From: an uncultured Flavobacteriales bacterium
Lineage (GTDB): Bacteria; Bacteroidota; Bacteroidia; Flavobacteriales_D; Sanyastnellaceae
Length of the DNA stretch: 34,772 nt
Direction of reading: 5' to 3'
Assembly: GCA_937881575.1 (NCBI GenBank)
Contig: CALGEI010000162.1
Coordinates: 1-34,772 of the forward strand
The notes below the pieces were generated by a model. That model saw nothing but the letters and a program-made list of their open reading frames with translations, had not been told where the DNA came from and made no database searches. Shown here piece by piece: positions 1 to 34,772 of the stretch. Position 1 is the first letter of the stretch. The number at the start of each line of letters is the position of its first letter. Both the position numbers and the translations under genes were made by a program.

Positions 1-92
1 CTGCTGCTAAGAAGCCTGCTGCTGCTAAGAAGCCTGCTGCTAAGAAGCCTGCTGCTAAGAAAGACGACAAAAAGGACGACGCTGAATCTTAA
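1..92 (+). CDS. C-terminal end of a lysine/alanine-rich protein (partial)
   Basis: The frame beginning at base 3 is open from the window edge to a TAA at 90-92 and encodes 29 residues. They are repeated AAKKP units followed by an acidic/basic tail (KKDDKKDDAES). The units are near-perfect 15-base tandem repeats (gctgctaagaagcct). Such AAKKP tails occur in bacterial histone H1-like DNA-binding proteins and as extensions on other nucleic-acid-binding proteins. The body of the protein lies outside the window, so the family cannot be fixed. A strong terminator follows immediately. Confidence 0.75.
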   Translation, partial: AAKKPAAAKKPAAKKPAAKKDDKKDDAES

Positions 93-113
93 ACGTTGTT
101 TCATTGAAAGAAA

Positions 114-141
114 GGGGAGGCCATCAGGCTTCCCCTTTTTT
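114..141 (+). terminator. Rho-independent terminator after the lysine-rich gene
   Basis: A nine-pair stem (GGGGAGGCC with GGCTTCCCC, one G-U pair) closes an ATCA loop and is followed by six Ts. It lies 21 bases after the stop at 92 and 22 bases before the pyrR ATG. Its position fits termination of the upstream gene. There is no room for the alternative anti-terminator pairing of a classical pyr attenuator. Confidence 0.88.
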
Positions 142-163
142 GTTTATCTTATCTTTACACTCG

Positions 164-709
164 ATGGATTCACAAGTCCTCATTGACAAAGAACTCTTTG
201 AACGTTTAGTTGATCGCATGGCGCATCAACTGTTAGAGCATCACGATTTTTCCGAAACAGATTTGGTTGGGCTTCAGCCTCGTGGCTATTTATTAGCTCT
301 GCGAATTCAGAAGAGATTGAAACAACTGGAGCCTCATCTTGAAATTCAATGCGGAGCACTCGATACAACGTTTCATCGAGACGATTTTAGGCAACGCGAA
401 ACTCACATAGCTCCCAGCCTCACGCTCATGCCTTTCCTTGTAGAAAATCGAAATGTCATTCTAATCGATGATGTGCTTTTTACAGGACGCACTATTCGCT
501 CAGGGTTGGATGCGTTGATGGCTCATGGACGACCGAAGTCTGTTCAATTGATGGTGCTAATCGACCGTCGATTTCAGCGTGAATTGCCAATTGAAGCGAA
601 GTATATCGGGAAGTCTGTTGACAGTCTAGATCGTCAATACGTTTTTGTGGATTGGGAAGACCAACCCGGATTGAGCCAGGTGTTGTTATTGAATGAAAAG
701 CCGAAATGA
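164..709 (+). CDS. pyrR: PyrR-type phosphoribosyltransferase (pyr regulator / uracil phosphoribosyltransferase)
   Basis: The 181-residue protein matches PyrR in length and motifs. The PRPP-binding loop is at about residues 99-111 (ILIDDVLFTGRT), and the LDTTFHRDD segment at 66-74 corresponds to the conserved LDITLYRDD region. Family members make UMP from uracil and PRPP, and in some bacteria regulate pyr transcripts. The ATG at 164 was chosen because an upstream in-frame ATG at 104 would make the coding region include the terminator. The stop overlaps the pyrB start by four bases (ATGA at 706-709), implying translational coupling. No attenuator is visible in the 71-base leader, so an RNA-binding role here is unsupported. 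No Shine-Dalgarno site is seen. Confidence 0.93.
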   Translation: MDSQVLIDKELFERLVDRMAHQLLEHHDFSETDLVGLQPRGYLLALRIQKRLKQLEPHLEIQCGALDTTFHRDDFRQRETHIAPSLTLMPFLVENRNVILIDDVLFTGRTIRSGLDALMAHGRPKSVQLMVLIDRRFQRELPIEAKYIGKSVDSLDRQYVFVDWEDQPGLSQVLLLNEKPK

Positions 710-1638
710 ACCAGCTGTCGATACGTCATTTAACAGGCATTCGTGGATTGACACGAAATGATTTAGACCTCATTTTCCAAACGGCTAAGGGGTTCAAAGA
801 AGTCATTAATAGGCCCATTAAAAAAGTTCCCTCTCTTCGGGACATCACCATTGCCAATCTGTTCTTTGAAAATTCAACAAGGACGCGGTTGTCGTTTGAA
901 TTGGCTGAAAAACGATTGAGCGCTGATGTCGTCAACTTCTCGGCGGGTAGCTCTTCGGTGAAGAAAGGAGAGACATTGGTGGATACGGTCAATAACATCT
1001 TAGCCATGAAAGTGGATTTGGTTGTTATCCGTCATCCACATCCTGGTGCTCCTGACTTTTTAGCAAGGAAGCTAGATACAGTTGTCGTAAATGCTGGAGA
1101 TGGAACACATGAGCATCCCACTCAAGCGCTATTGGACGCGTTTAGTTTGCTCGAGAGACTTGGAGACTTGGAGGGTAAAAATGTTGCGATTGTAGGGGAC
1201 ATTCGTCACTCGCGTGTTGCCATAAGCAATATTTTATGCCTGAAGTTGATGGGTGCCAATGTGCGAGTCTGTGGACCAAAAACATTGATTCCAAAGCACA
1301 TTCAGACCCTTGGTGTGGAGGTTAGCCATGACTTGGATGAGACGCTACTATGGTGCGATGTAGCCAATATGCTGCGAATCCAATTGGAGCGTCAAGAAAG
1401 GGGAAGTGTGCCTTATTTCCCGTCTCTGCGAGAATATGCGATGCAATATGGCTTGAACAATGAACGAATGAATCGCATCGATCGACCTATTACGATCATG
1501 CACCCTGGTCCGATCAATCGCGGTGTCGAAATCACATCTGACGTCGCTGACAGTGCACATTCAATCATTCTTGATCAAGTTGAAAATGGAGTCGCCATAC
1601 GAATGGCTGTTCTTTATTTACTAACTGCCAAAGGATGA
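706..1638 (+). CDS. pyrB: Aspartate carbamoyltransferase, catalytic chain
   Basis: The 310-residue protein catalyses carbamoyl phosphate plus L-aspartate to N-carbamoyl-aspartate, the committed step of pyrimidine synthesis. The carbamoyl-phosphate loop STRTR lies at residues 57-61, the KKGET segment with the active-site lysine at about 86-90, HPTQ at 137-140, and the aspartate-side motif HPGPINRG near residue 265. Length is normal for the catalytic chain. It overlaps pyrR by ATGA. No regulatory chain (pyrI) is next to it, which fits the unregulated or PyrI-independent enzymes of many bacteria. The next gene starts 49 bases downstream. Confidence 0.96.
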   Translation: MNQLSIRHLTGIRGLTRNDLDLIFQTAKGFKEVINRPIKKVPSLRDITIANLFFENSTRTRLSFELAEKRLSADVVNFSAGSSSVKKGETLVDTVNNILAMKVDLVVIRHPHPGAPDFLARKLDTVVVNAGDGTHEHPTQALLDAFSLLERLGDLEGKNVAIVGDIRHSRVAISNILCLKLMGANVRVCGPKTLIPKHIQTLGVEVSHDLDETLLWCDVANMLRIQLERQERGSVPYFPSLREYAMQYGLNNERMNRIDRPITIMHPGPINRGVEITSDVADSAHSIILDQVENGVAIRMAVLYLLTAKG

Positions 1639-1687
1639 GGGTATGCCTTGACAGTTCTTCCTATATTTACGACCTTAGCCCCGATTC

Positions 1688-2077
1688 ATGAAATTCACAA
1701 CCGAACTCCGCGATCAGATTGCCATCGTCACTTCTCATGTAGAAAAGTTAGACGCACTTCATGCACCTGAATTAAAAGGTGAACTTTTGCGCATAGCCAA
1801 AGATGGCATCAATCGCATTATTCTTGACCTCACAGAGTCTCGTTACTGTGATAGCAGTGGTTTAAGTGCTGTGCTCATTGGCAACCGGTTATGTCGCGAT
1901 ACGGAGGGTACTTTTGTTTTGTGCGGAATGCAACCGTCAGTTGAAAAGCTCGTTCAAATAAGCCAGCTCGATCGTGTTTTGACGATTACTCCAACCTCTT
2001 CTGAGGCATATGACTATGTGGTCATGGAGATGACAGAACAGGAGCTTGGAAATAACACCGAAAAAAATCCGTCATGA
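1688..2077 (+). CDS. STAS-domain protein (anti-sigma factor antagonist type)
   Basis: This 129-residue protein is a single STAS domain. The signature DSSGL at residues 55-59 follows a beta strand (RIILDLTE) and aligns with the phosphorylatable serine region of SpoIIAA/RsbV-type anti-anti-sigma factors. The C-terminal 20 or so residues are polar and probably disordered. Canonical relatives bind and release an anti-sigma serine kinase when dephosphorylated. No RsbW-like kinase or PP2C phosphatase is encoded in this window, so the partner is unknown. Its stop overlaps the ATG of the following secreted protein by four bases (2074-2077). From memory, a STAS-like protein beside rnz and pyrB is common in Flavobacteriia. 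Confidence 0.88.
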   Translation: MKFTTELRDQIAIVTSHVEKLDALHAPELKGELLRIAKDGINRIILDLTESRYCDSSGLSAVLIGNRLCRDTEGTFVLCGMQPSVEKLVQISQLDRVLTITPTSSEAYDYVVMEMTEQELGNNTEKNPS

Positions 2078-2865
2078 GGATACTTCTACAATTTAGTATA
2101 GTGCTTGGTTTGCTGATCGTCAGCCCTGCGTCATTTGGACAATGTGAACCTGATTTTGATTTTGGAGAGGCTGAATGGGGAGCATCTCCAGATGCCTCTG
2201 TAGGAGAACAATTTGACACGGCTTATGTGGCTCAGCCTTATTTTGACGTGTTTCATGTCTTGGTTCCTACAGACGCATCCGCAATAGATCCGGCTTTTGC
2301 ATTGCCTTTAGACTCGGTTGTTTTGGTTTCAACGACGTTGATTGACACAATAACCATGCAGACTCTTTCCTTAGAGGATGTCGGTCTTGAAATAATCTGC
2401 AACAATATGGGCTCATCTCCTAATGCATGTACGTTGTTGGCTGGAGCTCAATATTGTGCTTCATTGGAAGGAGTTCCAACAGGACCAGGGGTGTATCAAT
2501 TAAGCTTGGATGTCCAAGCTTATGTTACGGTATTTGGCATTCCTGTGGCTCAACCATATGTGTTCAGTGGTTACATCATGGACATTGTTGGTGAAGGCAA
2601 CCCAGACGGGATCTTGGAACAACAGCCAGAGGCCATTTCTTGGTTCCCGAATCCTGCTGAGGATAGCTTTCGTTTGAATCCGATGTCTTCTGATGCTTCT
2701 ATAGATGTCCGTGATATGTCGGGAAGAATAGTTCGACAGGTCAATACATTGGCACAAAACGCAACAGTCATATCCACTCAAGGGTGGAGCAGTGGGATTT
2801 ATTTTGTCACTTGGACATCCAATGCCGAGCGTTTTACGACCAAAATGGTAGTTCGACAAAACTAA
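2074..2865 (+). CDS. Secreted protein with type IX secretion C-terminal sorting domain
   Basis: The 263-residue protein begins with a Sec signal peptide (hydrophobic residues 3-17, likely cleavage after SFG at about residue 22). It ends with a type A T9SS sorting domain at about residues 190-263: WFPNPAEDSFRL, then DMSGR, the GIYFV segment and a terminal KMVVRQN. This C-terminal domain directs export across the outer membrane and surface attachment or release. The middle part (about residues 25-185) is not recognised; it has two nearby cysteines (C109, C119) that might pair and no catalytic motif that I can name. It overlaps the STAS gene by ATGA and is 13 bases from the RNase Z start, so it is embedded in a housekeeping operon. 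Confidence 0.88.
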   Translation: MRILLQFSIVLGLLIVSPASFGQCEPDFDFGEAEWGASPDASVGEQFDTAYVAQPYFDVFHVLVPTDASAIDPAFALPLDSVVLVSTTLIDTITMQTLSLEDVGLEIICNNMGSSPNACTLLAGAQYCASLEGVPTGPGVYQLSLDVQAYVTVFGIPVAQPYVFSGYIMDIVGEGNPDGILEQQPEAISWFPNPAEDSFRLNPMSSDASIDVRDMSGRIVRQVNTLAQNATVISTQGWSSGIYFVTWTSNAERFTTKMVVRQN

Positions 2866-2878
2866 GCTTCTTGAGTTC

Positions 2879-3808
2879 GTGAGGTTCGATGTGACGGTTT
2901 TGGGTTGCGGAGCGGCCACTCCTACAGAGCGTTATCAGCCCACTTCGCAAATTCTGAACATTTCAGAGAAATGGTACTTGTTGGATGCTGGGGAAGGCGT
3001 TCAAATTGCACTTCGTTCCCAGCGTGTCCCTTTTCAGAAAATTGAACAGGTGTTCATTTCTCACATGCATGGCGATCACGTCTTGGGTTTACCAGGACTT
3101 ATTGGTAGCATGAATCTTTTAGGGCGGAGACGTCCTTTAATTTTGCACGGCCCTGTTGTTTTAGAACGCTGGCTCATGGAGTGTTTGCGTTTGACTTCGA
3201 CTTATTTGAATTTTGAGTTGGAGTTCAGCGTCAATAATCAGGATCAAATTGACACGTGTTGGCTTGATGGAGACATACAAGTATTGTCGGCGCCTGTGAA
3301 GCACCGTGTCGAAGCCTACGGCTATCGATTCAATTGGACTCCAAAATTATTGAACCTTAAAAAGCAGCAAGTCGAAGCATTCGATTTGACACGTTCCGAA
3401 GTCATTCAGTTGAAAAACGGCCAGAATGTTCAACGTGAAAATGGCCAATTGCTCATCGTGGAGGAGATGTGCTACACGCTCAATCCTGGTTTGTCATATG
3501 TTTTCAGCGGTGATACAGCACCTTGTGTGTCATTGGATGAGTTGGCGGAGGGCGCTAATTTGCTGTATCACGAAGCGACGTTCATGGAGTCGCTGAGTAT
3601 TCGAGCCAAACAGACTGGCCACTCCACTTCCAGGCAGGCTGCAAACACGGCGCTGAAAGCAGGAGTGGACACCCTGTTGCTCGGGCACTTTTCGAGTCGT
3701 TATCGTTCTCTTAAAGGTCTACTGGATGAAGCGTTTGAAGTTTTTGAGTCGGTCCAATTGGCGGAAGAGAAGACTTGTTATGATGTTCAGTCATTTTGTC
3801 GAATTTGA
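2879..3808 (+). CDS. rnz: Ribonuclease Z (tRNA 3' processing endonuclease)
   Basis: The 309-residue metallo-beta-lactamase-fold protein has the zinc motif HMHGDH at residues 62-67, followed by GLPGL, and further ligand motifs VKHRVEAYGYRF, SGDTAPC, HEATF and GHFSSRY. These are diagnostic of RNase Z, which cleaves tRNA precursors after the discriminator base. That activity suits this genome, since the tRNA-Ser gene in the window does not encode CCA. The start is GTG at 2879, placed so that the conserved N-terminal strand RFDVTVLGCG begins at residue 2. No in-frame ATG gives a full N-terminus. It lies 13 bases after the preceding gene and is probably co-transcribed. Confidence 0.95.
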   Translation: MRFDVTVLGCGAATPTERYQPTSQILNISEKWYLLDAGEGVQIALRSQRVPFQKIEQVFISHMHGDHVLGLPGLIGSMNLLGRRRPLILHGPVVLERWLMECLRLTSTYLNFELEFSVNNQDQIDTCWLDGDIQVLSAPVKHRVEAYGYRFNWTPKLLNLKKQQVEAFDLTRSEVIQLKNGQNVQRENGQLLIVEEMCYTLNPGLSYVFSGDTAPCVSLDELAEGANLLYHEATFMESLSIRAKQTGHSTSRQAANTALKAGVDTLLLGHFSSRYRSLKGLLDEAFEVFESVQLAEEKTCYDVQSFCRI

Positions 3809-3822
3809 TGCAATTTCATTAT

Positions 3823-3850
3823 TTGGAATGGTTCTACATAGCTATCTTTG
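3823..3850 (+). promoter_or_regulatory. Bacteroidota-type promoter of the response regulator gene
   Basis: The -33 element TTG at 3823-3825 is separated by 17 bases from TATCTTTG at 3843-3850, an exact match to the Bacteroidota -7 consensus TAnnTTTG. The ATG at 3857 is only six bases past the element, so transcription would start at or within a base or two of the start codon and give a leaderless or nearly leaderless mRNA. Confidence 0.7.
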
Positions 3851-3856
3851 CTGAGC

Positions 3857-4543
3857 ATGACCGCACCTACTTCCATTATTATTGCTGATAGCAGTCCTCT
3901 CTTTCGATTTGGACTCAAAACGATCTTGGAAAAGGATCCGAGATATGTTGTGCTTGCTGAGGCTGAATCACAAGTAGAGCTACTTGAGGTCCTAGATTCC
4001 AATAAGCCGGACTTGCTCATAATGGATTGTTTAGCAACTGGGTTTTCGATTGATACCGTGGTTGAATGTGCCAAAGCCCATCGCAAAGCAAAGATGATTG
4101 CGATCACAGCTTCACAAAATGGATTAACCATTGTCAATTGCCTCAGAGCGGGCATAACCAGTTACATTAAGAAAGATTGTAGCATGTCTGAAGTGCTCGA
4201 GGCCATCGAAGTCACAGGTGAGGGCGGCACTTTTTTCTGTGGTCAAATTCTGGATGCGATTCGACGGGAAAGCATCGATGTGAGCGATTTGGATTTAATC
4301 GATCTTTCATGCGAACCTGTTGTTTTAACGCAACGTGAGATCGAGGTGCTTGTGCTGATTTCAGAAGGCATGACCAATGTTCAAATCGCTGAGAAATTTT
4401 TCTTGAGCAGTCATACGGTGAACACACATCGGAAGAACATCATGCAGAAGTTGGGAGTCAACAATACGGCCTCAATGGTCATGTATGCTGTGAAGTCTGG
4501 ATTTGTGAGTCCCAATAAGTTTTTATTTCAGCAATCAAGCTGA
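3857..4543 (+). CDS. NarL/FixJ-type response regulator (receiver plus LuxR helix-turn-helix)
   Basis: The 228-residue protein has an N-terminal receiver domain (about 5-120) and a C-terminal LuxR/GerE DNA-binding domain (about 160-220: LTQREIEVL, then SSHTVNTHRKNIMQKL). The predicted phosphorylated residue is D57 (LLIMD), with T84 and K105/K106 as the usual signalling residues. The acidic pair near the N-terminus is reduced: the usual VDDHP reads ADSSP (D11 kept, second acid replaced by S12), which may weaken Mg2+-dependent phosphorylation. No histidine kinase is adjacent, so it is an orphan regulator. A TTG at 3848 is in frame but lies inside the promoter element, so the ATG at 3857 is preferred. 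Confidence 0.9.
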   Translation: MTAPTSIIIADSSPLFRFGLKTILEKDPRYVVLAEAESQVELLEVLDSNKPDLLIMDCLATGFSIDTVVECAKAHRKAKMIAITASQNGLTIVNCLRAGITSYIKKDCSMSEVLEAIEVTGEGGTFFCGQILDAIRRESIDVSDLDLIDLSCEPVVLTQREIEVLVLISEGMTNVQIAEKFFLSSHTVNTHRKNIMQKLGVNNTASMVMYAVKSGFVSPNKFLFQQSS

Positions 4544-4592
4544 TGTGGACTCTTATGACTTGGATTCTTTCACATCCATTGGTTTGCTGAAT

Positions 4593-4623
4593 TTGGACAT
4601 TGAGCCTTATTCCGCGACCTTTG
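4593..4623 (+). promoter_or_regulatory. Possible promoter of the aminotransferase gene
   Basis: TTG at 4593-4595, a 20-base spacer and GACCTTTG at 4616-4623 resemble the Bacteroidota promoter, with one mismatch in the -7 element (G for the first T). It would leave a leader of about 20 bases before the ATG at 4650. Confidence 0.4.
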
Positions 4624-4649
4624 CGGCAATCTTAATGAGAGATTGAACT

Positions 4650-5717
4650 ATGATTGAAACTTCCCCATCCTTCGATATTTTTATTACCGAGACTAGCCGA
4701 TTAGATCAGGTAGATTTCGATCATCTTGAATTTGGACGCGTCTTTTCAGACCACATGTTCCTGATGGAATATGAGGACGGAGAGTGGCAGAGGGGAAGAA
4801 TAGAGCCTTACGGTCCATTTACCATGAGTCCGGCCTCGATGGTCTTCCATTATGGGCAAGCTATATTCGAGGGAATGAAGGCTTACCGTCAAGGGAACGG
4901 AGAAGTTTCCTTATTTCGTCCAGGCATGAACATTGCCCGATTCAATAAGTCAGCGGTCCGAATGTGCATGCCGGAAGTGCCGGAAGACCTGTTCATGGAA
5001 GCGTTGGCTGCTCTCGTTAAATTGGATTCCAATTGGGTTCCCGGTGGGAGTGAAGCTGCGTTATACATCCGACCGTTTATGATTGCAACGGACGCTTACG
5101 TTGGTGTGCAGGCGAGTAAGAAATATGCTTTTAGTATTTTCACATGTCCCGTGAATGCTTATTACAAGGGTCCAGTGCGCGTAAAGGTGGAGACATCCTT
5201 CACAAGAGCGACTCCGGGAGGCACTGGTTTCGCTAAAGCCGCAGGTAATTATGCGGGCTCCTTGTACCCCTCTATGCAGGCCCGAGAAGAAGGGTATGAT
5301 CAGTTAATTTGGACGGATGCCATGGAACATAAGTACATTGAAGAGTGTGGAACAATGAATGCCATGTTCGTTTTGAATGGCACCATCATTTCACCTGAAA
5401 CAAGCGATACTGTGCTTGATGGAGTAACAAGAAATTCTGTACTAACGCTAGCAAAGGATTTAGGCATTCCAGTAGAAATTAGAAAATTTTCAATAACTGA
5501 ATTGCAAGAAGGATTGGAAAGTGGGGCATTAACGGAAGCCTTTGGCGCTGGAACAGCCGCAACGATCAAGCCCATGTCAGAAATTGGCGTCAATGGCAAG
5601 CGATATCCTTTAAGCGATTCAGATGGCTGGCAAATTGTTCCGTGGTTGTTGAGAGAACTCGATGGCAACCGTCGCGGTGAAATCACGGATCGTTTCGATT
5701 GGAATATTCCAGTTTAA
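4650..5717 (+). CDS. ilvE: Branched-chain amino acid aminotransferase
   Basis: The 355-residue fold-type IV PLP enzyme interconverts Leu, Ile and Val with their 2-oxo acids using glutamate/2-oxoglutarate. It carries HYGQAIFEGMKAYR (67-80), the PLP-lysine region GFAKAAGNYAGS with K196, and the EECGTMN signature with WTDAMEHKYIEE before it. These identify the long eukaryote-like BCAT subtype found in Bacteroidota rather than the roughly 300-residue enterobacterial type. Length is normal. It has its own candidate promoter, and the following gene begins within about 60 bases on the same strand. Confidence 0.95.
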   Translation: MIETSPSFDIFITETSRLDQVDFDHLEFGRVFSDHMFLMEYEDGEWQRGRIEPYGPFTMSPASMVFHYGQAIFEGMKAYRQGNGEVSLFRPGMNIARFNKSAVRMCMPEVPEDLFMEALAALVKLDSNWVPGGSEAALYIRPFMIATDAYVGVQASKKYAFSIFTCPVNAYYKGPVRVKVETSFTRATPGGTGFAKAAGNYAGSLYPSMQAREEGYDQLIWTDAMEHKYIEECGTMNAMFVLNGTIISPETSDTVLDGVTRNSVLTLAKDLGIPVEIRKFSITELQEGLESGALTEAFGAGTAATIKPMSEIGVNGKRYPLSDSDGWQIVPWLLRELDGNRRGEITDRFDWNIPV

Positions 5718-5772
5718 TGCGCTTTTATTGAATTTTCAAACGCACCAAGTTTTAGTTCAGATAGGCTTCTCC

Positions 5773-7224
5773 TTGCAGAAGTTGGCAATCTTGTTTGTTG
5801 TTTTTGTTTCAGGAATTGGTGCCTTAAAAGCCCAGGCTCAGCATCTTTCAGTAGGGGTAGGAGCCACTCCCATGGCTCTTTCAGGGGACTACAGAGCTCT
5901 TGGATGGAATCCAGCGCACTTGACCTTTTCCCCTATGAACTCTGCTTGGAAATCGGCTATATGTGGACTCGAAGGCGCTATTTCTGTAAACTCAACCGTT
6001 TTGGAAAGGGAGGACCTTTGGGATGACCTACTCAATCGCGGTATGAGCAATGAATCTTGGACAGGCCTGACTCCAGGAGAATGGGTCAATCGTTTGGCCA
6101 ATGAAGAAATCCGGGTTGATTTCAATTTGATGACAACCGGTACAGCCAAGCATTGGAAATCTTGGGCAGGCGCATATGCCTCCCGAAACGTGTTTTTTGC
6201 AGAGTCGTACTTAAATCCTTCTGTGACTTCTCTGCTTGTTGAAGGGGGGGCTTCTAGTCTTTTCGAGTTCACCATTATTGGCACGGACACACTGCTCAAC
6301 CAAGGCGGTTGGAGTGTCGAGGACTTAGGCAATGTAATCGGTGGTCTCAATTCCAACGGTCAAACTTTATTGTCCACGATTTTTCAAGATTCAAAATTGG
6401 GGATGTCCTGGCACAGAACACATGAATTGGGTGTTTCCAAGCAATGGAATACTGCACGTGGATGGTCGATACATACGGGAGCAGGCGGGCGTTTTCTTTT
6501 AGGAAATGGATACTTTAACCTGACGCAAACGAATGGACAGCTCGACGCTTTTGGTGCATTTTCGAATGGATTTAAAATCGAACAATTGGATTCCTTGAAT
6601 TTCAATAATCCGACGATCAGTCAAATTCGGAATTGGGGGCCGGTTGGTCAAGGCTGGGGTGCAGATTTAGGATTGGTCATCGCTTTTTCAGACAAGGTTT
6701 GGGCAAGTGCGTCGATTACAGATTTGGGCTGGATGGAATGGCGGGGAGAGCGTTATAGTTTTGATGACGCACTAACAAACGCCTGGGAATTGGGCACTTC
6801 AAATCCCAATGAGTGGATTGACATGATGCAGTTAGCCATGAATCCCGGAACATGGTTTTCAAATGGTGTTTCGGAAACACGACGGATTAACAATGGTGTT
6901 GGGTTCCATGTTGGAGGAGGTCTTCGTATCGGGCAGGAGTTGACATTGGCCGGGGACGCTTCTTTTGATAACCCTGAATTGATTGGCAATTCAGGGACTA
7001 GATTCGGATTGAGTTGCGTGTTTAGGCCCTTGAAATGGTTGAAGTTTGAATCTGGAATACGGAAGGTTGGCAGTGAAACAATTCGAGTGCCTGCCGGTTT
7101 TGTATTGAATACAGGCCACCGTGGCTTTGAGATTGGTTTACAAGCTTCGGATATTATCGGAATATGGAGAAAAACACAATCAGAACTGGGAGCGCGATTT
7201 TGCTTCTTTCGCTGGGTCTGGTAG
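5773..7224 (+). CDS. Outer-membrane beta-barrel protein (DUF5723-like)
   Basis: The 483-residue protein opens with a signal peptide (QKLAILFVVFVSGIGALKAQA). It continues with glycine- and aromatic-rich alternating segments typical of Bacteroidota outer-membrane barrels, and it ends in an aromatic residue (FFRWVW), as porin-type barrels do. The early segment YRALGWNPAHL resembles the start of DUF5723/PorV-like barrels, but I would not assign the family firmly. No substrate is suggested. The frame is open back to 5662 inside the aminotransferase gene, but the signal peptide fits a TTG start at 5773; another TTG is at 5728. Its 3' end overlaps a possible long form of msrA. Confidence 0.72.
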   Translation: MQKLAILFVVFVSGIGALKAQAQHLSVGVGATPMALSGDYRALGWNPAHLTFSPMNSAWKSAICGLEGAISVNSTVLEREDLWDDLLNRGMSNESWTGLTPGEWVNRLANEEIRVDFNLMTTGTAKHWKSWAGAYASRNVFFAESYLNPSVTSLLVEGGASSLFEFTIIGTDTLLNQGGWSVEDLGNVIGGLNSNGQTLLSTIFQDSKLGMSWHRTHELGVSKQWNTARGWSIHTGAGGRFLLGNGYFNLTQTNGQLDAFGAFSNGFKIEQLDSLNFNNPTISQIRNWGPVGQGWGADLGLVIAFSDKVWASASITDLGWMEWRGERYSFDDALTNAWELGTSNPNEWIDMMQLAMNPGTWFSNGVSETRRINNGVGFHVGGGLRIGQELTLAGDASFDNPELIGNSGTRFGLSCVFRPLKWLKFESGIRKVGSETIRVPAGFVLNTGHRGFEIGLQASDIIGIWRKTQSELGARFCFFRWVW

Positions 7225-7802
7225 CCCATGGAGCAAGCATGTTGAATTCCGAAAAAACGTATACGACTCCCATGTCAGAGAAATTGATCACGTTAGGCGC
7301 AGGTTGTTTTTGGTGTGTTGAAGCCGTTTTTTCTAATTTGAACGGCGTAATATCCGTGAGCTCAGGCTACATGGGCGGACACATTAAGAACCCAGCTTAT
7401 CGTGAAGTATGCTCGGGTAGGACTGGCCATGCTGAGGTCGTCCAAGTATCATTTGACCCTGAAATCATAGACCTCGCAATGATTTTAGAAGTGTTCTTCG
7501 CGACTCACGATCCTACGACACTGAATCGCCAAGGTGCTGACGTTGGCTCGCAATACCGTTCGGCGATTTATTACCATGAAGAAGACCAACGCCTTTCTAT
7601 TGATCAGGCGTTGATAAAGGCTTCTGACGAATGGTCCAATCCAATTGTGACAGAGATCGCCCCAGCAACCTCTTATTACGTAGCAGAAGACTACCACCAA
7701 AGTTATTTTGAATTGCACGGTGACGCTCCTTATTGCGGTGCTGTCATTGCACCCAAAATGAAGAAGTTTCAGCAGAAGTACAATTTTCTAATGAAGCAAT
7801 GA
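7164..7802 (+). CDS. msrA: Peptide-methionine (S)-S-oxide reductase
   Basis: The protein reduces methionine-S-sulfoxide in proteins. The active-site motif GCFWC is at residues 47-51 (catalytic C48), followed by GYMGG, a YREVCSGRTGHAEVV segment, DPTTLNRQGADVGSQYRS and AEDYHQSYF, all diagnostic of MsrA. Three ATG starts are possible: 7164, 7239 and 7272. The 7164 start adds a plausible signal peptide (AILLLSLGLVAHGA), which would place the enzyme in the periplasm, but it overlaps the preceding barrel gene by 61 bases. The later starts would give a cytoplasmic enzyme without overlap. The start and location are therefore uncertain, while the enzyme identity is not. Confidence 0.92.
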   Translation: MEKNTIRTGSAILLLSLGLVAHGASMLNSEKTYTTPMSEKLITLGAGCFWCVEAVFSNLNGVISVSSGYMGGHIKNPAYREVCSGRTGHAEVVQVSFDPEIIDLAMILEVFFATHDPTTLNRQGADVGSQYRSAIYYHEEDQRLSIDQALIKASDEWSNPIVTEIAPATSYYVAEDYHQSYFELHGDAPYCGAVIAPKMKKFQQKYNFLMKQ

Positions 7803-7827
7803 CCCGCATCGCTGTTTCGTTGCTCCT

Positions 7828-8376
7828 TTAATTCCCAGCCTCAGCTTTTGCAATCTCTAGATCTAAAAGAGCCTCAATTTCTTTAAGCGATTGTTTTGAG
7901 ATCTTATTGTCTAATCTCGCCTGCTTTTTCATGTGGCGATACATGCTGGACTTCTTGATTTCAAAAGCAACGTACACGGTATATGAGCCAGCGTCATTCA
8001 GGTATTTTTCAGAGCCCAAATTCCTCAAATCAGTGAGCTGTGTCCTTGTGATTTCTCGAGCGAGAGTTTCAAATCGCGTCATGGCTTCGTCCACATATTC
8101 GCCTGAGACATTTCGTTGGTAATCATCTGTAACCACTTCAAAATGTGTCTGAACTTGTTGTGCAATGGATTGACGGGCTTTTAATTCTGCCTGACTTTGA
8201 GCAACACCGTCCATTTTACTTGCCCCCTTTCCGACTCCACGATAGAACCGCTGATTGGACTCATATTTTGATCCGGAAAATGGCTCTTTCACTGTTTTTC
8301 CCAATGGATTTTCAGCACATCCAATAAAAAGAAGCAAAGCAGAAGCCCAACCGAAAAGAGAAAGTTTTAGACGCAT
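7828..8376 (-). CDS. LPP20-like lipoprotein
   Basis: The 182-residue protein starts at the ATG whose product has a lipoprotein signal peptide (LSLFGWASALLLFIGC; lipidated Cys at residue 20). An ATG 27 bases upstream (8403) would spoil the short n-region. The mature part has the RGVGKGASKM segment, the helical AELKARQSIAQQV stretch and YTVYVAFEIKK typical of the LPP20 family of outer-membrane lipoproteins, whose molecular role is unclear. The C-terminal third is highly charged and helical. It converges on msrA with 25 bases between the stops and diverges from the pirin gene. Confidence 0.72.
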   Translation of the reverse strand: MRLKLSLFGWASALLLFIGCAENPLGKTVKEPFSGSKYESNQRFYRGVGKGASKMDGVAQSQAELKARQSIAQQVQTHFEVVTDDYQRNVSGEYVDEAMTRFETLAREITRTQLTDLRNLGSEKYLNDAGSYTVYVAFEIKKSSMYRHMKKQARLDNKISKQSLKEIEALLDLEIAKAEAGN

Positions 8377-8442
8377 GGCGCGAGTTGTTAGCGTTTGAAG
8401 CAATTTGCATCCAAGATGCGAAAGTCATGCCAAAGTTCTATG

Positions 8443-8450
8443 TAAATTTG
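8443..8450 (+). promoter_or_regulatory. Possible -7 promoter element of the pirin gene
   Basis: TAAATTTG exactly matches the Bacteroidota -7 consensus TAnnTTTG and ends 17 bases before the ATG at 8468. No TTG was found at the expected -33 position, so this rests on one element only. Confidence 0.42.
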
Positions 8451-8467
8451 TTTGAATCATTCATGGA

Positions 8468-9331
8468 ATGCATCCATTTCAAATTAAAATCCGGAAAGCA
8501 GGCTTTTTGACTCTTTCGATATGTTTGTTTTCGATGATGCCTCTTGGTGAATATGGATTCAAGCTACAGGACGATCAGATCAATCACCGGGGAACATTCG
8601 CTCAAACCATGGAGAAAAAGCCGGAGTACATTTTACATGATGCCTCGTCCCGAGGACATGCCGATCATGGCTGGTTGAATACCTACCATTCATTTAGCTT
8701 CGCACAATGGCATGACCCAATGAGGATGCACTTCGGTGCGTTGCGGGTATTGAACGATGACTTTGTATCTGCTGGAAATGGATTTGGGAAGCACCCCCAT
8801 GACAACATGGAAATCATCAGCATTCCATTGGAAGGGAGTCTAAGACATGAGGACAGCATGGGGACTGCGGCGGTTATCGCCAAAGGAGATGTGCAGATTA
8901 TGACAGCTGGAACCGGCATTCTTCATTCAGAAAAAAACAACAGTTCCATTGACCCTGTTCGATTTTTGCAAATCTGGGTGTTTCCCAACGAAAAAGACTT
9001 AACTCCACGGTATGAGCAACAAACCTTCAAGCCAGAGGCTGAGCACAATGACTTTCTTTGTGTTGTCAGTCCCACAGGGGAAGAAGGCATACGAATTCAT
9101 CAAGATGCCTGGTTTCATTTAGGTACATGGGACAAGGGCTACAATCAAACGTATGAGATTAAACGCTCAGGTCAAGGCGTTTATGTGTTTGTCCTTGAAG
9201 GGAGTATTGAAATAGATGGTCATTCGTTAAATCGGCGTGATGCCATGGGCATATCAGGAGCTGAAATGGTGAACGTATCGGCTACATCAGATTCGCGGTT
9301 CTTACTCATGGACATCCCCATGGAATGGTAG
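8468..9331 (+). CDS. Pirin family protein with an unusual hydrophobic N-terminal extension
   Basis: Residues 48-287 form a complete pirin bicupin: RGHADHGWLNTYHSFSF, FGALRVLNDD, the metal-binding FGKHPHDNMEIISIPLEG (H109, H111) and a later GILHSEKN supplying further ligands. Bacterial pirins bind Fe and some have quercetin 2,3-dioxygenase activity; the natural substrate here is unknown. The ATG at 8468 gives 287 residues with an N-terminal segment that looks like a signal peptide or anchor (basic residues then GFLTLSICLFSMM). The ATG at 8609 would give the usual cytoplasmic length of 240. The promoter element at 8443-8450 favours the longer form, but this is unresolved. Confidence 0.88.
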   Translation: MHPFQIKIRKAGFLTLSICLFSMMPLGEYGFKLQDDQINHRGTFAQTMEKKPEYILHDASSRGHADHGWLNTYHSFSFAQWHDPMRMHFGALRVLNDDFVSAGNGFGKHPHDNMEIISIPLEGSLRHEDSMGTAAVIAKGDVQIMTAGTGILHSEKNNSSIDPVRFLQIWVFPNEKDLTPRYEQQTFKPEAEHNDFLCVVSPTGEEGIRIHQDAWFHLGTWDKGYNQTYEIKRSGQGVYVFVLEGSIEIDGHSLNRRDAMGISGAEMVNVSATSDSRFLLMDIPMEW

Positions 9332-9332
9332 A

Positions 9333-9896
9333 ATGCGCATGAATTTGATCCCTCAAAAAATAAAAAAAAGGGTTGCCCATTATGTGTTGCAATTCAGTCC
9401 AAAGGTGGAACGATTGCGCCGAGGGTCTTCCCTCCGTCAGATGCAGTCTATGGTCATTCTTTACACGGATACGGACGAGGCGAAATACAAGCTGGTCCGT
9501 GACATAGCCACGTACATCAAAAAAGAATTCGGTGTGAAACGTGTGATGCGGGTTGCATTTATAGACGAAGAAAGCAAATTCATTCCTGCTTGGCACCTCA
9601 GGAAACTGGAAGCAGATTACTTCTGTAAATCTGATTTGAACTGGTTTGGAAGACCTGTGAGCAATGTCGAGCCTCTGTTACACGAGCCATTTGATGTCTT
9701 GATTCATTTTGACCCGGATGAATCGGTCGCACTTGATTTTTTCGTCATGGCTTCAAAGGCAAAGATGAAAGTGAGCAACCATTCTAAATTGCGCAAGAAA
9801 GATTATGACATTCTATTGCCGCCCACCCAAGGTGATAATTGGAGACAGCGCAATCACCGAATCATTCAGTTCTTAGCCGAATCTCCACTTTCATGA
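9333..9896 (+). CDS. DUF6913-like conserved protein
   Basis: The 187-residue protein has no signal peptide. A basic N-terminal helix (about 1-36) precedes an alternating strand/helix region, with segments such as SMVILYTDTDE, FGVKRVMRVAFIDE, SKSDLNWFG-like residues and FDVLIHFDPDES. This pattern matches an uncharacterised Bacteroidota family, which I recall as DUF6913 and as commonly lying next to dapA. No catalytic motif can be named. It begins one base after the pirin stop, and its TGA overlaps the start of the next gene (ATGA at 9893-9896), so the pair is translationally coupled. A second ATG at 9339 is an equally possible start. Confidence 0.7.
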   Translation: MRMNLIPQKIKKRVAHYVLQFSPKVERLRRGSSLRQMQSMVILYTDTDEAKYKLVRDIATYIKKEFGVKRVMRVAFIDEESKFIPAWHLRKLEADYFCKSDLNWFGRPVSNVEPLLHEPFDVLIHFDPDESVALDFFVMASKAKMKVSNHSKLRKKDYDILLPPTQGDNWRQRNHRIIQFLAESPLS

Positions 9897-10816
9897 ACAC
9901 AGAATTGAATTCCATCTTGTGTGGCCAAGGCGTTTCGCTTGTGACGCCATTTAACTCCGCGGGAGAAGTGGATTTCCCTTCGTTGGAAAAACTCGTCAAT
10001 CGATGCATCTCCGGTGACGCTGATTACCTCCTAACTTTGGGACCTTCTTCGGAATGTTCGCTTTTGAACATTGAAGAACAAAACCGCATCCTTGAATTTG
10101 TGGTTGAAATCAACAATGGGGTCAAGCCCCTCATTGCTGGAATTTCGAGTTCTGACACGCGGTCAGCTGTTCAGCGAATTGCCACCATGTCCATGACGCA
10201 TGTTTCGGGCGTGTTCTGTGCGGCATCAAATCCTGTTGCGTCTTCTCAATCTGGACACATAGGGCATTTCCGTTCGATCGCAGAAGCTTCTTCCTTGCCT
10301 ATTCTGATTCAAAATTCAGCTGAGTCATTGGCCAATTCCATGTCGGTTGAAACGATATTGACATTGGCTAGAGAACCCAAGATTGTTGGATTGGTTGAAT
10401 GTTCTGGTAACGTGGCACTCAATGGAGCTCTATTGCGCAGTCGTCCCAAGGGTTTTTCCATTCTTTCAGGAAGAGATGTTATGACATTGCCTTTGCTTGC
10501 ATTGGGAGTAGATGGAGCGATCACGAGTTTGGGCAATGCGTTTGGCAAATCATTGGGCGCTATGACGCACCAGATGCTTTTCGGCTCTGTCAATGAAGCG
10601 CGCGAGGTCCATCATACATTCGCGCCTCTCATGCACATTCTTGAAATGGAGGGCGCACCCACGGGCATCAAAACTGTGTTAGCGCATTTAGGGCTTTGCG
10701 ATTCGCGTGTTCGCCTTCCGAATACGCCAGTTTCGGAAAGCACAAAAATGGCGCTTTACAGAGCGATCGCTGATCTCCCTCAAGAAGCGCTCAATAGGCA
10801 AGAAATAGTAGCTTAG
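9893..10816 (+). CDS. Dihydrodipicolinate-synthase homologue lacking catalytic residues
   Basis: The 307-residue protein has the DapA/N-acetylneuraminate-lyase TIM-barrel layout: GVSLVTPF at 13-20, SGRDVMTLPLLALGVDGAI, and EGAPTGIKTVL near the C-terminus. The residues that define the chemistry are replaced. The Schiff-base lysine of the usual IVGIKEASG is V168 (reads IVGLVECSG). The tyrosine of LYNVP is Q140 (reads LIQNS). The GTTGE phosphate-like loop is GPSSE (50-54). The reading frame is intact with normal length, so this is not simple decay. It may be a non-aldolase relative, a structural or regulatory paralogue, or a recently inactivated dapA. The function should not be assumed to be lysine biosynthesis. 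Confidence 0.85.
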   Translation: MNTELNSILCGQGVSLVTPFNSAGEVDFPSLEKLVNRCISGDADYLLTLGPSSECSLLNIEEQNRILEFVVEINNGVKPLIAGISSSDTRSAVQRIATMSMTHVSGVFCAASNPVASSQSGHIGHFRSIAEASSLPILIQNSAESLANSMSVETILTLAREPKIVGLVECSGNVALNGALLRSRPKGFSILSGRDVMTLPLLALGVDGAITSLGNAFGKSLGAMTHQMLFGSVNEAREVHHTFAPLMHILEMEGAPTGIKTVLAHLGLCDSRVRLPNTPVSESTKMALYRAIADLPQEALNRQEIVA

Positions 10817-10821
10817 TCTGA

Positions 10822-11808
10822 TTAAGAAGCTTCAACGGTCAAACGTCCCATCACAGTTTCTGCTTTTTGCAAGATGGCTTCAGCATTGAGGCCGTACTTG
10901 GCCATTAATTGGGCGGGTGTTCCACTTTCTCCGAACGAGTCATTGACGGCCACTTGCTCCATGGGCACTGGGTGATGCGATGCGAGAAGTTGAGCGACCT
11001 GAGAGCCTAGACCACCAATTCGCTGGTGCTCCTCAGCAGTCACGATACAGCCGGTGCGTTTGACAGAATCTAACAACGTTTTTCCATCAAGCGGTTTAAC
11101 GGTATGCACGTTGATCACTTCAGCTTTGATTCCACGAGCTTCCAAAGTAAGGGCCGCCTCCATCGCTTCCCAAACGAGATGGCCCGTTGCTGCAATGGTG
11201 ACGTCATTGCCTTCGGTTAATGTCTGAGCCTTTCCGATTTCAAAGGGGCTGTCTGGGCGTAAGAACATGGGGACTGCAGGCCTTCCAAATCGAAGGTAAA
11301 CGGGGCCATGAAAATCCGCAATCGCTTCTGTAGCCATTTTCGTTTGAGAATAATCTGCTGGACAGATGACGGTCATATTGGGCAACATCGCCATCATCCC
11401 CATGTCCTCAAGTATTTGATGCGTAGCGCCATCCTCACCCAGTGTCAACCCTGCGTGCGACGCGCAAATTTTGACGTTCTTCTCTGAATACGCTATGGAT
11501 TGACGGATTTGGTCGTAAACCCTTCCTGTAGAGAAGTTGGCAAACGTGCCTGTAAACGGAATCTTGCCTCCGATCGTCATTCCCGCAGCCAATCCCATCA
11601 TGTTCGCTTCAGCGATTCCCACCTGAAAAAAGCGCTCAGGAAAAGCCTTTTGAAAATCCCCCATTTTTAATGAGCCCGTCAGGTCAGCGCACAAGGCCAC
11701 TACATTTTTATTGTGCTTCCCTGCTTCAAGAAGTCCGGCTCCGAAGCCGCTGCGGGTATCCTTTTTTTCACTCGGTTCGGTGGTAAGGATGTATCGTGAA
11801 TTAACCAT
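10822..11808 (-). CDS. Transketolase, C-terminal subunit
   Basis: The 328-residue protein contains the transketolase pyrimidine-binding domain ([42 protein letters not shown]) and the C-terminal domain. It is the partner of the N-terminal half at 13227-14078; together they transfer two-carbon units in the pentose phosphate pathway. The ATG at 11808 was chosen because it begins right before conserved sequence; the frame is open to 11949 but that extension overlaps the VWA gene and has no homology-like sequence. The start overlaps the VWA stop by eight bases (ATGGTTAA read on the minus strand). It converges with the DapA-like gene, with five bases between the stops. Confidence 0.93.
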
Positions 11809-13210
11809 GAATGGATAGATGGTGGGTTTTTCTCGAAATAATCGAGAATTTCTTTTGAACTGAATAGTCGGACGATTGAGCCGATCGCGCACGAAATAAC
11901 AACGTGTAATTTCCTGGTTGTAACAAAAGCCGCGCAGAAGGGTTTCCAATATCGAATTTGTAGACGACTACACCTTCTTCCGAGAGAATGGTTCCATAAC
12001 CCGATGTTGTTGCATCCAGTTGCAAGTATCCCGGCTGTGAAATAATGACTGGAGCGATTTGATCTTTCCGAACGACAACTTCTCGAATCCAGGTAGGGGG
12101 GGCCGTAGGAAAATACACGTCATACGTTCCTGATAAGAATTTGACCGCCTTATTCAATTCAAAAGAATGAACAGGTTGCTTGGATTTCGAATCCGTAACC
12201 AACACCAGCATGTCGCCATATTCATTGCTTTCACCACGGGAAAACTCAGCCCGCAAAGAGCCTTGCTCAACGTTTTCGAATTCAATGACATTGTGATTCC
12301 TGGCATTGAATCGAATCGAGTCCCGGAATAACGGTGGGAGTGTATGGACCGTAATGTTGTATGACGGCACGGGATCAATGTGCAAGGTGTCTGGAACGAA
12401 GTTTTGATTCAACGTGTGAATGAATTGCTGCAATGCCTGTCCGGAGTGACGGTCTCGGAGCGTGACCGCAACATTGGTCTCATGCATTCCATCTCGAGTC
12501 AACAAGTCAATTTCGTAAGTGGTATCGTGCATAGCTTGTTCAATGACGATGTCAAGCACTTCGCGAAAAGTTTCGGCATCAGTGGCGTCGAAGAAATTCC
12601 CAACACACCGGAAGGTTTCTTTGAATTGCTCTTCAAGTCCAATGCCGATGATAAACGGCTTGACGATGATTCCACGTTCTTGAAGCATTTGAGAAACAGC
12701 ACAAGGGTCTTCGTCACACGCTTCAATGCCATCGGTTATAAGCACAATGACTTTCCTGCCATCACCCGGAGGAAAGTCCTCAGCAGCGCGTTCCAACGAT
12801 CGCGCAATGGGAGTCGTGCCTCTTGCCTGAATGCGCGACAAAGCCCGCTTTACCACTAAGTTATTGCCCGTAGAAAATGGAACAACCAATTCGGTATCAT
12901 CACAGTCTTGTTTGCCGGGAATAAACTTGGTTTGGTGTCCATAAACACGCAGCCCCAGTTGCAATCCAGGAATTCCATACAGCTCATTGAGCGATTCTGA
13001 CAAAAGTTGGGTTGCAACCGTGATTTTACGATTGCCTTCCCAAAATGCATTCATGCTATTCGACGCATCAAAGACAAATAGAATTTGTGTGTCATCAACC
13101 AACTCCTCCTGAGCAAGAGGAACAATTGGAGCTAACAGCCCAACCAAGGTCATTGTCAGAAAACAATGCACCTTAAAAGGATTTACTGAAAACACCTTCT
13201 CTTGAATCAT
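11801..13210 (-). CDS. Secreted von Willebrand factor A domain protein
   Basis: The 469-residue protein has a signal peptide (hydrophobic residues 16-33, likely cleaved near PLAQ) followed by a VWA domain (about 42-220) with an intact MIDAS: DASNS at 48-52, RGTTP further on, and ITDG. The rest (about 225-469) is beta-rich, with repeated short strands that look like Ig/carboxypeptidase-regulatory-type modules, though I cannot name them. VWA domains bind protein ligands through a divalent metal. The gene sits between the two transketolase halves, 16 bases after the first and overlapping the second, so it should be translated from the same mRNA. Its link to transketolase is not obvious. Confidence 0.88.
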
Positions 13211-13226
13211 GTGCGGGATGAACGTC

Positions 13227-14078
13227 TCAATAGTCGCCCAATGTTTGATCTAACTGGCTGAGGGCAGCTTCCAATTGATCGTCATTCGGCGCAATGCCAT
13301 GCCACTTATGTGTGCCTTCCATAAAGTCGACGCCCTTGCCCATGCTTGTTTTCATCAAAACGACCGTCGGTTTCCCACTTCCTCGATTGGAAAGTCCAGA
13401 GGCGACAGCCTCTCGAAGAGAATCCATGTCATGCCCATCACATTGCAAAACATTCCATCCGAAGGCACTCCATTTGCTGAACAAGTCGCCAAGACTCATC
13501 ACATCTTCTGTGGACCCATCAATTTGCTGTCCATTGCAGTCAATAAAACTGATGATATTGTCAATCTTTCTATGGGCTGCATACATGGCCGCTTCCCAGA
13601 TCTGTCCCTCCTGCAATTCGCCATCTCCATGCAACGTGTAGACGGTGCACGAATCGTCATTGAGCAATTTGGTCTCCGCTGCGCCTAAAGCAACACTCAA
13701 GCCTTGCCCCAAAGAGCCCGATGCTATGCGAATGCCTGGCAAACCTTCCTCTGTCGCTGGATGCCCCTGCAACCGCGAATTGAGCTTCCGAAAAGTCGCT
13801 AATTCTGCTACTGGAAAAAACCCTCTTCGCGCCAGAACACTATACCACACAGGGCTGATGTGGCCATTGGAAAGAAAGAAAAGGTCTTCATCCTTGCCGT
13901 CCATCAGGAAGTTCTCTGCATTGAGCTGCATGACTTCAAAATAAAGGAGCGACAACAAATCCGCACAGCCCAAACTCCCTCCAGGGTGTCCGGATGAAGC
14001 GCCGTGAACCATGCGCACAATGTCCCGGCGAACTTGGGACGCAATAGCAGTCATATCAGAAGGAATCATACGTGTCAT
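13227..14078 (-). CDS. Transketolase, N-terminal subunit
   Basis: The 283-residue protein is the thiamine-diphosphate-binding half of a split transketolase: HGASSGHPGGSLG (25-37), FFLSNGHISPVWY, ASGSLGQGLSVALG and the TPP/Mg motif beginning GDGE at 151-154 and ending at N182. Length is normal for the N-terminal subunit; split transketolases occur in many Bacteroidota and archaea. It is first in a minus-strand run of three genes (N-half, VWA, C-half). The next gene upstream is divergent ychF. No consensus TAnnTTTG promoter was found in the intergenic space. Confidence 0.95.
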   Translation of the reverse strand: MTRMIPSDMTAIASQVRRDIVRMVHGASSGHPGGSLGCADLLSLLYFEVMQLNAENFLMDGKDEDLFFLSNGHISPVWYSVLARRGFFPVAELATFRKLNSRLQGHPATEEGLPGIRIASGSLGQGLSVALGAAETKLLNDDSCTVYTLHGDGELQEGQIWEAAMYAAHRKIDNIISFIDCNGQQIDGSTEDVMSLGDLFSKWSAFGWNVLQCDGHDMDSLREAVASGLSNRGSGKPTVVLMKTSMGKGVDFMEGTHKWHGIAPNDDQLEAALSQLDQTLGDY

Positions 14079-14207
14079 TTTGTTATCCTAACGCGATGCG
14101 AATCTACCTCGCTATGTATCGGAACGATGGATATTGTGAACAAAGTGTTTGAAAGCAAAATTGTTCTGTGAGGCTTACCTTCGCGCACGACTAAAAAATA
14201 GATTTAC

Positions 14208-15305
14208 ATGGCACTCAAATGTGGTATTGTCGGATTGCCCAACGTTGGCAAATCGACTCTTTTCAATTGCCTTTCAAATGCAAAGGCACAAAGTGCCAAC
14301 TTTCCTTTTTGCACCATTGAGCCCAATGTGGGAGTGATCACGGTTCCAGACCCTCGATTGGAAGCACTCACCAACATCGTCAAGCCTCAAAATGTCGTGC
14401 CTACGACTGTGGAGATCGTTGACATTGCTGGCTTGGTCAAGGGGGCTAGCAAAGGGGAGGGCTTAGGCAATAAGTTTCTAGGAAACATTCGAGAAACTGA
14501 CGCCATACTCCATGTATTGCGTTGTTTCGATGACGGAAATGTTGTCCACGTAGATGGCAGTGTTGATCCCATTCGCGACAAAGAGGTCATTGATATGGAG
14601 CTTCAACTCAAAGACTTGGAAACGGTAGAAAGTCGTGCTCTCAAGATCAAGAAGGTAGCTGCCACAGGTGATAAGGACGCATCTAAAGCCTATGGGTTCT
14701 ATGAGAAAGTTCAAGGTGTTTTGTCCGAAGGAAAGTCAGCACGAGCAATGACTTTAGAAGAACATGAAGAGCCTCTCATGAAGGATTTGCAGCTCTTAAC
14801 GGCGAAGCCTGTTCTTTATGTCTGCAATGTTGAGGAAAGCGCTGTAGTGAATGGTAATAACCACGTGGAACGCGTCAAAGTCGTTGCGGAAGCTGAAGGT
14901 GCAACAGTCATGATTATCGGAGCAGCCATAGAAGCGGATATTGCTGAATTGGAGGACCCTGAAGAAAGAGCGCTGTTTTTGGAAGATATTGGATTGAGTG
15001 AGCCTGGAGTTGCCCAACTCATTCAGAAGGCCTACCAACTGCTTCAATTGCAAACCTATTTCACTGCTGGAGAAAAGGAGGTGAGGGCTTGGACATTCCC
15101 AATGGGCGCCACAGCGCCGCAAGCTGCCGGAGTCATACACACGGACTTTCAAAAAGGATTTATCCGTGCTGAAGTCATGGCGTACGATGATTTTGTCTCC
15201 ATGGGATCTGAGGCTGCTGTTAAGGAAGCTGGAAAGCTTTCGATTGAGGGCAAGGAATACATTGTCCAAGACGGGGACATCATGCACTTCAGATTCAATG
15301 TTTAA
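14208..15305 (+). CDS. ychF: YchF/OLA1-type ATPase
   Basis: The 365-residue P-loop protein has G1 GLPNVGKST at 9-17, a [11 protein letters not shown]3-type segment, and the C-terminal TGS domain ([13 protein letters not shown], then [16 protein letters not shown]). YchF belongs to the Obg-like GTPase family but prefers ATP. It binds ribosomes and is linked to translation and oxidative-stress control. Length is typical. The ATG at 14208 precedes the conserved N-terminus exactly. The downstream lipoprotein gene begins two bases after the stop, so the two are probably co-transcribed. Confidence 0.96.
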
Positions 15306-15306
15306 G

Positions 15307-15777
15307 ATGCGAATCGCACTGGCTTGCCTATATGCCACAGGGGTCTTGAGCAGTTGCACGTCATCATCTCCTTCGCCAGGAGCTTTATCCCCCGAAGTGT
15401 CCTTTGGGTTGCCGGTCGAGATTGAGCAGCGCATGGAGAGGCAAGAATCCGCTTGGAATTCAGGCGATATAGGGGCTTTTATGCAGGAAGCCTACTGGCC
15501 TAACGATTCCATGCTTTTCATTGGAAAGCGCGGAATGACATGGGGATATGACGCCACACGCGATAATTACCTCGATAGCTACCCCAATATTGGAGCGATG
15601 GGGACCTTGAAGTTTGACAACAAACATTGGAAATCCTTGGGTTCACACCATGGGCTGCTCGTTGGAGAGTGGCTCCTGATCCGTGGTGACTCTCTGGAGG
15701 ATTTATCCGGGTATTACAGCTTAATTTGGGAGGAAATGAACGGTCGTTGGGTGATTATTGCGGACCATTCTAGTTGA
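15307..15777 (+). CDS. SnoaL/DUF4440-like lipoprotein
   Basis: The 156-residue protein starts with a lipoprotein signal peptide ending in GVLSSC (lipidated C17). The remainder is a single NTF2-like/DUF4440 domain: ERQESAWNSGDIGAFMQ, then YWPNDSMLFIGKRGMTWG, a central DNYLDSYPN and the closing strand GRWVIIADHSS. This fold often serves as a small ligand-binding or enzymatic cone, and no substrate can be deduced. An alternative ATG at 15298 adds three residues and would overlap ychF by eight bases. The rhomboid gene begins seven bases after the stop. Confidence 0.82.
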   Translation: MRIALACLYATGVLSSCTSSSPSPGALSPEVSFGLPVEIEQRMERQESAWNSGDIGAFMQEAYWPNDSMLFIGKRGMTWGYDATRDNYLDSYPNIGAMGTLKFDNKHWKSLGSHHGLLVGEWLLIRGDSLEDLSGYYSLIWEEMNGRWVIIADHSS

Positions 15778-15784
15778 GGAAAAC

Positions 15785-16414
15785 ATGAACATCTTAGGCG
15801 GAATCATAGCTCTGACGGTGGGTGTTTCTTGGTATGCTCAAGACCGGCTGAAAATTAAGGAGAGTCTGCTGTTAAGGCCTTTCAATGTTCTACAGAAAGG
15901 GCAGGCTTATCGCTTGATAACACATGGTTTTGTTCATGGTGATTTCACGCACTTGGCATTCAATATGTTCGTGCTTTGGCAATTTGGATCGATTGTAGAA
16001 TATCGGATGCAACAGGAGTGGTCAGGGGTTGCGTGGCTTGAAGGCTTTCAGCCTTCGTTTTTCGTCCTGTATTTTGGTGGCGTTCTTGCAGCTTCTTTGC
16101 CCGCTTTGTACAAGGAAGGACGCAATCCCCAATACGCTAGTTTGGGCGCAAGTGGAGGTGTAAGTGCCGTCATGATGGCATACATCCTCTTATTTCCCAC
16201 CCATAAATTGCTCCTGTTCTTTGTCATACCGATGCCCGCTTTTATTGCAGGCATTCTATTCTTCGCTTATGAACGATTCATGAATAAAAAAGGTGGGACT
16301 GGAATTGCGCATGACGCACATTTAGTTGGAGCGCTTTATGGCATTGTTTACGTGCTTTTATTGGACCGCTCAACATTGTCTAGACTCTTGGAAGCGTTTT
16401 CGATTCTATTTTAA
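15785..16414 (+). CDS. Rhomboid family intramembrane serine protease
   Basis: The 209-residue protein has about six hydrophobic segments. It carries the rhomboid active site: the serine motif GASG at 121-124 (S123), the histidine in AHDAHLVGALYG (H179), and the HLAFN segment with H56 and N60 that stabilises the oxyanion. Rhomboids cleave transmembrane substrates inside the inner membrane; the substrate is unknown. An upstream in-frame non-ATG start is possible, but the ATG at 15785 begins at the first hydrophobic segment. Its TAA overlaps the stop of the convergent FtsB-like gene by sharing TTAA at 16411-16414. Confidence 0.93.
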   Translation: MNILGGIIALTVGVSWYAQDRLKIKESLLLRPFNVLQKGQAYRLITHGFVHGDFTHLAFNMFVLWQFGSIVEYRMQQEWSGVAWLEGFQPSFFVLYFGGVLAASLPALYKEGRNPQYASLGASGGVSAVMMAYILLFPTHKLLLFFVIPMPAFIAGILFFAYERFMNKKGGTGIAHDAHLVGALYGIVYVLLLDRSTLSRLLEAFSILF

Positions 16415-16737
16415 AACGCATCAGCAACTTGCGTAGGAATGATGCGAAAAACATCTTCATCTGGTCTCTTCATGAAATAGCGTTCCCGCGCGAATCGCTC
16501 AAGTTTCAAAGGATCTGAAGAGAGATCTTGAAGATTCTTCCGCGTCGACTCGATTTGAGCTTCGAAATGTTGGGCTTCTCGATGGTATGAATTCAATTGA
16601 CGTTGACTTTTCATTAAAAATATCAGGTCAATGTCGCTGATAAAGCTCACCCAAAGCAATCCAAACAATCCGGTAATGAAATAACGGTTTTGAATGAACA
16701 ACCAAAAAGAGTTGCTTCGATTAAGCTTCAGAATCAT
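16411..16737 (-). CDS. FtsB/DivIC-like septum formation protein
   Basis: The 108-residue protein has the FtsB/DivIC layout: a short basic N-terminus, one transmembrane helix (about 16-42), a coiled coil (about 43-75) and the conserved C-terminal segment KLERFARERYFMKRPDEDVFRI. Members bridge FtsL and FtsQ-type proteins in the divisome. The start lies 17 bases inside the 3' end of clpC, in another frame, so translation is probably coupled to clpC. The 3' end overlaps the convergent rhomboid gene by four bases. I do not give a gene symbol because FtsB and DivIC cannot be separated by sequence reading alone. Confidence 0.88.
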   Translation of the reverse strand: MILKLNRSNSFWLFIQNRYFITGLFGLLWVSFISDIDLIFLMKSQRQLNSYHREAQHFEAQIESTRKNLQDLSSDPLKLERFARERYFMKRPDEDVFRIIPTQVADAF

Positions 16738-19354
16738 CCTTTGGAGCGTCTTCTACATCAAGGGGGCTTTCCGTTCGTGATTCCACATCTGTTTTCAAGG
16801 CTTCTTGAGCGCCCTGAGGCAATTTCAAAAACCCGCCTTTGATCACTTCAATTGACAGTTTTGCGGCTTCTTTCTCATAGGTCGCCATAAGCAAGTCACC
16901 TTCATCAATTTTTGCATTGATGATTTCTTCAGCAAATGGATCCTCAAGGTATTTTTGAATTGCACGCTTCAAAGGCCGTGCACCAAACTTCTCATCGTAG
17001 CCTTGCTCGACCAAAAAGTCCTTCGCGTCCTCTGTGACTTCAATCCCATAGCCTAGGTCATGAACTCTTTGAATCAAAGAACCCAATTCCAAATCAATGA
17101 TTTCATGAATGTGGTCTCGCGTCAAGCTCTTGAATAAAACGACATCATCAATTCGATTGAGGAATTCTGGGCTGAAGGCACGCTTGAGCGCAGTTTGAAT
17201 GACAGAGTCTCGGTTCGCATGTTCGTTTTCTACACGTGAATTGGTTCCAAAACCAACACCCGTGCCGAATTCTGCAAGCTGTCGTGCACCGATGTTTGAC
17301 GTCATGATAATGATGGTGTTCCGGAAGTCTATTTTCCTTCCTAAACTGTCCGTCATTTGTCCATCATCGAGCGCCTGCAACAACAAGTTGAATACATCTG
17401 GATGGGCTTTTTCAATTTCATCCAACAACACGATGGAGTAGGGGTGTCGCCTTACTTTCTCAGTTAATTGACCGCCCTCTTCATAGCCAACATATCCCGG
17501 AGGCGCTCCAACGAGTCTGGATATAGAGAATTTCTCCATGTATTCCGACATATCAATGCGGATCAACGATTCTTCTGAATCGAACATGAACTTGGACAAA
17601 ACTTTGGCTAGTTGTGTTTTTCCAACTCCCGTAGGCCCAAGGAATATAAACGATCCAATGGGCTTGTTGGGGTCTTTTAAGCCCGCTCTGTTCCGCTTGA
17701 TCGCTCGAGAGACTCGTAGAATGGCATCTTCTTGCCCTACGACCTTCCCTTGCAAATCATCTGTCATGCGCGCTAGACGTCCTGATTCCTTTTCTGCTAT
17801 TCGCTGCACCGGGATTCCCGTCATCATGCCGACAACGTCTCCAACATGGTCAACGGTCACTGTGACTCGTTTGTTTTTGCTATCCTCCTCCCACTGATTC
17901 TTAGCCTTTTCGAGTGCTTCATTCAACGTCCGTTCAGTATCCCGTAAACGGGCAGCTTCTTCGTAACGTTGACTCCGCACAACCCGGACCTTTTCCTCCT
18001 TGATGGCTTCTATTTCAGCTTCAATCTTCAAGATCTCCTCGGGTACATGGATGTTGTTCAGATGCACTCTTGACCCGACTTCATCCATGGCGTCAATCGC
18101 TTTGTCTGGCAAATGCCGATCTGTGATATACCGTGCGGTAAGATTCACACAAGCTAAAATGGCTTCATCCGTGTAGGTTACACTGTGGTGTTCCTCGTAT
18201 TTATCTTTAATGTTATTTAAAATCTGAACCGTTTCATCAATCGTAGTCGGTTCAACCAAGACTTTTTGAAAACGGCGTTCCAAAGCACCATCCTTTTCGA
18301 TGTGCTGACGGTATTCATCCAACGTAGTGGCACCGATGCATTGGATTTCTCCTCGAGCCAATGCAGGTTTGAACATGTTGGACGCGTCCAATGAGCCACT
18401 TGCTCCACCGGCTCCAACAATGGTGTGAATCTCATCAATAAAGAGAATGACATCCGGAGATTTCTCCAACTCGTTCATGACCGCCTTCATGCGCTCCTCG
18501 AATTGCCCCCGGTATTTGGTGCCGGCGACCAAGGATGCTATATCAAGGGTCACAATCCGTTTGTTGAATAAAACTCGGCTTACTTTCTTTTCAATAATGC
18601 GCAAGGCCAATCCCTCGGCAATGGCACTTTTACCAACACCAGGCTCTCCGATTAGAATCGGATTGTTTTTCTTTCGACGAGATAAAATCTGTGAAACCCG
18701 TTCGATTTCCTTTTGGCGACCTACAATCGCATCCAGTCGACCGTCCTCTGCAATTTTCGTCAAATCTCGACCGAAATTATCGAGCACAGGGGTTTTGCTT
18801 TTCGGATCAGCTTTTCTTGCGGATCCTCCTCCCATACCTTCCGATGACATTTCGCTTGGACCTTCATCTGAGAATTCTGGCCCTTCAGATCTTGGCGATA
18901 GAGGAGCGCCTCCTTCTTCTTGGATGATGCTCTCATATTCTTCCTTGGCCACATCGTAGTCGATGTTGAATGCGCTGAGCGTTTTGGTGGCTACGTTGTC
19001 CTCATCCTTCAGGATGCTCAACAGCAAGTGTTCCGTACCAATCAAACTTGATTTGAAAATCTTGGCTTCGAGGTAGGTGATCTTAAGAATCTTCTCCGCT
19101 TGTTTGATGAGCGGAATGTTGCCGGCTCCTATTGACTTGCCTGCAGTCGGTCGAATGCTGCTCTCCACCACTTTACGTAGTTTTTGCAAATCAACATTCA
19201 GGCCTTCCAAAATCCGGACAGCTGTGCCCTCACCTTCTCGTATTATGCCTAAAAGCAAATGCTCAACACCGATGTAATTGTGTCCTAAACGCAACGCTTC
19301 TTCGCGGCTATACGTAATAACATCCTTGACTCTAGGGGAAAATTTCGCGTCCAT
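16721..19354 (-). CDS. clpC: ATP-dependent Clp protease ATPase subunit ClpC
   Basis: The 877-residue AAA+ unfoldase has two N-terminal Clp repeats (about 1-145) and an acidic, glycine-rich linker (about 148-185). AAA module 1 has Walker A GEPGVGKS (236-243) and Walker B LFIDEIH (304-310). A UVR-type segment lies at about 453-480, AAA module 2 has Walker A GPTGVGKT (573-580), and the C-terminal D2-small domain contains [11 protein letters not shown]. The UVR segment separates ClpC from ClpA and ClpB. It delivers substrates to ClpP, which is not in the window. The C-terminal tail (about 845-877) is acidic and variable. It is divergent from gyrA across 280 bases. Confidence 0.96.
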
Positions 19355-19634
19355 GTGCTTCTAATTCAGGGGGCATTCAAAATTCGTATCCATCACGACT
19401 AAATATAAAAGTGGCTTCAAAAATGACGCCGCTTATATCCAATCTCTGTCGACTCCGATAAAACTACAACCGGACCTGCGCAAACATCTTGCCAACCTGA
19501 GGGTTTATCCACATCCCATTGGGGAGATTTGTGAGTAATTGGACCGCGGTCTGCAGCATGCTCAAGTTGTAACGACGTATTTTCGTTGACGACTTAAACA
19601 TCATGTTCTATGGTGTTTGTAACAAGCTGACACG
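19355..19634 (+). other. Intergenic region between divergent clpC and gyrA
   Basis: This 280-base gap must hold the promoters of both genes. TATATTTA read on the minus strand is near the clpC side, but no -33 TTG is at the right distance. No exact TAnnTTTG match or inverted repeat resembling a CtsR operator was found on either strand. Confidence 0.5.
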
Positions 19635-22160
19635 ATGGCAGAAGGAGAGAAGATTGTACAGATCAATATAGCTGACGAAATGAAATCAGCCTACATCGAT
19701 TACTCGATGTCGGTCATTGTATCCCGAGCACTTCCAGATGCACGCGATGGGCTAAAACCTGTGCACAGACGTGTCCTTTATGGAATGCTTGATTTGGGTG
19801 TTTTATCCAATCGGGCTTACAAGAAAAGCGCTAGAATTGTAGGGGAGGTTTTGGGTAAATACCACCCACATGGTGACACATCTGTCTATGACACCATGGT
19901 TCGAATGGCTCAACATTGGTCATTGCGCTACCCCATGGTGGATGGTCAAGGAAACTTCGGTTCGATCGACGGCGACAACCCAGCTGCCATGCGTTACACC
20001 GAAGCGCGATTGCGCAAGGTTGCAGAAGAGATGCTGGGGGATTTGGAAAAAGAAACCGTTGATTTTCGCCCCAATTTCGATGAGAGTTTGCAGGAGCCTA
20101 CAGTGCTTCCTGCCAAACTTCCAGCCCTCTTGGTCAATGGTGCTTCAGGCATTGCAGTTGGAATGGCAACCAACATGCCACCGCACAATTTATCCGAAGT
20201 GATCGATGGTACCATTGCCTACATCCAAGACAATGACATTACAATTGACGGACTCATGGAGTACGTCAAAGCTCCTGACTTTCCTACCGGAGGGATCATT
20301 CATGGTGTGGAAGGTGTTCATGACGCTTTTCAAACGGGTCGCGGGAAGATTGTCGTTCGCGGAAAGGCGCGCATAGAAGAGACGAAGTCAGGCCGAGAAG
20401 TGATCATTGTGGAGGAGATCCCTTACATGGTTAACAAAGCGGAAATGGTGCGAAAGACCGCTGAATTGGTCAATGAAAAGAGAATTGAAGGCATCTCTGA
20501 AATACGCGATGAATCAGACAGAAAAGGCATGCGTGTGGTCTATGAGATCAAGCGAGATGCCATGGCAACGGTCGTTTTGAACAAACTGTTCAAATACACA
20601 GCCCTTCAAAGCTCCTTCTCTGTCAATAACATTTGTTTGGTGCACGGTCGGCCACAGTTATTGAATTTAAAAGGGTTGATTTCAAATTTTGTTGAGCATC
20701 GCCACGATGTGGTTACGCGACGAACACAATTTGAACTGCGCAAGGCGCAAGAGCGCGCTCACATTCTTCAAGGACTGATCATTGCCCTTGAAAACCTGGA
20801 TGAAGTCATCAAGTTGATCCGAGCAAGTGCCAATCCAGAGGAGGCAAGGAACGGGCTTATGCAGCGTTTTGAGTTGTCTGAACTTCAAGCACGGGCTATT
20901 CTCGACATGCGACTTCAGAAACTCACCGGATTGGAGCGTGATAAATTGCGCGCCGAATTTGATGAGTTGATGGCAACAATTGCAGAGCTCGAGGACATTT
21001 TGGCACGGGTAGAGCGCCGAATGGAGATCATCACGGCCGAGTTGGTGGATATCAAGGAACGTTTTGGTGACGAACGAAGAAGCGTCATTGAATTCAGCAG
21101 TGCTGACGTGAGCATGGAAGATTTGATTGCCGATGAACAAGTCGTCATCAGTATCAGCCATGCCGGTTATATCAAGCGAACACGACTCTCAGATTACCGC
21201 TCTCAGAGTAGAGGAGGAGTGGGTTCTAAAGGAGCGACAACCCGTGATGCGGATTTTGTAGAACACATCTTTACAGCGACCAATCACAATTGGCTTTTGA
21301 TATTCACGGCCAAAGGCAAGTGCTTTTGGATGAGAATCTATGAGGTTCCTGAAGGATCCAAGGTCTCAAAAGGTCGAGCCATCCAAAATTTGATTCACAT
21401 AGAATCCGATGATAAGGTCTTGGCTTACATCCCGGTGATGGACTTGAAAGATCCTGAATATGTCAAGGACAACTTTGTCGTTTTGGCGACCCGTCAAGGA
21501 TTGATCAAAAAGACCAATTTAGAAGCTTATTCCCGTCCACGAACCAATGGAATCAACGCGGTGACCATTCGTGAAGGGGATGAATTGCTGACGGCTCGTT
21601 TGACCAACGGTGAAAACGAAATCATCATTGGATTGAAGTCAGGTAAAGCCATTCGATTCAACGAAGAAAAAGTTCGTGCCGTAGGCCGAACGGCGATGGG
21701 AGTGAAGGGAGTAACATTGGGCGGGCCTGACGATGAAGTGATAGGGATGGTTTGTGTTCGGAGTGTTGATTCAGACATCTTGGTTGTTTCATCCAAAGGG
21801 TATGGCAAACGATCCGCTGTTGAGGATTATCGCATCACCAATCGAGGAGGGAAGGGCGTTAAGACGATCAGTGTTACGGAAAAAACAGGAGAGCTTATTA
21901 GCATCTTGAATGTCACGGACGAAGAGGACTTGATGATCATCAACAAGTCCGGCATCACCATTCGCACAGGCGTGGAGGAGTTGCGTGTGATGGGAAGAGC
22001 CACACAAGGAGTCAGGCTCATCTCCCTCAGAGGCAATGATCAAATCGCATCCGTTTGTCGCGTTCCAAAGAGCGATGAGGAAGAGCTGATCGACGGCGAA
22101 GAGTCCACAGATGACAACGCGACTACCCCCCCAACGTCTCCAGAAACAACAGAAGAATAA
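19635..22160 (+). CDS. gyrA: DNA gyrase subunit A
   Basis: The 841-residue protein opens with the winged-helix breakage-reunion domain: [22 protein letters not shown] (30-51), [12 protein letters not shown], and the catalytic tyrosine Y121 in MRYTEARL. The C-terminal beta-pinwheel follows, with several RGG-rich strands. The GyrA-box position reads QSRGGVG (around residue 525), unlike the enterobacterial QRRGGKG; this seems usual for Bacteroidota and supports gyrase rather than topoisomerase IV. At the fluoroquinolone positions, E. coli S83 corresponds to T82 and D87 to D86. The last 40 residues are acidic and threonine/proline rich. The ATG at 19635 fits the conserved N-terminus. Confidence 0.95.
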
Positions 22161-22233
22161 ATCAACTTTGGCATTGTTTTGGATTTAGAACATCAAAACA
22201 TCCCAAAGGCCTGCAAGCAAAATCATTCGATTC

Positions 22234-23373
22234 ATGAAAAACGCAATCACTTTTCTATTTCTGCTTACTGCCGGCGCTGCGTTCGGTCAAAAGCAAGTAG
22301 TATCGGCATTCAATGCCAACAAATCTGGAGACTTTAGTTCAGCCGCCGCTTACATCGATGAGGCCATCACGATTGAAAAAGCTGCTGTCAAGGACAAAAC
22401 TTGGCGTTATCGAGGGGAAATTTATCTTAACATCGCACAAGACAGTGCTCTTTCTCCAGCCTATCCCCAGGCCCTATGGATTGCCCGAGATTCTTACAAA
22501 AAGGCGCAAGAACTTGACGTCAAAGAATCCTACAAAAGGGAAATCATCATTGGCCTTGGACTGGTCCAGACAACATCGGGCAATCAAGGAATATCAGATT
22601 ACTCCAATGAAAATTATGGACCAGCAGCTCGGAAATTTGACTTGAGCGCCGAGGTTGCAGGGATGTTTGATGTTTTGGACACGATGGCCATCTTCAACGC
22701 TGCGCTTTGCTACGAAAAGTCCAATGAAATCGACGCAGCGGTTGCACGATACAAGACATGTGGCGCCAGTGGCTATCAAGTGCCCAATGTTTATTTGTTC
22801 GCGGCTAACATTCTGCGCCAGAATAACCGAACTGAAGACGCATTGAAGGAACTTCAATCAGCTAGAGTCCAGTTCCCTCGCGAACAGAGCTTGATCATTG
22901 AAGAACTCAACATTTACTTGGAGGCACAAGATTATGCCCGTGCGGAGAACAACTTGAAGTTAGCTGCAGAAGGGGATCCGAACAATGAAATTCTTTGGTT
23001 TAGTTTGGGAAGCGTTTATGACAACTTGGATAAGACGGCTGCAGCTGCTGAGGCCTATTTAAAGGCAATTGCCATTAACCCCGAATATTTTGATGCCAAC
23101 TACAACCTAGGCGCTATGTATTTCAATCAGGCTGTTGAGGGCATCAATGATGCGAATGATATGTGGAAGCCACGGATGACTAAAGCGGAGACTGCTTCCC
23201 AAAAAGCCATTGAAGATGCTGCAAAGGAGAAATTCCTTGAAGGCCGTCCGTATCTGGAAGCAGCGCACAAAGCCACCCCGGAAGATGTAGATACCATTCG
23301 CTCGTTACGAGATATTTATGCCCGTACCGGTCAGGATGATCTCATGTTGAAAATGAGTGGACTTCTGAAATAA
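22234..23373 (+). CDS. Secreted tetratricopeptide-repeat protein
   Basis: The 379-residue protein has a signal peptide (FLFLLTAGAAFGQ) and a mostly helical body. At least two clear TPR motifs (about residues 245-310: NNEILWFSLGSVYDNLDKTA, AAEAYLKAIAINPEY) are followed by more helices, and weaker repeats lie upstream (FNANKSGDFSSAAAYIDEAI). TPRs are protein-binding scaffolds, so a periplasmic or outer-membrane scaffold role is likely but the partner is unknown. It starts 73 bases after gyrA on the same strand and ends just before a terminator. Confidence 0.85.
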   Translation: MKNAITFLFLLTAGAAFGQKQVVSAFNANKSGDFSSAAAYIDEAITIEKAAVKDKTWRYRGEIYLNIAQDSALSPAYPQALWIARDSYKKAQELDVKESYKREIIIGLGLVQTTSGNQGISDYSNENYGPAARKFDLSAEVAGMFDVLDTMAIFNAALCYEKSNEIDAAVARYKTCGASGYQVPNVYLFAANILRQNNRTEDALKELQSARVQFPREQSLIIEELNIYLEAQDYARAENNLKLAAEGDPNNEILWFSLGSVYDNLDKTAAAAEAYLKAIAINPEYFDANYNLGAMYFNQAVEGINDANDMWKPRMTKAETASQKAIEDAAKEKFLEGRPYLEAAHKATPEDVDTIRSLRDIYARTGQDDLMLKMSGLLK

Positions 23374-23398
23374 CATTCTGTATCTGAGCAATTCAAAG

Positions 23399-23423
23399 AA
23401 AGGAGCTAGGTACTCCTTTTTTT
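23399..23423 (+). terminator. Rho-independent terminator after the TPR gene
   Basis: AAAGGAG (23399-23405) pairs with CTCCTTT (23413-23419) around a seven-base loop and is followed by a run of Ts. It ends the gyrA-TPR transcript 26 bases after the stop codon. Confidence 0.85.
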
Positions 23424-23515
23424 GTTTCTCTGATTGTCATTTAACATAATATTAATTATCATTCACTAGAGGCTTGAAATTTAATGAGTCTGGCCAATTA
23501 GCTTAATTTGCGGGA

Positions 23516-24193
23516 ATGCGTTCAATCCCATTTTTCTCTATTCTGCTCTGTTCCGTGCCATTGTACTCACAGACGGCGGTGATTTATGATTTTAATTTCG
23601 ACGTTTCACCTTCGATCAGACAAGAATTGCCCGCATTGGATTTAATGGGTCAACCCAAAGGTCATTACAACGGAAGCAAGTGGGTGCCAGAAACAACGAG
23701 GGAAACATTGGATGCCCGTTACGTCAGCTCCATGTGTCAGACGCTTCAGGCGGCCGTTATCGACGAATTGAAGTTTGATGAAGTCGACATTGCCTACCCT
23801 CAAGGTCTGTCAATGCGCGTGCACCCTAGCCGCATGGACGGATTTCCAAAAATGAATTTGAAAAAAGCCTCGAAACAATACAATGTTGATTTTTTCATCT
23901 ACTGTTCCGTTGTAATCAAAGGTCGAGCAAGCGGAAACTTGGTCGTCATGAACAAACAACGCGAGGCTTCACTTAAATTAAACACTGAAATCGCCGTAAC
24001 CGTTTACCGTCCTGACGGCAACATTGAAGAGACCAATTCCATTGAAATCAAGGATTTGACGGCACCTTTTGAAGAGCATCATGTTGCGCAATTGGAGGAT
24101 GAGTTCACGCGTGTCATGGGAGTTTCGTTTTTGAGCCAATCGGACATAGAGCAACTCTTTTTATTCAGTCTTCAGAAATTGATGCGTGAGTAG
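23516..24193 (+). CDS. Uncharacterised exported protein
   Basis: The 225-residue protein has a short signal peptide (PFFSILLCSVPLYSQ) and no other recognisable motif. The mature part mixes strands and helices (DVSPSIRQELPALDL, a VDFFIYCSVVIKGRASGN strand region, EIAVTVYRPDG) and ends in a helical segment. The pattern of paired strands with a YRPDG turn suggests a compact periplasmic domain, but I do not recognise the family. It is isolated: a terminator precedes it and about 250 bases without genes follow it. Confidence 0.75.
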   Translation: MRSIPFFSILLCSVPLYSQTAVIYDFNFDVSPSIRQELPALDLMGQPKGHYNGSKWVPETTRETLDARYVSSMCQTLQAAVIDELKFDEVDIAYPQGLSMRVHPSRMDGFPKMNLKKASKQYNVDFFIYCSVVIKGRASGNLVVMNKQREASLKLNTEIAVTVYRPDGNIEETNSIEIKDLTAPFEEHHVAQLEDEFTRVMGVSFLSQSDIEQLFLFSLQKLMRE

Positions 24194-24446
24194 CTGACCG
24201 TGTCCAATTGGCTCCAGATGGTGATCCCTCCTGCCCGTCAATTTGACCCCTTGTCATGAGCTAACATTCCCCTGTTGCGATAATGAATTTGCGCAACGAA
24301 CTCCGTTGTTCAATTTATAAAGAGTTCGTATCCAATGCCATGACACACCATTCTGTGCGGCCAACAACCTCGCTGTGGATTCGAAACAATATATCTTGCC
24401 TGAAGCATAGAGTGAAGGAATATTTTGTCTAAATTTGCAGCCTCTT
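24194..24446 (+). other. Gene-free stretch before tRNA-Ser
   Basis: I see no credible coding frame, consensus promoter or hairpin in these 253 bases. An antisense open frame that runs through the tRNA gene is not credible. Confidence 0.5.
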
Positions 24447-24532
24447 GGAGGTTTGGCAGAGTTGGTCGATCGCACCGGTCTTGAAAACCGGCGTACCGCA
24501 AGGTACCGGGGGTTCGAATCCCTCAGCCTCCG
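24447..24532 (+). tRNA. tRNA-Ser (anticodon UGA)
   Basis: All arms can be drawn by eye. The acceptor stem is GGAGGTT (24447-24453) with AGCCTCC (24525-24531). The anticodon stem is CCGGT/ACCGG (24475-24479 and 24487-24491) around a seven-base loop with TGA at 24482-24484. A variable arm follows, then a T-stem GGGGG/CCCTC around TTCGAAT. The 86-base length and long variable arm fit serine. The discriminator is G24532 and is followed by CAC, so CCA is not encoded and must be added after processing. Confidence 0.95.
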
Positions 24533-24555
24533 CACAGGTGCACATGGCACAATGA

Positions 24556-24584
24556 AAAAGCCCAGTTGACTCTGGGCTTTTTTT
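24556..24584 (+). terminator. Rho-independent terminator after tRNA-Ser
   Basis: AAAAGCCCAG (24556-24565) pairs with CTGGGCTTTT (24572-24581) around TTGACT, followed by more Ts. It separates the tRNA transcript from the P450 cluster. Confidence 0.9.
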
Positions 24585-24685
24585 ATTTAGTTGAGTAGAA
24601 GGTTTTCTGGGTGTTCATGTGTTTTCCGTTAAATTACCGGTGATACGCATTAAAAGTCCACTCTGTCTCTCCTTCATCTCGCTTA

Positions 24686-26002
24686 TTGCCAATAACATTG
24701 TCCTCGATTTCCCCCATAGAAGAAGCTCCGGGAGCTTGGCCTTGGATCGGTCATGCATGGCAATTCAGAAAGGATCCTGTCCAGTTCTTCAAGAAAAACA
24801 GTCCGATCATGGGCTCCCTTTACTCCTTTAGAATATTTGGAAGACGAATCCATGTTGTCAATGATCCCGATTTGGTTCAAGAAGTCCTCGTTGGAAACAT
24901 GCCGGCCTACTCTAGACGAAAGACGTACACGTTTCTGCGAGAATTACTTGGTGAAGGCCTAATTACATCGGAAGGTGACCATTGGAGGAAAAACCGCCGG
25001 ACTCTGCAGCCGGGATTCAAGCGAGAGCAATTGACTGGCCTGCTTGAGGGAATCCAATCCACAGCACAAGAATGGATCAATACGAAGCTTGAATCCGCCC
25101 CTCTTTCATTGGATCTGCATGTGGAAATGAGTCAATTGACTTTGCGCATTTTAACCCGTTCCATCATCGATACCCAGTGGGATGAAGACATGGACTCTTT
25201 TCACTTGCATCTATCCGATGCTTGGGACCACTTGTCCGCTCAGCGCTTCCAATCTGGCCAATCCTTCAAGTTGAGCAACCGCAAGAGAATAAAAAAGGGA
25301 CAGAGTGCCATTGAATCGCTCAAAAGAACCGTCGGAAACATCGTGCAGGCCCGAAGAACGTCTTCAAACGAATCTTCTGACTTGTTGGCTATGCTCATGT
25401 CTGCTCGAGACGAAGTAACGGGCGAAGGTTTGTCTGACCAGGAATTGATCGACGAAGTGATGACGCTGGTCATTGCCGGGCATGATACCACGGCGAGTGC
25501 GTTGACTTGGACGGTCTACTGTTTGACTCAAAACCCACAATGGATTGGTGCGATGCGAGATGAAATCGCTCGCTTACCAGAAGGATTGTGGCGCATGGAG
25601 GATCTTCGTCAACTCGACATCACATCGAGGGTCTTGCAAGAAGGCATGCGGCTGTACCCACCTGTTTGGACTTTTGGAAGACGAACCCAATCCGAAACTC
25701 AGCTTGGAGGGTTCAGTTTGCCTCCAGACGCTTCTGTTACAATGCCGCTTGTCGCCATACATTGTCTTGCGTCTAGTTGGAGTCACCCCCACGCATTTCA
25801 TCCGGATCACTTTCTTGCCGATGCCATTCGTGATCGTTCAAAATTCGCCTATTTCCCTTTTGGAGCTGGGCAACGCATGTGCATCGGATCCCATTATGCG
25901 ATGATGGAAATGCAATGTGTCCTTGCCCATGTGTTGGCTCAACTCGATGTCGAATGGTTAGGACCACGTCATCCCGCTTTGGCTCCGCTGGTTACGCTGT
26001 AG
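24686..26002 (+). CDS. Cytochrome P450 monooxygenase
   Basis: The 438-residue P450 has the WxxxR C-helix motif (W100, R104), the I-helix oxygen-activation motif AGHDTT (264-269), ExxR at E319-R322, and the haem loop FGAGQRMCIG with thiolate C399. It has no signal peptide or fused reductase, so separate redox partners are needed. The overall look resembles the CYP4/CYP102-like group that often hydroxylates fatty acyl chains, but the substrate is not proven. No ATG gives a full N-terminus. TTG at 24686 was chosen, and TTG at 24698 would also keep the EEAPG proline region. It heads the cluster, 44 bases before the acyltransferase gene, and lies just past the tRNA-Ser terminator. Confidence 0.94.
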   Translation: MPITLSSISPIEEAPGAWPWIGHAWQFRKDPVQFFKKNSPIMGSLYSFRIFGRRIHVVNDPDLVQEVLVGNMPAYSRRKTYTFLRELLGEGLITSEGDHWRKNRRTLQPGFKREQLTGLLEGIQSTAQEWINTKLESAPLSLDLHVEMSQLTLRILTRSIIDTQWDEDMDSFHLHLSDAWDHLSAQRFQSGQSFKLSNRKRIKKGQSAIESLKRTVGNIVQARRTSSNESSDLLAMLMSARDEVTGEGLSDQELIDEVMTLVIAGHDTTASALTWTVYCLTQNPQWIGAMRDEIARLPEGLWRMEDLRQLDITSRVLQEGMRLYPPVWTFGRRTQSETQLGGFSLPPDASVTMPLVAIHCLASSWSHPHAFHPDHFLADAIRDRSKFAYFPFGAGQRMCIGSHYAMMEMQCVLAHVLAQLDVEWLGPRHPALAPLVTL

Positions 26003-26046
26003 CCTAGCGTTCCTTTACCTTGTGTTTTCAAACCTCGAAAGTCGTC

Positions 26047-26823
26047 ATGAATTTCACCATCTCCGACCGCAAACCCATCCCGAAGGCCCGGCAAGCCGTT
26101 AAGGATTTCCTTGATTTGGCGCATGGAAAGAACTTTGCGCATGGGATGACTGAAGTGGATGTTACGGATGTGCTCGTAGCCCTGAACAACCGGAAGCAAG
26201 CAGGTCTTGATTCCCATTCTCTCGTAGCCCATACCATCTGGGCTTTGGGACGCGCCCTGGCTGAGCACCTCCCCTTGCAAGGCATTCCTTCTGGAAAAGA
26301 GTTGGTTGTATTTGAAGATGTCGATGTCGCCACCATGGTAGAAAAAGATCTGCCCGGTGGAGGTTCCGTTCCGTACCCCTACATTCTCCGGGGCGCCCAG
26401 CGGAAAACCTACGAAGAGATTGTGGCTGACTTGAGCCTCGCTAAGTCCTATGATTTGGAAGCTGCCAAAAAGGCCAAGCCAACCACCCGTTTGGAAGGAT
26501 TGCCCCGATCATTGCGCCTTTGGATCATGAAACGTGCATTGAAAGACCCGAATAAATACAAAGCCGCTTTGGGAACGGTCGCTTTGTCTACACTTGGAAT
26601 GATGATGCGCGAGCGACGCTGGTGGCCCGTGCCCATTGGGCCTCATGCCATTAGCATTGCCACCGGGGCCACATTCCAACGCAATGATGCGGACGGGATC
26701 AAGGACATCCTCTGTGTTTCGCTTCGGTTTGATCATGATTTGATGGATGGTGCACCCATCACACGTTTCGGAGCAAGCTTTGTCCAATATTTGGAGCATC
26801 ATCAGCACTTACTGATGCCATGA
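26047..26823 (+). CDS. Stand-alone 2-oxoacid dehydrogenase E2-type acyltransferase
   Basis: The 258-residue protein is an E2 catalytic domain (chloramphenicol-acetyltransferase fold) with the active-site motif HDLMDG, H230 to G235 (HxxxDG). It lacks lipoyl and peripheral-subunit-binding domains, so it cannot act as a complete pyruvate-dehydrogenase-type E2. A role in moving an acyl group between CoA (or a carrier) and an acceptor is a reasonable inference. The ATG at 26047 begins the fold; earlier in-frame codons from TTG at 26020 add nine residues without conserved sequence. Its TGA overlaps the hydroxylase ATG by four bases (26820-26823). Confidence 0.85.
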   Translation: MNFTISDRKPIPKARQAVKDFLDLAHGKNFAHGMTEVDVTDVLVALNNRKQAGLDSHSLVAHTIWALGRALAEHLPLQGIPSGKELVVFEDVDVATMVEKDLPGGGSVPYPYILRGAQRKTYEEIVADLSLAKSYDLEAAKKAKPTTRLEGLPRSLRLWIMKRALKDPNKYKAALGTVALSTLGMMMRERRWWPVPIGPHAISIATGATFQRNDADGIKDILCVSLRFDHDLMDGAPITRFGASFVQYLEHHQHLLMP

Positions 26824-27710
26824 AGTCCTTCCTGGTCACATTTCAAAATGTCGTGCGCTGGGGGATCTACCCGCTGGCGATGACGCTGGCAACGGTCTTG
26901 TTTTTTCAATTGCAGACGTCCGACGGGAATTTCCTCTTGGCCACCGTCCTGCCCGTATGGGCGTGTTTGGCATTGATCATTTGGGCGGAGTGGTTCATTC
27001 CTTTTCAATCAGAATGGAAACCAAAATGGCAGGATTGGAAACTCGATGGCACCTATGTTATCTTCATTCAGACGATTCTGCCTCAAGTACTGACCTGGTT
27101 GAGTGCGCTATTTGTTTTGCGATGGTGGTCCGGACTCGATTTACCAATTCACCAATGGTGGCCTCATCACTGGTCCATCGGCTGGCAGGAAATTTCCGTC
27201 ATTCTCATTTCTGACCTGCTACGGTATGGATTGCATCGCCTCAGCCATACGTGGACACCTTTATGGAAATTGCACGCCGTGCATCATTCTGTGTTGAAAA
27301 TGTATTGGCTGAATACCGCGCGTTTTCATCCCGTTGAAAAAAGCCTTCAATTCCTCATGGACGTGTTGCCATTCATGTTATTGGGCATCTCCGAAGAGGT
27401 CATTGCGTTGCACTTGGTGCTTTATGGTGTCAATGGATTCTTCCAGCATTGCAACGCCGATGTTCGCTTTGGCTGGCTTAACTACATCGTCAGCAGCACA
27501 GAATTGCACCGCTGGCACCACTCGCAACACGCGAAAGAATCGAACAACAACTACGGCAACAACGTCATCGTTTGGGACCTGCTGTTTGGTACATTCTACT
27601 GGCCCAAAGACCGTTCTGTCACTACATTGGGACTTCAAAACCCGACGTATCCGCAACGGTTTTGGGGTCAAATGAAGGCGCCTGTTCAACAGGATATCGA
27701 TGTGACATGA
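26820..27710 (+). CDS. Membrane fatty-acid hydroxylase / sterol-desaturase superfamily protein
   Basis: The 296-residue integral membrane protein carries the histidine clusters of the superfamily: HRLSH (139-143), HAVHH (152-156) and HRWHH (230-234), with H210 between them. These ligate a di-iron centre that hydroxylates or desaturates lipid substrates. Hydrophobic helices lie at about 13-31, 38-58, 78-100, 123-136 and 178-206. Superfamily members include fatty-acid 2-hydroxylases, alkylglycerol monooxygenase, C4-sterol oxidases and carotenoid hydroxylases; the sequence does not decide among them. It is coupled to both neighbours by four-base overlaps. Confidence 0.93.
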   Translation: MKSFLVTFQNVVRWGIYPLAMTLATVLFFQLQTSDGNFLLATVLPVWACLALIIWAEWFIPFQSEWKPKWQDWKLDGTYVIFIQTILPQVLTWLSALFVLRWWSGLDLPIHQWWPHHWSIGWQEISVILISDLLRYGLHRLSHTWTPLWKLHAVHHSVLKMYWLNTARFHPVEKSLQFLMDVLPFMLLGISEEVIALHLVLYGVNGFFQHCNADVRFGWLNYIVSSTELHRWHHSQHAKESNNNYGNNVIVWDLLFGTFYWPKDRSVTTLGLQNPTYPQRFWGQMKAPVQQDIDVT

Positions 27711-29368
27711 TGAAAGAACGCATTCAAAACATCCTACTCGGTCTGAAGGTTTCTGTCACTCGATGGAAAACCTACCGCCCGTTCATGGCAGCGACAACAA
27801 GCGCTCGGCAGGTCCAGCTGGACTTGTTGCAGGAATTGTTGCAAGCCAATGCGTCTACACGATTTGGTCAAGAACATGGGTTTGCGGGCATCCAGTCTCC
27901 TGAAGACTATGCACAGGCCGTATCCATCCAAGGGTACGATTCTTTGCAACCGTATATCGAGGAGCAGAGTCGGGATCCGGAATCTCATGCACTTGTCAGT
28001 GAACCATTTTTGTTTCACAATGTCACCAGCGGCACCACGTCACAATCCAAGTTCATCCCGGTAACTTCTCGTGTTTTAAAAGCCTTGCAACGCAGCCAAG
28101 ACTTGATGGTGTATCTCCAACAAAAAGCAGTGCCCGGAGCGTATGCTGGAAAAGTTCTTGGCATCGCAAGTCCCGCTGAGGAAGGTGTCAACGAACACGG
28201 CATCACCATCGGATCGGCTTCCGGTCGGTTTTACAAAAACATGCCCCAGGTGGTCGCATCGAAGTACGTTGTCCCCTACCCGGTATTGGAAATCACAGAT
28301 CACGAATGGAAGTATTATACGGTCGTTCTCTGTGCTTTGCAACATCCGGATATCACTTATTTCGCTACGGCTAACCCCAGTACAGTACTGAAGTTGGTGT
28401 CGATATTGAATGAAAGACGTTTGGATTTATGGCGTGATTTGAACACCCGCAAAGTGGTGGGATTGGATGCTCGATATCATCCCCTTCCTGACACCATTCA
28501 TGCGTGTGTTCGACCAACGGCCGATCGCCTAGCAACCCTGCAACCTTTGTTGTGCGGGACAGCGCCCTTGGCCTCCGAAACATTGTGGCCTCAACTTCGG
28601 TTATTCTCGACATGGATCGGCGGGAGTTGCGGAGTCGCATTGAAAGCTGCGCGATACGCCTTTCCTGCGTCTACAGAGATCATCGATTTGGGTTATATCG
28701 CCAGTGAAATTCGCGCGACGGTCACTACAGACCCCATCGGACAAGCCGGATTGCCCACCTTTCAAGATAACTTTTTTGAATTTGTCCAGAAAGATGCGTG
28801 GGAAAACAAGCTTCCCCAATTCCTTTTGCTCGATGCATTGGAGATCGGTCAAGAGTATTACATCTTCATTACGACTTTCGGTGGTTTGTATCGTTACAAC
28901 ATGAACGACATCATTTTGGTCACGGGATATCAGGGCGAGTGCCCGCTCATCCGATTCGTTCAAAAAGGGAAAGGTGTTTGCAACATCACGGGAGAAAAGC
29001 TCTATGAAGGCCAAGTCTTGCAAGCCATTGACACATGGGGCGTGGCTTGTCAACATGTTCAAGCTGTGGCGGATGTGGAGCAGGCGCGTTATGTGGTTTA
29101 TGCCGAATTGAGCGAAGACACGCCGTATACGGAAGAAGCTTCTAGTCGTGTTCTCGATGATGCCTTGCAAGTATTGAATTTGGAATACCGTGATAAAAGA
29201 AGCAGCGGAAGGCTTCATGCGCTCACTTGCCGATTCATGAAACCAGGAGCGCTTCAAGCGATCAAGGCTCATGCTGTGGCCTCTGGGCAACGTGAGGGAC
29301 AGTTCAAAACGGTATTGCTTCAGTACCGTGCCGATTTGGACTTTGATTTTGAGGCCTGGTCCCGATGA
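27707..29368 (+). CDS. GH3 family acyl-acid amido synthetase
   Basis: The 553-residue protein matches the GH3 fold of the adenylate-forming superfamily: ATP motif 1 SGTTSQSKFIP (108-118), the YIASE motif 2 (in IDLGYIASEIR), a YRYNMNDII motif 3, and the C-terminal GQFKTVLLQ. Plant GH3 proteins adenylate carboxylic acids such as jasmonate or auxin and join them to amino acids; bacterial homologues are mostly unassigned. The frame is open upstream to 27572 inside the hydroxylase gene, but ATG 27707 overlaps its stop by ATGA and starts a typical N-terminal helix. It is coupled by ATGA to the following enolase-superfamily gene. Confidence 0.92.
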   Translation: MMKERIQNILLGLKVSVTRWKTYRPFMAATTSARQVQLDLLQELLQANASTRFGQEHGFAGIQSPEDYAQAVSIQGYDSLQPYIEEQSRDPESHALVSEPFLFHNVTSGTTSQSKFIPVTSRVLKALQRSQDLMVYLQQKAVPGAYAGKVLGIASPAEEGVNEHGITIGSASGRFYKNMPQVVASKYVVPYPVLEITDHEWKYYTVVLCALQHPDITYFATANPSTVLKLVSILNERRLDLWRDLNTRKVVGLDARYHPLPDTIHACVRPTADRLATLQPLLCGTAPLASETLWPQLRLFSTWIGGSCGVALKAARYAFPASTEIIDLGYIASEIRATVTTDPIGQAGLPTFQDNFFEFVQKDAWENKLPQFLLLDALEIGQEYYIFITTFGGLYRYNMNDIILVTGYQGECPLIRFVQKGKGVCNITGEKLYEGQVLQAIDTWGVACQHVQAVADVEQARYVVYAELSEDTPYTEEASSRVLDDALQVLNLEYRDKRSSGRLHALTCRFMKPGALQAIKAHAVASGQREGQFKTVLLQYRADLDFDFEAWSR

Positions 29369-30468
29369 AGCTGACCTGCCGCATGGTGTCGATTCCTTTT
29401 CAATCGGCCTTCTCTCACCACCGTGCTACACGCGCCGTCAGCGAAAGCTTTTGGGTCGAAGCATCGCATTCAGGTCAACTTGGAATTGGTGAGGGCTGTC
29501 CAAGAAGTTATGTAACCGGTGAAACACCCGAAAGCTGTGAAGCGTTCTTTGATAGAATCGCTCCTTTGGCTTCCACTTGCATTGATGATTTGCCTGCCTT
29601 GCAATCGTTTCGCAAAGAGCACCGCGACGACATTCTTCGGAACCCTAGCGCTTGGTGCGCCATGGAATTGGCGATGCTTGACCTGCTCGCTCGGATTCAA
29701 GGACAATCGTTGGAAGTGTATTTAGGATGGCCTATCCTGCAAGGGCCGTTTTGTTATAGCGGGGTTTTGGGCTCAGATATCGGCAGCGTTTTTGAAGAGA
29801 AATTGAAGGCCCATGTGGATCTCGGTATTCAAGACTTCAAATTGAAGTGGGATCGGGATCTTGTATTCAATCGATCGCGTTTCGAGGCATTGAAAGCGCT
29901 GGTGCCCGATGCCAAGATCCGCATTGACGCGAACAACTGTTGGGAGCATGTGCAGGAAGCCATCAAGGATTTAGCGGGCTGGGATGTCTCGCGTTATTCT
30001 CAGCTTGATATCTGGGCAATCGAAGAGCCTTTGGTATCGCTTCGATTTGAAGATCTGCTTGAATTCTCCACCTTATTAGATTGCCAGGTGATCTTGGATG
30101 AAGCCGTGTGCAATGTGGACCAACTCCTTCCCTTCCTTCAACATCCCGATCGCTTCCTGTTGAACCTTCGAGTCAGCAAGTGTGGAGGTCTCTTGCAAGC
30201 TTCCGAAATGGCTGCTGCGTGCATGGATGCCGGAATGGGCGTAATCGTGGGAGCTCAGGTGGGTGAGACCAGCGTTCTCACGCGTGCTGCGCTGTCCATT
30301 GCTGAGATGATGGAGAAACACTGTGTCGCTCAAGAAGGCGCCTATGGCACCTACTTGCTTTCAGAAGACATGACGCATCCCACCTTGATGTTTGGTCGTC
30401 AAGGCCTACTCCATCCTGCTGACCTTGGATTGAAAGCCGGTTTGGGTTTGCAGACAAAGCAGGCCTGA
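29365..30468 (+). CDS. Enolase-superfamily enzyme (MLE subgroup, epimerase/racemase-like)
   Basis: The 367-residue protein has a capping domain (about 1-120) and an (alpha/beta)7-beta barrel with the MLE-subgroup residues: the K159-x-K161 pair (FKLKWD), metal ligands D188 (RIDAN), E220 (AIEEP) and D245 (LDEAV), and the opposite-face base K272 (RVSKCGG). Subgroup members include muconate cycloisomerase, o-succinylbenzoate synthase, N-acylamino-acid racemase and dipeptide epimerases. The specificity-determining residues near the barrel end (GAQVGETSV) do not point to one. No other menaquinone genes adjoin it, so o-succinylbenzoate synthase is not favoured. It is the last gene of the cluster and is coupled to the GH3 gene. 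Confidence 0.88.
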   Translation: MKLTCRMVSIPFQSAFSHHRATRAVSESFWVEASHSGQLGIGEGCPRSYVTGETPESCEAFFDRIAPLASTCIDDLPALQSFRKEHRDDILRNPSAWCAMELAMLDLLARIQGQSLEVYLGWPILQGPFCYSGVLGSDIGSVFEEKLKAHVDLGIQDFKLKWDRDLVFNRSRFEALKALVPDAKIRIDANNCWEHVQEAIKDLAGWDVSRYSQLDIWAIEEPLVSLRFEDLLEFSTLLDCQVILDEAVCNVDQLLPFLQHPDRFLLNLRVSKCGGLLQASEMAAACMDAGMGVIVGAQVGETSVLTRAALSIAEMMEKHCVAQEGAYGTYLLSEDMTHPTLMFGRQGLLHPADLGLKAGLGLQTKQA

Positions 30469-30541
30469 CCGCCTCTCCCACTTTATTCTTCATGGGTTTG
30501 AACATGCCCTCTTTCTGTCTGAACGATAGGCTCGGAAATAA

Positions 30542-30574
30542 CAAAGCCGCCCTTCCATAAGAAAGGCGGCTTTG
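30542..30574 (-). terminator. Terminator between convergent genes
   Basis: CAAAGCCGCC (30542-30551) pairs perfectly with GGCGGCTTTG (30565-30574). On the minus strand the stem is followed by a T-rich stretch (TTATTTCC), so it mainly ends the giant repeat gene, whose stop is 26 bases away. It may also stop the plus-strand cluster. Confidence 0.8.
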
Positions 30575-30599
30575 CACGAAAATCAAATCTATCAGAGCA

Positions 30600-33500
30600 T
30601 TACTCAGGGCAAGGCAATCCGAATGAAGAAAGCAAGATCAACAAGTCGGAAGTTCCAATGATGTTGTCTAAGTTCAAGTCACCCAAGCAAGCCGGGGAGT
30701 AATCACACAAGCCGTTGTCATTCACAGCAGCTGCGTCATAGTTCGTGGCGCTCGCGTTGGTACAACCAGCAGCGCTGCTATCGTTCGCAATCAACAACTG
30801 TCCTGCTTCGCCTGAGTTTCCACAGACGTCGGTAGCTGTATAGATCCGAGTTACGCTGTAGCGTCCGTCATTCAAACGACCGGCATAGTCTACCCACGTG
30901 ATGCCTTCAACTCCTGTTGCATCCGACGTACTTGTGGTGTAATCGTTGGCAGCCCAGTCAGCAACCGGAGTTGCCAATTCAAGCATACCGGTCATCAAAA
31001 TGTGAGGAGCTCCAAATTCACCGACACATCCCGCAACTTCATCGAAGTCACAGTTGCCATCGTTGTCACTATCTGTGCAGATTGTTTGATCACAATCATC
31101 CCATCCAGCAGGAATATACGTGCATGTGATGTTGTTGCTCAATGTCGCTGTAGCGTCATAGTTACAAGCTGATTCAATCGTACAGCCAGCACAGGATGAG
31201 AATTCACAAGAACCATCATTCTCTGTAGAACCCAAAGCATAGTTACAAGCTAAAGTAACGGTACAACCATACACCTCTTCTTGGTCACAGACACCGTCTT
31301 CGTCATCATCGATGAGACATGCTCCGTAGCAATCGACATATTCACTTGCTGGATAAATACAAGACTCATCCATGTCAGTAGCAGACGCACTGTAGTTACA
31401 AGCGTTAGAGTCCATACAGCCGGGAACCTCGTCTTCGTCACATGTGCCATCCTCATCGGTATCATTCAGACAGACTCCGTCACAGTCAAAGTGGTCAGCA
31501 CCATACAAATCTGTTGGATATTGGCATGACGATGGTACACTTGTAGTAGCCTCGTCATCATAATTGCACGCTACAGGATCGATGCAACCTTCACAGGATG
31601 TGAAATCACATCCTGTGTTTTCTGTTGCTGCACTATCATAGTTACAAGCAATTGAATTCGTGCAGCCTAGAATTTCTTCAGCGTCACAAGTTCCGTCATT
31701 ATCAGTGTCAACGCCTGTGCCTCCGCAATCACCGCAAGCATCTGAGTAGAGGCAAGAACTGTCGTCATCTGTCGCAGCAGTATTGTAGTTGCAGGCATTC
31801 ACGTCTGTGCAGCCGTCGACTTCATCCCCATCGCAAGTGCCATCATTGTCAGCATCTCCATCCACTACTAATCCAGTGCCGTCTGTTGCTCCAGAGCAAG
31901 AGTCGCAGGAGTCTTCTACATAAACGCAAGAAATAGGCTCATTCAATGTAACGGAGGCGTCATAATTACAAGCATCAATTGCATTGCAGCCGACACATGA
32001 GGTCACTTCGCATGATGCGTCGTCGTTGTTCGCAGTAGAATCGTAATTGCAAGCCCCAAACGTGGTACAACCAGAGATCACACATGAGTTATCGTCAATT
32101 GTAGAAGTCGCATCATAATTGTCTGCATCAGCGTTTGTGCAGCCGTAGCAGGAATAATCACAAGTTGCAGAATAAATATTATCAACATCGTAATCGCAGC
32201 CAGCAGTATTCATGCAACCTACGCATGACACGAAATCACAGGGTCCTTCATCGCCATAATTACATGCGTAAGTGTTATCGCAAGTGGTAATCGGTGGTGG
32301 GTTGCCCATCATGCCGCCGGAACAAGGCGTATCTCCGCCAACTGCTGGAGAGCACATTGAGAGGACGGCGTTCGTATAGTTCGGGTTATAATTGCAATCG
32401 AATGGAAGATAACAGCCATCAATGCTAGCGTTGCAAGAGTCATCGTCTTCTGTGGCGAGAGGATCAAAATTCGGAGCAGAGTTATCAGTGCAACCAGCCA
32501 CTTCGTTATCGTCACAAATCCCATTGATGTTGGCATCGCCAGAAACGACTGTGCCCGTTCCGTCTGTTACGCCACTGCATGAATCGCAATTGACAGGATA
32601 AAGGCAAGTGGGAGTGCTAACGGTTGCGTATTCATCATAGTTGCATGCTGAATCGACTGTGCAACCTTCGCAAGGAAGGTACTCACACTCAGCATTGAGA
32701 ATATCATAGTTACAAGCATCAGCATCGACACAAAGGTCTATAGAATCACAGATGCCATCTCCATCGATGTCGGCAGCGCATGATCCGCCGCACGCACCAA
32801 TAGCATCGTCAAACTGACAAGTACCCGCATCGGTAGCAGTGGAATCGTAATTACAAGAAGTGTTGTCCTGACAACCTGTAATTTCAGCATTGTTGCAAAT
32901 ACCGTCATTGTCAGTGTCTCCATCAACAACCGTTCCTGTTCCATTTGTTTCACCCGAGCATGAATCACAAGACTGAGTAGCAAAAACACAGAGACTTGCG
33001 TTATGAATCAGTCCCGATCCAATGTTGTAGTTGCAGGCGTTTGCATTCAAGCATGCACCACATGATGTGAATTCACATGATCCATCATTTGTATTTGTTG
33101 ATGAGCCGCCATAGTTACATGCACCGGACTCCGTACAACCTTCTACAATTGGCACGCAACTTCCATCAACCTCCGTAAAGCCTGTGAGGCAGTCGCCGTT
33201 GCAGTCAGCGTTTGATTCGGCATAAGTGCAAAGTTCATTGTCTGCATCTGTTGTATTCGTATCATCATAGTTGCATGCGGTTACATCCTTACAGCCGACC
33301 ACTTCATCTTCATCACAAACGCCATCACCGTCAGCATCATTTAAGCAGACTCCTGCACAATCAAAGTGAGAAGCTCCATACAAGTCAAAAGGATAATCGC
33401 AGCTTTCCGAATTTCCAATGGGCGCTTCACTGTTGTAGTTGCAAGCATTTTCAACCGTGCAGTCTGAGCATGAAGTGTATTCACATCCCTCGTTTGTGGT

Positions 33501-34319
33501 CGCTGCACAATCATAATTGCATGCCGCGGCATTTGTACAACCCATGGCTTCGTTGTCGTCATATACATTGTTGCCATTGGCATCGGCTACAGCATTTCCT
33601 AATTCAGTTGTAGTTGATTGAACATAGACCGTGATCTCATTCCATAGTTTTTGATTGCCACAGTTGTCTAAAACTTGAATAGCGAATGTGTAGTAACCCT
33701 CTACAGTGGCATCAAAGCCAGTTCCTGCAGGGTTCAATGCTGCAATCTCAGAAGATCCCATATTGGTATTGATACCAAATGACGAGAAACTGGATGCCGA
33801 AGTCAACGGATTGCCATCAAAGGCAGAACCGATGTTAATCGAATACATGTCCTCTAAAGTGTAATCGAAACATGGGTCAAAGTCGATGTGCATAATCACG
33901 TCTACGCTATCAAATGCGCCAGCATCCAAACCGGCGTACATCAAGATGTTCCAATTGGATTCTGGACCAGTTCCTACTGAACCGTTCTGACTGGCTAGAG
34001 AGTAGCCTGGTTCTACAAGATACGTATTCCCGTCAGCTGAGACATTGTCATTCGGCGCCGTGGTGTTCCGTGCCTTCACACCTAAAAACGTGTGAACATC
34101 AGCATTGGACCAAATGGCCAAGTTGTTATCAGAAATCCCAGAACCCAGAGACCAATACGATGAGTTGTTCAGGCCATCAAGGAAATCTGAACCCGCGAAA
34201 TAGTCGGATTCAGTTTGCTGTGCGCCGAAGCCTGTGTAGGACACAGGTGACGGTTCATTGCAGATTTGACCCCACAAAAGTGTAGGGGCAAGGAACAGGA
34301 GGAAAGTGAGAGCACGCAT
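30600..34319 (-). CDS. Giant secreted cysteine-rich repeat protein with dockerin-like C-terminus
   Basis: The 1239-residue protein has a signal peptide (LTFLLFLAPTLLWG). An unassigned N-terminal domain (about 18-255) contains a paired DPCFDY/DNCGNQ cysteine region. About 22 repeat units (30700-33545) carry the core GC-x4-ACNYD, many followed by an acidic D-x-D-x-DG-x-CD-x-x-EV loop resembling thrombospondin type 3 calcium sites. The last part has an HYR-like segment (RIYTATDVCGNSG) and ends in a single dockerin-like EF-hand (GDLNLDNIIGTSDLLILLSSFG). No T9SS sorting domain is visible, although such proteins are usually surface-exposed. A calcium-stabilised, disulfide-rich stalk or adhesin is inferred. 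It is divergent from the RRM gene. Confidence 0.9.
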   Translation of the reverse strand: MRALTFLLFLAPTLLWGQICNEPSPVSYTGFGAQQTESDYFAGSDFLDGLNNSSYWSLGSGISDNNLAIWSNADVHTFLGVKARNTTAPNDNVSADGNTYLVEPGYSLASQNGSVGTGPESNWNILMYAGLDAGAFDSVDVIMHIDFDPCFDYTLEDMYSINIGSAFDGNPLTSASSFSSFGINTNMGSSEIAALNPAGTGFDATVEGYYTFAIQVLDNCGNQKLWNEITVYVQSTTTELGNAVADANGNNVYDDNEAMGCTNAAACNYDCAATTNEGCEYTSCSDCTVENACNYNSEAPIGNSESCDYPFDLYGASHFDCAGVCLNDADGDGVCDEDEVVGCKDVTACNYDDTNTTDADNELCTYAESNADCNGDCLTGFTEVDGSCVPIVEGCTESGACNYGGSSTNTNDGSCEFTSCGACLNANACNYNIGSGLIHNASLCVFATQSCDSCSGETNGTGTVVDGDTDNDGICNNAEITGCQDNTSCNYDSTATDAGTCQFDDAIGACGGSCAADIDGDGICDSIDLCVDADACNYDILNAECEYLPCEGCTVDSACNYDEYATVSTPTCLYPVNCDSCSGVTDGTGTVVSGDANINGICDDNEVAGCTDNSAPNFDPLATEDDDSCNASIDGCYLPFDCNYNPNYTNAVLSMCSPAVGGDTPCSGGMMGNPPPITTCDNTYACNYGDEGPCDFVSCVGCMNTAGCDYDVDNIYSATCDYSCYGCTNADADNYDATSTIDDNSCVISGCTTFGACNYDSTANNDDASCEVTSCVGCNAIDACNYDASVTLNEPISCVYVEDSCDSCSGATDGTGLVVDGDADNDGTCDGDEVDGCTDVNACNYNTAATDDDSSCLYSDACGDCGGTGVDTDNDGTCDAEEILGCTNSIACNYDSAATENTGCDFTSCEGCIDPVACNYDDEATTSVPSSCQYPTDLYGADHFDCDGVCLNDTDEDGTCDEDEVPGCMDSNACNYSASATDMDESCIYPASEYVDCYGACLIDDDEDGVCDQEEVYGCTVTLACNYALGSTENDGSCEFSSCAGCTIESACNYDATATLSNNITCTYIPAGWDDCDQTICTDSDNDGNCDFDEVAGCVGEFGAPHILMTGMLELATPVADWAANDYTTSTSDATGVEGITWVDYAGRLNDGRYSVTRIYTATDVCGNSGEAGQLLIANDSSAAGCTNASATNYDAAAVNDNGLCDYSPACLGDLNLDNIIGTSDLLILLSSFGLPCPE
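30700..33545 (-). repeat. About 22 diverged ACNYD-type cysteine-rich protein repeats
   Basis: Units of roughly 22-57 residues share a GC-x4-ACNYD head and a SCxY/F-type middle. Two broad variants alternate: a short unit ending in a C-x2-C pair, and a long one ending in an acidic calcium-loop-like segment. The nucleotide copies have diverged, so this is an old protein repeat array rather than a recent tandem expansion. Some units have lost the ACNY core (for example those reading SAPNFD, DADNYD and AGCDYD). Confidence 0.9.
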
Positions 34320-34341
34320 GATGTGATGTGATAATTCTCAA

Positions 34342-34349
34342 TAAAGATA
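34342..34349 (-). promoter_or_regulatory. Possible -7 element of the giant repeat gene
   Basis: Read on the minus strand this is TATCTTTA, one mismatch from TAnnTTTG, ending 22 bases before the ATG. No clear TTG at -33 was found, so support is weak. Confidence 0.35.
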
Positions 34350-34504
34350 CGAAACTTTTACGATGAATGTTCGAAAAAATATGCCCAGACTATAATTTAA
34401 TAGCATAAACAGTGTTTTCGCATCATCAAAGCACTCGAAAGAAGCTAAGCAAAACGAGGGGATTTTCGTTGATCCATCCGCTTCGACATCAAAATCAGAG
34501 GATT

Positions 34505-34537
34505 TTGTCATTCTATAGCTTGCACTCATTACATTTG
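34505..34537 (+). promoter_or_regulatory. Bacteroidota-type promoter of the RRM gene
   Basis: TTG at 34505-34507, a 22-base spacer and TACATTTG at 34530-34537 match the Bacteroidota -33/-7 pattern, the latter exactly. The expected leader to the GTG at 34558 is about 10-15 bases. Confidence 0.62.
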
Positions 34538-34557
34538 TGCACTTAAGTCCATCTATT

Positions 34558-34772
34558 GTGAATATTTTTGTAGGAAATTTAGCTTGGGGCGTCGACGACG
34601 TAGCCTTGCGTGAAGCGTTTGAAGCACATGGTGTTGTTGAACGCGCTAAAGTTGTCCATGACCGTGAAACTGGCAGAAGCCGAGGTTTTGGATTTGTTGA
34701 AATGCCTAACCATGAGGAAGCTACTGCAGCTCTCGAAAACATGGAAGGTAAAGATTTGATGGGTCGAGAGAT
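34558..34772 (+). CDS. RRM-domain RNA-binding protein (partial, 3' end outside window)
   Basis: The visible 71 codons encode most of one RNA recognition motif: RNP2 IFVGNL (residues 3-8) and RNP1 RGFGFVEM (42-49), with the usual helix AALENMEGKDLMGRE at the window edge. Small single-RRM proteins of this kind are widespread in Bacteroidota and cyanobacteria and bind single-stranded RNA, often cold- or stress-related. The start is GTG at 34558, since relatives begin MNIFV and no ATG is in place. The frame stays open to the window end. A consensus promoter lies just upstream. Confidence 0.88.
   Translation, partial: MNIFVGNLAWGVDDVALREAFEAHGVVERAKVVHDRETGRSRGFGFVEMPNHEEATAALENMEGKDLMGRE

Follow-up and report, generated by a model that had tools for sequence, protein, structure and literature searches.

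A cassette that encodes a GH3-family acyl-acid amido synthetase and an enzyme of the enolase superfamily, frequently accompanied by a membrane hydroxylase, was found to recur in the genomes of distantly related bacteria, and the conserved unit is this nearly constant GH3-enolase pair with its frequent hydroxylase, not all five genes present in the DNA under study. The latter, hereafter called the window, is a stretch of 34,772 nucleotides from an uncultured Flavobacteriales bacterium, in which the core is preceded by the genes of a cytochrome P450 and a stand-alone E2/CAT-like acyltransferase, which constitute an add-on to the core and do not belong to the conserved unit. The genes are strongly linked, and across a broader range of genomes than the window alone could reveal. 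The chemistry of the cassette is a well-founded hypothesis, in which the formation of an N-acyl amino acid lipid with an inverted amino-acid stereocentre is placed just on the probable side; gene linkage, gene fusion, motif integrity and folds are what was observed, and a putative product, its amino acid and its stereochemistry are inferred.

All five genes lie on the forward strand, and their coordinates, together with the four-base ATGA overlaps at the last three junctions (26820-26823, 27707-27710 and 29365-29368) described in the first-pass annotation, were confirmed by direct reading of the open reading frames. The cytochrome P450 gene (24686-26002; Pfam p450, 247.3 bits), whose TTG start codon at 24686 is uncertain, is followed by the E2-like gene (26047-26823; Pfam 2-oxoacid_dh, 33.7 bits), for which the ATG at 26047 is a more likely start than the alternative TTG at 26020, because the alignment of the relatives begins there; this start leaves a gap of 44 nt after the P450 stop. 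Downstream are located the genes of an FA_hydroxylase-superfamily membrane protein (26820-27710; Pfam FA_hydroxylase, 98.8 bits), the GH3 protein (27707-29368; Pfam GH3 N, M and C domains, 178.9, 68 and 53.3 bits) and an enolase-superfamily member of the MLE subgroup (29365-30468; Pfam MR_MLE_C, 80.9 bits). All of these scores exceed the curated cut-offs, by which the five family assignments of the annotation are borne out, and the alignments revealed intact catalytic motifs in all five proteins.

A GH3-protein scan of genome contigs returned 69 loci, 17 of which encode a GH3 that is 37-45% identical to that of the window. The enolase gene adjoins the GH3 gene in all 17, and the hydroxylase occurs in 14; it is missing from two Bdellovibrionota loci (L054 and L097), and the contig of L040 starts at the GH3 gene. 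Among the 52 distant GH3 loci (26-32% identical), none showed an enolase or a hydroxylase above 45 bits within the fetched flanks, some of the contigs being short. Since the two Bdellovibrionota loci keep the enolase without the hydroxylase, the enolase tracks the GH3 and not the hydroxylase. Scans with the enolase profile (threshold E <= 1e-45) yielded one match beyond the window's own genome among 395 genomes of its phylum, two beyond it among 399 genomes of its order, two beyond the central genome among 369 genomes of the class of a gammaproteobacterial locus, 12 beyond the two already known among 339 genomes of the phylum of L097 (Bacteriovorax stolpii), and five beyond the central genome among 77 genomes of the phylum of L053 (Nitrospinaceae); with so few matches per clade scanned, the cassette is therefore rare everywhere sampled. 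In the 17 loci from the later enolase-profile scans, the enolase is accompanied by a GH3 in 16 and by a hydroxylase in 11.

Taken as a whole, GH3 and enolase stand together in 39 of 40 loci, window included, and the full five-family set exists in seven loci besides the window. Because each locus was chosen by one gene, either GH3 or enolase, the partner gene furnishes independent evidence of linkage, and because the gene order recurs in distant genomes, the association is greater than expected by chance. Consequently, the conserved co-occurrence proposed in the annotation as a check was recovered across phyla for GH3 and enolase, but the P450 and E2-like pair was detected in only 8/40 loci (the window and seven relatives), with the same order in all. 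This pair is carried by seven of the eight rows of the window's GH3 clade, the exception being the cut contig of L040, and also by L111, which belongs to another clade; it has therefore been gained, or retained via losses, more than once. L111 and L117 both contain P450, E2-like, fused hydroxylase-GH3 and enolase genes, and L118 and L119 harbor the core genes. The weakest of the 40 loci are L170, where GH3 is absent beside the enolase, and L171, where the GH3 is only 25.7% identical. A single gene lies between GH3 and enolase in L168 and L169 (S33-type hydrolase) and in L171 (aldehyde dehydrogenase), and the contig of L160 is cut inside the GH3 gene. The GH3-protein search gave L039 (G024) as the sole GH3 orthologue among 60 relatives. 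Two stretches of viral contigs matched a pattern, neither of which was confirmed, and a plasmid search returned six records, all 24-28% identical.

In the proposed pathway, the GH3 protein would use ATP to adenylate a free fatty acid and then couple the acyl group to an amino acid at its alpha-amine, as suggested by its family and intact motifs. The enolase may take off and return the alpha proton of the resulting N-acyl amino acid to give the D form or a D/L mixture, and the OlsE-like membrane protein, in many relatives one polypeptide with GH3, would hydroxylate either the headgroup or the acyl chain. In the window's lineage, the P450 would add another hydroxyl and the E2/CAT-like enzyme could O-acylate a hydroxyl to form an acyloxy aminolipid, while in other lineages alpha/beta hydrolases may perform the O-acylation, as OlsI does in Singulisphaera. 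The hydroxylated, alpha-inverted acyl-amino-acid pathway put forward in the annotation thus persists as the best hypothesis, with its substrates and product still conjectural, and it is favored by the GH3-enolase linkage, the hydroxylase-GH3 fusion, the intact motifs, the OlsH/OlsE precedent and the lack of a PF13444 protein in the genome. Weighing against it are the wide shortfall of GH3 and hydroxylase from the OlsH and OlsE cut-offs, the tied enolase folds, the top P450 scores with terpene-oxidising families, the view in PMC12493201 that N-acyl ornithine is an improbable product of Bacteroidota GH3s, the lack of any need for a racemase in the characterised pathway, and the rarity of the cassette and its loss in the genus. 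The supposition that the five genes act as one set fared less well: the full set does recur in the seven other loci, but it is not a fixed unit, and none of 21 congeneric genomes holds it intact, two of them having remnants.

The neighbors of the core differ among lineages. A CocE/S15 hydrolase that carries a hydrophobic domain at its N-terminus was identified by Pfam in L045 and L050 and by similarity in L048, L049 and L051, and the hydrophobic domain alone, with about four membrane segments as judged by eye, adjoins the hydroxylase in L052, L053, L055, L119 and L155-L159; the stand-alone copies of this domain (c3) gave no Pfam match. S33-type hydrolases were observed in L097, L168 and L169, an LCM-type methyltransferase in L041, L047 and, weakly, L164, an ICMT-type methyltransferase in L161 and L163 with an ORF of equal length in L162, an MMPL exporter in L161, and PhyH in L045. 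The methyltransferases, the MMPL exporter and the alpha/beta hydrolases near the core agree with a lipid product, and since OlsI is an alpha/beta hydrolase, the E2-like gene and the neighboring hydrolases may share one acyl-transfer role. It is tentatively suggested, as a possibility somewhat short of even, that a cross-phylum pathway makes hydroxylated N-acyl-D-amino-acid membrane lipids, in which amidation and hydroxylation often reside in one polypeptide, the enolase sets the D configuration, and O-acylation is carried out by unrelated enzymes (E2/CAT-like, CocE/S15-like or S33-like) according to lineage. That members of one GH3 clade occur in several phyla beside an enolase, many of them as hydroxylase fusions, provides a testable substrate hypothesis for one group of GH3 proteins. 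A D-amino acid in the lipid would make its stereochemistry unusual, which could influence how enzymes degrade it, how the immune system recognises it and whether it can serve as a biomarker; the E2-like gene would, if its assumed role is true, show the E2/CAT fold at work in the acylation of a lipid.

The P450 keeps C399, E319, R322, A264, G265, H266, T268 and T269 essentially invariant in 8/8 rows, and at position 267 the window has D, so that its motif at 264-269 reads AGHDTT. Cys399 is taken by us to be the haem cysteine, residues 319 and 322 to be those of ExxR, and 264-269 to be the region of the I-helix acid-alcohol pair. Its top NCBIfam scores, far below the cut-offs, were obtained with the terpene-oxidising albaflavenone monooxygenase and pentalenene oxygenase, which accords with an alternative in which the product would be no membrane lipid but a specialised metabolite or small signal, and the acid used by GH3 would be terpenoid, aromatic or jasmonate-like, formed by the P450 and the hydroxylase; plant GH3s, according to PMC12493201, act on hormones. 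Nevertheless, this alternative is considered unlikely, for the core stands without a P450 in 32/40 loci, the curated family nearest to the hydroxylase acts on lipids, and neither a terpene synthase nor another scaffold gene was seen among the neighbors scanned. A weak P450-like ORF (22.8% identity) was also noticed in L052, on the opposite strand about 2 kb beyond the enolase.

With respect to the E2-like protein of the proposed acyl-amino-acid lipid pathway, the Pfam 2-oxoacid_dh match covers only the C-terminal 48 residues, and H230, D234 and G235 of the HxxxDG motif are invariant in 8/8 rows. Its predicted model (pLDDT 70.0, from 8 sequences) best matched the E2 catalytic domain 3mae (Z 19.2, rmsd 3.5, 191 residues), with chloramphenicol acetyltransferases ranking lower (Z 15.6). 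The protein thus resembles these enzymes in its modelled E2/CAT fold and its HxxxDG motif, but an additional helical segment is modelled at approximately residues 137-175, and it differs from the E2 of 2-oxoacid dehydrogenases in being a stand-alone protein of 258 aa, too short for a lipoyl or binding domain. Only 2-oxoacid_dh was matched in the Pfam search, which found neither lipoyl nor peripheral-subunit-binding domains.

The enolase contains K159, K161, K272, D188, E220 and D245, all invariant in 23/23 rows, of which K159/K161 (KxK) and K272 are presumably the catalytic lysines of a racemase and D188, E220 and D245 the metal ligands. The best NCBIfam match was N-acetyl-D-Glu racemase (78.7 bits, cut-off 400), and 2p88, an N-succinyl Arg/Lys racemase, was the top solved relative of the enolase profile. 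The predicted model (pLDDT 90.3) superimposed on 2p88 with Z 40.0 and rmsd 2.2 over 348 residues at 21% identity, and on 3jva, 3q45, 4m0x and 2chr with Z 39.7, 39.3, 39.2 and 39.1; since these scores tie within one Z unit, the fold does not separate racemase, dipeptide epimerase and cycloisomerase, and Foldseek alone put dipeptide epimerases first. The window's enzyme shares with 2p88 and the N-acylamino acid racemases the fold, both catalytic lysines and the metal ligands, but its family conserves residues of its own, for example H18, R23, R47 and Y49. The dipeptide epimerases (YcjG and 3jva) likewise have the same fold and catalytic lysines. In these enzymes, a DxD near the barrel end holds the free amine of the substrate. 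This site is present in YcjG and L121, whereas all 23 cassette enolases carry EG[AGS][YF]G in its place, which is consistent with an N-acylated substrate and argues against one whose N-terminal amine is free. The dipeptide epimerase (AEE) option raised in the annotation was therefore rejected.

The enolase might instead be a dehydratase or cycloisomerase, such that a beta-hydroxyl placed by the hydroxylase or the P450 is followed by water loss or cyclisation to a dehydroamino-acid or lactone-type product. The MLE subgroup includes cycloisomerases, among them the structurally tied 2-chloromuconate cycloisomerase 4m0x, and the hydroxylase gene usually adjoins the enolase. The linkage of the enolase to GH3 even without a hydroxylase (L054, L097 and others), as well as the retention of both racemase lysines, makes this option quite improbable.

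The GH3 of the favored N-acyl amino acid lipid route possesses all three N, middle and C-terminal domains. T107, S108, G109, T111 and K115, then S333 and E334, and finally G393, L394, Y395, R396, Y397, N400 and D401 are invariant in 18/18 rows (an alignment from which L051, L111 and L117-L119 were left out), and they fall in the three nucleotide-binding motifs as defined in PMC12493201. Among solved structures, plant GH3s match best, with GH3.12 in first place, and the closest titled relatives are from Flavobacteriales MAGs. In a tree of 22 cassette GH3s and eight outgroup GH3s drawn from the 52 distant loci, the former gathered into one clade (22/22 rows, support 100/100); L105 was dropped for its long branch, L051, with a frame break, was kept out of it, and the 17 later enolase-profile loci lie outside all alignments and trees. 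Bacteroidota encode many GH3 proteins, and the window's own genome has two GH3 loci besides that of the cassette.

For the hydroxylase, the nearest curated family was NCBIfam OlsE, at 159.6 bits against a cut-off of 475. H139, H143, H152, H155, H156, H170, H210, H230, H233 and H234 are invariant in 18/18 rows (L040, L048, L051, L054 and L097 omitted), and we assume these motifs to form the di-iron site of the FA_hydroxylase superfamily. Of the 39 relatives, 20 encode hydroxylase and GH3 as a single open frame: 14 of the first 22, with frames of about 850 aa (truncated on the 5' side in L048), and six more (822-860 aa) among the 17 later loci. L051 shows an apparent fusion with a frame break. 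Two distinct genes, overlapping by 4 bases, encode hydroxylase and GH3 in the window and in L045 and L118; the genes are likewise distinct in L052, L053 and L155-L159.

No PF13444 match was found in the window's own genome, whereas the control was found in 2/14 genomes; PF13444 is the OlsB-type family. This result, along with the fused L041 protein, whose first part matches NCBIfam OlsE and second part OlsH, both below the cut-offs, invites a reading as ornithine-lipid synthesis proper, with GH3 as OlsH, the hydroxylase as OlsE, the E2-like protein as O-acyltransferase and the enolase in a side role. As described in PMC12493201 (2025), OlsH is a GH3 that makes N-acyl ornithine (lyso-ornithine lipid) from free fatty acid and ATP, and OlsI, the O-acyltransferase of that pathway, is an alpha/beta hydrolase; OlsE, according to PMC3972451, hydroxylates the ornithine moiety of ornithine lipid. 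The OlsH/OlsI/OlsG pathway of Singulisphaera acidiphila resembles the cassette in its amide-forming GH3, in an operon with lipid-modifying genes, and in that alpha/beta hydrolases also adjoin relatives of the window's core. However, the window's GH3 reaches only 71.2 bits against the OlsH cut-off of 620, OlsG was not seen, and the enolase and hydroxylase are present; the characterised pathway needs no racemase. Likewise, the hydroxylase shares with OlsE the superfamily, an alignment over nearly the whole model and the motif histidines, but scores far below the cut-off and is commonly GH3-fused in relatives, and plain membership of OlsH or OlsE was rejected. Given also that both cut-offs are missed widely, that the most constant partner, the enolase, is not known to take part in making ornithine lipids, and that PMC12493201 argues that Bacteroidota GH3s, whose functions it leaves open, are unlikely makers of N-acyl ornithine, this reading is very unlikely. 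A search of mostly open-access literature, bioRxiv preprints excluded, found no paper joining these families; the annotation's view that no pathway had been described thus holds for the combination, but the synthesis of ornithine lipids by way of a GH3 was published in 2025 (PMC12493201).

An intact copy of the cassette was found in none of the 21 other genomes of the genus, several of which are incomplete. This would suit a chance adjacency of five unrelated genes, a notion rendered negligible by the same order in distant genomes, the gene fusion, the clade-specific linkage and the remnants in two congeners. In G015 (L127), the first part of the P450 remains in two frames of 65 and 75% identity, followed by the window's 3' flank, and in G008 (L128) the last part of the enolase remains in two frames of 86 and 79% identity; both remnants adjoin the same tRNA-Ser, so relatives once had the cassette at this site and later lost it. 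The tRNA is present in G010 (L129), with nothing of the cassette or the downstream gene in the fetched stretch, and it was not found in L130. GC content is 0.49-0.52 across 25001-31000 and 0.44-0.49 elsewhere, a difference that hinted at a recent arrival beside the tRNA, an idea rejected in view of the decayed pieces at the same site; among the direct repeats listed, none was seen to repeat the tRNA end.

The window's own genome is a 2.59-Mb assembly of 213 contigs that is 99% complete. The cassette is bordered on one side by the tRNA-Ser(tga) gene (24447-24533, forward strand; ARAGORN), after which the terminator scan placed a terminator-like hairpin at 24554-24583, and on the other side by a converging gene of 1239 aa (30600-34319). 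Promoter-like sites in the window numbered 9 versus 5.5 (sd 2.4) in shuffles, and terminator-like sites 6 versus 7.1. In the interval that separates the enolase gene from the 1239-aa gene running towards it, direct reading disclosed a perfect 10-bp inverted repeat with a loop of 14 nt (30542-30575). This repeat, absent from the list of the terminator scan, whose loop limit is 8 nt, may serve as a terminator shared by both genes.

In two congeners of the window's genome, decayed pieces of the cassette were found at the same tRNA-Ser site as in the window, one derived from the P450 gene (L127:3803-4098) and the other from the enolase gene (L128:3815-4266), which points to loss of the cassette in both. 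The GC content over the cassette (window 25001-31000) was 0.49-0.52, compared with 0.44-0.49 elsewhere in the window.

The forward-strand gene at window 23516-24193 encodes a 225-aa protein that matched neither Pfam nor NCBIfam, and that was 57-64% identical to its counterparts in four congeners, as against 76-91% for the adjoining TPR protein. Beyond the enolase gene, a 1239-aa protein with cysteine-rich repeats is encoded on the reverse strand (window 30600-34319), within which ACNYD-like units recur, and a 1494-aa relative occupies the equivalent position in L127.

Among the relatives carrying the GH3 and enolase core, two harbor an ICMT-type membrane methyltransferase gene close to the enolase gene (L161:4718-5356 and L163:9004-9642), and an ORF in L162 equals these genes in length. 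A hydrophobic domain of ~150 aa, devoid of a Pfam match, either adjoins the hydroxylase gene (L052:2041-2478, L053:6620-7069 and L119:14407-14853) or forms the front of a CocE/S15 hydrolase, as the N-terminus of the ORF at L045:10825-13086. Distant GH3 genes occur as adjacent pairs in loci L064, L069, L073, L074, L081, L083 and L089, which derive from Bacteroidales and Spirochaetia MAGs.
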